Shown: positions 1 to 52,176, counted from the first letter of the stretch. The stretch is 52,176 bases of DNA from Methanobrevibacter sp. (GCF_017468685.1 NZ_JAFUHT010000068.1:1-52176), one strand, 5' to 3'. Notes: generated by a model from the letters alone, not told the origin. Made by a program: numbers and translations.

Positions 1-25
1 AAAAAAAAGAAAATGAAAGAAATGA

Positions 26-1015
26 TTATTCAATTAACTGTTTTAAATCATTTCTAATTATTGAAGTAGCATCAAATCCTTTAATGGCATCAACCATTTC
101 AGGGAATTTTGCCTTAGGAATCAAAACGTTGATTTGTGAGAAATCAGAACCCGGAGTAATTGTAGGCTCATCAGCACATAGCTTATTATCGATTAAGTAA
201 TTAGAAACATCATCAATTTTATCGTTAGCGATGTTGAACTTAACGTCGAAGTATTTTTTAGCTGTTATTGCACCAAACAACTGTTCATAAATCATTTTAG
301 CCTTATCCAGTTTCTCACCAGTACAGCTTACACCTGCATAAAGGCCTGCTGAAGAATGTAGAATTGTTTCGATTTCTTTTAATCCTGCTTTTCTTAAGCT
401 ACTGCCGGTTTGAGTATTGTCAACAATCAAATCAGCCCCTTTAGCAATATACACTTCTGTAGCACCATCAGAGTTGATAACCTGCACCATTTCATTGTCA
501 CCGTCAGTCAGACCTCTGACCTGAACGAAGGGTACGGAATCACCGTAAAGTTCCTGATATACTTCATTTTCCATGATAAACTTTCTAGTTAAATTAGGAT
601 ATTCAGTGAAACATAAAATTGGAGTTTTTCTATCTTTATTGGCTCTGAATAAATCAGATAAACTGTTATATGGTGAATCATTAGGAACAGCAACAATCAA
701 ACGTGTTTGACCATAGTCCAAATCGCCTATTTTGACTGTATTGGTTTCCCTTAAAACTGATTCTTCCTTAATCCAATCTTCTCCAACAATTGCAATATCC
801 ACCATTCCACGGTTTAACTCAACTGGTGTGGATTGCGGACGGGTCAAGAATGCAACGATGTCATCATCATTTAAAATATTAATTTCATAAGATTCGTTAC
901 CCGGTTCGTAACCTCTTACTTCATAACCTGCATCAACAAACAATTGATGAGTATTTCCTCTATTTACATTATTCAAACTTCCCTTTGGAAGCCCTAAAAT
1001 TATTTTTCCATTCAT
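26..1015 (-). CDS. hisG: ATP phosphoribosyltransferase, long form
   Basis: Catalyses the first step of histidine biosynthesis, joining ATP and PRPP to give phosphoribosyl-ATP, in the cytosol. The N-terminus reads [11 protein letters not shown], typical of HisG, followed by a periplasmic-binding-protein-like catalytic fold and the PRPP-contact segment near [15 protein letters not shown] (about residues 195-215). The last 90 or so residues form the ACT-like regulatory domain of the long, HisZ-independent, histidine-inhibited enzyme. A longer frame opens with TTG at 1042, but the ATG at 1015 has a TAGGT site about 8 bases upstream and starts right at the conserved MNGKI, so I use it (329 aa). 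No other his gene is in the window. Confidence 0.95.
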
Positions 1016-1111
1016 ACTAATACCTACATTAACATTATTCAAATTAATATTTAATTATTGTGAAAAATTTAAAAAAAATAGTAATAAAAATTTAACAAAA
1101 AATAAAAAAAG

Positions 1112-3169
1112 TTAATTGTGATATGGTTCACAACTTTGTCTTGACAATGCATGTTTGTGGGCATGCATATGTTTTACGCCGTTTTCGGTTTCAATCTCAT
1201 CAAGGATTTCGACACCTTCGTGAGAATGAGTGTGTTCTCCGTCGTTGTGGAAGTGGTAATGTGAATGTTCCACATTTTCAGTGTCGACCTTTTTGATTGA
1301 ATCGTCAAAGTGTCTGTCATATAATAAAGCTGCATTTAAAACAACAAGACATGATCCTGCATTGTGAACGATTGCTCCTGTTACAGGATTAAGCAGTCCC
1401 AGTACAGAACAGACAATAGCTACAGCATTGATTGTCATTGAAATAGCAATGTTTGCCTTGATTGTGAATAATGTTGAGTTTGACAGTTTTTTGAGGTATG
1501 GTATCTTACCGATGTCATCACCTAAAAGTGCAATGTCTGCTGCCTCGATTGCAACATCACTTCCAACAGATCCCATTGCCACACTAACGTCAGCAGTTTT
1601 AAGTGCAGGTGCATCATTTACACCATCACCAATCATACAGACCTTCTTGCCTTCGTTTTTGAGTTTTTCAATCCAGTCAAGCTTTTCCTGTGGCAATAGA
1701 TTACCGTAGACTTTACCTATTCCAACTTGTGATGCAAAGTAATTAGCAGTTTCTGTGTTATCTCCTGTGAGCAGTATAGTTTCAGTATCCAAATCATGTA
1801 AACTTTGAATCATGCTTTTGGAATCTTCACGAATCACATCAGATAAACCAATCAAACCGATGACTTCATCATTTAATGCAACGATTATTGAAGCTTTTCC
1901 TTCATGTTTCAGTTTGTCCAAGTAACTGTCAACATTTACATCAATATCATTTTCATATAAGAATTTGGAGTTTCCTGCATATACCTGACCATAAGAATTT
2001 TTACATGCAACACCTTTTCCAGGATACATCTTAAAGTCTTGTGGTTCTTCAATATCAATTTCAGCTTCAATTGCATTATTGACAATAGCCTTAGCCAATG
2101 GATGCTCACTTAATTTTTCACAGGATGCAGTGAGTTTAACCAAATCAAGCTCACTGATATCATCTTTAACGGAGATAACATCAGAAACTTCTAAATTACC
2201 GTAAGTTAAAGTTCCGGTCTTATCAAATACCAAAGTATTTAAACCGCCCAAAGTTTCAAGTGCCTCACCGGATTTAATCAATACTCCGTATTTTGTTGCC
2301 TGACCTATAGCAGCCATGATTGCAGTTGGAGTAGCCAATATCAATGCACATGGACAGAAAACAACCAAAACAGTAACTCCTCTTTCAATATTTCCTGTAA
2401 CAAGCCATGCCACAATTGCAATTATCAGTGCAACCGGAACCAGCCAAGTAGCCCATTTATCAGCAATTCTTTGTGTCGGCGCCTGTTTTTCATCAGCTGC
2501 CTTTACAAGATCGATTAATTTTTGAAGTGAAGAGTTTTCACCCAAACTGGTTGCCTTAATATCAATTGCACCATACATATTCATGGTTCCACAAAATACT
2601 TCATCTCCAACTTCCTTATCAATTGGTAAAGATTCTCCAGTCATGATTGATTGGTCAAGGGAACTTGTACCATTTATTATTTCACCATCCACAGGTACAC
2701 TTTCACCAGGAAGTATCCTTAATGTATCACCTATTTTTATTGCATCAACAGGTACAATTTCCTCAACACCATTTAAAATTCTTCTTCCTGTTTGAGGAGT
2801 TAAATTAATTAGATTTCTTAAACCTTTTTTAGCTCTTTCAACTGTCCAATCCTCAAGAAGTGCTCCCAATGCCATAATCCAAGCAACTTCTCCGGCTGCG
2901 AATATTTCGCCAATTAAAAGTGATGCCACCATAGCAATTGCAATGAGCAATGCAGAAGAAATCCATTTTTCACGAATCAGTCTTGTTAAAGCTAAAAGCA
3001 ACATTGGAATACCACTTATTATCACTGTTCCCCATGCTGGATCCAGATAGGTAGGTACTTTTATTCCAAAAATCATGAAAATAATTGCAATCAACAGAAA
3101 TATACCTGAAATAATTGTCATTTTTAATCCAAATAAGAAATCTGTTATTTCATCTATCACTTTATACAC
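1112..3169 (-). CDS. P1B-type heavy-metal translocating ATPase
   Basis: Membrane pump that drives metal-ion transport with ATP. Seen in order: N-terminal membrane helices, actuator motif TGES (about residue 178), the transmembrane metal site CPC in VVFCPCAL (about 272), phosphorylation motif DKTGTLT (about 315) and hinge GDGVNDAP (about 513). There is no N-terminal CxxC metal-binding domain; instead the C-terminal tail is rich in His (HSHYHFHNDGEHTHSH), which suggests a divalent metal such as Zn2+. The last helices read HNAGSCLVVLN rather than the Zn-type D-x-G signature, so the metal is not settled. The frame opens at GTG 3169; GTG 3160 (codon 4) has AAGGTG at better spacing and may be the true start. 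Upstream lies an unusual operator array. Confidence 0.9.
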   Translation of the reverse strand: MYKVIDEITDFLFGLKMTIISGIFLLIAIIFMIFGIKVPTYLDPAWGTVIISGIPMLLLALTRLIREKWISSALLIAIAMVASLLIGEIFAAGEVAWIMALGALLEDWTVERAKKGLRNLINLTPQTGRRILNGVEEIVPVDAIKIGDTLRILPGESVPVDGEIINGTSSLDQSIMTGESLPIDKEVGDEVFCGTMNMYGAIDIKATSLGENSSLQKLIDLVKAADEKQAPTQRIADKWATWLVPVALIIAIVAWLVTGNIERGVTVLVVFCPCALILATPTAIMAAIGQATKYGVLIKSGEALETLGGLNTLVFDKTGTLTYGNLEVSDVISVKDDISELDLVKLTASCEKLSEHPLAKAIVNNAIEAEIDIEEPQDFKMYPGKGVACKNSYGQVYAGNSKFLYENDIDVNVDSYLDKLKHEGKASIIVALNDEVIGLIGLSDVIREDSKSMIQSLHDLDTETILLTGDNTETANYFASQVGIGKVYGNLLPQEKLDWIEKLKNEGKKVCMIGDGVNDAPALKTADVSVAMGSVGSDVAIEAADIALLGDDIGKIPYLKKLSNSTLFTIKANIAISMTINAVAIVCSVLGLLNPVTGAIVHNAGSCLVVLNAALLYDRHFDDSIKKVDTENVEHSHYHFHNDGEHTHSHEGVEILDEIETENGVKHMHAHKHALSRQSCEPYHN

Positions 3170-3175
3170 CTTCTA

Positions 3176-3411
3176 AGTATTACTTTTTTTCAATTCATTT
3201 AAATACCAAGTATTACTTAAAAATTTTTTAAAAGTCTCCCCCAAAAATAGAAACTTTTAAAAAAACTAATGATTCAGTAATTACTCACAGCCAAAAAGTA
3301 TTACTTTTTTTCAATTCATTTAAATACTAAGTATTACTATTAATTAATTTATACTAAGAAATATATAAAGTTATTACTTTTTTTAAATTCATTTATATAG
3401 TAAGTATTACT
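3176..3411 (-). repeat. Three tandem operator-promoter units before the metal ATPase
   Basis: A unit of about 42 bp occurs three times: 3176-3217, 3298-3338 and 3369-3411. Each has the palindrome AGTATTACT (variant AGTTATTACT at 3369) at both ends, 32-34 bp apart, and a TATA-like box (ATTTAAATAC or ATTTATATAG) between them. Units 1 and 2 differ at very few positions. An extra palindrome, AGTAATTACT, lies at 3276-3285. On the minus strand the TATA box of unit 1 (about 3197-3205) puts transcription start near 3174, just before the ATPase start, with one palindrome over the start site and one just upstream of the TATA box. This is the geometry of a repressor-controlled archaeal promoter. The regulator is not identifiable here. 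Confidence 0.7.
3224..3264. terminator. 12-bp inverted repeat, possible transcription terminator
   Basis: TTTTTTAAAAGT (3224-3235) and ACTTTTAAAAAA (3253-3264) are perfect 12-bp inverted arms around a 17-base loop containing a C-run. It sits between operator units 1 and 2. It could end transcripts coming from the peptide/radical SAM operon upstream, or isolate the ATPase promoter from units 2 and 3. Its AT content makes chance formation more likely than for a GC hairpin. Confidence 0.4.
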
Positions 3412-3422
3412 CAAAAAAATAA

Positions 3423-3704
3423 TTAGATTTTTTCATCAAAAATAGCTAAAACCTTACGGGCATATGCACGGTCTTTCTCCTTTTATTGTTCAGATAACTG
3501 AGAATAATCAACCCATAATTCGTTCCACTGATTTAATTTATCTTTTATATTAGAAACAGTCAATAAATCGTGTTCAGATAAATCATCATTAAATTTATCT
3601 AAAATATCAAGCAATAAAGATATTTCTTTTGAAACTGATTGGGATCATTTACACCATTGAACATGCTCCAAATCAGACAACATTTCCAAAATATCTTCAT
3701 CCAT
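3423..3704 (-). pseudogene. Decayed small gene with two in-frame stops (RyR-like sequence)
   Basis: From ATG 3704 the frame reads MDEDILEMLSDLEHVQWCK, then TGA at 3645-3647, continues in the same frame to SQLSEQ, then TAA at 3483-3485, then KEKDRAYARKVLAIFDEKI and a final TAA at 3423. There is no frameshift: 93 sense or stop codons remain in one frame. The pattern (LEHxQW, then W..LW..Y..L, then KEKDR.YARKVL) resembles small ryanodine-receptor-like domain proteins known from phages and methanogens; that resemblance is from memory. It starts 8 bases after the radical SAM gene stops, so it was probably the third gene of that operon. Neither Sec nor Pyl decoding is likely: one stop is TAA. Confidence 0.7.
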
Positions 3705-3712
3705 ATTAATCA

Positions 3713-4840
3713 CTAATGTTTCATGGCCAAATCCATTATACTGAATGGATCACCTTCTTTTTTAGGTGCAGGAGCACCCAATCCAAATGCTGATTTTGCA
3801 AATTCCTTATTCATTCTTTTTGAAACTTCATCAAAAATCATTTTATAAGCTGTACATTGAGGATCAACAGCTTTTGGAGTTTGATATGCAACAATCGCAT
3901 TGTAAGGACATCCTCCTTCACAGTATTTCACATGTCGGCATTTCTTACAATTTTCATCAACATACTGCCTAAATTCCATGAGCTTTGCCCATGCATCAGA
4001 AGATTTCAAATCATCAAAACTTGGATTTTGAGAAACATTACCCAAAACATACTCATCCATACCAACAAATCTGTAACATGGATAAATAGAACCATCAAAA
4101 CCGACAGCCAAAGTTGTTCCTATACAGTCGGCAAATGTGCAAAGAGTTCCTCTTCTTCTCAATGAGCTTTTGCAGATATGGTCCAAATCCATTACTGTGA
4201 ATTTATCCAAGTCATAAAGATATTTGTCCAACCATTCAACAAGCAATTTGCCATGTTCTTCCTGATCAAGCGCCCAAGGATCTGCATTGTCTCCCCTTAA
4301 AGAAGGAAGAGCTGCATGAATCTTCAGATTCATCTTTTCATTTTTAAAGAAATCATACAGTTCATCTGAGAAATCTTTGGAGTAATCAGTTACAGTCAAA
4401 ACAAAATTGATTATAAGACCCTTATCCTTAGCCAATCGGAATTTGGACATTGTCTTGTCAAAGTAGCCCTCACCTCTCTGGAAATCATTGATTTTTTTAG
4501 GTCCGTCAATACTTGTACTTACAACAACATTATATTTTAAAAATAAGTCAATCAGTTCATCTGTTAAAAGCCAAATATTACTTTGAAGTGAGAATCCTTC
4601 AAGATTAGGTAATTTTGACAGTTTTTCAAGAGCCTCTTTATAAAAATCATAACCTGCAAGTAACGGTTCCCCACCATGGAAAGTGAAATGAACTTTATCA
4701 TCTCTAAAATCACTTAACCAGTAAATTAACTGGTCAATTATTTCCAAATCCATCATTTCTTTTTTATTTTCAGAACCCCAACAATATTTGCAATTTGACG
4801 GACAGTTTAAAGTAGGGATAATCATTACATGAAATGTCAT
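3713..4840 (-). CDS. Radical SAM/SPASM peptide-modifying enzyme
   Basis: Radical S-adenosylmethionine enzyme of 375 aa. The CxxxCxxC motif that holds the catalytic 4Fe-4S cluster is at C13, C17 and C20 (NCPSNCKYC), followed by the radical SAM barrel with FHGGEPLL. The C-terminal half has SPASM-type cysteines (CTFADC, YPCYRF, then CKKCRHVKYCEGGCPYN and a last DPQC) for auxiliary clusters. It is of the anaerobic sulfatase-maturase/peptide-maturase type and, as I recall, matches the methanogen family TIGR04083 paired with a Cys-rich peptide. The peptide gene is directly upstream with a 1-base gap, suggesting coupled translation. Substrate and product are unknown; the peptide is the obvious candidate. 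No sulfatase gene is in the window. Confidence 0.88.
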   Translation of the reverse strand: MTFHVMIIPTLNCPSNCKYCWGSENKKEMMDLEIIDQLIYWLSDFRDDKVHFTFHGGEPLLAGYDFYKEALEKLSKLPNLEGFSLQSNIWLLTDELIDLFLKYNVVVSTSIDGPKKINDFQRGEGYFDKTMSKFRLAKDKGLIINFVLTVTDYSKDFSDELYDFFKNEKMNLKIHAALPSLRGDNADPWALDQEEHGKLLVEWLDKYLYDLDKFTVMDLDHICKSSLRRRGTLCTFADCIGTTLAVGFDGSIYPCYRFVGMDEYVLGNVSQNPSFDDLKSSDAWAKLMEFRQYVDENCKKCRHVKYCEGGCPYNAIVAYQTPKAVDPQCTAYKMIFDEVSKRMNKEFAKSAFGLGAPAPKKEGDPFSIMDLAMKH

Positions 4841-4841
4841 T

Positions 4842-5051
4842 TTAACCGTGTATCTTATTTAATTCGTTTAATAATTGTTTTTTCTCATCCGGATCCATAT
4901 TTTCATTTACAAAGAATATGTAACCGCATTCTTCACATTTTACAGTATCCATTTCAGCATGCGCCCTATGATTGTCTAACATTTTTCTGTGAGCGATTTT
5001 ATCTTTTGAACCACATTTAGGACATGGAGCAATCAATTCTTCAAATTTCAT
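4842..5051 (-). CDS. Small Cys-rich peptide, probable radical SAM substrate
   Basis: A 69-aa protein with two CxxC pairs, C10/C13 (CPKCG) and C39/C42 (CEECG), separated by a His-rich segment (AHRKMLDNHRAHAEM), ending in a charged helix. It looks like a zinc ribbon but, by position and from memory, corresponds to the TIGR04165 Cys-rich peptide family of Methanobrevibacter and Methanosphaera that sits next to the TIGR04083 radical SAM enzyme. AAGGTGA precedes the ATG at good spacing, and a TATA box near 5083-5092 fits a start of transcription about 10 bases before the ATG. It has no signal peptide or obvious leader/core border. Alternative: an ordinary zinc-ribbon protein unrelated to modification. 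Confidence 0.8.
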   Translation of the reverse strand: MKFEELIAPCPKCGSKDKIAHRKMLDNHRAHAEMDTVKCEECGYIFFVNENMDPDEKKQLLNELNKIHG

Positions 5052-5220
5052 TTTTTCACCTTAGTTAATATTTCTGTTTTTGAAGTATATAACTGTATAG
5101 TTAATAGAAAAGTTTAAATAAGATGTTTCAATGACTGCAATTTTTCAAAGTGACTTCAACAAGCTTTAAATATCATATAAACCATATAATATTAATAAAA
5201 AATTATTTAAAGTGATTGAG

Positions 5221-5403
5221 ATGCCATATGACTACTATGAGTACTTTACCAAGCAGAGAAATAACAAAATATTTACAGAAATCTCTGAAAAAATCAGACA
5301 TAACCTATGGAATGATAGTTTTGATGTTAGATTATCACAAAAATGGTTGAAAATAGAAGACAAAATAAGAATCAAATTGTATCTTAACTTAAGATACAAT
5401 TAA
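5221..5403 (+). CDS. Small hypothetical protein
   Basis: Sixty-codon frame starting MPYDYYEYFTKQRNN, rich in Tyr, Lys and Arg, with no membrane segment and no family I recognise. A TATA-like box (CATATAATATT, about 5183-5193) lies about 30 bases before the ATG, which would fit a leaderless transcript. A GTG at 5212 is an alternative start. The end overlaps the convergent aldo/keto reductase gene by 4 bases. Real gene status is uncertain. Confidence 0.4.
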   Translation: MPYDYYEYFTKQRNNKIFTEISEKIRHNLWNDSFDVRLSQKWLKIEDKIRIKLYLNLRYN

Positions 5404-6623
5404 CGATTTAGAATTTTAACAATTTGTTTATAGATTGGAATACCAATATTTTTAGCAATAGGTAATACATACCTCATTGCAGGTATTTCAAACTCTTTTT
5501 TTACTTTTTTAAGCTCTGAAACAATATCCAATTTTTGAGGGCATTTTCTTAGGCATTTTCCACAGCCATTGCACAAACCGGCATTGCCCGCTTTTCCCAT
5601 AATTCCGCCAACATACTGATAATAATCAAAAAAAGAAGGATTCATAAATCCTTTATGATTAAACAGATATTTTTCATTGTATATTTTTAGACATTCAGGA
5701 ATATTTACTCCCCTAGGACAAGGCATACAATATCCACAGGTTGAACAGTTAATCCTTAAGGCATTTCTCATTACCCTTTTAACCAGTTCTACGGTTTCCA
5801 ACTCTTCAAAAGTCATTGACATTGGAGATGTTTTATCTGCGATTTCAATATTGTCCTTTATCTGCTCGATCGAATTCATTCCAGAAAATACACAACTCAC
5901 ATTTCGATTGTTTAAAACCCATTGAAGAGCCCATTGTGCAGTAGTTTTATTAGAATCAGCCTTTTTAAATATTTCTTCAGCATCACTAGGCATTTTTCCT
6001 GCAAGAATTCCTCCCTTTAAAGGCTCCATTACAAAAACGCCCATGCCCTTTGAAGCTGCATATTCAATTCCATCGGTACGGGCCTGAACGTTTTCATCAA
6101 AGTAGTTATACTGAACCATCACAACGTCCCAGTCATAACCATCAATCAAGAGGTCAAACTCCTCTTTAACACCATGATATGAAAAGCCCACATGTTTAAT
6201 TTTGCCTTCACTTTTAGCCTTATTTAAAAACTCAATCAGTCCTTTTTTGAGTAATCTGTTAACAGTTTTCAAATCCACTGAATGAATAAGATAATAATCA
6301 ATCGAATCCCTTTGAAGCCTTTTTAACTGTTCATTCAGATAATATTCCATATCTTCATACTTTCTGACATTGATTGAAGGCAGTTTTGTGCAGATTTTAA
6401 CTTTGTCCTTATACTCCCCCTTTAGGATTTCTCCTAAAAACTTCTCACTATCACCATATAAATAAGCAGTGTCAATAAAGTTAACTCCATTATCAATAGC
6501 ATAATAGATTTGTTCGGTTGCTTTCTGTCTGTCGATTTTACCGTTCTTTAAAGGCAACCTCATTGCTCCAAAACCCAATGGAGAAACTTCGTCGCCTGTT
6601 TTTTTGATTAATCTGTTTTGCAT
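5400..6623 (-). CDS. Aldo/keto reductase with C-terminal 4Fe-4S domain
   Basis: A 407-aa fusion. Residues 1 to about 290 are an aldo/keto reductase barrel (GFGAMRLPL, FIDTAYLYGDSEKFLG, with the catalytic Asp/Tyr region and HSVD), which would reduce a carbonyl with NAD(P)H. Residues from about 295 carry iron-sulfur motifs: CSTCGYCMPCPRGVNIPEC and CNGCGKCLRKCP. This architecture is common in anaerobes and suggests electron exchange with ferredoxin. It is the last gene of a four-gene operon behind the GT2 gene (1-base gap), so a role in making or editing a glycan precursor is possible, but the substrate cannot be read from the sequence. Confidence 0.9.
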   Translation of the reverse strand: MQNRLIKKTGDEVSPLGFGAMRLPLKNGKIDRQKATEQIYYAIDNGVNFIDTAYLYGDSEKFLGEILKGEYKDKVKICTKLPSINVRKYEDMEYYLNEQLKRLQRDSIDYYLIHSVDLKTVNRLLKKGLIEFLNKAKSEGKIKHVGFSYHGVKEEFDLLIDGYDWDVVMVQYNYFDENVQARTDGIEYAASKGMGVFVMEPLKGGILAGKMPSDAEEIFKKADSNKTTAQWALQWVLNNRNVSCVFSGMNSIEQIKDNIEIADKTSPMSMTFEELETVELVKRVMRNALRINCSTCGYCMPCPRGVNIPECLKIYNEKYLFNHKGFMNPSFFDYYQYVGGIMGKAGNAGLCNGCGKCLRKCPQKLDIVSELKKVKKEFEIPAMRYVLPIAKNIGIPIYKQIVKILNR

Positions 6624-6624
6624 A

Positions 6625-7305
6625 TTATCGTCTTAGTGTTCTGATAATCTTATCTATTACAATTTTCATTAAAACTCCAACACCATGAGTTATAGGTCCT
6701 TTAGTTGAGGAATTTTCAACATCATAACGAACTGTGATTGGAACTTCCATTATCTTTAAATCATGTTCAGCCGCATCAGCAAGCATTTCACTTTCTATAC
6801 CAAAACCAGTATCCCTAAATCTGTAATATTTAATGGTGTTTCCATTGAATGCCCTAAATCCACTTTGAGAATCAGTAACATGAGTGCCGGAAGTGATATT
6901 TGTTGCAATATCCAATACTCTTTGACCGACACGCCTGTATGCAGGTGTTTCCTCATCAAAGCCATCCAAATATCTGCTGCCATTCACTAAATCTGCCTGA
7001 CTTTCTTTGATAGGATTTATCAGTTCAGGTATTTCATCAGGATTGTGCTGACCGTCACCGTCAATTGTTACAACAATATCATATCCTGAAACTTCACTGA
7101 AGGCATCCTTAAGTGAAACTCCCTTCCCCAAGTTGGTCGGATGTTTAATTACCCTTGCACCAGATTTTTCGGCAATTATAGAAGTGTTGTCACTGCTTCC
7201 ATCGTCAATGACAAGAACATCATCAACATATTTTAATGATTTTTCAACAATTTGCCCAATGGCCGCTTCCTCATTTAGTGCAGGAACAATAACAATAGAT
7301 TTCAT
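6625..7305 (-). CDS. Family 2 glycosyltransferase
   Basis: A 226-aa GT-A enzyme. It begins MKSIVIVPALNEEAAIGQI, has the nucleotide-sugar segment VLVIDDGSSDNT and the metal-binding DGDGQHNPDEI. The sequence resembles the short dolichyl-phosphate mannose/glucose synthase type, without the C-terminal membrane helices of the longer forms. It probably transfers a sugar from a nucleotide donor to a lipid carrier for surface glycans or protein N-glycosylation. It lies between the epimerase (2-base gap) and the aldo/keto reductase (1-base gap), with galU at the head of the operon supplying UDP-glucose. Confidence 0.9.
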   Translation of the reverse strand: MKSIVIVPALNEEAAIGQIVEKSLKYVDDVLVIDDGSSDNTSIIAEKSGARVIKHPTNLGKGVSLKDAFSEVSGYDIVVTIDGDGQHNPDEIPELINPIKESQADLVNGSRYLDGFDEETPAYRRVGQRVLDIATNITSGTHVTDSQSGFRAFNGNTIKYYRFRDTGFGIESEMLADAAEHDLKIMEVPITVRYDVENSSTKGPITHGVGVLMKIVIDKIIRTLRR

Positions 7306-7307
7306 AT

Positions 7308-8276
7308 CTATTCTATTCTATAATAATCTTTCATCCATTCAACAGTTCTTTTAATACCTTCTTCAGGTGGAACTTGAGGATCATGTTTTAAATCACGAAT
7401 AGCTTTTGAAAAGTCAATAGTCTTTACTTTTGTAGTGAATTCTTCAGCAGGAGTGTAGGTAACCAGTGAATCATCAACTCCCACAGCATCCAGAACCATA
7501 TCGGAATACTGCTTAATGTCCCTTTCCCATTCCTGTTTACTGCCTACATTGTAAACTTCTCCGGGGATGAAATTATCAACAATATTGGCAAAAGTCCTTA
7601 CGGTATCCTCAACATAATCGATAATCCTTTTGTGACCCATATGAACAGAGTAAGGAAGTCCATGTAAAGCTTTATAAATGAAGATTGGAATGAAACCTTT
7701 ATATGGTGAGTATGCCTCATGAGGACCGTAACAGTTAACCGGTCTTACACGTACTGTTTCTGTTCCAAACATTGTAGCTGAATTCATGCACATGAGCTCA
7801 CCTGCCCATTTAGAAATAGCATAGTCATTCATTTGATAAGTTTGAGAAATAGGAATATTTTCCATTACGTCTTCACTCATTATTCCCTCATAGTCGCCAT
7901 ATACTTCTGCAGATGAAAATGAAATCATTCTGAAGTCCAGTTTTTCTTGCAGTCTAATCATGTTTTTAAGACCGATTACATTGGTTTGCCAGAGTTTTTC
8001 ATAGTATCCTTCACCGTTCCATCTTCCATATTCCGCTGCAAGATGGTAAACATAATCAAATTTATCATTATCATCAAAAATTCTTTCCATTTGACGATAG
8101 CTTCTAACATCTCCCCTAACATAATCAGAATAGGAATCTGAATATAAATCGGCTTCCCCCTCATGGTGCAATAAATCCACTGCTAAAACTTCATGGCCTC
8201 TGCTTCTAAGCTCATTGCAAAGGTTGGTTCCGATAAATCCGCTTCCGCCAGTGACTAAAATTCTTTGAGTTTCCAT
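7308..8276 (-). CDS. NAD-dependent sugar epimerase/dehydratase
   Basis: Short-chain dehydrogenase of the extended type, 322 aa. The NAD-binding motif GGSGFIGTN is at the N-terminus and the catalytic YxxxK (YAISKWAGE) is near residue 153, preceded by the Ser-containing SFSSAEVYGD. It converts a nucleotide-sugar; UDP-glucose 4-epimerase, 4,6-dehydratase or a decarboxylase cannot be told apart by eye. It follows galU with a 1-base gap and precedes the GT2 gene, which supports use of UDP-glucose derived substrates. Confidence 0.88.
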   Translation of the reverse strand: METQRILVTGGSGFIGTNLCNELRSRGHEVLAVDLLHHEGEADLYSDSYSDYVRGDVRSYRQMERIFDDNDKFDYVYHLAAEYGRWNGEGYYEKLWQTNVIGLKNMIRLQEKLDFRMISFSSAEVYGDYEGIMSEDVMENIPISQTYQMNDYAISKWAGELMCMNSATMFGTETVRVRPVNCYGPHEAYSPYKGFIPIFIYKALHGLPYSVHMGHKRIIDYVEDTVRTFANIVDNFIPGEVYNVGSKQEWERDIKQYSDMVLDAVGVDDSLVTYTPAEEFTTKVKTIDFSKAIRDLKHDPQVPPEEGIKRTVEWMKDYYRIE

Positions 8277-8277
8277 A

Positions 8278-9129
8278 TTATGCCTCTTTAATCATTTCTT
8301 CCATATACTCGACCAAATCATCTTTATATTCAGGATCTTCCAATGCAAATTCGATAGATGTTTTCAGCCATTCGAATCTGTTTCCTATATCATAGGTTTT
8401 TCCCTCAAAGGTCACCCCATAAATTGCATCCAATTTTTGAAGTGCGTCTGTTAGCTGAATTTCACCACCAACACCAGGCTCTGTTTCATCGATTTTATCA
8501 AAGATATCAGGTGTCAATACATATCTTCCCATAATGGCTAGATTGGATGGTGCTTGATGAGCCAATGGTTTTTCAACAAGTTTTTCAATATTATAAACAT
8601 TGCTTTCAACTTCAGTTCCTTTAATAATACCATATCTTTCAACTTTTTCTTTAGGAACCGCTTCAAGGGAAATTGCTGATGAATCATATTTTTCATAAAC
8701 ATCAATCAACTGTTTTGTGCATGGAGTTGGTCCTTTAGTGATTGAATCCCCTAAAAGTACGGCAAACGGTTCTCCTCCGACATGCTTTTTAGCACAGTAA
8801 ATTGCATCTCCGAGACCTTTCTGTTCTTTTTGTCTCACATAGCAAATGTCGGCCAAATCTGTGATTGCACGAACCTGTTTGAGGCTTTTATATTTGCCGG
8901 CATTATGTAGGGTATGTTCAAGTTCAAAGGACTTGTCAAAATGATCTTCAATGGATCTCTTATTTCTACCGGTTACAATCAAAATATCATCTATCCCGGA
9001 AGCTACAGCTTCTTCGATAACATATTGAATTGTTGGCTTGTCATAAACTGGCAACATTTCTTTAGGTTGCGCTTTAGTAGCAGGTAAAAATCTTGTTCCA
9101 AAACCTGCTGCTGGAATTACGGCTTTCAT
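8278..9129 (-). CDS. galU: UTP--glucose-1-phosphate uridylyltransferase
   Basis: Makes UDP-glucose from UTP and glucose-1-phosphate. Diagnostic motifs: KAVIPAAGFGTRFLPATKAQPKEMLP at the N-terminus (pyrophosphorylase loop), KPTIQYVIEEAV, the VEKP segment, and GGEIQLTDAL, all classic GalU. The longest frame opens at GTG 9138, but ATG 9129 has AAAGGTGA at correct spacing and starts at the conserved MKAVIPAAG, so the protein is 283 aa. It heads the operon with the epimerase, GT2 and aldo/keto reductase genes. Confidence 0.94.
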   Translation of the reverse strand: MKAVIPAAGFGTRFLPATKAQPKEMLPVYDKPTIQYVIEEAVASGIDDILIVTGRNKRSIEDHFDKSFELEHTLHNAGKYKSLKQVRAITDLADICYVRQKEQKGLGDAIYCAKKHVGGEPFAVLLGDSITKGPTPCTKQLIDVYEKYDSSAISLEAVPKEKVERYGIIKGTEVESNVYNIEKLVEKPLAHQAPSNLAIMGRYVLTPDIFDKIDETEPGVGGEIQLTDALQKLDAIYGVTFEGKTYDIGNRFEWLKTSIEFALEDPEYKDDLVEYMEEMIKEA

Positions 9130-9210
9130 ATCTATCACCTTTAAATTTATGTTATATATAATTATTAGTTTAACTACTTATAAATAGGTTATTAATAAAA
9201 AAGAAGTGAA

Positions 9211-9233
9211 TTATAGTTATTTTTTAACTATAA
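9211..9233 (-). terminator. Hairpin at the end of the adhesin gene
   Basis: TTATAGTTA (9211-9219) and TAACTATAA (9225-9233) are perfect 9-bp arms around TTTTT. The hairpin includes the final TAA of the adhesin-like reading frame. Archaeal termination mostly relies on T-runs, so the call is modest. Confidence 0.4.
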
Positions 9234-10815
9234 TTTTGTTGGAATTTGTTAAACCATTATAAGTTGTTTTGATTATGTATTTTCCAATTTTTAGATTTTT
9301 TGGAATTTTAAATGTGGCAATTCCAAGTTTATTTGTTTTAATTTTATATGTTTTTCCTTTAAATTTTACTTTGACTGTTTGTTTTTTGAAGGCTTTTCCA
9401 TTGGAATTTAAAACTTTAACTTTGAATATTACAGATTTTTTAACTTTTTTAACTAGATTTTTAGTTATTAAAGTTGATTTTATTGTAATTTTATTTTTAA
9501 CAATAATATTTTGATATTGTGAGAAAATAGTGTATTTTCATGGTTTTTCCTTAATTTTTAAGAAAGCACAACCATTAACATCAGTTATTGCATGATATTC
9601 ATGATTATTGATGTTAAATGTAACCTCCTGATACTGGGCAATTCTTCCGGAATTATCAAAGACCTGAACTTTAAACCGATTATTTGACTTATAATAAATC
9701 TTTAAGTTTTTAGAAATGATTTTCGGACTAATTTCAGGAATAAGCTTTACAAGTACAAATGAGTTGTCCAATGCCAATTCTTCAAATGGAATATCTTTTT
9801 TAGTGCTAACATACCAGTAATTAACATTATCAGGTTTTAGATATTGATTTGGATTTGAAATATCATCACCCCAATAGTTAAAATCAGCACATAACTCATT
9901 GGAATATCTGCTAATTACCCCTCGGTTATCAGAAGAAATCAAAATTGAATTTTTAACTGTCCCATTATTTCCAGACCATATTATCCCATTGTCGGTTAAG
10001 CCTGAATTTTTGAATTTGGATGATGATATCATTCCATTGTCTCCTCTCCATTCCACAGCAGAGCCGACCCATGCACCATTGTCTAAAAATATTGAGTTTA
10101 ATATTTTACCGTTTAATCCTCTCCAACAAATTGCCCCTCCGCCATCAGGATATCCGACATGATTATTTATAAAAATACATTCAGTTACTGTACCGTTTTC
10201 TCCTCTCCATGAAATAGCACCGCCTTCATTTATACGGGCCCCCATAGGCCTTGGGCGAATGACATGAATGATAAGACCATCCTGCGATTCAATAGTTTCT
10301 TCATTTTCAAACGGATCGTCTTCAATGTCGCTTCCAGTGTTGTTAGTGAAGTTGCAATTTTTAACCAGGCCATTTGAACCGCTCCAATATATTGCTCCAC
10401 CACCCACATCGCTTGAATAGTATTTTCCAAATGCATTTCCATTTACAAAATTGATATTTTTCAATACAACATTATCTGCAGTTATATTGAAAATTCTTGA
10501 TGAATGGTTTGCATCGATAGTATGACCTGCTCCATCGATTGTTATAGATTTTGAAATCACTATCCCATGAATATCCTCATTAACATATTTATAATCATTT
10601 TTTAATGTCAATGTTTGATTTTCAGGTGTTTCGTTAATTTGTATAGATAAATCTTTAAAAGAGCATTCCTGTTGAATAGAATCATTATTAAGAATATTTT
10701 CGCCATATTCTGTTAAAAAAGTGTCATTCAGTTGTGAGGCACTAACTGAAGATATTAAAATAAAACTTGAAAATAAAATCACAAATAAGATTAAATGATT
10801 TCTATGTATAAACAT
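9217..10815 (-). pseudogene. Adhesin-like secreted beta-helix protein split by one TGA
   Basis: From 10815 the frame encodes a signal peptide (LILFVILFSSFILISSVSA), then a parallel beta-helix with at least five repeats of the form W[SR]GxNGxVxxxxFxNN (residues about 120-300), typical of Methanobrevibacter adhesin-like proteins. It stops at TGA 9538-9540 after KIKEKP. Translation of the same frame past the TGA gives KYTIFSQYQNIIVKNKIT and a further 100 residues of a normal C-terminal Ig-like domain (VKKSVIFKVKVLNSNGKAF, KVKFKGKTYKIKTN, IGKYIIKTTYNG) up to TAA 9217-9219. The family normally has PGKYT here, so a single GGA to TGA change explains the break. The truncated 425-aa product may still be exported. 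Strain-level variation or a sequencing error are both possible. Confidence 0.82.
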
Positions 10816-10875
10816 GTTAAAAAGATATGTGAAATATAGTAATATAAACTTAACTTAAAAATAATTTTATATAAA

Positions 10876-10962
<87 letters not shown>

Positions 10963-11021
10963 ATAAAAACAAAAGTAGTTATTAAAAAGTATGTTTATTA
11001 ACTTATATATACTTAACGATT

Positions 11022-11435
11022 TTAAGATAATTTTATAGTAACTTCCATGATTTTTTCATTTTTTAAATCTTCAATCAAGTTACTGTCAAGATCTTTTGCT
11101 GCCTTATCCGCCTTAATCATCAGTGTACGTGAACAGGTATAATCGCTTTTTCTGCAGACAATATCAGTCGGATGAGTCAAGGTCAAATCCTCATGTCCAA
11201 AACCTGTGATTTCATCATGGCCATTTTCTGTATTCAAAATTACAGTTACTTTAGTATTTGAATCAGCCAATTTTGATTTAAATTCATCGGAAAAGTCAAG
11301 CATGGAATTATCTGCACCAGTTCCTATAATACAATCTGCTGCAGGTCCAATTTCAGCATCCTTGGTAACTTCAAATGTGGATTTGTGAAGTGAAGAGACA
11401 TTTTCATGACCCTTACATTTAAGTTTGAAAATCAT
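11022..11435 (-). CDS. DUF371 family protein
   Basis: A 137-aa archaeal protein of unknown function. Family signs are KGHENVSSLHKSTFEVTKD near the start and GPAADCIIGTGAD, followed by GHDEITGFGHEDL and an ICR/CSRTL-like segment (IVCRKSDYTCSRTLMIKADKAA). No signal peptide or membrane segment, so it is cytosolic. DUF371 is nearly universal in archaea, which suggests a basic role not yet known. It is divergent from the DUF123 gene; its start region and that gene's promoter share about 50 bases. Confidence 0.88.
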   Translation of the reverse strand: MIFKLKCKGHENVSSLHKSTFEVTKDAEIGPAADCIIGTGADNSMLDFSDEFKSKLADSNTKVTVILNTENGHDEITGFGHEDLTLTHPTDIVCRKSDYTCSRTLMIKADKAAKDLDSNLIEDLKNEKIMEVTIKLS

Positions 11436-11484
11436 AAATATATTTAGACTGAAAAAATTAATAAAATTTTTGCAAAGTGCTAAA

Positions 11485-11913
11485 ATGAAAGGATGCTACT
11501 GTTTAATCATTCATGTTGAAAGGAAAACAAAAATAAAAATAGGCAAGAAACTGGGTGAAATTGAGTTCAAGAAGGGTAATTATGTTTATGTTGGATCAGC
11601 CATGAATTCGCTAGAATCTCGGCTGAAACGACATTTAAGCAATGAAAAAAAGATGCACTGGCATGTAGATTACCTTTTGAAAAATGATAATGCAAGAATC
11701 GTTAAGATAATATATAATGTTTCTGCCAAAAAAGTAGAATGTAATCTGTCAAAATATCTGGAAGCTCAAGCATCTTATATTAGTGATTTTGGTTGCAGCG
11801 ACTGTAACTGCAATAGCCATTTATACTACTTTAAAAATAGAAAAAAAGCTATTGAATCCATTAAAAACGCTTATGATTCAATAGCTATGGATTATGAATT
11901 CTTTAAAATATAA
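11485..11913 (+). CDS. DUF123 (GIY-YIG-like) protein
   Basis: About 142 aa. It begins MKGCYCLIIHVERKTKIKIG and has GNYVYVGSAMNSLESRLKRH, the GIY-YIG-like signature of DUF123 proteins, which in some archaea are fused to endonuclease III, then HWHVDYLL and a Cys cluster (DFGCSDCNCNSHL). A role in DNA repair or nucleic-acid cleavage is likely from the family but unproven. The longer frame from 11425 overlaps the divergent DUF371 gene; the ATG at 11485 starts at the conserved KGxYxL motif, with AAAGTG about 7 bases upstream. The end overlaps the convergent gene by 11 bases. Confidence 0.85.
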   Translation: MKGCYCLIIHVERKTKIKIGKKLGEIEFKKGNYVYVGSAMNSLESRLKRHLSNEKKMHWHVDYLLKNDNARIVKIIYNVSAKKVECNLSKYLEAQASYISDFGCSDCNCNSHLYYFKNRKKAIESIKNAYDSIAMDYEFFKI

Positions 11914-12394
11914 ATCCCTGTTTTTTCTTATGATTATAAGTTATTTCAAAAGAATCTAAAGCCAATCTTTTTAAAAGCTCATTATCTTCTTTGCTGATAC
12001 CAACTTCATCAGCCCAATCATGTTCAAGATAGCATATTTCAGTCAATACTTCCTGACCACGACCTGTTAAACTGCAATCATAAGGAAGACCGTTTTCAGG
12101 TTCCAAATCGATTTTAATTAAACCTTTTGATTCCAATTTTTGATATTTTTTCAAATACAATTCCAAATGTAAATTGAACAGATCTGTCTTTTCAGCCTTT
12201 TCGAATTGATTTACACGAATTTTAGCGTGATGTGGTTTGGTATGTTTTTTTACATTTCTTAACAGTTTTATTTCACTGTCATGTAAATGCATACTTAAGT
12301 TTTTGCGTATATATGTATTTTTTGATTCTTCTATTATCCCGATTAATGCGGGAGCGTCTTTTTTTGCTATAGCGTCTTTATGTGGATGTGCCAT
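11903..12394 (-). CDS. Hypothetical protein, winged-helix-like
   Basis: A 163-aa soluble protein, family not recognised. Its middle (YLKKYQKLESKGLIKIDLEPENGLPYDCSLTGRGQEVLTE) has the helix-wing pattern of a winged-helix DNA-binding domain with a following L-T-x-x-G turn. A GGTGG site lies just before the ATG. It is 13 bases downstream of the HerA-like ATPase gene in the same direction, so the three genes helicase, ATPase and this protein appear to form one operon. Confidence 0.75.
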   Translation of the reverse strand: MAHPHKDAIAKKDAPALIGIIEESKNTYIRKNLSMHLHDSEIKLLRNVKKHTKPHHAKIRVNQFEKAEKTDLFNLHLELYLKKYQKLESKGLIKIDLEPENGLPYDCSLTGRGQEVLTEICYLEHDWADEVGISKEDNELLKRLALDSFEITYNHKKKQGFIF

Positions 12395-12407
12395 TTAACC
12401 ACCTTTT

Positions 12408-14021
12408 TTATTTCATTTGTCCAAAGATACCTCTCATGATTCCTTTGGTGACTTCACGGGCAGCAGTATTCATTGCCTGTGAAGCTGCTTTTTCAACAGC
12501 TTTCTGTTGAGCAGATTTTTTTGTCTTCTTACCGCTTGCAGGTTGTTGACCTCCTAAAACAGTGCCTAAAATACCTCCAATAACATCAGCAGCTACATTC
12601 TGCTGAGGCTGCGCAGGCTCTTGAGAGACCGGCTCTGTTTTTTGAACTTCAACTTTTGCTTCTTCAATAATTTCCTTATCAACCTGAGGAACTTCACTTT
12701 CAACATTAGGATTTGAATCAATCTTTTCAAGCAGCATCTCATATGCTGAAAGACCATCGACTGCATCCCAGTATTTAGGCTTTAATTCTGAAAGATTAAT
12801 AAGTTCAGTTCTCATTGAATCATCAATAGCTCCAATGTAACTTTGAGGAGGTACAATATCTACCTTTTGAACAACACCTGGCACTCCACCTTCTTCAAGA
12901 ACTGATACCAGAGCCTGACCTATTCCCAATTCTGATATGACACTTGCAGTATCAAATTCAGGGTTTGGTCTGAAGGTTTCAGCAGCGACTTTAACCGCCT
13001 TTTGGTCTTTAGGTGTGTATGCATGAAGTGCATGTTGTACACGATTTCCCAATTGCGCCAATATTTCATCAGGAATATCTGCAGGAGATTGAGATATAAA
13101 GTATAGACCTACTCCTTTTGAACGGATTAACCTTACGATTTGTTCTATTTTCTTGCCGAATTCCGGTGACATGTCATCAAACAGTAAGTGTGCTTCATCA
13201 AAGAAGAACACAAATTTAGGTTTGTCCATGTCTCCCACTTCAGGCAAGTTCTGATAAAGATTTGATAACATCCAAAGTAAGAATGAAGAGTAAATTTCAG
13301 GGGACAGGGATAATTTTTGAGCATCCAATACATTGATGATTCCTTTTCCATTATCATCCACTTTCATGAAATCATCCAAAGACAATGCCGGTTCGCCGAA
13401 GAAATCATTTCCCCCCTGATCTTCTAGAGTAATTAAACTTCTTAAAATTGTATTTGCTGATTTTTCAGCAATTGCACCATATTGACTTTCATACTGTGCC
13501 TTATTTTCAACCACATGATTAATCATTGACTTTAAGTCTTTCATATCAATTATCAGTAATGATTCCTCATCTGCAACCTTAAATACAATGTTTAAAACAC
13601 CTTGCTGTGCTTCTGACAGATTCAGGATTTTAGATAGCAATGTCGGACCCATTTCTGATAATGTTATCCTTACAGGAAGTCCTTTCTCACCATATAAATC
13701 CCAAAATTCTACAGGATATGCCTGATACTTGAATCCTTTTGAGGCCAAATCATATTTTTCAACATTTGTTTTTATTTTTTCTGTTTCAGAACCAATTTTT
13801 GCAAGCCCTGAAATATCACCTTTCATATCAGCTAAAAATACCGGCACGCCCATATCTGAAAATGATTCAGCTAAGATTTTTAATGTAATTGTTTTTCCAG
13901 TTCCTGTTGCACCTGCTATTAAACCATGACGGTTAGCCAGTTTAGGCAATAATGACACTTCAGTGCTTTCATTACAACCGATTAGTATTTTGTCTTCAGC
14001 AAACATTTTTGACTCATCCAT
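12408..14021 (-). CDS. HerA-like (DUF853) ATPase
   Basis: A 537-aa P-loop ATPase of the HerA/FtsK superfamily, DUF853 branch (E. coli YjgR type). Walker A is GATGTGKT (about residue 37) and Walker B is VFFFDEAHLLFDD (about 275); other marks are FLADMKGDISG and GLYFISQSPADIP. The C-terminal part is Gln/Pro/Ala-rich and low in complexity, followed by a short DUF853 tail (MRGIFGQMK). HerA relatives pump DNA or act in end resection with NurA, but no NurA is present and DUF853 function is not known. The start codon overlaps the end of the upstream helicase gene by 8 bases, indicating a translationally linked pair. Confidence 0.9.
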   Translation of the reverse strand: MDESKMFAEDKILIGCNESTEVSLLPKLANRHGLIAGATGTGKTITLKILAESFSDMGVPVFLADMKGDISGLAKIGSETEKIKTNVEKYDLASKGFKYQAYPVEFWDLYGEKGLPVRITLSEMGPTLLSKILNLSEAQQGVLNIVFKVADEESLLIIDMKDLKSMINHVVENKAQYESQYGAIAEKSANTILRSLITLEDQGGNDFFGEPALSLDDFMKVDDNGKGIINVLDAQKLSLSPEIYSSFLLWMLSNLYQNLPEVGDMDKPKFVFFFDEAHLLFDDMSPEFGKKIEQIVRLIRSKGVGLYFISQSPADIPDEILAQLGNRVQHALHAYTPKDQKAVKVAAETFRPNPEFDTASVISELGIGQALVSVLEEGGVPGVVQKVDIVPPQSYIGAIDDSMRTELINLSELKPKYWDAVDGLSAYEMLLEKIDSNPNVESEVPQVDKEIIEEAKVEVQKTEPVSQEPAQPQQNVAADVIGGILGTVLGGQQPASGKKTKKSAQQKAVEKAASQAMNTAAREVTKGIMRGIFGQMK

Positions 14022-16602
14022 TTTCTATTTTCTTAATTAAGTAATTAGTCTTTTTAACTATATTATTTTTATTATAAGCATGGGCAATTCTTTTAATTGC
14101 ATCAAGGTTTTTGACAAAGTTATCCAGCCATGAGAAAATGTCTCCCGGATAGACCTGTATTTGATATTTACGGAATAATTTTGTGGAAATGTCCTGAGGA
14201 TCCTTTCCCTTCAGTCTCTCATGAACTATCACTTCCGAGATTCCCCTCTGCATGCACTGACAGAACGGTCTTTCCTGACACCTGCACTGCATGAAATCAC
14301 TTTGAAGTGCAATCAATGCATCCTGGAATTTCTTATCCAGCTTGTCAATGGCTTCTCCCGAGGAAATAATATCCAATGTGGATTCTGCAAAAAGCCTTGT
14401 TGAAAACTTGATTTTCAGTGCATTGGCAATTTGATTATGAATAACGCTTGAAAGATATGCATTTTCAAACATTTCCAAGTCCAGTGCCATTGCAAGAATT
14501 AAAACCTTAAGCTTGTCATACTTGTCCTTTTTCTTATACATCGGAGAATGTCCGACATAATGTTTGAGATAATTTCTGTCATTTAAGGTATTTTTAATGA
14601 ATTCCGCTTCATCAATTGACAGAAATGACACAGAAGTAGCTCTTCCATATCTGGTAACTTCCAGTTTATTTGCCACCCTGTTAATCAATCCCAAATCTTC
14701 CATTTCATCAGCAGCTATTTTAATGCTTATCGGAACATCAATGTTTTTATAAAATTTATTCAATTCATTATTGGACTGAATAGAAGTTGAAGAAATATCC
14801 GCCAATATCTGCTCATATGCAGATTCTTCATCATATTCAATATAGACATCTTCGCTGTTGCTTTCTAAAAGTTCCAATGCCATTGCCTCTTCGGATTCTC
14901 CGGCAAAATCATTTCCAACTTCAGGTAAAAGATAAACAATACCTCTGTCATGATAAGAAGGTCTTCCTGCACGACCAAGCATCTGTGAAAACTCATTTGG
15001 ATTAATCCACTTGTTTCCCATAACCAGTGAGTCAAATATTACCTGTGAAGCCGGAAAATCAACACCTGCAGCAAGAGCGGCTGTGGTTACAACACATGAA
15101 ATCTTACCCTTATCAAAATCCTTTTCAATCTTTTCCTTTTTATAATATGACAATCCTGCATGATATGCCGCAGCTTTAACTCGTTTATTAGTTAAATAAT
15201 TTGCAATCTGATGAGTTTTACGACGAGAATTAGTAAAGATAATAGTCTGTCCACGATACCCCTTCTTGGATTTTGTATTATATTCCTTTTGAACCAGTTT
15301 AAGCATCAAGAATCGTTTTTGGGATTCGTTTCTTACATAAACCAGGTGCCTTTCAAGCGGAACAGGACGCTCATCATATTTGACCAGCTTCATGTTGAAC
15401 TCAGATGCCAGAAATTCAGGATTTTTAACTGTAGCTGAAAGTCCAATGATTTGAGTTTTAGGATATAAATGCTTAATACGTTTTATCAAACCGTTCAGGC
15501 GTGTTCCTCTGTCCTCATCATCAATCATGTGAATTTCATCAATCAATACAACACCCAAATTAGATAATGAAGAGGAATTTCCGTTTCTTAAAAGATAATC
15601 GATTCCCTCATAAGTTGCAACAACAATATCTGCATTGGAAACATCACTGTCAGGAAGGTTTAATTCACCTTTTGCTTTTACACGGTTTCTTCCAACCTTA
15701 ATGGATACCTTCAGTCCCAATTGCGAATATTTCCTTTTGAAATCCCTATACTTTTGATTAGCAAGAGCAACCAAAGGAGTCAGGAAGATAAATTTCTTGC
15801 CCTTCAGGGCTTCAGTTATACCTGCAAGTTCTCCAACCAACGTTTTACCTGAACCTGTTGCACTTACAACCAAAAGGTCTTCACCCTTAAGCAAACCCTC
15901 CTTGATTGCCAAATATTGAACCGGCAATAATTTGGTGTTTCCTGAGTTTAAAAGAATATTCTTGAATCTCTTTGGAATCTTAAGCCTTTTCATATCAACA
16001 GGAGGAATGATATGTCTTGGCTTTCGAGTTCTGTCAAATAATGTCAATTTTTTATTTTTTAAGGCATCAAAATGAGGATCAAGTACTGACAATGTCTTTT
16101 CCAGACTTCCAGTTTTTTCTAATGTTCTTTTAAGATTTCTGAAAATCTTTTTGTCAAATCCCTGAAGCTTGATTTCATTTTTTATTGTATCATGAGCACA
16201 ATCCTTACAGATTAGCTGATTGTTATATTTATAAGAATAATCAGAGTTTACGATGGTGATGTTTCCATCATATGCACAGTAGTCACAGACCTGAGTTCTT
16301 CTAACCTTAATATTAAGAGATGTTAAAAATTTTTCCACTTTTTCATCCGGAGTTGCAAGAAAAACAGCCTGTGAGCGCAGAAGCTTAACAACCTCTCCTG
16401 GAGGCAACAGCTTTTCATTTAATGTGGAGTTATCCTTGAAATTATAATCAGCTACAAACCTTGAAATTGATAATGAGTCTCCTTCATGTGTAAATTTAAT
16501 GTTTCCAACAAATTCAGGTTCTCTTTTATGATTTAAGGCACCTTTTGGTGAACCGATTGGATATAGTTTCCACTGTTTTTTAATCTTTTTTAAAACTAGC
16601 AT
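14014..16602 (-). CDS. Ski2-like DEAD/DEAH helicase with zinc fingers (DUF5814 type)
   Basis: An 862-aa helicase. The N-terminal domain (about 1-200) contains a zinc-finger pair, CDYCAYDGN and CKDCAHD. The motor has motif I ATGSGKT (about residue 249), motif II DEIH, motif III LSAT, and in RecA2 a QMLGRAGRP segment typical of Ski2/Hel308 helicases. Near the C-terminus is a second Cys cluster, CRCQERPFCQCMQRG. This layout matches the DUF5814-containing helicases of methanogens. RNA or DNA unwinding is inferred; the substrate is unknown. It is the first gene of an operon with the HerA-like ATPase. Confidence 0.9.
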   Translation of the reverse strand: MLVLKKIKKQWKLYPIGSPKGALNHKREPEFVGNIKFTHEGDSLSISRFVADYNFKDNSTLNEKLLPPGEVVKLLRSQAVFLATPDEKVEKFLTSLNIKVRRTQVCDYCAYDGNITIVNSDYSYKYNNQLICKDCAHDTIKNEIKLQGFDKKIFRNLKRTLEKTGSLEKTLSVLDPHFDALKNKKLTLFDRTRKPRHIIPPVDMKRLKIPKRFKNILLNSGNTKLLPVQYLAIKEGLLKGEDLLVVSATGSGKTLVGELAGITEALKGKKFIFLTPLVALANQKYRDFKRKYSQLGLKVSIKVGRNRVKAKGELNLPDSDVSNADIVVATYEGIDYLLRNGNSSSLSNLGVVLIDEIHMIDDEDRGTRLNGLIKRIKHLYPKTQIIGLSATVKNPEFLASEFNMKLVKYDERPVPLERHLVYVRNESQKRFLMLKLVQKEYNTKSKKGYRGQTIIFTNSRRKTHQIANYLTNKRVKAAAYHAGLSYYKKEKIEKDFDKGKISCVVTTAALAAGVDFPASQVIFDSLVMGNKWINPNEFSQMLGRAGRPSYHDRGIVYLLPEVGNDFAGESEEAMALELLESNSEDVYIEYDEESAYEQILADISSTSIQSNNELNKFYKNIDVPISIKIAADEMEDLGLINRVANKLEVTRYGRATSVSFLSIDEAEFIKNTLNDRNYLKHYVGHSPMYKKKDKYDKLKVLILAMALDLEMFENAYLSSVIHNQIANALKIKFSTRLFAESTLDIISSGEAIDKLDKKFQDALIALQSDFMQCRCQERPFCQCMQRGISEVIVHERLKGKDPQDISTKLFRKYQIQVYPGDIFSWLDNFVKNLDAIKRIAHAYNKNNIVKKTNYLIKKIENG

Positions 16603-16650
16603 TATGTTAATATTATATTTAATTGTTAATAAATATTAAAAAAAATTTGA

Positions 16651-17520
16651 TTACTCTATGTAATCAAATCTGGTTTCAAGAACAATAATCAGTACAAAAC
16701 CTATTATTGCAACAATTATGCACGGAAGCAAACCTGCGAAATTAAGGCTTACTGAATTGACAATTTCTACAGCAGGAACCTTTAAAGACCCCAGCATCAC
16801 ACCGATGAGAAATGCCATTGTCACTTCCTCATGGTTTTTAAGAAGGTAATTCAATATCTTTGAAAATCCTAAAATACCAATTACCGCACCGACAACGAAT
16901 ACTATAATTTCTGAGAAATGCAATTCATGCAAAGCAGTTAACATGTATTCATATTGTCCTAAAAGCAACAGTAAAAATGATCCTGAGATTCCAGGCAAAA
17001 TCATTGCACATATTGCTATCATTCCTGAGAGGAACAGTACTATCAAGGAATGGTTTCCTGAAATCGGATTTAAGCTTACAAAGATATAAGTTAATATCAA
17101 TCCTATTACTGCAAATATAATATGTTTTATGCTGATTTTTTCTATTTTTTTAAAGAGAATCACAGCTGAAGCAAGAATCAATCCCAAGAAAAATGAGAAT
17201 GTCAATGCAGTGTGAACATCCATACAATAGGTAACTACTTTAGCCAATGTCAGAAATGCCACTCCAATACCTAATATCAATGGTATAAAGAATTTAAAAT
17301 CGATTTCATCAAGCAATACATTCCAGAACCCCCTTATATCACCATGAATTAATGGCTTTAGGAATCCGAATTTGATATTACTAATCGCTTCGATTAAATG
17401 ACCATAGATTCCGGTTATTAATGCTATTGTTCCACCAGATACTCCTGGAACAATATCAGCAGACCCCATGAAAAGTCCGCGAATAAATATTAAAAAAGCT
17501 TCCTTAATGTTAAAATTCAA
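16651..17520 (-). CDS. DUF368 membrane protein, candidate polyprenyl-phosphate translocase
   Basis: A 289-aa protein with about nine hydrophobic segments. The N-terminal signature FIRGLFMGSADIVPGVSGGTIA and the internal copy GMIAICAMILPGISGSFLLLLLG are the diagnostic DUF368 repeats. In bacteria, DUF368 (PopT) proteins have been shown to recycle undecaprenyl phosphate across the membrane; in an archaeon the analogous cargo would be dolichyl-type phosphate used for glycan and pseudomurein assembly (inference). It has its own upstream region and is followed by the helicase operon on the same strand. Confidence 0.9.
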   Translation of the reverse strand: MNFNIKEAFLIFIRGLFMGSADIVPGVSGGTIALITGIYGHLIEAISNIKFGFLKPLIHGDIRGFWNVLLDEIDFKFFIPLILGIGVAFLTLAKVVTYCMDVHTALTFSFFLGLILASAVILFKKIEKISIKHIIFAVIGLILTYIFVSLNPISGNHSLIVLFLSGMIAICAMILPGISGSFLLLLLGQYEYMLTALHELHFSEIIVFVVGAVIGILGFSKILNYLLKNHEEVTMAFLIGVMLGSLKVPAVEIVNSVSLNFAGLLPCIIVAIIGFVLIIVLETRFDYIE

Positions 17521-17595
17521 TTTATCACCTATTCAATAATTGTTATAATATTTGTCTAAATCTATTAAATAAGTTACTAAAAAAAAGAAAAGTGT

Positions 17596-17618
17596 GAATA
17601 ATTCAAATTGAATTATTC
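17596..17618 (-). terminator. Terminator hairpin after the aquaporin gene
   Basis: GAATAATTC (17596-17604) and GAATTATTC (17610-17618) pair around AAATT, and on the minus strand are followed by a T-rich run. The hairpin covers the stop codon of the aquaporin gene. Confidence 0.5.
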
Positions 17619-18380
17619 ATCGTTGAATGGTTGTGGGAGTTCGCAAACTCCACTGTCTTTTGCAAGATATGCATATGCAAATGCTGCACAAATTGCACCT
17701 AAAATCGGTCCGACTAGGTATATTGGGAAGTATGCCCAGAGGTTTGCTCCTCCAAGTAACATATCCATCAAGTATGGTCCAAATGTACGTGCAGGGTTGA
17801 TTGAAGCTCCGGTGAATGCACCTAATACTACAATTACTGCTGCTACGGTCATACCAATTGATATTCCTGCAAAACCAGGTTCTGCTTTTTTATCAACTGC
17901 TACACCCATTACAACCATCATGAGGAAGAATGTTCCTAAAAATTCTGCAAACATTGCCTGCAGGTAGCTTACACCTAATCCAGGAGCTGTTGCACCTAAA
18001 CCACCAATTGTTACAGCAGGTGCACCCAGACATAGGAAAAGACATAAACTTCCTAAACATGCACCAATCACTTGTGCCACAATATAATATATACTGTCAA
18101 CCAAAGCGATGTTTTTGGTTACAAGTAGTCCAATGGTTACAGCAGGATTCAAGTGTGCACCAGATATCTTACCGAATACATAAATACATATCATTACAGT
18201 TAGACCGAATGCCAAAGCTATAGCAATCCAGTCACCAAGTCCTCCCAAAGGTCCAATTCCAGTAGCTCCCGCCGCATCAGTAATCAATAATGTTACAACA
18301 GCTGCACCTGTACCGAAAAAAACCAGGAAAAATGTTCCCAATAGTTCTGCAAAGAATTTTTTTCTAATATTACAAGTCAT
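17613..18380 (-). CDS. aqpM: Aquaporin (MIP family, AqpM-like)
   Basis: A 255-aa membrane channel with six helices and the two pore motifs, GAHLNPAVTIG (about residue 76) and GASINPARTFGP (about 200). The N-terminal FFAELLGTFFLVFFGTG is standard for the family. Archaeal AqpM passes water and, from work on Methanothermobacter, CO2 and H2S have been proposed. The gene begins 9 bases after the DUF2193 gene ends, so the two are probably co-transcribed. Confidence 0.93.
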   Translation of the reverse strand: MTCNIRKKFFAELLGTFFLVFFGTGAAVVTLLITDAAGATGIGPLGGLGDWIAIALAFGLTVMICIYVFGKISGAHLNPAVTIGLLVTKNIALVDSIYYIVAQVIGACLGSLCLFLCLGAPAVTIGGLGATAPGLGVSYLQAMFAEFLGTFFLMMVVMGVAVDKKAEPGFAGISIGMTVAAVIVVLGAFTGASINPARTFGPYLMDMLLGGANLWAYFPIYLVGPILGAICAAFAYAYLAKDSGVCELPQPFNDE

Positions 18381-18389
18381 GCTTTACTC

Positions 18390-19889
18390 CTATACTGATT
18401 CTCTCCATTGGCAGTATTCGTGTTTGTTGTCCACAAGTGATGCTGCAGCACAGTTTTTACATCCTCTTACAGGTGAACCAGGTGCCTCCTTGTTAAGTGC
18501 AATGATATTGGTCATCATTGTTGCAGTAATTGGTTCTGAGGTTAAAAGACATGGATAATCTGCAAGTCTCATGAGTGATGAGAATCTTACTGTAATTGCA
18601 CATGCAGGATAAGTGTATCTTTGTGGATTCATAACGGTTTCATTTGCAAGAATTGGACTTAAATCAACAGTCATACCATTGATTTTTGGTGCCAGTTCTC
18701 CGCCAGTACCTGCTCTGAATTTACGGGCTCCGCTGATAGCGTTGAATCCTCTGTAAATCATGTCCATGAAGTCACAGTTGTGAAGTTCTGCAGCTGCTCC
18801 TCTTGTTGGATATTGTTGTACGAAGTTGTGGAACCTTTTGGAGAATAGGTCAACTACCATCGGTGCGTTAAATCCATCTAATTCCAAGATGAATTCTGTT
18901 GCACATGCAGATGAACCTGTTGCCAATTTAAGTACATCAAATTCTGATTTGTAATTGTCCAGGTTGGATTCTAATGTTGCTCCGATTACTTCAGCAGTTG
19001 CCTGAACGATTGCAAGAGTCATGTCGTCTTTACACATGTTATAGGTTGACTGACCGATGTGGTGTCCGATATCTCCTACACAGTATGCCGGAACAGTTAC
19101 AATGTTACCGTAGTGTACCCCATCATCCATTGCTGCTTTAACAGTTGCAGTCATTGCTTTTTTGTATTTGTTCATGTAATCTCTTACATCAAATGAAGAG
19201 TGATCTGCATCATCCATCAATTCCCCTTGTGCTTCAATAGGGTTTTTATAGATGTTTTGAAGTGTTGCAATTTCTTTTTCAGTTGCTTCTGCTGCGGTTG
19301 CACCAGCTTCCAAAGCATTAGCAAATGCATCACCTATACCGTATGAAGTGTTCATACCACATGATTTAGCTGAAAGAATAGCTTGTTTGTGAGCAACCGG
19401 AATGTCTGTTTTTTGCAATATCTGATTTACAACATTACTTGTACTTCCAGGCATTAATGCAAAGTCCACTACACAGGTTGGTCCGTAAAATCCACCATAT
19501 CTTCTGATAGATTCCTTAGCAACGATTGCTTCATTGTCAGCAATTGCTTGGATGAATTTATCTACACTGTCTGCGAATTCACCATCTTCTTCACATAAAA
19601 TTTCTAAAACTGGAGGAGTTTGGAAATGTTCAATGAACGGATCGTCTTCACACTTTAAAGTGTCAGTGATTGAAGATAAAATCTCAAAGTGGTTTTTTAC
19701 AGAGTCCTTGTGTAGGTTTATTACAGATTCTGCCTGGTTGTCTAATGCAGTCATATTTGCTACAGCATCAGCATATGGTTTTGCATCAGTTATTTTAAAG
19801 TCATTGTACCTGTTTTCTGATATAACTGCAACATCTGCCTTTTGAGCAGCCATTGATTCGTTAATCATTTTTTCATATAACTCTCTCAT
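18390..19889 (-). CDS. DUF2193 family protein
   Basis: A 499-aa soluble protein that I assign to DUF2193, a family seen mainly in methanogens and with no known function. It starts MRELYEKMINESMAAQK. Notable features are GSTSNVVNQIL, CVGDIGHHIGQSTYNMCK, an AGTGGELAPKINGMTVDLSPI segment and a Cys-rich C-terminus, GCKNCAAASLVDNKHEYCQ, which could hold a metal or cluster. The longer frame from 19934 is rejected because ATG 19889 follows AAGGTGATAACA. It is the first gene of an operon with aquaporin, 9 bases apart; this pairing is the best functional clue. Confidence 0.8.
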   Translation of the reverse strand: MRELYEKMINESMAAQKADVAVISENRYNDFKITDAKPYADAVANMTALDNQAESVINLHKDSVKNHFEILSSITDTLKCEDDPFIEHFQTPPVLEILCEEDGEFADSVDKFIQAIADNEAIVAKESIRRYGGFYGPTCVVDFALMPGSTSNVVNQILQKTDIPVAHKQAILSAKSCGMNTSYGIGDAFANALEAGATAAEATEKEIATLQNIYKNPIEAQGELMDDADHSSFDVRDYMNKYKKAMTATVKAAMDDGVHYGNIVTVPAYCVGDIGHHIGQSTYNMCKDDMTLAIVQATAEVIGATLESNLDNYKSEFDVLKLATGSSACATEFILELDGFNAPMVVDLFSKRFHNFVQQYPTRGAAAELHNCDFMDMIYRGFNAISGARKFRAGTGGELAPKINGMTVDLSPILANETVMNPQRYTYPACAITVRFSSLMRLADYPCLLTSEPITATMMTNIIALNKEAPGSPVRGCKNCAAASLVDNKHEYCQWRESV

Positions 19890-20086
19890 TGTTATCACCT
19901 TAAATGATAATTGTACTATTAATAGGCTTTTCAATAGTATTTAAACTTAACTATCAATAGCGTTAATTAAAAGTTTATTCAGTGAGTTATATAAATCTAT
20001 TTAAATTATTCTAGAAAAATGAGTTTTAGCAAATGATTTTTAGAAAAATAGTTAATTATGTAAAAAAAGTTAAAAAATAGAAGATA

Positions 20087-22972
20087 TCATTTACCAATAT
20101 CTTCCACTAATTCTTTAGCATATGGAGTGATGTTTTCATCAAGCATTTTTTCCAAAAATTGACCAGTATAAGTTCCAGCCTCAGCAATCTCTTCAGGAGT
20201 ACCAGTAGCGATAACTTCACCACCTCCGTCACCTCCTTCAGGACCTAAATCAATAATATGATCAGCGGTTTTAATAACATCCAAGTTATGCTCGATAACA
20301 ACTACAGAATTTCCCGCATCAGTCAATCTTGCAAGAACTTCAAGTAATCTTTTAATATCAGCGAAATGAAGACCTGTAGTAGGTTCATCAAGAATATATA
20401 ATGTTTTTCCAGTACTTGTTCTGGATAATTCCTTAGCAAGCTTGATTCTTTGAGCTTCCCCACCAGACAATGTTGTTGCAGGCTGACCTATCTTCATATA
20501 ACCTAATCCGACATCATATAGTGTCTGGAGTTTCTTGGTGATTTTTGGAATGTTTTCAAAGAATTCCAATGCTTCCTCAACAGTCATTTCCAAGACCTCA
20601 TAGATGTTTTTACCCTTGTATCTGATATCCAATGTCTCTTCATTATAACGTTTACCTCCACAGACTTCACATGGAACGTAAACATCCGCCAGGAAGTGCA
20701 TTTCGATTTGAACAATACCATCACCAGAACATGCTTCACATCTTCCCCCTTTCACGTTGAATGAGAATCTTCCCGGTTTGTATCCTCTTGCCTTTGATTC
20801 AGGAGTATTGGCGAATAAATCACGAATATCAGTGAACACTCCAGTATATGTTGCAGGGTTTGATCTTGGTGTTCTTCCAATCGGTTTCTGGTCGATTGCA
20901 ATGACCTTATCAATGTTTTCAAGACCTTCAATTTCCTTGTATTTTCCTGCAAACATGAACTTTCTGGATAATTTACCATGAGCACCTTTATATAGGATTT
21001 CATTGATTAGACTACTTTTACCGGAACCGCTTACACCTGTTACACAGGTAAATTTGCCCAAGGGTATTTCAACATCAATGTTTTTAAGATTATTCTGCTC
21101 AGCACCGATAATTTTTATGAAATTACCGTTTCCAGGACGTCTTTCTTTTGGAATATCAATCTTTTTGACTCTTGAAATGTATTGGCCAGTGATTGAATCA
21201 GGATTGTTCATTATGTCAATTGGTGTTCCCTGAGCCACAACCTTTCCACCATGTTCACCGGCACCAGGACCAATGTCAACAACATGGTCTGCTGACAATA
21301 TGGTTTCCTCGTCGTGTTCAACAACAACCAATGTATTTCCCAAGTCTTTAAGTCTTTTTAATGCTTCAATAAGTTTAATGTTATCTCTTTGATGCAAACC
21401 TATACTTGGCTCGTCCAAAATGTACAGTACTCCAACAAGACCTGAACCTATTTGAGTTGCTAAACGAATACGTTGAGCCTCACCACCAGATAATGTACCT
21501 GAAGATCTTGACATTGACAAGTAATCGAGTCCAACTTCAACCAAAAAGCTTAAACGTTCCTTGATTTCTTTTAATACTTCTTTTGCAATGAAATTTTCAC
21601 GTTCAGTCAATTCCAAATCCTGGAAGAACTGATAGGAATCCTTGATTGCAAGGTCACACACGTCGATGATTGATTTACCACCAACAGTAACTGCCAATAC
21701 CTCTGGCCTTAAACGTTTACCGTCACAGACATAACATTTCCTGTCAGACATGAATTTTGAAAGGTATTTTCTTGAATAGCTTGATTTGGTTTCAAAGTAA
21801 AGTCTTTGCATTCTTGGAACTACCCCTTCAAACTTACGGTTAACCATATAGGATTTATTTCTTCTTTTAAAGTTGAACGGGATTTTTTCATCACAGCCAA
21901 AAAGAAGAATGTCTTGATATTCTTTAGGAAGTTCCTCGAATGGAGTGTCCATTGAGAAATTGAAATGTTTTGATACTGCATCGAGCATCTGGAAGTAGTA
22001 GTTTTCCCTTTTGGCTGAACTAGCCCATGGAACGATTGCTCCCTCATTCAATGTCAATGATTTGTCGGGAACGACCAAATCCGGATCGATTTCCATCTTG
22101 GATCCAATACCATTACATTCAGGACATGCACCCTGCGGTGCATTGAATGAAAACATCCTTGGAGTCAGCTCCTCAAAGTTTATTCCACAGTCAACACAAG
22201 CAAAGTGCTCTGAGTATTTTTTCTCATACTCTTCACCATTGTCAAACAGAACTGTGATTAAACCATCAGTGAATTCTGCTGCAGTTTCAAGTGAATCGAC
22301 CAATCTTCTTTTAAAGTCAACATCCTTACGGATTTTTAATCTGTCAACCACTACATCGATATTGTGCCTGTAGGTTTTTGCAAGACTGATGTCTTCATCC
22401 AAGTCACGGATTTCACCATCAACACGAACCCTTACGAATCCCTTGTTTCTCAAATCCTCTAAAACATCTTTGAATTGGCCTTTCTTATCACGAACAATAG
22501 GAGACAAAATCTGAATTTTCACTCCTTCACCTTCTTCGATGATTGATTCAGCGATTTGGCCGATTGTCTGTTGTGATATTTCTTTTCCACAGTTTGGACA
22601 ATGAGGAATACCTATTCTTGCAAATAATAACCTCAGATAATCATAAATTTCAGTGATTGTACCTACTGTTGATCTTGGGTTTTCACGGGTTGTTTTCTGG
22701 TCGATTGAAATAGCTGGAGACAATCCTTCGATGGATTCCATTTCCGGCTTTTTCATCTGTCCCAAAAATTGTCTTGCATAAGCAGATAATGATTCGACAT
22801 ATCTACGCTGTCCTTCAGCATAAATTGTATCAAAAGCTAAGGAAGACTTTCCTGACCCACTAAGACCAGTAATTACTATGAATTCATCACGAGGAACACT
22901 GACATCAATATCCTGTAGATTATGTTCACGTGCACCTTTTATGACAATTTGTTTTTTATCATCGTTAGCCAT
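20087..22972 (-). CDS. uvrA: Excinuclease ABC subunit A
   Basis: DNA damage sensor of bacterial-type nucleotide excision repair, 961 aa. Two ABC ATPase modules are visible with [14 protein letters not shown] and [14 protein letters not shown], both followed by LSGGEAQR signatures, and the zinc fingers [18 protein letters not shown] and [17 protein letters not shown]. The frame could start at 22984, but ATG 22972 has GGAG 8 bases upstream. uvrB lies about 2.7 kb away in a separate operon on the same strand; uvrC is not in the window. Some methanogens acquired this system from bacteria. Confidence 0.97.
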
Positions 22973-23057
22973 AATAATCTCCATAATTTTATTATATAAT
23001 ATTAGAACAAACTACCTTATAAATTATTAGAGAGAGCATTTGGAAAGTAATTTCAAA

Positions 23058-23441
23058 TTAATTTTTAACTGATATTCCATCAATTTTTTCAAAATCAGAA
23101 TCAAAACTTAATATTTGATTAATATTATTCTGAAACATTGTAGACAATATTGTGCAGTCTGAATAATTTATTGAGGAATCAAAATGCAAATATAAATCAA
23201 TTGCATCTTCATAATCAGCAGAATTTAAATAATGTATGTCAAACATTTCAATAATAGCATCATATAACTCTTTTCCAACTTTTCCACCTTTACCTGTAAA
23301 TACATTTAATGTTTCATTCAATACTGTATTATTAATCACTTTACGTTCATTGATTGTTTGAGAAATACCCACTGCGTTTTCATGAAAATTGTCTGATGAG
23401 ATTAGCAATGCTATTAAAAAACTGGTATCGACAAAAATCAC
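23058..23441 (-). CDS. vapC: PIN-domain toxin of a VapBC pair
   Basis: A 127-aa PIN-domain ribonuclease. The acidic active-site residues are visible: D5 (FVDTSFLI), E43 (LNETLNV), D95 (NYSDCTI) and D114 (SFDSDF). It starts at GTG, whose G is shared with the TAG stop of the antitoxin gene, so translation is coupled. VapC toxins cut specific tRNAs or rRNA when not bound by VapB. The target cannot be told here. Confidence 0.9.
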   Translation of the reverse strand: MIFVDTSFLIALLISSDNFHENAVGISQTINERKVINNTVLNETLNVFTGKGGKVGKELYDAIIEMFDIHYLNSADYEDAIDLYLHFDSSINYSDCTILSTMFQNNINQILSFDSDFEKIDGISVKN

Positions 23442-23683
23442 TAAAATTCACCCCTACCAGATTTTTTCTTTAAATCTACAGCATCAGTTTCTTCATCAAG
23501 AGAAATTGCAAATTTTGCTAAATCAGACAAAGGCCTTTGTTTTTTAACTTCCACAATAATCACTTCCTTTTCAATTCTCCAATTAAGAGTATCTTCAAGT
23601 GTGATTCCCATTTCATTTCTGATTTGACTTGGAATTACAGTCTGAAATCCTTTATATATTTTTGAACTAACTACCTCATCCAT
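23441..23683 (-). CDS. vapB: AbrB-type antitoxin of a VapBC pair
   Basis: About 80 aa. The N-terminal half (VSSKIYKGFQTVIPSQIRNEMGI) is an AbrB/SpoVT swapped-hairpin DNA-binding domain; the C-terminal half is charged and would wrap the toxin. A frame opens at GTG 23692, but a TATA box (TAATATATAAT on the minus strand, about 23700-23710) puts transcription start at about 23681, which favours the ATG at 23683 as a leaderless start. It should autoregulate the operon. Confidence 0.85.
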   Translation of the reverse strand: MDEVVSSKIYKGFQTVIPSQIRNEMGITLEDTLNWRIEKEVIIVEVKKQRPLSDLAKFAISLDEETDAVDLKKKSGRGEF

Positions 23684-23692
23684 ATATACCAC

Positions 23693-24005
23693 ATCACTAA
23701 TATTATATATTACCTAATATTTAAAATTTTAGAAATTAAATATTCCTAAAAAATTAAAATACTAAACATGCCTATTTTTTTGTTAATAATACTCTTAATT
23801 TCTTAAATTAATTATATGAATCAATTAGTTAATATAATTTTCTAAATAAGTCTAAATCAATATTATAATCCTTAAATAATAATTTAAAGTAAAATCAAAA
23901 TTGTAATTAATATGAAAAATAAGTTACCTAAAAATTCAAAAAACTTTGTTAATTGCAAAAAAATAATAAAAAGTGGGATCGACCCACAAAAAAATAAGCA
24001 GTTAA
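23693..24005. other. Non-coding AT-rich gap
   Basis: A 313-base stretch between vapB and glnK. I see only the vapB promoter (near 23705), long A/T tracts and the glnK terminator near the end; no reading frame or RNA structure can be supported. Confidence 0.6.
23965..23990 (-). terminator. glnK terminator hairpin
   Basis: GTGGG (23973-23977) and CCCAC (23983-23987) pair around ATCGA, and on the minus strand the hairpin is followed by TTTTT, 16 bases after the glnK stop. Confidence 0.6.
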
Positions 24006-24344
24006 TTATACTGCATCAGAACCTCTCTCACCTGTTCTGATACGAATTACCTCTTCAACATCGGAAACGAATATTTTTCCATCTCCAACGTCCCCAGTTC
24101 TGGCACTTTCAAGAATGATATTGATTACATCATCCAAATCCTCTTCATTGACAATCAATTCCACCCTTGTTTTTGGAATTAAATCAATACAATAGCTTGA
24201 GCCACGGTAGGATTCCTTAACTCCAAGTTGTCTTCCTCTTCCTTTTACTGTTGAAACATTCATTCCTTCGCATCCTGCTGAAAGAAGAGCTGTTTTAACA
24301 TTGTCAAACATTTCCTCACGTATAACTGCAATAATCCTTTTCAT
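24006..24344 (-). CDS. glnK: PII nitrogen-regulatory protein GlnK
   Basis: A 112-aa PII trimer subunit. It begins MKRIIAVIREEMFDNVKTAL, has the T-loop ending in SSYCIDLIPKTRVE with Tyr51, and the C-terminal VSDVEEVIRIRTGERG motif. It binds ATP/ADP and 2-oxoglutarate and gates the ammonium channel AmtB. The gene follows amtB by 14 bases with GGGAGAT as its ribosome site, so both respond to nitrogen supply together. Confidence 0.96.
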   Translation of the reverse strand: MKRIIAVIREEMFDNVKTALLSAGCEGMNVSTVKGRGRQLGVKESYRGSSYCIDLIPKTRVELIVNEEDLDDVINIILESARTGDVGDGKIFVSDVEEVIRIRTGERGSDAV

Positions 24345-24358
24345 AATATCTCCCTCAG

Positions 24359-25567
24359 TTAAATCCTGTATCCGGATTCCTCATGCAATGCTGAATCAAG
24401 TCCGGAAATTTCTTCTCTGTCTTCCACTCTTAATCCTATTGTTATATCTAGCACTTTTGCTATTAATAAGCTTACGATAAATGTGTAAGCTGCAGTTGCC
24501 ACAACAGCTATTACTTGAATCAACAACTGTTCAGGATTTCCATAGAACAGTCCTGCAACTCCATTGATTGCAGGTGCTGCAAATAATCCTGTTGCTATCA
24601 GTCCCCATACACCGGATAAACCGTGGACTCCAAATACATCCAAAGCATCATCGTAACCGAATTTTGCCTTAAGGTTATATACCGCATAGTAAGAAATCAG
24701 TGATGCTCCAAGACCGATTATCAATGATCCTGCAAATGAAACGAAACCTGCTGCCGGAGTGATTGCCACCAGTCCTGCAACTGCACCTGTTATTGCACCC
24801 AATACTGTTGGTTTTCCAACTTTTAGGAAATCTAGAATTACCCAAGTAATCATCGCTACTGCTGCAGCTGTGTTTGAAACAAGGATTGCAGAACCTGCAA
24901 GTCCGTTAGCGGCAAGAGCTGATCCTCCGTTGAATCCCATCCATCCAAACCATAAAAATCCTGCTCCTAAAATTGAGTATCCCAAGTTATGCGGAAGCAG
25001 GGAGGTGTCTTTTCTTTTTCCTAAAATGAGTGCCAATGCAAGAGCTGAAAAACCTGAATTTACTTCAACTGCAACTCCTCCTGCAAAATCAACTGCACCA
25101 AGGTTCATTAACCATCCGCCACCCCAAATCCAATGGCAAACCGGAACATAAACCAATGTAACCCACACAATTGTGAATATAACCCATGCTTTTGTTTTCA
25201 TTCTTCCAACGATTGAACCTGATACGATTGCAGCTGTTAATGCCGCAAATGTAAGTTCGAATGCAATAAATACAAATGTCGGTATTGAACCGGTTAGTGA
25301 ATCAACCCCTAATCCTTCCAGGAATAGGTTTTGTGGAACTCCAATGAATCCGAATATGCTTGATGTTGCAAAGGACAGTTGGTATCCATACATTAACCAG
25401 ATTAAGCTTGCTATTGCAAACGCTATTAAAGATAAAAACATTGTATTTAAAACGTTTTTCCTTTTAGATAATCCCCCATAAAAAAATGCTATGCCCGGAA
25501 CACTCATTAACAGAACCATAATGGTTGCAACAAGCATCCAAGCAGTATTTCCTGTACTTAAAACCAT
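24359..25567 (-). CDS. amtB: Ammonium transporter
   Basis: A 402-aa membrane channel with about 11 helices. Typical segments: [24 protein letters not shown] at the start, [28 protein letters not shown], and [11 protein letters not shown]. It imports ammonium and is blocked by GlnK from the next gene. An NrpR-type operator lies about 37 bases upstream of the ATG over the likely TATA box. Confidence 0.96.
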
Positions 25568-25603
25568 AATATCACTATATAAATTTAACGGAAAAATAAA
25601 GTC

Positions 25604-25617
25604 GGAATATATTTTCC
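25604..25617 (-). promoter_or_regulatory. NrpR-type operator over the amtB promoter
   Basis: The palindrome CGGAATATATTTTCCG (25603-25618) has the exact form GGAA-N6-TTCC, the site known for the methanogen nitrogen repressor NrpR. The N6 is TATATT and reads as the TATA box (AAAATATATTCC on the minus strand), placing transcription start near 25583, about 16 bases before the amtB ATG. NrpR binding would thus exclude TBP. NrpR itself is not in the window. Confidence 0.8.
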
Positions 25618-25667
25618 GATTATATTTTATTCAAAATAGTATATAAATTTTAAGAAAAATTAAAAAA

Positions 25668-27635
25668 TTATTTGTCAAAACCCTTTAAGGCATAAAGCTT
25701 GTTTCTAAGCTCAGCAGCACGTTCAAAGTCAAGTCTGCCGGCGGCCTCCTTCATGTCCTTTTCAAGGTCCTTAATCAATAAGCGAAGTTCATCTTTAGGC
25801 ATCTTGTCAACTTCAGCACCGGTAAGACCCTTGTATTTTTCTTCCTCATCAGCAAGTTTTTCTTTAAGAGTCCTTTGAGTTGATTTAGGAGTAATTCCAT
25901 GAACTTCATTATATCTCATCTGCAGCTTGCGTCTCTTGAGTGTGGTATCATATGCCTTTTGAACAGAATCTGTCATGTCATCAACATACATTATTACACG
26001 ACCGTTGACGTTTCTTGCAGCACGTCCAATAGTCTGTATCAAGGAGGTTTCGTTTCTTAAAAATCCTTCCTTATCCGCATCAAGAATTGCAACCAGTGAC
26101 ACTTCCGGAAGGTCCAGACCCTCCCTTAAAAGGTTTACACCAACCAGTACATCGAATTTTCCTCGTCTTAAATCATCGACAATATCAATTCTCTCCAATG
26201 TGTCAATTTCAGAGTGCATATACCTTACTTTAACACCGATTCTAGCATAGTAATCAGTTAAATCTTCCGCCATTCTTTTAGTCAAAGTGGTAACCAAAAC
26301 CCTTTCATCCTTTTCGGCAGTCAATCTGACTTCTTTTAATAAATCTTCAACCTGACCTGTTACCGGCCTGATTAAAACTTCAGGATCCACAAGTCCAGTA
26401 GGCCTAATAATTTGCTCAACCACATTGCGGGATTTGGCAAGCTCATACTGACCAGGTGTTGCTGAAACATATATCACCTGATTTACAGATGATTCAAACT
26501 CATCAAATCTTAACGGTCGGTTTTCCTTTGCTGAAGGCAATCTGAAACCATGCTCAACCAAAGTTTCCTTACGTGCCCTGTCACCATTGTACATACCCCT
26601 AATTTGCGGAACGGTAACGTGAGACTCATCAATTATTGTCAAAAAATCATCAGGGAAATACTTTAAAAGAGAATATGGCTTTTCGCCCCATTGTCTACCT
26701 GACAAGTGCATGGAATAGTTTTCGACACCCGGACAGTATCCCATTTCCTGAAGCATTTCAATATCAAAACGGGTTCTTTGCTCAAGCCTTTGAGCTTCAA
26801 GAAGTTTTCCCATTGAATTCAGCTCAGATAATCTTTCATCCAATTCATTTTTAATCTTTGAAAGTGCCACATCCATCTTATCCTGGCCAACAACAAAGTG
26901 TTTTGCGGGGAAAATCATGTATCTTTGAAGAGATTCCTGTTTTTTTCCTGTAACCTTATCAATTAAACTGATGGCATCAATTTCATCACCAAACAGTTCA
27001 ATTCTAATTGGTGGTGTTCCATGAACCGGGTTGATTTCTATAACATCTCCGCGAACCCTGAACTGACCACGGTCAAACTCAATGTCATTTCTTTCATATT
27101 GCATGAAAACCAAACGTGAGAGTATTTCAGACCTGTCGTAAATATCTCCAACAGATATTCCAAAAGCAAATTCCCCATAGTCTTCCGGCGAACCGATACC
27201 GTAAATACAGCTCACACTGCTTACAACAATTACATCATCCCTTGACAATAACGATTGTGTTGCAGAGTGCCTCATTATATCAATATCATCATTGATTGAA
27301 GCCTCCTTATCAATGAATGTGTCTGTTCTTGGCACATAAGCCTCCGGCTGATAATAATCATAATAGCTCACAAAGTATTCAACAGCATTATCCGGGAAAA
27401 ATTCCTTGAATTCCTCATACAATTGTGCAGCCAAAGTCTTGTTGTGTGAAATGACAAGGGTAGGCTTTTGGACTTTTTCAATGACATTGGCCATTGTAAA
27501 AGTCTTACCTGAACCAGTTACTCCTAAAAGAGTCTGTTCCTTAACACCATTGTTTATGCCTTCGGCTAATGAGTTAATGGCTTTTGGTTGATCACCCAAT
27601 GGTTTATAGGGTGAATTGAGTTTGAATTCTTTCAT
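25668..27635 (-). CDS. uvrB: Excinuclease ABC subunit B
   Basis: The 655-aa damage-verifying helicase of nucleotide excision repair. Walker A is [12 protein letters not shown] (about residue 40), the beta-hairpin region contains [12 protein letters not shown], motif II is DESH, and the C-terminal UvrC-binding motif is [27 protein letters not shown]. It is the third gene of an apparent operon with prs and a 96-aa gene (5-base gap). Partner uvrA lies nearby; uvrC is outside the window. Confidence 0.97.
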
Positions 27636-27640
27636 AATAC

Positions 27641-27931
27641 CTAATTTGTAATAGTTACATTGAAACTGATGTGTGTGTAGCTTGGAGAACAGCAGGGAGT
27701 GACTTTCTGATCTCTAACAACAAGCTGACCATATCCCTTTAAGTCCCTTTCCAAATCCCTGATGATGTTTGGAATCACTTCAGTGTTGAAGACCTTAAGA
27801 GAACCTAAAAAAACTGTTTTTGCAGCCATGTTCATTACAGAGACTGATTCAACAACATCAGGTTCTGAGTATTTTTCCAAAATGTTATTTGATTTAACAA
27901 CTAGTTCCTGTTTTATTGCTTCCTTATCCAT
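27641..27931 (-). CDS. Conserved-looking small protein between prs and uvrB
   Basis: A 96-aa soluble protein, family not recognised. It begins with a charged helix ([25 protein letters not shown]), has [28 protein letters not shown], and ends with a Cys pair ([21 protein letters not shown]). It is packed between prs (1-base gap) and uvrB (5-base gap), so it is certainly translated in the same operon. A nucleotide-related role would fit its neighbours but nothing in the sequence proves it. Confidence 0.8.
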
Positions 27932-27932
27932 T

Positions 27933-28847
27933 TTACTGCCTCAATGCATCTGCGATTGCTTTTGCAATAGATACACGTGAAGTGTCGGAAGACAAACTGT
28001 TTGTTCCGATAATCTTATTTGCTCCGGCAGCATAGATTCTGGTTGCACCATTATTGGTCAATATTGGGTGTACACAACATACATCAACTGATGATGCACC
28101 ATATTGCTTCAAGATTTTGATTGCATTAACAATTGTTCCACCGGTAGCTATAATGTCATCGACAATTATTGCATGCATTCCCTTAACGGAATCCACATTA
28201 ACAGTATTTTCACTTTCACTATCGCATCTAACATCCACTATTTTTGTCTCAACTTTATCAGGCCCTAAACGCACTTTTGTCAGGTATGTGCAGTCACAGC
28301 CTATAATTTCAGAAATTTCCTGTGCAAAACCATATGCTCCCTTATCAGGTGCAATAATCAATGGCTTTTCTCCGCCTTTTTTAAAGAATTTTTTATCGAG
28401 GTATTCTGCAATAGAAGGCATAGCTGAGATGTTTCTTGCAGGAATATCAAAAAAATTAAGTACACATTCCTCATGGATGTTGAATGTGATGAACTCATCT
28501 GCTCCAGCTGCCTGAATCAGATTGCAAACAATTTTAGCGGAAATGGTTTCACCAGGGTTGAAACGTTTTTCCTGCCTAGCATAACCCATATAAGGCACTA
28601 CTGCACGAACTTTTTTAGCACCCAAATCCTTAAGGTTGGATATGATGAACAAAAGCTCCATCAGGTTTTCATCCTGAGGATACCCGGTTGACTGAATAAC
28701 GGTAACTTCGTCTTCAATTTCACCAGCAATTCTTAAATACCTTTCTCCATCCGGAAATTTCTTAGTTTCAACATAACATAATTCTTCATCGAGTTCACGA
28801 GCCACATGAGCGGCTAAATCTTGAGAAGATGAACCACCTATAATCAC
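27933..28847 (-). CDS. prs: Ribose-phosphate pyrophosphokinase
   Basis: A 304-aa enzyme making PRPP from ribose-5-phosphate and ATP. Motifs: KFPDGERYLRI, YMGYARQEKRFNPGE (flexible loop), and the PRPP-binding loop IIVDDIIATGGTI. The length fits archaeal class I/III enzymes. PRPP feeds purine, pyrimidine and histidine (hisG) synthesis. It heads the operon with the 96-aa gene and uvrB. Confidence 0.96.
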   Translation of the reverse strand: MIIGGSSSQDLAAHVARELDEELCYVETKKFPDGERYLRIAGEIEDEVTVIQSTGYPQDENLMELLFIISNLKDLGAKKVRAVVPYMGYARQEKRFNPGETISAKIVCNLIQAAGADEFITFNIHEECVLNFFDIPARNISAMPSIAEYLDKKFFKKGGEKPLIIAPDKGAYGFAQEISEIIGCDCTYLTKVRLGPDKVETKIVDVRCDSESENTVNVDSVKGMHAIIVDDIIATGGTIVNAIKILKQYGASSVDVCCVHPILTNNGATRIYAAGANKIIGTNSLSSDTSRVSIAKAIADALRQ

Positions 28848-28936
28848 AATATCACCAAAAATTTTATGAGATTATATATGTTTTTGATGATTAAAAAAGT
28901 TAAGTATTAATATTTAAAGATATTTAAAAAATAATC

Positions 28937-29449
28937 ATGAATAAAATACATTTAATTCTTATAGCAATCGTTGCAATAATAGTGATATTTTTGGCTTCAA
29001 CAATCGTAAGCCCAGTTTTGATTGTAGCTGAAGATACTACTGAAGATGCAAGTATTGATATGGCTGCTAGATTCTCACTCAGCGGATTTGATTGGGTATA
29101 TCCAGGAAGTTCAATCAATGCGGAAGGCCAAACATTGCACAATGTTCACATAAACCATCCGGAAGACCCTTACGGAGCTGCACGTGACATCATGACATAT
29201 TCCTACGGTTTAACTCCACATATCATCGTCAGCGTAAACAATGATGCAGCTGAGGCAATATTTGGAGGAAGCATTGTAGATGATATACGTGCAAATGACG
29301 GTTACTACGGCTATGCAGGAAACGATAAGGTTTCAGGATCCATGTCAAGAGGAGATGCAATGGATACTGCAATGACCCAAAACGGAATGAACATATTTGA
29401 AGTTCCGATTCAAATATTGCTTGGAAACATCAGATTCATATTTGTCTAA
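28937..29449 (+). CDS. Membrane-anchored exported protein, unknown
   Basis: A 170-aa protein with an N-terminal hydrophobic helix (LILIAIVAIIVIFLASTIV), then an outside domain with FSLSGFDWVYPGSSINAEG, HINHPEDPYGAARDIMTYSY and IVDDIRANDGYYGYAGNDK. No Cys, so no disulfides. I do not recognise the family. It diverges from prs, and its end overlaps the convergent zinc-ribbon gene by 4 bases. The aromatic and Gly-rich outer part suggests a surface or cell-wall role, by inference only. Confidence 0.75.
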   Translation: MNKIHLILIAIVAIIVIFLASTIVSPVLIVAEDTTEDASIDMAARFSLSGFDWVYPGSSINAEGQTLHNVHINHPEDPYGAARDIMTYSYGLTPHIIVSVNNDAAEAIFGGSIVDDIRANDGYYGYAGNDKVSGSMSRGDAMDTAMTQNGMNIFEVPIQILLGNIRFIFV

Positions 29450-29814
29450 TGCAAAAGAACATAAAAAGAGAGTGCAACACCTACAAAAGAAATCATCATC
29501 ATTATCAAACCATGTTTTCTTAAAACTGGATGTCTTGATTGCACCAGATAAAACGGCATGAAAAATCCGAAGAAAGTGAAAACAGCCAAATGATTATTTT
29601 TTGCAATCAGACCTATGACAAAACCACTCCATGACAGGAATATGGTTACAATATATGCTGCAATTAAAGCCTTTTTATTTATTTGAAGCTGTTCAGGCTT
29701 ATAAACATAAATCTGTTTAGGTTGTAATCCTTCAACTAAAGGATTGCCGCATTTTGCACAAAAATCATAATCATCCTGATTAACAAATCCGCATTTTTCA
29801 CATTGTCTAGTCAT
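29446..29814 (-). CDS. Zinc-ribbon membrane protein
   Basis: A 122-aa protein. The N-terminus is a zinc ribbon with two CxxC knuckles (CEKCGFVNQDDYDFCAKCGNPL), followed by three hydrophobic helices (ALIAAYIVTIFLSWSGFVIGL, LAVFTFFGFFMPFYLV and MMISFVGVALSFYVLL). Such small zinc-ribbon/membrane proteins are frequent in Methanobrevibacter and have no known function. It overlaps the convergent exported-protein gene by 4 bases. Confidence 0.8.
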   Translation of the reverse strand: MTRQCEKCGFVNQDDYDFCAKCGNPLVEGLQPKQIYVYKPEQLQINKKALIAAYIVTIFLSWSGFVIGLIAKNNHLAVFTFFGFFMPFYLVQSRHPVLRKHGLIMMMISFVGVALSFYVLLH

Positions 29815-29845
29815 TAGTTAAAATTAATATCTTTTAGTATATAAA

Positions 29846-30355
29846 TTATTTTTCCAATTTCACGGCAATCTCAACAAATTGACGATTTTGATAATCAATA
29901 TTGTTCAGCTGGGAGAAATATTTGAAACCCAATTTTTCCAGAACCCTTTTTGAAGCAAAATTTTCTTTTTTATAGGTTGCAAATATTCTTTCAATGTTTA
30001 AATCATTAAAAGCCCTTTTAATTAATATTTTACAGGCTTCTGTTGCATAGCCCTGTCCCTGATATTCCTCGCCAATCCAATAGCCAAGCTCGGCTGAACC
30101 TTCACCCCACCAATGATTTCCGTTTGGATGGATTAAAAGTTCAATTGAACCGATTATTTGATTGTTTTTTGTGATTGCATAACATTCAGGTCTTACAAAA
30201 ACCGTTTTGATAATATTTAAACTATCGTCAACGCTGGTGTGTGGTGGCCATCCGGCAATCGGCCCTATGTTTGGGTTTTTAGCAAGTCTGTAAAGGACTT
30301 TATCATCAGAATCCCTCCAATGTCTTAGGCAGAGATTATCAGTTTTTAAAATCAT
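29846..30355 (-). CDS. GNAT family N-acetyltransferase
   Basis: A 169-aa acetyltransferase of the RimJ/RimL type. It starts MILKTDNLCLRHWRDSDDK, has ELGYWIGEEYQGQGYATEAC (acetyl-CoA loop) and ERIFATYKKENFASKRVLEKLGFKY. It would transfer an acetyl group from acetyl-CoA to a protein N-terminus or small amine; the substrate is unknown. It stands alone, 31 bases upstream of the zinc-ribbon gene on the same strand. Confidence 0.9.
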   Translation of the reverse strand: MILKTDNLCLRHWRDSDDKVLYRLAKNPNIGPIAGWPPHTSVDDSLNIIKTVFVRPECYAITKNNQIIGSIELLIHPNGNHWWGEGSAELGYWIGEEYQGQGYATEACKILIKRAFNDLNIERIFATYKKENFASKRVLEKLGFKYFSQLNNIDYQNRQFVEIAVKLEK

Positions 30356-30408
30356 TAGTTTAAAATTTTGTATTATATTACTAATAAATTTAGTTAAAAA
30401 TAGAAAAA

Positions 30409-30426
30409 ATCACACATATGTGTGAT
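30409..30426 (-). terminator. Terminator of the toxin-antitoxin operon
   Basis: ATCACACATATGTGTGAT is a perfect 18-bp palindrome lying 30 bases after the toxin stop; on the minus strand it is followed by TTTTTCT. Confidence 0.55.
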
Positions 30427-30456
30427 AAAAATAATATAATCTTAAGGAAAAATTAC

Positions 30457-30831
30457 TCATTTGAATAACTTATTAATTCTATTCTTATTTTCAACTTCAT
30501 CATTTCCTTTGAAATAGAATTGAACAAAGTAAATTATTTTTTTTAGAGGATCATAAATAAATGTAATCCTAAAACCTGAATTACGGCCCCTATTCATTTT
30601 TTCACAGTAGAAAGATTTTACAACAAATGCAGGTAATGTGACGCATTCTTGCAAACCTTCTATTCGACAGATTTTCTTATTGTCTACAGGAACTTTGAAA
30701 TTATTATCAATAATTTTAATTTTTAAAGCAATTTCAAATCTTTTGAAATCATTTTCAATTGAAGTGCATTTCCTTTTGAACTTTCTTTTTTCCTTAAGAA
30801 ACTTTTTATCATATCTAACTTCAATTTGATT
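30457..30831 (-). CDS. RelE/HigB-like toxin next to a Panacea antitoxin
   Basis: About 124 aa starting MNQIEVRYDKKFLKEKRKFKRKC. The second half has the RelE/ParE-superfamily pattern of beta strands: VVKSFYCEKMNRGRNSGFRITFIYDPLKKIIYFVQFYFKGN. It is strongly basic at the N-terminus, as mRNA-cleaving RelE toxins are. The ATG at 30831 overlaps the end of the antitoxin gene by 11 bases, indicating coupling; a longer frame reaching 30939 overlaps that gene too far. Activity is inferred. It could alternatively be a ParE-like gyrase toxin. Confidence 0.72.
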   Translation of the reverse strand, partial: NQIEVRYDKKFLKEKRKFKRKCTSIENDFKRFEIALKIKIIDNNFKVPVDNKKICRIEGLQECVTLPAFVVKSFYCEKMNRGRNSGFRITFIYDPLKKIIYFVQFYFKGNDEVENKNRINKLFK

Positions 30832-31324
30832 CATAGCTTCTTTTTTCATAAGGAGAATCTCTGTAAAAAACAAATCCATAATCAATAATTTGTTTATCTT
30901 CAGCTGCTTTCCAAGGCATATCCCCATGTGAATATTCACTTATTTGATTTGCAGACATATCACTTAACTCATCAATTACATCATCAATTACAGACAATTC
31001 TTGCTCATCCAAATCCAAAATAGGTTCTTGAAGAGAATTGTAATTGTACATTATAGTATTTAATGAAATAACTTTTGATTTAACAGATATTTTCTCTTCA
31101 GTTATTAATTCTGAAATTGCCAAATCAAAATGTACAGGTGCTGGACCACGTGGTAACTTTCTGTAGGACTCATTAGTTAATGGTTTTTCATACAATTCAA
31201 AATAATTAAAGTCTGAAAAATACAATAATTTAAATAAAACTGTTTTTCCAACATTATTCTTATTGCCACACTTGTAGATAATATAATGTAAAACCATTTT
31301 GAATTTATTTTTATCAAAATCCAC
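30821..31324 (-). CDS. Panacea (SocA-like, DUF4065) domain antitoxin
   Basis: About 167 aa. Family signs are LHYIIYKCGNKNNVGKTVLFKLLYFSDFNYFELYEKPLTNES and YRKLPRGPAPVHFDLAISEL, the Panacea/SocA core, and a SEYSHGDMPWKAA segment near the C-terminus. Panacea domains are known as promiscuous antitoxins paired with many toxin folds. The frame extends to ATG 31357, but a strong site GGGAGG seven bases before GTG 31324 marks the real start. It precedes the RelE-like gene in an operon closed by a palindromic terminator. Confidence 0.82.
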   Translation of the reverse strand: MDFDKNKFKMVLHYIIYKCGNKNNVGKTVLFKLLYFSDFNYFELYEKPLTNESYRKLPRGPAPVHFDLAISELITEEKISVKSKVISLNTIMYNYNSLQEPILDLDEQELSVIDDVIDELSDMSANQISEYSHGDMPWKAAEDKQIIDYGFVFYRDSPYEKRSYESN

Positions 31325-31462
31325 TTTAACAACCTCCCTGTGGTTTTTTAAGTTCATATTATATTTTTTATTTTATATTATTTTAATCTATTCAAACTGC
31401 GACTTTGTGATTTTGTGAAAAATCATCACAATTTAATAACTTTAAGAAACCTATATAAAATC

Positions 31463-32368
31463 ATGAAAGTTAAAGACGGAATAATCGGTTTAATAATTGG
31501 AGATGCATTAGGTGTTCCTGTTGAATTTTCATCAAGACAAGAACTTGAAGAAATCCCAGTGACCAGAATGGAAGGGTACGGAACATATAATCAGCCTCCG
31601 GGAACTTGGTCTGATGATTCGGCAATGGCACTGGCTACAATGCACAGCATTGTCAAAAAACAGACAATAGACTATGATGATATGATGGACAAATTCGTTG
31701 AATGGCTTGAGAATGCAAAATATATGCAAGGGGATAAAACTTTTGATAGCGGAATTACAACATCAAATGCAATAATAAATTACAAACAGGGCACTCCTGC
31801 ATTGAAATCAGGACTGCGTGGTGAAAGGGACAACGGTAACGGTTCACTTATGAGAATCCTTCCATTGGCATTCATAAAAGACATTGATTATGAAAGCATT
31901 GAAAATGTTTCAGCTCTGACTCATGGTCATGAAAGATCAAAGATTGCCTGCGTTTTATATGTCGAAATGGCAAAATCCATGATTGAAAATGAAAACTTAA
32001 GCATGAAAGAGCATATTGAAAATGCAAACAGCAAAATCAAAAATCATTACAAGGATTCACCGGAGCTTGAACACTTTAGAAAAATATTTAATTATGATTT
32101 GGATGATTTGAGCGGTAAGGGGTATGTTATTTACACTTTTGAAGTTGTTGTTCACTGTCTTTTAACTACAGACAATTACAGGGATGCCGTCCTTAAGGCA
32201 GTAAATATCGGTGGAGATACCGATACCAATGCTGCAATCTGTGGAGGCCTTGCAGGAATTTATTATGGATATGATTCAATTCCTATAGATTGGATTAATC
32301 AGATTGACAAGATTGATAAAGTACTTTCATTATGTGAAAAGTTCGAGGCGTTTTGTGATGAATCTTAG
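31463..32368 (+). CDS. ADP-ribosylglycohydrolase (DraG-like)
   Basis: About 301 aa. Removes ADP-ribose from modified proteins or nucleic acids, or hydrolyses related compounds. The Mg-binding residues are visible: GTWSDDSAMALAT near residue 51 and NIGGDTDTNAAICGG near 250; the start KDGIIGLIIGDALGVPVEF is the family N-terminus. A longer frame from 31415 is rejected because homology begins at ATG 31463. It overlaps the next gene and is divergent from the Panacea/RelE pair. Confidence 0.9.
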   Translation: MKVKDGIIGLIIGDALGVPVEFSSRQELEEIPVTRMEGYGTYNQPPGTWSDDSAMALATMHSIVKKQTIDYDDMMDKFVEWLENAKYMQGDKTFDSGITTSNAIINYKQGTPALKSGLRGERDNGNGSLMRILPLAFIKDIDYESIENVSALTHGHERSKIACVLYVEMAKSMIENENLSMKEHIENANSKIKNHYKDSPELEHFRKIFNYDLDDLSGKGYVIYTFEVVVHCLLTTDNYRDAVLKAVNIGGDTDTNAAICGGLAGIYYGYDSIPIDWINQIDKIDKVLSLCEKFEAFCDES

Positions 32369-32840
32369 TGAAACTATCAAAAATATTAGGACTACATGCA
32401 AGAATTATGTAGATCCTGACCTGCTTGCATTCATCATCGATGATGAAAACCATATGATAACAAACAACATCTCCGAAATTACCAAATATGGAATTACTGA
32501 TGAAGACACTTACGAAGAAAAGCTTTTAAAAATCCATGAAAGCGAAAATATCTATTTACCTCTGGGAATGATGACATTCATGCCTGTTTTAAACGAATGT
32601 GACATATTCAGTGAAAAAGACTATAATCTGCAGTTAACTTCTGAAGAATTTAGCCAATACGCAGATGAAAAGGAAAGATTATTCGGAATTTTAATAAAAA
32701 GAGGCTCTGATGAATATATCATCGGCAAGTCAGACACCTGCAGCTGCAGTGTTGATTCATGCTTTGAAAAACTGGAAAAATCCGACTGCGAATTCTACAA
32801 TACAATAGAAAAAATAGTAAAAGAAAAAATAATAGATTAA
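32358..32840 (+). CDS. Hypothetical protein coupled to the ADP-ribosylglycohydrolase
   Basis: A 160-aa soluble acidic protein, not recognised. It begins MNLSETIKNIRTTCKNYVD, has IYLPLGMMTFMPVLNECDIF, and near the C-terminus a Cys group SDTCSCSVDSCFEKLEKSDC. The ATG at 32358 overlaps the upstream stop by 11 bases, so translation is coupled and a shared role with the hydrolase is likely. Confidence 0.75.
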   Translation: MNLSETIKNIRTTCKNYVDPDLLAFIIDDENHMITNNISEITKYGITDEDTYEEKLLKIHESENIYLPLGMMTFMPVLNECDIFSEKDYNLQLTSEEFSQYADEKERLFGILIKRGSDEYIIGKSDTCSCSVDSCFEKLEKSDCEFYNTIEKIVKEKIID

Positions 32841-32865
32841 TCCAACTTAATTAGTAGTTGGATTA
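32838..32865. terminator. Bidirectional terminator hairpin
   Basis: TAATCCAACT (32838-32847) and AGTTGGATTA (32856-32865) are perfect 10-bp arms around 8 bases, between the convergent 160-aa gene and lonB and covering the lonB stop. Confidence 0.6.
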
Positions 32866-34826
32866 TTAATTTTTGTTTGTGGAACTTTTTCTGCAACTCT
32901 GGAACCGATGTTTTTCATTTTTTCAATTAGTTTATCCTTATTGGATCCGCTGATTAAAATATTTTCTAAAACATCACTCAAGGTTTCAGTTGGAATAATT
33001 TCAATCATTTCTTCGTATTTCTTCTCAATCATAACATCTTTCAAGTTGGATTTTGGAATCAATACTTTTTTCATTCCTGCTTCTGCGGCCGCTTCGATTT
33101 TAGCGGTTGCTCCACCGATAGGCATTACATCTCCACGCACATTTAGTGAACCGGTCAATGCAACAGTCTGGTCTATTGGAATTTCTTCAATTGCAGATAT
33201 TACAGCAGTTGCTATACTTACACTAGCTGAGTCACCTTCCACACCATCATATGTTTGGATGAACTGAACGTGAATGTCGTAGTTGGAAATGTCCTTGTTG
33301 GTGTATTTCTTAATCAATGCACTAACGTTTTGAACAGATTCCTGTGCAATTTCACCTAATTTACCGGTAGCGATTATCTGACCACCGCTTTTTGATTGTG
33401 TCGGTGCAGCTTCTGCTGCGATTGGTGATACAATTCCACTTCTGTCACCTATTACTGCAAGACCGTTTACAAGACCAACTCTTCCCCCTTCAGATGATAC
33501 CATACTGTAATCTTTTCTTTGCAATATGGATCTGTCAGCGATTTGCTGTTCAAGAGTTCTTGCGAATCTTTTTGCTTCATATACATGTTCTGCAGTTACA
33601 AGTTCTGCTCCTTTTTCTATTGCAACATCTCCTGCAGACCTGACTAATCCGCCTAAATCACGTAATCTTAAGGTTAATGCATTTTGTTTTCCAGATCTTC
33701 TTTTTGCTTCCATGATTATTTCATCCAATGCATCTGGAGCAAAGTGAGGAATTCTTCCATCGTTTTTGACTTCCTGTGCTACGAACTGAACAAGTTTTTC
33801 TCTGTTTTCAGTTGTGTCTTCCATGTAGTCTTTCATAAATACTTCGTAACCGTATCCTCTGATTCTGGACCTCATTGCAATGTGCATTCCTTCCAATACT
33901 TGAAGGTTTCCTGATGCTACAAGCACAAAGTCACATGGTACTGCCTGGGACCTTACCATAGCACCACTTGAGTTTTCACTTTGACCAGTAATTGCATATT
34001 TTTTCTCCTGCATTGCAGATAATAATTCCTGTTGGGTTTTCATACTCATTGTACCGATTTCGTCAATGTATAAAACTCCACGGTTAGCTTTGTGAATCAT
34101 TCCTGCTTCTACACGTTCGTGTGCAGGTGTACCTAATCCTCCGGATTGATATGGGTCGTGACGTACGTCCCCTAATAATGCTCCTGCATGAGCTCCTGTT
34201 GCATCCATGAATGGTGCAAATCTGGATTCCTGATTATTCACCAATAATTTTGGAGACATGTTATTGGTTTTTGGTTTAATTTGTATTGATATGAGTAAGA
34301 TTAATGCTGCTGCAATGATTGATTCGAGTAATCTTCCATACATGAATCCTATTACAAGGATTCCTCCAATTGCAAACATTGTTATTATGGTCTTTCTTTC
34401 TTCGTGACCTTTTGCTGAGCCTTTTGTTGCACTTACTATTTTTTTACCTTCTCCAGCAGGCACTGATCTTATTAATGGGTGGTTGTTGTCTTCCATATTA
34501 GGGTATACTAAAATATCTTGAAGGGTTTCATGAGGTAATATCTGAGCCATACCTTTTGCAAGCATTGATTTTCCAACACCTGGATCACCAATAAGCAAAA
34601 CGTTTCTTCTTTGTTTTGCTGCTTTTTTAATTGTCTCGATGGACTCTTCGTGTCCGATTACCTGATCAATTAATAAAGGCGGAACTTCAATATCCTGTGA
34701 GCTTTTAATATTATTATAATCTAACATAGGTTTGGTTTCTTCACCAGCATTATTTTCTGTGACTTCTGGTTCAACTACTACATCGTTAGAAGAATCTTCA
34801 ATTGATTCGTTTTCTTCAAATTTCAT
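32847..34826 (-). CDS. lonB: Archaeal Lon protease (LonB)
   Basis: Membrane-bound ATP-dependent serine protease, 659 aa. Walker A is [16 protein letters not shown] (about residue 80). Two hydrophobic segments ([15 protein letters not shown] and [15 protein letters not shown], about 148-180) are inserted inside the AAA domain, the mark of archaeal LonB. The protease domain has the catalytic Ser in [11 protein letters not shown] and Lys in [10 protein letters not shown]. It degrades misfolded proteins. ATG 34826 has GAGGTT upstream; the two extra codons from TTG 34832 are not needed. Confidence 0.96.
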
Positions 34827-35157
34827 TAACAAACCTCACTTCTTTTAAAATTCATCATTAAACAATTAAGTTACAAATACTATATAAATATTATTAAGTT
34901 CAATATATATAAAAAGTTTTCGATTTTAGTAATAAAAAGTAACTAAAAGATTTGTATTTTTGAATAGTTGTAACTTTTTTGACCAGTTTATAACATTAAT
35001 ATATATCCATAATCATAATTCTTAGTAAGTATTCTAATACAGTTAAAAGAGACCCTCAAACTTCATAAAATCCTATTTTAGCTTTATTTTTCATATTTTT
35101 ATTATAAAATTTAAATTAAACTTCATCAAAAAGATTTTTGAAAGAATACGAATATAA
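34827..35157. other. Intergenic region with the lonB promoter
   Basis: The minus strand has a TATA box (ATATTTATATAGT, about 34880-34892) that would start lonB transcription near 34860. The rest is AT-rich with several copies of GTTAC/GTAAC words (near 34868, 34938, 34969) that might be protein sites. No reading frame supported. Confidence 0.5.
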
Positions 35158-35187
35158 CATATCGATATATTTAAATATATCAATATG
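35158..35187 (+). promoter_or_regulatory. Near-perfect 30-bp palindrome over the arsR promoter
   Basis: The stretch runs from CATATCGATATA through the centre TTTAAA to TATATCAATATG, with only one mismatched pair. The TTTAAATATAT core is also the TATA box; its centre (about 35172) puts transcription start near 35198, right at the arsR ATG. ArsR proteins bind AT-rich inverted repeats of this kind, so autoregulation is likely. Confidence 0.65.
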
Positions 35188-35199
35188 ATATTAATAGAT

Positions 35200-35541
35200 A
35201 TGGCAATTGAAAATAATGATGAAAGCTGTGAGGTATGCTGTTCAGTTGAAGACCTAATCATGACATTGCCTTCGGATGAAACCATTGAAAACAATGCTGC
35301 TGTACTTAAGTCCTTAGCTGACCCGACAAGACTTAAAATAATATATCTCTTGAAAAATGGTGAACTGTGTGTCTGCCAGATACTGGAAGCTATAGACAAG
35401 TCCCAGTCAACAATATCCCATCATCTAAACATGATGAAAAAGGAAGGAGTTCTCTCAGCACGAAAACAGGGAAAATGGATTTACTACAAACTTGCCAATG
35501 AAAACATCATTGACAGCCTTGAAGAGATATTTGAAAACTAA
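35200..35541 (+). CDS. ArsR family metal-sensing repressor
   Basis: A 113-aa winged-helix repressor. After an acidic N-terminus with CEVCCS come KSLADPTRLKIIYLLKNGELCVCQIL (the ELCVC metal site on helix 3 of ArsR proteins) and the recognition helix QSTISHHLNMMKKEGVL. It would release DNA on binding As(III), Sb(III), Cd/Pb or a related ligand. The frame opens at ATG 35185, inside the palindrome; TATA spacing favours ATG 35200 as a leaderless start. It is the first gene of a four-gene operon with gaps of 0-5 bases. Confidence 0.9.
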   Translation: MAIENNDESCEVCCSVEDLIMTLPSDETIENNAAVLKSLADPTRLKIIYLLKNGELCVCQILEAIDKSQSTISHHLNMMKKEGVLSARKQGKWIYYKLANENIIDSLEEIFEN

Positions 35542-35930
35542 TGGTGATGACAATGGATGAAAAAATAGCTTTGGCTTCATGCAACAGAATGAGTGCCAAT
35601 GGACTGGTGTCACGCGTTGCAGTAGGAGACTGCAAAAAGGAAAACACAAATGTAATATCAATATGCATGGGATCAACCGCAGCAGACACCGAAGGGCAAA
35701 ACGACAGCATGCTCAGGAAATTTCCGATTATTGCAATCAACGGATGCAACAACGCATGTGCCAACAGGATTTTAAATAGCAGAGAAATTGAAATTCACAA
35801 AACAATCGGCGTTGGAGATGTTCTCAAGGAACACAAAGCCTTTGCAACAGATCCATTCCGTTTGGACAGTAATGGGGAAAAATGCGTGGAAATCATTAAA
35901 AACAAAATCAATGAAGAAATGGAGGAATGA
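35541..35930 (+). CDS. DGC-domain (putative zinc-binding) protein
   Basis: About 129 aa. The pattern CNRMSANGLVSRVAVGDC, then SICMGSTAAD, IIAINGCNNACANRIL and HKTIGVGDVLKE matches the DGC domain named after its D/N-G-C motif, a family of conserved-Cys proteins with suspected zinc binding. The ATG overlaps the arsR stop (TAATG); ATG 35553, with GGTGAT before it, is an alternative. In an ArsR operon its Cys residues could hold the sensed metal(loid). Function is unproven. Confidence 0.8.
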   Translation: MVMTMDEKIALASCNRMSANGLVSRVAVGDCKKENTNVISICMGSTAADTEGQNDSMLRKFPIIAINGCNNACANRILNSREIEIHKTIGVGDVLKEHKAFATDPFRLDSNGEKCVEIIKNKINEEMEE

Positions 35931-35934
35931 TATA

Positions 35935-36330
35935 ATGGATTATTTTGATAATGAAATTTGGCAAAAATGGGCAAACAACAATTATGACGAATTCAAGTCA
36001 CTTAAAAACGGTGCAAAAATGGCAATGCTTCTGCCAGATACAGACAACCTAATAGTCTTAACCAAAGGCGATGAAATCACAGTCAGAATCGATGACCGTA
36101 ACAATTTCAATTTTCCATTTGCCCAAATTGCTTTCAAGTTCCAAGAAAATACCGTTGATAAAGTACTGGGCGATTCAACATTCAAGACATTCAAAAATCT
36201 CACAACTGATGATCAGATAGGTATCCTCTCATTTGTCGATGAAATCACCCTTAACAGATTCGATTACAGACACTTCCTGAAAAAATTCGGCTTTGAGATA
36301 GGTTCAGGCTGCAGCTGCGGGTGTTGCTGA
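35935..36330 (+). CDS. Hypothetical protein with Cys-rich tail
   Basis: A 131-aa protein starting MDYFDNEIWQKWANNNYDEF, not recognised. The body is soluble, with LPDTDNLIVLTKGDEITVRIDD and DEITLNRFDYRHFLKKFGFE. The last residues are GSGCSCGCC, four Cys in six positions, an obvious soft-metal ligand or redox site. GGAGG precedes the ATG; a longer frame from 35788 overlaps the DGC gene and is rejected. Its stop abuts the next gene's ATG. Confidence 0.78.
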   Translation: MDYFDNEIWQKWANNNYDEFKSLKNGAKMAMLLPDTDNLIVLTKGDEITVRIDDRNNFNFPFAQIAFKFQENTVDKVLGDSTFKTFKNLTTDDQIGILSFVDEITLNRFDYRHFLKKFGFEIGSGCSCGCC

Positions 36331-37149
36331 ATGGCAGACAACTGGAACTTCGATGGACTGGTCCAAGACGTGCTGATCAAATCAAACAGCAATTCCTGCT
36401 GTGCAGATGTTTCATTTCCAGACACATCAAGAATAGAAAACCCTATAAGTCCAATCGATTATATTACAAAAGAATTTCTCGATGATTTTGAAATCTATCT
36501 TAAGCAGTTAGGTGTTGTTGAAATAGCTTATGTTGATGACATAAAAGAGTATTTCATGCACGGCCTTGATTTTGATTTCACATCCGCTATCGTATTTTCA
36601 TATGAAATCAGCCAACGCATACATGAAGTGGGTGCAGGAGCCAAAGCACAGGAATACAACAATGACCTTTATAGGGACTTTGGAAACCTTGCATATAAGA
36701 TTTCAGACTATCTGAGGCTTAGAGGATTTGAAACATTGGTTGCACATCCTCGTGAAGAGACAATTGACTTTTCACATCTCGCTCTAAAAGCAGGAATGGG
36801 CGCAATAGGAAAAAGCGGATTGCTTATAAGTCCTGAAATCGGACCAAACCAGAAGATAGCTGCAATACTGGTCAACATAATTAACCTTCCAGTTTCTGAA
36901 AATAATTCCTATGAGTGGATTCCTGATTATTGCAACTACTGTAACTTATGTGTTCGAGCATGTCCAAATGATGCTTTAATACTGGATAGGAAGACAAAAA
37001 CTGTTAGATTTAAAGAAAAACTATGTATAGGATGCAGCGAAGGTTGTACAGAATGCATTCAGGCATGCCCTTTCTACAAGAAAGGATATGATACTGTTTT
37101 TGAAAAATACGAAAAGATAAAAAGAAAATCCAAAAAAGTTATTGAATAA
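36331..37149 (+). CDS. QueG-like iron-sulfur protein
   Basis: A 272-aa protein. It has an epoxyqueuosine-reductase/reductive-dehalogenase-like domain with DFSHLALKAGMGAIGKSGLLISPEIGPNQKIAAILVNI (about 150-190) and two C-terminal cluster motifs, CNYCNLCVRACP and CIGCSEGCTECIQACP. In QueG this fold binds cobalamin and two 4Fe-4S clusters; the HEAT repeats of true QueG are absent. As last gene of the ArsR operon it may reduce a metal(loid) or an organic substrate rather than a tRNA base; this is inference. Confidence 0.8.
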   Translation: MADNWNFDGLVQDVLIKSNSNSCCADVSFPDTSRIENPISPIDYITKEFLDDFEIYLKQLGVVEIAYVDDIKEYFMHGLDFDFTSAIVFSYEISQRIHEVGAGAKAQEYNNDLYRDFGNLAYKISDYLRLRGFETLVAHPREETIDFSHLALKAGMGAIGKSGLLISPEIGPNQKIAAILVNIINLPVSENNSYEWIPDYCNYCNLCVRACPNDALILDRKTKTVRFKEKLCIGCSEGCTECIQACPFYKKGYDTVFEKYEKIKRKSKKVIE

Positions 37150-37608
37150 TCAACAGAGAATTGAACAGATTAAATAGTGGATGTGGATTATAGCATCCAA
37201 CATGATTAATCCAGACTGATTTCAAACAGTATGAGTAAAACAATTTTAATAGCAGATTGTAACAATTTCGAATAAAAATAATATTCATATCAATATAAAT
37301 ATTATTAAAATTTAACCACCTTTTTTATATAAAATAATATTAAAAAACTTTAAATAAATAAATTAATAATATTGACTAAAAACAGTCAATAATATATACT
37401 ATAATTATTATAATTAATTATTACAAGATAAATTTTCAATAATTTATTCTTGTTAATCGAGTTTGCAGGCATGGTTTTACATCAGTCTTTATATATAGTA
37501 TTAGAGTATTATTTAAACCCCAGATTTATTGTAAACTTCATGCCTCAAATGAGATTAATTTTAACTCATTTTTAAATTATTTATAATATTAATGCAATAT
37601 CATTATAC
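37150..37608. other. Intergenic region before cbiP
   Basis: No reading frame or cobalamin riboswitch is visible. Near the end, a TATA box (TTATTTATAAT, about 37575-37586) lies about 27 bases before the cbiP ATG, which fits a leaderless transcript. AAATGAG (37548-37554) and CTCATTT (37566-37572) form a small inverted repeat. Confidence 0.5.
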
Positions 37609-39144
37609 ATGACAAACTGTATCATGGTTCAAGGAACATCATCAAATGCCGGAAAAAGTATGCTCGTAGCAGCACTCTGCAGAATATATAAAAACAGAGG
37701 ATATAAAGTCGCCCCTTTTAAATCCCAAAACATGTCACTGAACTCCTACACCACAAAGGAAAACGGTGAAATAGGAATAGCACAGATGCTGCAGGCAGAA
37801 GCGGCAATGATTGAACCAAGCATACACATGAATCCTGTTCTTCTAAAGCCAAAAGGAGACTTTACATCAAACGTGATTATACAGGGAAAATCCATCGGAA
37901 ACATGAACTTCTATGATTACCAGCACAAATACCATGATACAGCATTTGATGCCATAAAGGACAGCTTTAAAAAACTATCCGATGAATATGATGTCATAAT
38001 CATTGAAGGTGCAGGATCACCTGCTGAAATCAACATGCGTGACCAGGATATTGCAAATATGGAAATAGCACACCTTGCAGATGCAAATGTCATATTAATT
38101 GCAGACATTGAAATGGGAGGAGTATTTGCAGCAATAGCAGGAACTTATGTCTTATTGGACGATTATGACAGGTCACGTCTTAAGGCGACTGTAATCAACA
38201 AGTTTCGAGGAAACCTTGATATTTTAAAGCCCGGCCTTGACAGGATTGAGGAAATTACTGGAGAGCCTGTTTTGGGAGTTCTTCCATATGATGAAACATT
38301 GAAATTGCCCGAAGAAGATTCCGCTTCCCTAACAACACATGTATTTGCAGAGGACAGAGACATTACCATTGGAGTTATCAGACTGCCAAAAATAGCCAAT
38401 TTCACAGACATTGATCCCTTCGAGTATGAAGATGATGTGGCCCTTAAAATGATTGGAGTTAATGATAATATCGGTGACGTTGATGCGATAATCATTCCTG
38501 GAACACGTAACTCCACAGAAGATATGTATGCACTGCGTGAAAGCGGCCTTGCAGATAAAATCATTGAAAAATCCTCAGAAATCCCAATTGTTGGAATCTG
38601 TGGAGGACTGCAGATATTAGGTAATGTGATTCATGATGATGAAAAACGTGAATCCAAACATGGTACTCTTGAGGGATTAGGTCTTTTAGACATTGAATCA
38701 AAGTTTTCAAGAGTAGAAAAGATAGTTACACAATCAGAAGCTACAATACCTGAAGAGATTGAAGGAATCGCAGGCGAAATATTTAAAAACATTTCCGGTG
38801 AAACAGTTACAGGCTATGAGATTCATGAAGGAACAAGCAAACTTGAAAGTGCAAGTCCACTTTTCAATATCACTAAAGGTCAGGGAAACAATGAGGATGG
38901 TCTAATCGATGGAGCAGCAAATGGAAATGCATTTGCAACTTACTTCCACGGAATATTCCACAACTACAATTTCAGAAGAGAATTCCTGAACTATATCCGT
39001 GTTAAAAAAGGCCTTGAAGCAAAATATGGTGAAGACCCTTACGAAACCCAAAAAGACTATTCACTAAACAGATTGGCTGAAATCGTGGAAGAGCATCTTG
39101 ATATGGATGTTATTGATAACTTAATTTTTGGCAAAAAAGAGTAA
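37609..39144 (+). CDS. cbiP: Cobyric acid synthase
   Basis: A 511-aa amidotransferase that amidates adenosyl-cobyrinic acid diamide at four side chains in cobamide synthesis; methanogens need cobamides for methyl transfer (Mtr). The N-terminal synthetase domain starts MVQGTSSNAGKSMLVAALCR (P-loop) and FKSQNMSLNS; the C-terminal glutaminase-like domain has the nucleophile in VGICGGLQILG (about residue 330) and the His in FHGIFHN. It stands alone here. Start as given, leaderless. Confidence 0.95.
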   Translation: MTNCIMVQGTSSNAGKSMLVAALCRIYKNRGYKVAPFKSQNMSLNSYTTKENGEIGIAQMLQAEAAMIEPSIHMNPVLLKPKGDFTSNVIIQGKSIGNMNFYDYQHKYHDTAFDAIKDSFKKLSDEYDVIIIEGAGSPAEINMRDQDIANMEIAHLADANVILIADIEMGGVFAAIAGTYVLLDDYDRSRLKATVINKFRGNLDILKPGLDRIEEITGEPVLGVLPYDETLKLPEEDSASLTTHVFAEDRDITIGVIRLPKIANFTDIDPFEYEDDVALKMIGVNDNIGDVDAIIIPGTRNSTEDMYALRESGLADKIIEKSSEIPIVGICGGLQILGNVIHDDEKRESKHGTLEGLGLLDIESKFSRVEKIVTQSEATIPEEIEGIAGEIFKNISGETVTGYEIHEGTSKLESASPLFNITKGQGNNEDGLIDGAANGNAFATYFHGIFHNYNFRREFLNYIRVKKGLEAKYGEDPYETQKDYSLNRLAEIVEEHLDMDVIDNLIFGKKE

Positions 39145-39156
39145 TTTTAATTAAAT

Positions 39157-39181
39157 AGTTAAAATCTAAAAGATTTTAACT
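39157..39181 (+). terminator. cbiP terminator hairpin
   Basis: AGTTAAAATCT and AGATTTTAACT are perfect 11-bp arms around AAA, 12 bases after the cbiP stop. Confidence 0.6.
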
Positions 39182-39630
39182 AAGTAAAACGTTAATAGAG
39201 ATTTAATCTCAAAAAGAATACAAAATTTTTAGAGACTAATTCTCAAAAAAATATATTTATTTCATAATATTTAATATTTTCCCAAATGTAGGAAGGGTCC
39301 CACTAAAGAAAAAATACAAAACTTATTCCTTTGCATTCAACAGTCATATACGGCTTACATCAAATCATTTTAGAAACATTAGAATGATTCTAACTAATTC
39401 AATAGCCATTTTAATTAAAAATTTAGTATCTTTTTTCAATTTTTTCTCACATTAACGTTTTACATATTTTAATTTAAGTGGTCAAAACCTACAATACATA
39501 TCTTAAATTAATTTATATATAAATTAACTAGTTTTTAAAATATAAATATTGATTTTACCATGAAAAATAGTTTTAAATTAAAAAAATTGCATCAATAAAT
39601 AATTTAAAAAAAAATTGAAAAAAATGATAG
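39182..39630. other. Non-coding region between cbiP and the aldo/keto reductase
   Basis: About 450 bases without a supported gene. Two similar mini-hairpins, GAGATTTAATCTC (39198-39210) and GAGACTAATTCTC (39232-39244), each followed by CAAAAA, come after the terminator. A short inverted repeat TTAGAA/TTCTAA lies near 39370-39395. The rest is AT-rich. Confidence 0.5.
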
Positions 39631-40671
39631 TTAAATCTTATCTTTAGTATGTTTCTGCCATACTTTTTCATTGTCACTAGCTGAAACCTTATTGTCCGCC
39701 ATCACTCCAACCAGGTCATGTGCAACATATGGCTCTTCCAGATAATTGATGTCATCATCTGTTAATTTCAATTCAACGGAATTTACAGCCCCTGAGACAT
39801 GATGAAGCTTAGTGGCCCCTACAATTGGAGAGGTGACTTTTGTTAAAAGCCATGCAAGAGAGACTTCAGTCATTGAGACATCATAGTTGTCTGCAATCTC
39901 ATTTACCCTTTTGATGATTTCAAAATCCTGAGTTTCTGTTGATTTGTATTTCAAATCAGCGTAAAAATCTTCTTTCAGTCTTTTTGATTCCTCACCAGGC
40001 ATTCTTGAAAGTCTTCCTGAAGCCAGTGCACTGTATGGTGTTGTTGCAATGTTGTCTGTTTGGCATAACGGAATCATTTCACGTTCCTCTTCCCTGAAAA
40101 TCAGATTGTAATGGCCTTGTATTGATACGAATTTTGCAAAGTCATTTGCTTCGGCAAGGGCATTTGCCTTTGCAAGCTGCCACGCAAAGCAATTGGATAT
40201 GCCAATGTATTTGACCTTTCCCTCTTCAATCACTTCATTCAATCCTTCAAGGATATCATATAATGGAGTGTTGTAGTCCCACATGTGGTAGATATAAAGG
40301 TCAATGTAGTCCAGACCCAGATTGGACAGGCTTTTTTCAACCATATTGTGAATGTGGGCTTGTCCTGTGACATTGTTTTTAATGTCTTCTTCTGAACGTG
40401 GCAGGAATTTGGTTGCAACAACCACATCATCACGGTTCGCATTCTCACGAATGGCCTTTCCGACATACTGCTCGGAAGTTCCGTTCTGATATCCTATAGC
40501 TGTATCATAGAAGTTTATTCCATTATCCAGTCCGTTTGTTATTATTTCAATGGATTCGGCTTCAGGCAATGTCCATGTGTGCATTCCGTTTTCGGGATCA
40601 CCAAATCCCATGCATCCCATGCAGACTCGACTGACCTTTAAATTTGAATTTCCCAATTTCACATATTTCAT
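39631..40671 (-). CDS. Aldo/keto reductase
   Basis: A 346-aa NAD(P)H-dependent reductase. Motifs: MKYVKLGNSNLKVSRVCMGCMGFG, FYDTAIGYQNGTSEQYVGKAI (catalytic Asp and Tyr), VVATKF (Lys), YIYHMWDY (His), and the cofactor region SPIVGATKLHHV. It is the YajO/Tas-like type without the Fe-S tail of the other aldo/keto reductase in the window. Its ATG overlaps the end of the upstream methyltransferase gene by 4 bases, so the two are coupled. Substrate unknown. Confidence 0.9.
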   Translation of the reverse strand: MKYVKLGNSNLKVSRVCMGCMGFGDPENGMHTWTLPEAESIEIITNGLDNGINFYDTAIGYQNGTSEQYVGKAIRENANRDDVVVATKFLPRSEEDIKNNVTGQAHIHNMVEKSLSNLGLDYIDLYIYHMWDYNTPLYDILEGLNEVIEEGKVKYIGISNCFAWQLAKANALAEANDFAKFVSIQGHYNLIFREEEREMIPLCQTDNIATTPYSALASGRLSRMPGEESKRLKEDFYADLKYKSTETQDFEIIKRVNEIADNYDVSMTEVSLAWLLTKVTSPIVGATKLHHVSGAVNSVELKLTDDDINYLEEPYVAHDLVGVMADNKVSASDNEKVWQKHTKDKI

Positions 40672-41408
40672 TTTTCCACCATCTTCATAAGATAAAATAC
40701 ATAGCTATAATCATCACTGTTTTGCCTGTAGGTTTGAATTTCCTTTCTTAGCTGAGAGATGAAATCCTTTGCTGATTTATCGGAATTTAACTTGTTTAGA
40801 TTTTTCTCCAGTTTATTGTAGTAGTCATTCCAATCCTTTTTTGGAACAATAACATAATTAATGAATTCAAATCCCTCGTTTTTGATTTGCTGTACCTTAT
40901 TTTTTATCGTGTCGATTTCTGAGTATGTGTTTTTCCAGAATTTTCTGCTTTCGGATGATGGATTTTCAAGCCATGAAACATCAGAAACTACCATATATCC
41001 ATCCGGTTTAAGGAGTCTTTTCCATTCTTTCAAGCCTCTTTTAAATCCGATTATCTCGATTGAAGCTTCGCAAAATACTATATCGAATTCTTCATTTGCA
41101 AAGTCCGGGTCTTTCATGTCCATCTGGTAGCTGAAAACCCTATCAGACAAATTGTTTTCTTTGATTTTTTCATCAAGACTTTCCTTGTAATGCTTGAACA
41201 GGTCAAATCCTTCAATGGTTGAATTTTTAAAGTAGTTTGCAAGAAGTATTGTGGATGTACCAACACCACATGCAATGTCAAGTATATTGAATTCATCATC
41301 AGGATTTAAATCCAATTTATCCAATGTCTTAAGTGTTGTATCCTCACTGCCCGGAGATAATCTGTCCAGATTCCTGTAAGCCATGTAAAAATATAATGGT
41401 ATTTCCAT
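40668..41408 (-). CDS. SAM-dependent methyltransferase
   Basis: About 246 aa, class I fold. Motif I is FNILDIACGVGTSTILLANYF, followed by the acidic strand IEGFDLF, motif IV FDIVFCEASIEII and motif V LLKPDGYMVVSDVSW. The acceptor is unknown. The frame opens at ATG 41429, but a TATA-like box (TTTTTAAATT, 41430-41440) abuts that codon, so the ATG at 41408 is a likelier, leaderless start. Coupled with the aldo/keto reductase. Confidence 0.85.
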   Translation of the reverse strand: MEIPLYFYMAYRNLDRLSPGSEDTTLKTLDKLDLNPDDEFNILDIACGVGTSTILLANYFKNSTIEGFDLFKHYKESLDEKIKENNLSDRVFSYQMDMKDPDFANEEFDIVFCEASIEIIGFKRGLKEWKRLLKPDGYMVVSDVSWLENPSSESRKFWKNTYSEIDTIKNKVQQIKNEGFEFINYVIVPKKDWNDYYNKLEKNLNKLNSDKSAKDFISQLRKEIQTYRQNSDDYSYVFYLMKMVEK

Positions 41409-41483
41409 ACTATTAGATTTAAACCGCATAATTTAAAAACTTTGACAAACAAATTTAGGTATACCAAAACTTGAGGTGAAAAT

Positions 41484-41726
41484 ATGATAGTTAATGTAAA
41501 AGCAACTAACAAAAATAGTGGAGAAGTGATTTCATACCAACTTGAAGGCGATTCCGATGCAGGGTTCACCTATGAAGGAATCCATATGCAGGAAGTAGCT
41601 GACAATAAAATAAGAGAAGTCAACAACAGTTTAATATTACATGGTTCTCCTTTATACACTATCAAGTCAGGTCAAAGCGAATCAATCGAAGCAATGACAT
41701 TTGACATTGAAATTTCAGCAGAATAG
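41484..41726 (+). CDS. Small hypothetical protein
   Basis: An 80-aa soluble acidic protein beginning MIVNVKATNKNSGEVISYQLEGD, with FTYEGIHMQEVADNKIREVNN and a beta-rich end (EAMTFDIEISAE). TTGAGGTGAAAAT before the ATG is a clear ribosome site, so it is very probably real. Family not recognised. It is divergent from the methyltransferase gene. Confidence 0.75.
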   Translation: MIVNVKATNKNSGEVISYQLEGDSDAGFTYEGIHMQEVADNKIREVNNSLILHGSPLYTIKSGQSESIEAMTFDIEISAE

Positions 41727-41834
41727 ATTTTTTAGCTATTTTTTAATTAAGAAAAAGAAATTATTTCATTTCTTTTTCAATATTTTATCACACCATATAT
41801 TCAAAAAAAAAGATTACGAAGATGCAGGTAATAT

Positions 41835-41933
41835 TTAGCTGTTCAATTTGATTTTATTTTTAACTGTTCCAGGAACATTATTGTCCCCAAGAGTTATTAT
41901 TTCACCAGTTGGAAACTTAATCCTCAAAAACAT
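41835..41933 (-). other. Short frame, possible gene remnant
   Basis: Thirty-two codons reading MFLRIKFPTGEIITLGDNN then VPGTVKNKIKLNS. The composition is protein-like (beta strands, TGE and DNNVPG turns) but it lacks a ribosome site and is too short for a known domain. I read it as the surviving end of a lost gene. Confidence 0.25.
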
Positions 41934-41970
41934 TCATTTGAGTGTTAAAAGATCCAATAAACCTAAATTA

Positions 41971-42483
41971 TCACAAATATGTTACCATGTCATTAATATC
42001 AATATTTCTGGAGTGCAATGGACTAGGCTTTGAGTTTTCTGCCGGATAGCCTATTGGAAGCAGTGCAACTGAAACCAGATTTTCCGGCAAGTCAAATATT
42101 TTATCCAGTTCACGTTTGTCATATCCTCTTACCCAAACGGAACCGATTCCCAAATCATATGCCTCAAGCATCATGTGGGCTGTTGCGATTGTTGCATCAT
42201 CCGCTCCATAGTCATGTCCATCAGCCGCATTTCCTGAAACATTTTCATCATAGCAAATCATCAATACTATTGGAGCATTGAAGCAGTATGGTGTAAATGA
42301 TCTGATTTTTTTAAGAGCATCATCGCTTTTGATTACAAAAATCCTTTGAGGTTGGGAATTGTTTGCTGTTGGAGAGACCTGAGCAGCCTTTAAAATCTTA
42401 TCCAATTTCTCATCTTCAATTTCTTTATCTGAATATTTCCTGACGGAGTATCTCTCACATGCTAGTTCTAAAAAATTCTGCAT
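41971..42483 (-). CDS. Nitroreductase family protein
   Basis: A 170-aa FMN flavoprotein. Motifs: ERYSVRKYSDKEIEDEKLDKIL, the flavin-contact AAQVSPTANNSQPQRIFVI, and GAIGSVWVRGYDKREL-like region (LGIGSVWVRGYDK), VALLPIGYPAE. It would reduce quinones, nitro compounds or flavins with NAD(P)H. AGGAGGT precedes the ATG. It is followed on the other strand by nothing coding; upstream lies the zinc-ribbon pair in other transcription units. Confidence 0.9.
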   Translation of the reverse strand: MQNFLELACERYSVRKYSDKEIEDEKLDKILKAAQVSPTANNSQPQRIFVIKSDDALKKIRSFTPYCFNAPIVLMICYDENVSGNAADGHDYGADDATIATAHMMLEAYDLGIGSVWVRGYDKRELDKIFDLPENLVSVALLPIGYPAENSKPSPLHSRNIDINDMVTYL

Positions 42484-42499
42484 AATTTTACCTCCTTAA

Positions 42500-43243
42500 T
42501 TAAAATAATTTATCTTCAAGTAATTCTCCCCTATTGAGGGCTTTTGAAGTGGTGAATGCGTCATACATCCCATAAATCCATATTAAAAATGCCAATATTG
42601 CTCCAATAATTATTAAAGATAAAATCCAAGAAAGAATGTAAACTAAAATAAGAGTAATACATTTACGAGTTTGTTTATTATATAATTGACCCAATCCTGG
42701 GAAAATAAATGACAATACTAATGCTACAAATGGACTTTTATGAATTACTCCTGCACCGCAGTTTGCACATACTTTGGCCTGCGCATCCATTTTACTTCCA
42801 CAATTAGCACATGTTTTAACATTCGGATTGATCTTGTATCCGCAAACAGTACAATAATCTTCATTTACTGTTTTTTGTCTGCAGTTCGGACAGATTTTTA
42901 TGCCTGTAGGTTTTCCACAATCCGGACAGAACGCTTCATTATTTAACTCTGCACCACAATATTCACATATCATCACATTCTCATCTTTATTTTCACTGGA
43001 AAGTGAAGCACCACAGTTTCTACAGAATTTTGCAAAGAGCTCCTGTTTTTCTCCACATTCAGGACAGACTTTTACATCATTAGAGTTATTTTTTGTTTTA
43101 TCTTCAAATTCATATTCCTCATTAGTTGGTATAAACTGATTTTTTTCAGTAGAAAGTAGAGCACCACAATTTTTACAGTACTTAAATGTTTCATCCTGTT
43201 CGGTTCCACAATCTGAACATATTTTATTTGCCAATTTTATCAA
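42500..43243 (-). CDS. Multi zinc-ribbon protein with TM2-like membrane domain
   Basis: A 247-aa protein with about six zinc-ribbon units in its first 165 residues (CSDCGTEQDETFKYCKNCG, CPECGEKQELFAKFCRNCG, CEYCGAELNNEAFCPDCG, CPNCRQKTVNEDYCTVCG, CANCGSKMDAQAKVCANCG). A C-terminal membrane domain follows (SPFVALVLSFIFPGLGQLYN, then two helices and IWIYGMYDAFTTS), as in TM2 proteins. It may be a membrane-bound sensor or adaptor. The frame opens at TTG 43243; TTG 43234 with AGGA upstream is also possible; there is no ATG start. Confidence 0.82.
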   Translation of the reverse strand: MIKLANKICSDCGTEQDETFKYCKNCGALLSTEKNQFIPTNEEYEFEDKTKNNSNDVKVCPECGEKQELFAKFCRNCGASLSSENKDENVMICEYCGAELNNEAFCPDCGKPTGIKICPNCRQKTVNEDYCTVCGYKINPNVKTCANCGSKMDAQAKVCANCGAGVIHKSPFVALVLSFIFPGLGQLYNKQTRKCITLILVYILSWILSLIIIGAILAFLIWIYGMYDAFTTSKALNRGELLEDKLF

Positions 43244-43287
43244 ATCCTACTGATTAATTTTTAATAATAATTTTTTCTTTTGTGTTA

Positions 43288-44382
43288 CTATTTATAGTCT
43301 TTACAATAGCTTCCATAGTTTAGAGAATGTCCTAAACTACAATAATATTCTGTATATCCCTCACTATCCATATCACCGACTACTGCTCCTCTACTATCAA
43401 AAAATTCTTCATGACAATATCTGCAACTATAACCACAAAATCCACCACCATATTGTCTTATATATTCTTCCTGCCTTTTTTTACATTCTTTACGTTCTTC
43501 TTCCCATTTTTTAAATTTTTCAGCTTGTCTTCTACGTCTCTCTTCCTCTTTTTTACGATCGATTTCACGTTGAATTGCATTAATTATACTTTTTTTAAGA
43601 TTACTATTTTCTGCAAATTCCCATTTAAGTCTTTCACGATATTCAAATTGAGATTCACCCATAGCTGGAGCTAAAGAATCCAAATAATTTTCACTGAATT
43701 TGGAATTCCACTTTAATTCCACTATATCGAATACAGGTTTTTTATATTTTTTATTTTTAATCTGATTAACTCTTTCTTCAGCATATGGAAGAAAGGTTCC
43801 ACATTTTTTGCACCTGTATTTACCTACATTCATTATGCTAAGACAATTTATACAATAATGTGGGGAGACAATTTTCCATCTTGCAAATATTTCACTTAAA
43901 TGATCCCCCACTCTTGATTTATTTGATTGAAGTTGTTGCTCATCACTACCAATCTTACTAAAATCATCTGGGAAATTTATTCCTAATCTCTTTTTGTAAC
44001 GTAAGTATAAAATAGTATCACGCATTTCCTGTGGAAATCTATCTTTAATAATCCTTGATTCTACTTTACCATAATTTATTTCACATACATCAGATGTCCA
44101 AAGTTTTTCCCCACAATCTGTGCAGAATCGGTTTGTATATGAATTTTTTGCATTGCATTTTGGACAGTCTATAATACGAAATTCACATCCACATTCACAT
44201 GTTGCTTGGCCTTTCTTAACAGGTCTTCCACAGTTAAGACAATATGGCTCAGGATTATCAAGAATCAGTTCGATTTCCTCATCGTCAAGCAGTTTATGAC
44301 CGCAGTAAATGCAGAACTTATGCACTTCATTCATTTTATGACAGGAAGGACATTTTATTTTATCGACTATTTTATCACCCAA
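43288..44382 (-). CDS. Zinc-ribbon protein with coiled-coil, unknown
   Basis: A 364-aa protein. N-terminal zinc ribbons: CPSCHKMNEVHKFCIYCG, CLNCGRPVKKGQATCECGC, CPKCNAKNSYTNRFCTDCG and, near 180, CINCLSIMNVGKYRCKKCG. A basic coiled coil (about 270-310, KKEEERRRRQAEKFKKWEEE) and a final Cys/His-rich domain (CGYSCRYCHEEFFDSRG ... YYCSLGH) follow. The start appears to be TTG 44382, since any ATG would cut off the first zinc knuckle. Function unknown; nucleic-acid or protein binding is likely. It is 44 bases upstream of the other zinc-ribbon gene, in the same direction. Confidence 0.78.
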   Translation of the reverse strand: MGDKIVDKIKCPSCHKMNEVHKFCIYCGHKLLDDEEIELILDNPEPYCLNCGRPVKKGQATCECGCEFRIIDCPKCNAKNSYTNRFCTDCGEKLWTSDVCEINYGKVESRIIKDRFPQEMRDTILYLRYKKRLGINFPDDFSKIGSDEQQLQSNKSRVGDHLSEIFARWKIVSPHYCINCLSIMNVGKYRCKKCGTFLPYAEERVNQIKNKKYKKPVFDIVELKWNSKFSENYLDSLAPAMGESQFEYRERLKWEFAENSNLKKSIINAIQREIDRKKEEERRRRQAEKFKKWEEERKECKKRQEEYIRQYGGGFCGYSCRYCHEEFFDSRGAVVGDMDSEGYTEYYCSLGHSLNYGSYCKDYK

Positions 44383-44842
44383 GATAAGCTAAATTACTCT
44401 CCAATGCAGTTACTCATCCAAATAACACTTAACTTTAGAAATGTTACTATTTTATAACACACATTTTAAATATGTCATTTACACAATACAACTTATACGG
44501 TTAATTTTATCTTAAAAAACATTTAAAATTTTTGGACAGTGAAAAATCAACTTTGTTCTAAAAAAAAGAATATTCATTATTGAATACATAATATTTATTA
44601 TTCAATAAATTAAATTATTTTCATAAAGGAGATTAAAATTTTGAAGATGATGCTAACTCCCAGATTCGGAGAAATCGACGGAAGAAATGATTCCTGATGA
44701 CATCAGATTAAAGCTGGAAAAGCTTTATTTAAATGAAGAGAATATTGGAAAGAAATAATCGTTACTTGCGAACAAGAATGAAATCTTGAAAAAAGTTAAT
44801 AACATATACTTACGATTTATAGTCTATAAAATGGTGATTTTA
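44383..44842. other. Intergenic region with a gene remnant
   Basis: At 44657-44758 the plus strand reads LPDSEKSTEEMIPDDIRLK then LEKLYLNEENIGKK and TAA, protein-like but with no start; in a neighbouring frame MMLTPRFGEIDGRNDS ends just before. Together they suggest a frameshifted remnant of a lost gene, family unknown. The rest is AT-rich. Confidence 0.4.
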
Positions 44843-45310
44843 ATGAAAGCTACGGAATTACTTGAAGAAATAAGAGAAAACCTAAAGGATTATCCAATCG
44901 AATATTTAAGAAACAAGGTAACAGATGACCGCTACAAAGATCCTATAACCAAAAGCCTTGCCAAATACAACTCTGAAGCATGGGATGAAATATTTGCCCT
45001 AAACATCACAGATGATTTTGAAATAAAAGAAGGAGTTGTTGAAAATCTTAAAAATGACATTAACTTTTACTTTGACACCTATGCAGGAGGAGATGAAGAG
45101 ACAAGGGAATTTACAAAATACATTTCACTTTATCTGGCACTGATTGCAAAAAGACCACTGCATCCTGTTGGAGACAATCCGACAAAGGATCAAGTATTTA
45201 TGCAAAATGGTGAATACAAGTGCAAAACAAGAATCATGAGCATTAAAGATGAAAATTCACTGTGCAGATATTGCATTTGCAAAAATGCAGGTTTTTCATT
45301 TGGATTTTAG
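44843..45310 (+). CDS. DUF2115 family protein, first copy
   Basis: About 155 aa, starting MKATELLEEIRENLKDYP. The C-terminal part, KRPLHPVGDNPTKDQVFM then GEYKCKTR and SLCRYCICKNAG, keeps the DUF2115 pattern (HPVG, then paired Cys) in a diverged form. The family occurs in methanogens and is of unknown function; the four Cys may bind a metal. ATG 44843 follows GGTGAT by 5 bases. A second copy starts 10 bases after this gene stops. Confidence 0.78.
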   Translation: MKATELLEEIRENLKDYPIEYLRNKVTDDRYKDPITKSLAKYNSEAWDEIFALNITDDFEIKEGVVENLKNDINFYFDTYAGGDEETREFTKYISLYLALIAKRPLHPVGDNPTKDQVFMQNGEYKCKTRIMSIKDENSLCRYCICKNAGFSFGF

Positions 45311-45320
45311 GAGAATAAAA

Positions 45321-45872
45321 ATGGCAGATGAGTATCTGGAAATGTATGATGAGCTTTCAAATCTTATAACAGATAACAATCCAATTACTGGCAATTGCGT
45401 TTTGGAAATCCTTAAAAAGTATTCATCAACCATATCCGTTTTTGACATGATGGAATTCACATCCCATGTAATGGAAGAAAACAAGTATGTTCAGGAAAGC
45501 TACAGAGAGGAAGGGCAAAAATCCTATATAGAATCATTCCTATTGCGCATCAAAGACATTATGAATGACAATAATGATTATGGGGAAAAAATCGACCAAG
45601 ACCCCTTTGGTGATGCGGTTGAAACTTTAAAAAACCACTATCAAACCGGAATTCACAACAGCAAGCCAAAACCCCTATTGATTTTTGAGATTGCATCCAT
45701 TTATTCCACATTCATTTTAAAAGAACCAATACATAAAGTGGGAACAGTATTTCCCGGATCTCTGAAAGTTGAAAAGGAAAATGATAAATTTCTATGCCCT
45801 GTAAAAGATGCTAATATCGACACTCCAAATGCTGTGTGCAACATCTGCCTTGCAGAACAGCTTGACTTCTGA
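45321..45872 (+). CDS. DUF2115 family protein, second copy
   Basis: About 183 aa, starting MADEYLEMYDELSNLITDN. It has the textbook DUF2115 end: EPIHKVGTVFPGSLKVEKEN, FLCPVKDANIDTPNAVCNICLAEQ. TAGGAGA lies just before ATG 45321; an extended frame from 45249 overlaps the first copy and is rejected. Tandem duplication followed by divergence is the simplest history. Downstream, nitroreductase and flavoprotein genes run in the same direction. Confidence 0.85.
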   Translation: MADEYLEMYDELSNLITDNNPITGNCVLEILKKYSSTISVFDMMEFTSHVMEENKYVQESYREEGQKSYIESFLLRIKDIMNDNNDYGEKIDQDPFGDAVETLKNHYQTGIHNSKPKPLLIFEIASIYSTFILKEPIHKVGTVFPGSLKVEKENDKFLCPVKDANIDTPNAVCNICLAEQLDF

Positions 45873-45925
45873 ATTAAAATATTCAGTTCCAATATCTGAA
45901 ATTCAATATTAAAGGAGAATCACGT

Positions 45926-46717
45926 ATGGACAATATGAAAATTATCAAAACACGAAAAAGCGTCAGAACATTCAACGGAGAAAAAATCACTCCCGAAGAT
46001 AAGGAAAAACTTCTAAATTACACAAAAACAATTGAAAACCCATATAATATTCCAGTGGAGTTTATTCTATTGGACCGTGAAAAGGATAATCTCTCTTCAC
46101 CGGTTATTGAAGGGGAAGACACATACATTGCCGCTAAAGTGCCACAGGTAAAGCATTGCGAAGAGGCCTACGGCTATTCATTTGAAAAATTAATATTGTA
46201 TGCATGGAATCTTGGAATCGGAACAACATGGATTGGAGGAACACTGAACAGACCTCTTTTTGAAAAGGCGGCTGATACAAAGGATGATGAGTACATAATG
46301 ATTGTAACACCAATCGGATATCCTTCAAAAACACAATCAGAAGTGGATGTGAAATTGCGTGAAAGCGTGGGCGGCGATGAAAGATTGCCGTCATCTAATT
46401 TATTTTTCGAAAATGATTTTAACACACCCTTAGACTCCATTGAGGATTGTCTTGATGCAGTTCGCTGGGCACCATCAGCAGCAAACAGACAGCCATGGAG
46501 GATAGTAAAAGAAAACAATAATTATCATTTCTATTTAGAGCATACTCCAGGTTATTCCTCAAGTATCGGTTGGGATGTTCAAAAGATTGATTTGGGAATT
46601 GCAATTTGCCATTTCATGTTTATTAAAGATGGAAAGTTTATCATTGATAAACCAGATATTAAAACTAACGAATTTACTGAATATATTGCAACAATATCAT
46701 GTGGGAGTATTGATTAA
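45926..46717 (+). CDS. Nitroreductase-like flavoprotein, double-domain type
   Basis: A 263-aa protein of the TM1586-like nitroreductase group, in which one chain forms both halves of the usual dimer. First half: MKIIKTRKSVRTFNGEKITPED and YAWNLGIGTTWIGGTLNRP; second half: DCLDAVRWAPSAANRQPWRIV (flavin contact) and DLGIAICHFMF. Probably FMN-dependent reduction; substrate unknown. It is 2 bases upstream of the flavodoxin-like gene, thus an electron-transfer pair is likely. Confidence 0.85.
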   Translation: MDNMKIIKTRKSVRTFNGEKITPEDKEKLLNYTKTIENPYNIPVEFILLDREKDNLSSPVIEGEDTYIAAKVPQVKHCEEAYGYSFEKLILYAWNLGIGTTWIGGTLNRPLFEKAADTKDDEYIMIVTPIGYPSKTQSEVDVKLRESVGGDERLPSSNLFFENDFNTPLDSIEDCLDAVRWAPSAANRQPWRIVKENNNYHFYLEHTPGYSSSIGWDVQKIDLGIAICHFMFIKDGKFIIDKPDIKTNEFTEYIATISCGSID

Positions 46718-46719
46718 AA

Positions 46720-47352
46720 ATGAGTAAAAAAATAATTGCAGTCAATGCGGGACCTAGGAGAGGATGGAATACAGACACTTTAATTGATGAGGCCATTGAA
46801 GGTGCCAAGTCAGCCGGAGCGGAAGTTGAAAAATTCAACCTGTACAGATTGGAAAAATACACCGGTTGCATCTCATGTTTTGGATGCAAAAAAATCAAAT
46901 ATAAAGGACATTGCATACGCCGTGACGGCCTTACAGAAGTATTAGACGCCATACGTGAAGCAGACGGTTTAATAATCGGTTCACCAAATTACCTCGGCGA
47001 TTTGACCGCTTCATTTAGAGCGCTTTTAGAAAGACTTGTCTTTCAGAATCTTACATATAATGCAGAAGTGCCGTGCTGCAACGAAAATCCGATTCCAACA
47101 CTTCTTATCATGACAAGCAACGGCCCTGATGATTACTATACTGAACTGCTTGATAAATATAAAACCATATTCGAAATGTTTGTAGGGCCTGCCGAGTATT
47201 TCGTATCCGGTGAAACCCAGCAGATTAAAGATTACAGCAAAACAGATTGGGAATGGTATTTCAATGCCGAAGAAAGATATGAAAGGCATGAAAAAATATT
47301 TCCAAAAGAAAGAAAACAAGCTTTTGAGAAAGGAAAAGAATTAGTTTTATAA
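46720..47352 (+). CDS. Flavodoxin/NADPH-dependent FMN reductase family protein
   Basis: A 210-aa protein. The N-terminal FMN-binding loop is NAGPRRGWNTDTLIDEAIEG, followed by the Cys cluster YTGCISCFGCKKIKYKGHCIRRDG (about residues 48-70) and DGLIIGSPNYLGDLTASFRALLER. The compact Cys motif resembles that of archaeal iron-sulfur flavoproteins, so a 4Fe-4S cluster is likely. Co-directional and nearly contiguous with the nitroreductase gene. Confidence 0.88.
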   Translation: MSKKIIAVNAGPRRGWNTDTLIDEAIEGAKSAGAEVEKFNLYRLEKYTGCISCFGCKKIKYKGHCIRRDGLTEVLDAIREADGLIIGSPNYLGDLTASFRALLERLVFQNLTYNAEVPCCNENPIPTLLIMTSNGPDDYYTELLDKYKTIFEMFVGPAEYFVSGETQQIKDYSKTDWEWYFNAEERYERHEKIFPKERKQAFEKGKELVL

Positions 47353-47370
47353 AAAAAGAAAGAATAAGTT

Positions 47371-47387
47371 AGGTAGTGTGACTACCT
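47371..47387. terminator. Bidirectional terminator hairpin
   Basis: AGGTAG and CTACCT pair around TGTGA between the convergent flavoprotein and ferritin-like genes. Confidence 0.55.
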
Positions 47388-47399
47388 CTATTAAAATTT

Positions 47400-47879
47400 C
47401 TATTCTCCAGCAGGGCCGTTGATTAACAATTGGGTCAAGTAGTTTTCTTTTCCAATCATTTTGCATAAGTCTATTTGCTGTTCGCTCCAGTACATGTCTT
47501 CCTCTTCATCTTTGAGGTATACTTTCATTAAGTCATAGGTGGTTGCATCAAAGATTCCTGAATCCATCATTTCGTTTAAAAATGCAATTCCTTCAACGGA
47601 TACCTGATAGTCTGCTTCGATGAATTCTATGATGTCTGTGTATACTGGTTTTGCTTCCTGTGCTTCTTGTTTGATTTCACCGCCAAGGTCAAGTATACGG
47701 TCCATGAACTGTTCTACAAAGTCCATTTCTTCTTGAGCATGTCCTGCGTATTTGTCGCCTAAAGCCTGAAATCCTAATCCTGCAAATATTTTAGATTGGA
47801 TTCTGTGTCCGAATGAGTTTGCAGATAATCCTGTTACAATAGCTTGTAATGCTTCTATGGTTTTTTCTTTATCAGCCAT
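47400..47879 (-). CDS. Ferritin-like protein
   Basis: A 159-aa four-helix-bundle protein. Iron-binding residues fit the ferritin pattern: YAGHAQEEMDFVEQFMDRI (ExxH-type), EFIEADYQVSVEGIAFLNEMM, and YLKDEEEDMYWSEQQIDL. It should oxidise and store iron or act in peroxide defence in the cytosol. Ribosome site AAGGTGA precedes the ATG. Its promoter region carries three abutting palindromes, and a MarR regulator gene lies next upstream on the same strand. Confidence 0.88.
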   Translation of the reverse strand: MADKEKTIEALQAIVTGLSANSFGHRIQSKIFAGLGFQALGDKYAGHAQEEMDFVEQFMDRILDLGGEIKQEAQEAKPVYTDIIEFIEADYQVSVEGIAFLNEMMDSGIFDATTYDLMKVYLKDEEEDMYWSEQQIDLCKMIGKENYLTQLLINGPAGE

Positions 47880-47894
47880 TATTTCACCTTTTTT

Positions 47895-47934
47895 GTAAAA
47901 ATATTTTTACTTAAGAGTCTTAAGTACAATTGTA
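47895..47934 (-). promoter_or_regulatory. Three abutting palindromes upstream of the ferritin-like gene
   Basis: GTAAAAATATTTTTAC (47895-47910), ACTTAAGAGTCTTAAGT (47909-47925) and TACAATTGTA (47925-47934) are each perfect palindromes (the middle one with one central base) and run end to end within 40 bases. They end 16 bases before the start codon and overlap the place where the TATA box and transcription start should be. A MarR-type dimer is the natural candidate ligand for the 17-bp site. Confidence 0.65.
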
Positions 47935-47959
47935 ATTTATATTATTCAGAAATATAAGT

Positions 47960-48409
47960 TTAACGGTATTCAGCTGCACGTTCACAATAATCATATAACA
48001 TTTTTTTAAGCTTCTCTTTATCTTCAGATGAATAATTTTCAAAAAACTGGGCTTCAAAATCAGCAATAAGATCCAGCAATGAAATAAGAACATCTCCACC
48101 TTTATCTGTCAGACTGAGAATTTTTTTACCTCTGTTATCCTTTACAACTTCACGCTTGACATATCCATTTTTTTCAAGCCTTTTGATAATTTGGGTGACA
48201 TTCGATTCAGAAACGTATAATAAATCCGCCAGCTCCTTTTGGGAAATATTCTCATTGTAGTAAATATTGGAAAGATAAGTAAAATCTCTTCGAGTGATGT
48301 CCTTAAAGTTTTCCTTTAAAAAATTGTCATGAATAACATTAATGTAATTAATAAAATAAAAAACGGAAGTGGAGTCCAGCATATCCTCATCAAAATTCAA
48401 ATCAACCAT
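47960..48409 (-). CDS. MarR family transcriptional regulator
   Basis: A 149-aa winged-helix regulator. DNA-binding part: ISQKELADLLYVSESNVTQIIKRLEKNGYVKREVVKDNRGKKILSLTDKG. The ends are helical for dimerisation. No Cys is seen, so it would sense a ligand rather than a thiol oxidant. A frame opens at GTG 48418, but ATG 48409 has AGGTG upstream. It lies 81 bases upstream of the ferritin-like gene and may control it. Confidence 0.9.
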   Translation of the reverse strand: MVDLNFDEDMLDSTSVFYFINYINVIHDNFLKENFKDITRRDFTYLSNIYYNENISQKELADLLYVSESNVTQIIKRLEKNGYVKREVVKDNRGKKILSLTDKGGDVLISLLDLIADFEAQFFENYSSEDKEKLKKMLYDYCERAAEYR

Positions 48410-48504
48410 TATAAACACCTATCATCAATATAATAAAATATTGTATTTCAATTAATATAAATACTGCATTTGAAATTTAAAAAATTAAATATAATAACAA
48501 CCAT

Positions 48505-49326
48505 TCAATACTCTTTTAGAAATTTTTTTACACATTCCGCCACTTCATGAGGCTTTTCGTTGAGTATTGCATGTATAGTATCCGGAAAATTATCTTCAAG
48601 TATAAAATCTGATTTGACATGTTCTTTGATGTAGATAATAGCATCCATTGAGTATAGGGCAAAATCGGGTTTAATATATAAGAAAGGCACTGTTATATTA
48701 TCTATTGCAGGGCGCTGGTCTGATTTGAAAAGTGAAAACCACAGGCTTGCCATTGTAAATGCATCTGATCCTTTTCTATACATTTCAATCATTTCATTTT
48801 CGTTTGATACATCAGCCAGTGATGGATTCATCAGATTTTTTGTGATATGCCAGTTTGCATTACCCACATCATCAAATATTCTGTCAAAATCATCCATAAA
48901 GTCATCATCACTCCACAAGCCCTGTCCGATGCCACCTTTCCAGTCATTATTTCTCATATAAGGAGACATGTCTGAAACTATGATTCTTTTAAGTTTCCCA
49001 CAACCGAACTGATTGACATGACTGTAAATTGAAGCTCCACCCATTGAATGGCCAAACAGATTAATATCTGTCAAATCCAGAAAATCGATTAGTTCATTTA
49101 AGTCCTGACCCAACGCTTTAACGTTCATGTGCATGGCTGACCTGTCCGAATATCCATGTCCTCTTTGGTCATAGCAAATGATTCGATAGTCATCTTCAAA
49201 TTCCTTGATGATTCTTTTAAAGTTTAAATGAGAACCGTTCAAGCCATGAGAGAAAAGTATTGCTTCACCTTCACCATAATCTTTATAATAAATTTTTGTT
49301 CCATCACTTACTGTTAAATAAGACAT
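48505..49326 (-). CDS. Alpha/beta hydrolase
   Basis: A 273-aa hydrolase. Motifs: YYKDYGEGEAILFSHGLNGS (oxyanion HG), DQRGHGYSDR, the nucleophile elbow LFGHSMGGAS, and the catalytic His in FPDTIHAILNEKP. It probably cleaves an ester or lactone; substrate unknown. No signal peptide, so cytosolic. It stands alone. Confidence 0.9.
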   Translation of the reverse strand: MSYLTVSDGTKIYYKDYGEGEAILFSHGLNGSHLNFKRIIKEFEDDYRIICYDQRGHGYSDRSAMHMNVKALGQDLNELIDFLDLTDINLFGHSMGGASIYSHVNQFGCGKLKRIIVSDMSPYMRNNDWKGGIGQGLWSDDDFMDDFDRIFDDVGNANWHITKNLMNPSLADVSNENEMIEMYRKGSDAFTMASLWFSLFKSDQRPAIDNITVPFLYIKPDFALYSMDAIIYIKEHVKSDFILEDNFPDTIHAILNEKPHEVAECVKKFLKEY

Positions 49327-49404
49327 TGCAATCCCACAATAGATTATTTGATTTTAAAAATATATATCCTATGCTAAAAATTATATTATTTTTTGTTAAT
49401 GCCA

Positions 49405-49538
49405 TTATTAATATGAAATACAATTCATTAAAATTGCAAATTTAAAATTTACTTTTAATTTAATTAACGTTAATGTTAATGATTATACATGAAATGCTCT
49501 GCACCATGTTATTGAAAACATATATAAAATTAAAATAC
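49405..49538 (+). repeat. Duplicated intergenic element, copy A
   Basis: Aligns with 51927-52065: both carry NxxxxSLKLxx* coding traces (ending KYNSLKLQI stop here), then TTTTAATTTAATT, AACGTTAA, GATTAT, GAAA and a TATA-like CATATATAAAATT. The TTAATnnGAA...TTCATTAA stem near its left end is kept in both copies though the loop differs. No gene follows directly. Confidence 0.55.
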
Positions 49539-49768
49539 CAACCGAAAAAATAAATCTTATAAAAAAAGCTAAAATTAAATAGTAATCGAATTTTAAAATT
49601 CAATATTAATAATTTCAATGCCTATAACATGTTTGCACATGCTTAGGTAGATAGACATTGATTTAAACCACTAATTTGTTAGAATTTAAGTAACCCAGAA
49701 AGGTGGATTTTAAACTCTATGATATAATTTGAAATAATAAATATATAAATTTTATTATTTTTAAGTTA

Positions 49769-49870
49769 TAAATTGCAGAAAGTGTTCATTATAAATAAAC
49801 AAACCCGAATATGACTTTTTAAGGTCATTGAAAAACAATCATTATAATATTTAATGATTTCTGCAATTTA
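49769..49870. mobile_element. MITE-like element with 13-bp terminal inverted repeats
   Basis: TAAATTGCAGAAA (49769-49781) and TTTCTGCAATTTA (49858-49870) are perfect 13-bp inverted arms, 102 bases end to end. The interior has no reading frame, a small ATGAC/GTCAT hairpin and two TCATTATAA words. This is the size and form of a miniature inverted-repeat element, or of a structured RNA. No clear target-site duplication is seen (AAGTTA on the left, AAGGTG on the right). Confidence 0.4.
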
Positions 49871-49898
49871 AAGGTGAAATCCTTATGCCTCATTTTAG

Positions 49899-50111
49899 TC
49901 AATATACAACCCAAATGAGATAGAATGCAACACACCACGAAATGATTGTGTACATAATCACTCCAATCCAAAATTTCTTCTGGATACTCATAAGGATTCC
50001 TCCTATCAAATTAGTGGTTTTGCCAAAGGGAGCATTCATTAAAACATCAGTTTCAAATCCTACCAATGGCAATATTATCCTACCTAAAATAATACCACCC
50101 CCTATGGTCAA
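49899..50111 (-). CDS. Possible small membrane protein or fragment
   Basis: Seventy codons from TTG 50111, with a hydrophobic N-part (GGGIILGRIILPLVG), a loop FETDVLMNAPFGKTTN, and a C-terminal membrane helix (FWIGVIMYTIISWCVAFYLI). A stop five codons before the TTG and the lack of a ribosome site suggest a truncated gene end rather than a complete gene. Family not recognised. Confidence 0.35.
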   Translation of the reverse strand: MTIGGGIILGRIILPLVGFETDVLMNAPFGKTTNLIGGILMSIQKKFWIGVIMYTIISWCVAFYLIWVVY

Positions 50112-50400
50112 GAGTTTGATTACTTATAACATTAGATTTTATAGATTAAATAGTTTTTATTTACTCTATACTCAAGTAAAAATTGCATTTAGTAGGTAAT
50201 TAAAATAATTAATACATTTTTCAAGAAAATATTCATTTTATTTTTAAAAAATTAAAATCTAAACCTATAACTAATTAATAAACAGAAAAAAACATGTATT
50301 AAAATCATATAAATAAAATCACCTATATTATTGAATTATTAATTACAATTGGAAAATGTGTATCTAATGATTATACTTTTGAAACTAAACTGGAAACATG

Positions 50401-50416
50401 GTTAGTATATGCTAAC
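50401..50416 (+). promoter_or_regulatory. Inverted repeat upstream of hxlR promoter
   Basis: GTTAGTATATGCTAAC: 5-bp arms around 6 bases, 5 bp upstream of the TATA box (CACTATAAATAAAA, 50421-50434), which in turn fits a start of transcription about 16 bases before the ATG. Likely site of the HxlR-type regulator itself. Confidence 0.5.
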
Positions 50417-50467
50417 TGGCCACTATAAATAAAAACAAAAATAAAATTATAAAACAGGTGTTTTTAC

Positions 50468-50845
50468 ATGATTAATGAATTGGAAATATGTCCCATTGAA
50501 AATACTGTGAAGTTACTTAACCGCAAATGGACAATATTACTAATAAGGGACATGTTTTCGGGAAAAAAACATTTTTTAGAGTTTAAAGAAAATAAACCTG
50601 ACCTATCCAATAATGTATTATCAGATACTCTAAAATCAATGGAAAAAAATAAGCTCGTTTTAAAGAAAGTTTCAAATAATTCCACCGAATACCATTTGAC
50701 TGAAAGAGGCTTGAAATTAAACAAAGTCCTGTATGAACTGGCAGTCTTCGGATTGGATGAAATGGAATGTGGCGATGAGAGAGATTTGGAAATAATCAAC
50801 ATGTTTAAAGACTATTATGCAAATTTACTGAATTTGAGTGATTGA
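50468..50845 (+). CDS. HxlR family transcriptional regulator
   Basis: A 125-aa winged-helix regulator. It has the family start ICPIENTVKLLNRKWTILLIRDMFSGKKHFLEF with a single Cys near the N-terminus (as in redox- or aldehyde-sensing HxlR proteins), then SNNVLSDTLKSMEKNKLV and a wing TEYHLTERGLKL. ACAGGTG precedes the ATG. Its stop TGA abuts the ATG of the oxidoreductase gene, so it most likely controls that gene and itself. Confidence 0.92.
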   Translation: MINELEICPIENTVKLLNRKWTILLIRDMFSGKKHFLEFKENKPDLSNNVLSDTLKSMEKNKLVLKKVSNNSTEYHLTERGLKLNKVLYELAVFGLDEMECGDERDLEIINMFKDYYANLLNLSD

Positions 50846-51844
50846 ATGAAAGCAGCTATATTAAATAAATATGACAAAAACGGAACTGAAATAGAAATTA
50901 AGGACATTTCAATGCCTGAAATTGGTGAAAATGATGTTTTGGTTAAAATTGCCTATGCCGGAGTTAATCCTTTGGACAATATGATTGTTCGTGGAGAAGT
51001 GAAACTCATTACTCCATACAAGTTGCCTCTGGTAATGGGCAATGAATTTTCAGGCACTGTTGTAGACATCGGAAGCAATGTGTCCGACTTTAAAAAGGAT
51101 GACTTGGTATATGCAAGAATGCCTCTTGAAAAAATCGGTACTTTTTGTGAATACATTTCAATCGATAAGGACGCACTGGCCCATGTTCCAGAATGTTTAG
51201 ATTTAAAAAATGCAGCATGCATTCCATTAACAGCACTTACTGCAATGCAGGCATTTGAATTATTAGATGTCAAGTCCAAAGAATCAATATTTATTTCCGG
51301 AGGAACAGGCAGTTTGGGAGCTATGGCAATTCCAATAGCAAAAAGCTTTGGTCTTAAAGTAATAACCAGCGGAAGCAGCAGAAACAAGGATAGAGTTATC
51401 AGCCTAGGTGTCGATGAATTCTTTGACTATAAAACCCAGGATTATTCTGAAATTTTATCAGATGTTGATTACGTATTGGACACAATAGGTGAAAAGGAAC
51501 TTGAAAAAGAATTTAAAATCTTAAAGCATAACGGTTCATTGGTTTCACTTAAAGGACTTCCAAATAAGGAATTTGCTGAAAGAATGGGTTTTTCATTTGT
51601 TAAAAAAACATTATTCGGAATTGCCGGAAAGAAATTCGACAGCATGGCAAGCAAAAAGAACCAGAACTATTACTTCCTGTTTGTTGAATCCAATGGAGCT
51701 CAACTGGAGAAGGTTTCAGAGATATTTGACCAGAACAACATTGAAGTATCAGTTGACGAGGTTTTTGAATTAGATGAGGTTAATGAAGCCCTTAAAAAAG
51801 TCGATAAAGGCGGCTCTAAAGGAAAAACCTTGATAAAAATTTAA
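50846..51844 (+). CDS. NADP-dependent zinc-less alcohol dehydrogenase/quinone oxidoreductase
   Basis: A 332-aa medium-chain dehydrogenase. N-terminal GroES-like part: MPEIGENDVLVKIAYAGVNPLDNMIVRGE and VMGNEFSGTVVDIG; Rossmann part: IFISGGTGSLGAMAIPIAKSFG and ITSGSSRNKDRVISLGVDEFFDY. Zinc ligands are absent, as in quinone oxidoreductase/2-enoyl reductase types. Likely reduces quinones or reactive carbonyls. Directly follows its HxlR regulator. Confidence 0.92.
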   Translation: MKAAILNKYDKNGTEIEIKDISMPEIGENDVLVKIAYAGVNPLDNMIVRGEVKLITPYKLPLVMGNEFSGTVVDIGSNVSDFKKDDLVYARMPLEKIGTFCEYISIDKDALAHVPECLDLKNAACIPLTALTAMQAFELLDVKSKESIFISGGTGSLGAMAIPIAKSFGLKVITSGSSRNKDRVISLGVDEFFDYKTQDYSEILSDVDYVLDTIGEKELEKEFKILKHNGSLVSLKGLPNKEFAERMGFSFVKKTLFGIAGKKFDSMASKKNQNYYFLFVESNGAQLEKVSEIFDQNNIEVSVDEVFELDEVNEALKKVDKGGSKGKTLIKI

Positions 51845-51851
51845 AACATCA

Positions 51852-51965
51852 ATGGAAACTTGCTTTAAAAAAGTAGTTGATGTGCATTCGGTTTTGAAAA
51901 AAACATTGATTTTAGATAATTCTAATGTTAATGAAAGACATGCCTCATTAAAATTAGAATTATGA
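51852..51965 (+). other. Short frame ending in the duplicated element
   Basis: Thirty-seven codons from ATG: METCFKKVVDVHSVLKK then TLILDNSNVNERHASLKLEL. No ribosome site. Its end NERHASLKLEL matches NMKYNSLKLQI at 49412-49443 in the other copy, so both may be remnants of the same protein C-terminus. Confidence 0.3.
51918..51961 (+). other. Strong hairpin after the oxidoreductase gene
   Basis: AATTCTAATGTTAATGA (51918-51934) pairs with TCATTAAAATTAGAATT (51945-51961): 16 of 17 pairs with one G-A mismatch, closed by a 10-base loop AAGACATGCC. It is about 75 bases after the oxidoreductase stop, and may be a terminator or an RNA structure of the duplicated element. Confidence 0.5.
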
Positions 51966-52065
51966 ATTTATTTTTAATTTAATTGAACTAACGTTAAGGA
52001 TTATTGTTGAAAATAATTTTCATCATATTGTGTTGTTGGAAACATACCATATAAAAACTAAATAT
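51927..52065 (+). repeat. Duplicated intergenic element, copy B
   Basis: Copy of the element at 49405-49538 in the same orientation: shared are TCATTAAAATT, the TTTTTAATTTAATT tract, AACGTTAA, GGATTATTGTTGAAA and a TATA-like CCATATAAAAAC after GTTGTTGGAAACATA. From 52065 to the window end only AT-rich DNA and a small direct repeat GAGTCCATTT are seen. Confidence 0.55.
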
Positions 52066-52176
52066 TCATATTTGATAAAAACAATTTTTAACAGATTATT
52101 TATGATTTTAACAATTTTAAGCAAGAGAGTCCATTTGGAGTCCATTTTTTGAAAAAATAACCAAAACCATCGAATA

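Follow-up and report, generated by a model that had tools for sequence, protein, structure and literature searches.

A compact, mobile ArsR-controlled cassette of Methanobrevibacter with a predicted corrinoid-type reductive enzyme is a candidate arsenic-response operon

We analyzed a stretch of 52,176 nucleotides from Methanobrevibacter sp. (GCF_017468685.1 NZ_JAFUHT010000068.1:1-52176), hereafter called the window, which carries a cassette of four intact genes on the plus strand. The homologous loci in the named collection belong to Methanobrevibacter without exception. With somewhat more confidence than doubt, we read this cassette as a compact, mobile arsenic-response (ars-type) operon that is carried as provirus cargo and encodes a corrinoid-type reductive enzyme. 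The genes encode an ArsR repressor, a DGC-domain protein, a protein of 131 amino acids and an Fe-S protein (Table 1). The tight packing described in an earlier, sequence-only reading was confirmed, with gaps of at most 4 bp: the spacing is 4 bp between the DGC gene and the 131-aa gene, 0 bp between the latter and the Fe-S gene, and -1 bp (or +11 bp, by the DGC start used) between arsR and the DGC gene. An ATG upstream of arsR at 35185 is absent from the copy in genome G066, which makes the arsR start listed in Table 1 the likelier one. As the same reading had stated, there is no pump, ArsC or ArsM gene among the four, and the operon is not a classic ars operon; lacking these genes, the Methanobrevibacter cassette cannot act as a classic efflux operon.

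Table 1. Features of the cassette and its neighbours, in positions of the window.
Feature	Position	Strand	Description	Basis
lonB	32847-34832	minus	left neighbour of the cassette	
inserted segment between lonB and cobQ, approximate extent	34962-37235	.	same site empty in 17 congeneric genomes	
near-perfect 30-bp palindrome CATATCGATATATTTAAATATATCAATATG	35158-35187	.	candidate ArsR operator; TATA-box-like TTTAAATA at centre	
arsR	35200-35541	+	ArsR/SmtB repressor; N-terminal Cys10/13/14, alpha-3 Cys57/Cys59 (ELCVC)	PF01022, NF033788
DGC-domain gene	35553-35930 (alternative start 35541)	+	invariant Cys 10, 38, 65, 69	PF08859
131-aa gene	35935-36330	+	predicted SCP2-like alpha/beta domain, disordered Cys-rich C-terminus	AlphaFold2, Foldseek
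Cys-rich tail CSCGCC of the 131-aa protein	36310-36327	+		
Fe-S gene, 272 aa	36331-37149	+	predicted compact class III cobalamin-type (RdhA/QueG-like) two-[4Fe-4S] reductase	AlphaFold2, Foldseek
Tyr114 codon of the Fe-S gene	36670-36672	+	aligned to PceA Tyr246, NpRdhA Tyr426	
Lys175 codon of the Fe-S gene	36853-36855	+	aligned to NpRdhA Lys488, PceA Arg305	
two 4Fe-4S motifs of the Fe-S gene	36931-37068	+	Cys201/204/207/211, Cys232/235/239/242/246	
cobQ	37609-39144	plus	right neighbour of the cassette	

Two further genes on the minus strand of the window were recorded. A heavy-metal translocating P-type ATPase (1112-3169; TIGR01525, 571.9 bits, above the cut-off) lies 32 kb from the cassette, with no adjoining arsR noticed. 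A peptide-modifying radical SAM enzyme of the TIGR04083 family (3713-4840; 593.5 bits, cut-off 300) adjoins an ORF of 69 amino acids that resembles a zinc ribbon.

The palindrome upstream of arsR had no match in 100 shuffles and is kept in all five of the other Methanobrevibacter copies checked. The arsR ATG is located about 25 bp downstream of TTTAAATA, an arrangement which likely represents a leaderless archaeal promoter with its TATA box covered by the repressor. With up to 3 mismatches allowed, a search of the assembly found no second operator, the palindrome being unique, and thus no wider regulon is seen. ArsR scores 70.8 bits against PF01022 and 98.4 bits against NF033788 (cut-off 55), and the solved chains closest to it are Lmo1102 and CadC. 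The metal ligands of CadC are Cys7, Cys11, Cys58 and Cys60 (PMC4287715). Cys10 with Cys13/14, together with Cys57/Cys59, occupy equivalent places in ArsR, which thus has the N-terminal Cys and the alpha-3 CXC of a CadC-like regulatory site. Among homologs Cys59 is conserved in 26/26, Cys57 in 24/26 and Cys10 in 20/22. As in classic ars operons, the first gene encodes an ArsR-family repressor with a thiolate metal(loid) site; a CadC-like Cys arrangement could also accommodate Cd, Pb, Zn, Sb or Bi.

The assignment to arsenic comes from relatives of the cassette. An alignment-based search found the enzyme family mainly in Methanobacteriales; in the other archaea sampled there were only three distant homologs (L182-L184, from other classes), none of them beside arsR or a DGC gene. 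Four genomes (L051, L052, L059 and L060) share the order oxidoreductase / arsM, enzyme, arsR, DGC, arsC-like, followed by DUF166 and acr3 where the contig continues; in L060 both the enzyme gene and acr3 are fragmented. The scores in L059 are 336.7 bits for ArsM (cut-off 263), 454.9 bits for Acr3 (cut-off 282.8) and 108.5 bits for the ArsC-like protein, which is below its cut-off of 174. Acr3 scores above the cut-off also in L056 and L054. ArsR and the enzyme are fused in a single frame in four genomes (L053, L057, L065 and L073), and in L056 the enzyme is fused to the 131-aa protein, beside Acr3. Altogether, 29 enzyme-family loci were sampled outside the Methanobrevibacter cassettes: arsR is adjacent, near or fused in 21, another ars gene is nearby in 11 and a DGC gene is adjacent or near in 9, counts which do not amount to a statistical test because the homologs are related. 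The enzyme homologs of Methanothermobacter are solitary and have no ars genes beside them; genomes with an enzyme homolog in the neighbouring family f2 are presumably of the Methanothermobacter type. The sequence-only reading had proposed a metal(loid) response module, and this part stands, narrowed to arsenic by the operon relatives with ArsM, ArsC-like and Acr3 genes, while its assignment of the enzyme as QueG-like does not (see below).

The same relatives bear on the alternative that the cassette sequesters a soft metal (Cd, Pb, Zn, Hg, Bi or Sb), with the DGC and 131-aa proteins acting like metallothioneins and the Fe-S protein keeping thiols or the metal reduced. The proximity of ArsR to CadC and Lmo1102, with its N-terminal Cys and CXC, would fit this, as would the Cys-rich tails of the 131-aa proteins and the Cys-rich N-terminus of the enzyme. 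However, relatives set the same genes beside the arsenic-specific ArsM, ArsC-like and Acr3 genes, the linked loci showed no recognisable pump for Cd or Zn, and the P-type ATPase of the window is 32 kb away. We consider sequestration of a soft metal unlikely.

The four genes recur as a unit. In a sample of 67 congeneric genomes the 131-aa protein is present in six, and the order arsR, DGC, 131-aa, enzyme is kept in five further Methanobrevibacter copies, two of them in G030 and one each in G006, G036 and G066; G063 has arsR, the 131-aa gene and the enzyme, with the DGC gene missing. Two genomes of a second genus of the same family (g20; L076 and L078) have the four genes in identical order, with about 35% identity for the 131-aa protein and the enzyme, and a further genus (g23) keeps the DGC-131aa pair (131-aa homolog in 15 genomes; five neighbourhoods checked). 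Between the window and its nearest copy, dN/dS is 0.07-0.14 across all four genes, showing that the cassette genes are under purifying selection. Since the gene order recurs, dN/dS is this low and the operator is absent from the shuffles, the cassette is not a product of chance. Linkage and fusions recur, so the refuting case named with the sequence-only reading, four genes unlinked in other genomes, does not apply.

Methanobrevibacter also has a separate core enzyme-DGC pair (L080, L081), in which the equivalents of Tyr114 and Lys175 are lost, so that this pair may be non-catalytic or differ in role. It occurs in the window's own genome (L081, 4967-6057; G000:C50) and in L080 as an enzyme paralog directly followed by the DGC gene, near a RadB-like gene. 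In the neighbouring family f2, a decayed pair of enzyme and 131-aa genes was seen in L138 (4218-5343; G043), beside DUF169-like genes that are found also in L056.

The site of the cassette in the window was compared with that of relatives. In at least 17 congeners (L084, L086-L088, L092, L093, L095, L100-L109) lonB directly adjoins cobQ, separated from it by about 0.5 kb and with no cassette between them. L084 aligns to the window at 34779-34961 and then at 37236-37637; because relatives align up to 34961 and resume at 37236, about 2.3 kb were inserted. DNA similarity among cassette copies is limited to window positions 35147-37137, and the surroundings differ. From these alignments, the cassette appears to be a small mobile unit, present in the window as an insertion between lonB and cobQ.

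Several copies lie in putative proviruses. The cassette follows the gene for the terminase large subunit in G030:C10 (L006; phrog_979, 279 bits) and likewise in G066, which carries the same, matching provirus (L014) at 83% DNA identity; a pseudomurein endoisopeptidase lies nearby. The surroundings of the copies in G030:C2 and G036 are 98% identical, and there the cassette lies in opposite orientation among the genes of another element, of which G006 holds a decayed remnant. A phage tail-fibre gene is recognisable in the G036 element (L009 provirus). With few recognisable phage genes, the surroundings in G030:C2, G036 and G006 are likewise read as a provirus, so the cassette would sometimes be carried in integrated viruses. 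Neither the 131-aa alignment nor that of the enzyme retrieved any relative from IMG/VR, and phage and plasmid collections gave distant matches of QueG/RdhA type only; the provirus assignment therefore draws entirely on loci from whole genomes. A portal-like reading of L009 13111-14421 was dropped, as Pfam (same gene in L007), PHROGs and PDB gave no confirmation. A group II intron reverse transcriptase/maturase (L006, 7061-8569; 336 bits) is located close to the provirus terminase in front of the G030:C10 cassette.

Carriage in or beside proviruses, partly in opposite orientation to the phage genes, would also be expected if the operon mainly aided the virus, through host takeover, superinfection exclusion or defence, and sensed metalloids only incidentally. 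We regard this as very improbable: non-viral versions occur on the chromosomes of other genera, within ars operons, and PADLOC matches only the DNA-binding domain of ArsR, which is shared with Csa3 and CARF regulators, and none of the other three proteins. As PADLOC matched this wing/DNA-binding domain only, a known defence system was rejected.

The Fe-S protein had been called QueG-like in the sequence-only reading, a label that had to be given up. It scores 40.2 bits against the QueG family TIGR00276 (cut-off 200) and thus less than the 54.1 bits against the reductive dehalogenase family TIGR02486 (cut-off 160.35), and both the fold ranking and the Lys of its active site place it nearer to the reductive dehalogenases. 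In Foldseek, the AlphaFold2 model (pLDDT 87, pTM 0.84; N-terminus disordered and Cys-containing) retrieved PceA, other reductive dehalogenases or QueG at ranks 1-46, followed by the B12 chaperone MMACHC; the best E-value, 3.6e-11, was to PceA. The predicted model shows the class III corrinoid fold with two 4Fe-4S clusters that characterises RdhA, and we infer the corrinoid itself. Eight of the nine 4Fe-4S Cys are invariant in 25 homologs. A profile alignment sets Tyr114 and Lys175 at the positions of the catalytic Tyr and Lys/Arg of PceA and NpRdhA (Table 1). In NpRdhA, Y426 and K488 are described as key for substrate binding and catalysis (PMC10463259). The Tyr by itself is shared by every class III enzyme (PMC4646009), and Lys175 is the dehalogenase-like feature. 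Taken together, the model and the alignment describe the protein as a predicted compact class III cobalamin (reductive-dehalogenase/QueG) protein with a dehalogenase-type Tyr/Lys pair. In the enzyme tree, the Methanobrevibacter cassette enzymes cluster with strong support, and the deeper forks are weak. One homolog (L066, 4990-6234) is fused to an N-terminal ferredoxin-like domain, and the next gene encodes a small redox-disulfide (MTH895-like) protein, which suggests a route of electron supply for the enzyme.

Two conventional functions of this fold were weighed. An epoxyqueuosine reductase (QueG) acting on tRNA, next to arsR by accident, would share the class III fold and the local similarity to TIGR00276, but the score is below the cut-off, the conserved catalytic Asp of QueG was not identified in the Fe-S protein, the enzyme is repeatedly fused to ArsR, and PMC4646009 describes queuosine synthesis as confined to bacteria. 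Moreover, the protein ends about 26 aa past the last Fe-S Cys and therefore has no QueG-type C-terminal tRNA-binding extension. The chance of such a function is vanishingly small, and QueG membership was rejected on the score, the missing extension and the ars gene context. An operon for the reductive dehalogenation of halogenated organics, with ArsR sensing thiol-reactive electrophiles, is quite improbable. It would agree with PCE dehalogenases as the best solved relatives, with the aligned Tyr/Lys pair and with the SCP2-like domain predicted for the 131-aa protein, as SCP2-like domains bind hydrophobic ligands. Against it, the N-terminus of the Fe-S protein has no RR motif of a Tat signal, the operon has no RdhB membrane-anchor gene, the score is far below the TIGR02486 cut-off, and the neighbours elsewhere are arsenic genes.

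The two proteins between ArsR and the enzyme are both rich in Cys. The DGC protein scores 50.1 bits against PF08859 (gathering threshold 27), and its four Cys listed in Table 1 are invariant in 18/18 homologs. The literal Asp-Gly-Cys motif is not present: of the 18 homologs, 16 have NGC and the other 2 TGC. A literature search for the DGC domain returned diguanylate cyclases, which share the name and are unrelated. For the 131-aa protein, no family in Pfam, NCBIfam or PHROGs scored above cut-off, and no solved structure matched by sequence. Its AlphaFold2 model has an overall pLDDT of 90.5, with values below 50 solely in the last seven residues, and SCP2 proteins, or enzymes with an SCP2 domain, fill the first 20 places in the Foldseek ranking; these matches are weak (best E 1.6e-3, query TM 0.36-0.47). 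The protein probably consists of an SCP2-like domain and a disordered Cys (thiolate) tail. The sequence-only reading had seen in it a soft-metal tail: the Cys tail is present, but it is not the whole protein, since the probable SCP2-like domain precedes it. Homologs end in CSCGCC, CCCC, CSCCCC or CCG, the tail being Cys-rich among close homologs and degenerate among distant ones. Paralogs in genus g20 (L126-L129) have degenerate Cys tails, with a MetE-like gene and small conserved genes in their vicinity and no ars context.

In the arsenic-response reading that we favour, ArsR would sit on the palindrome, which covers the TATA box, and would be released when a trivalent arsenical or a similar soft metalloid bridges its Cys. 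Release would allow the DGC, 131-aa and Fe-S proteins to be made. The DGC protein and the SCP2-like protein with its Cys tail may bind the arsenical and pass it on to the Fe-S protein, in which a cob(I)alamin-type corrinoid, fed by the two [4Fe-4S] clusters, would carry out a reductive transformation of the arsenical. Fold and active-site pattern of the enzyme are predicted, and we infer corrinoid content, substrate and product. The cassette would move as a unit, as cargo of Methanobrevibacter proviruses.

In the window's assembly, Acr3 reaches at best 124 bits (cut-off 282.8), no ArsM scores above cut-off, and ArsB and ArsP have no match; neither Acr3 nor ArsM scores above cut-off in any of the 67 congeners. 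The product should therefore leave the cell unaided or be harmless, for example as a volatile arsine, or as a dealkylated or stored form. A more specific version is tentative and rather doubtful as a whole: a new type of B12-dependent arsenic enzyme, a stand-alone class III cobalamin reductase supplied by two Cys-rich carriers, would reduce arsenicals beyond As(III), for example to arsine or methylarsines, or cleave As-C bonds in methanogens, and would have spread among gut methanogens as virus cargo. Pure cultures of methanogens, Methanothermobacter among them, are reported to form AsH3 (cited in PMC6882981), which makes the volatile-arsine idea testable, not proven.

The literature searched contains no description of this gene combination, although one may exist elsewhere; it appears that nobody has described a class III cobalamin-type enzyme in arsenic resistance, and the chemistry of the enzyme may well be new. 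To our knowledge, class III cobalamin enzymes are so far known for dehalogenation and queuosine synthesis. If the proposal is true, they would also serve arsenic resistance, and the enzyme would be a candidate gene for the unexplained reduction and volatilisation of arsenic by methanogens in guts, digesters and soils. Furthermore, archaeal proviruses would ferry metalloid-resistance cargo between gut methanogens, and two uncharacterised families, the DGC and the 131-aa SCP2-like proteins, would receive roles.

Parts of the cassette resemble known systems. The repressor shares with pI258 CadC and Lmo1102 the N-terminal Cys pair and the alpha-3 CXC, the layout of the CadC regulatory site; in contrast to these, it is archaeal and its candidate operator spans the TATA box, and some of its relatives in ars operons retain a single N-terminal Cys near that position. 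The enzyme is like RdhA (PceA, NpRdhA) and QueG in its predicted fold, its two C-terminal [4Fe-4S] clusters and in Tyr114/Lys175, which correspond to Tyr426/Lys488 of NpRdhA. It differs in consisting of the 272-aa core only, with a Cys-rich N-terminus and without Tat signal or RdhB, in staying below both family cut-offs and in its ars neighbourhood. With HgcAB it shares an idea, that of a corrinoid/Fe-S enzyme and Cys tails acting on a soft element in anaerobes; the corrinoid fold is another one, and the ferredoxin part alone matches NF043039 (22.6 bits, cut-off 285). The predicted fold of the 131-aa core resembles SCP2-like proteins (UbiJ-SCP2, AF1534, the C-terminal domain of alkylsulfatase), from which the protein differs in having no sequence match, a weak Foldseek E-value and an added Cys-rich tail. 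With classic ars operons the cassette shares ArsR control through a thiolate repressor, and those of other Methanobacteriaceae include the enzyme, ArsR and DGC families as members. In place of a pump, an arsenate reductase and a methyltransferase, however, the cassette has the DGC protein, the SCP2-like protein with its Cys tail and the predicted class III cobalamin-type enzyme.
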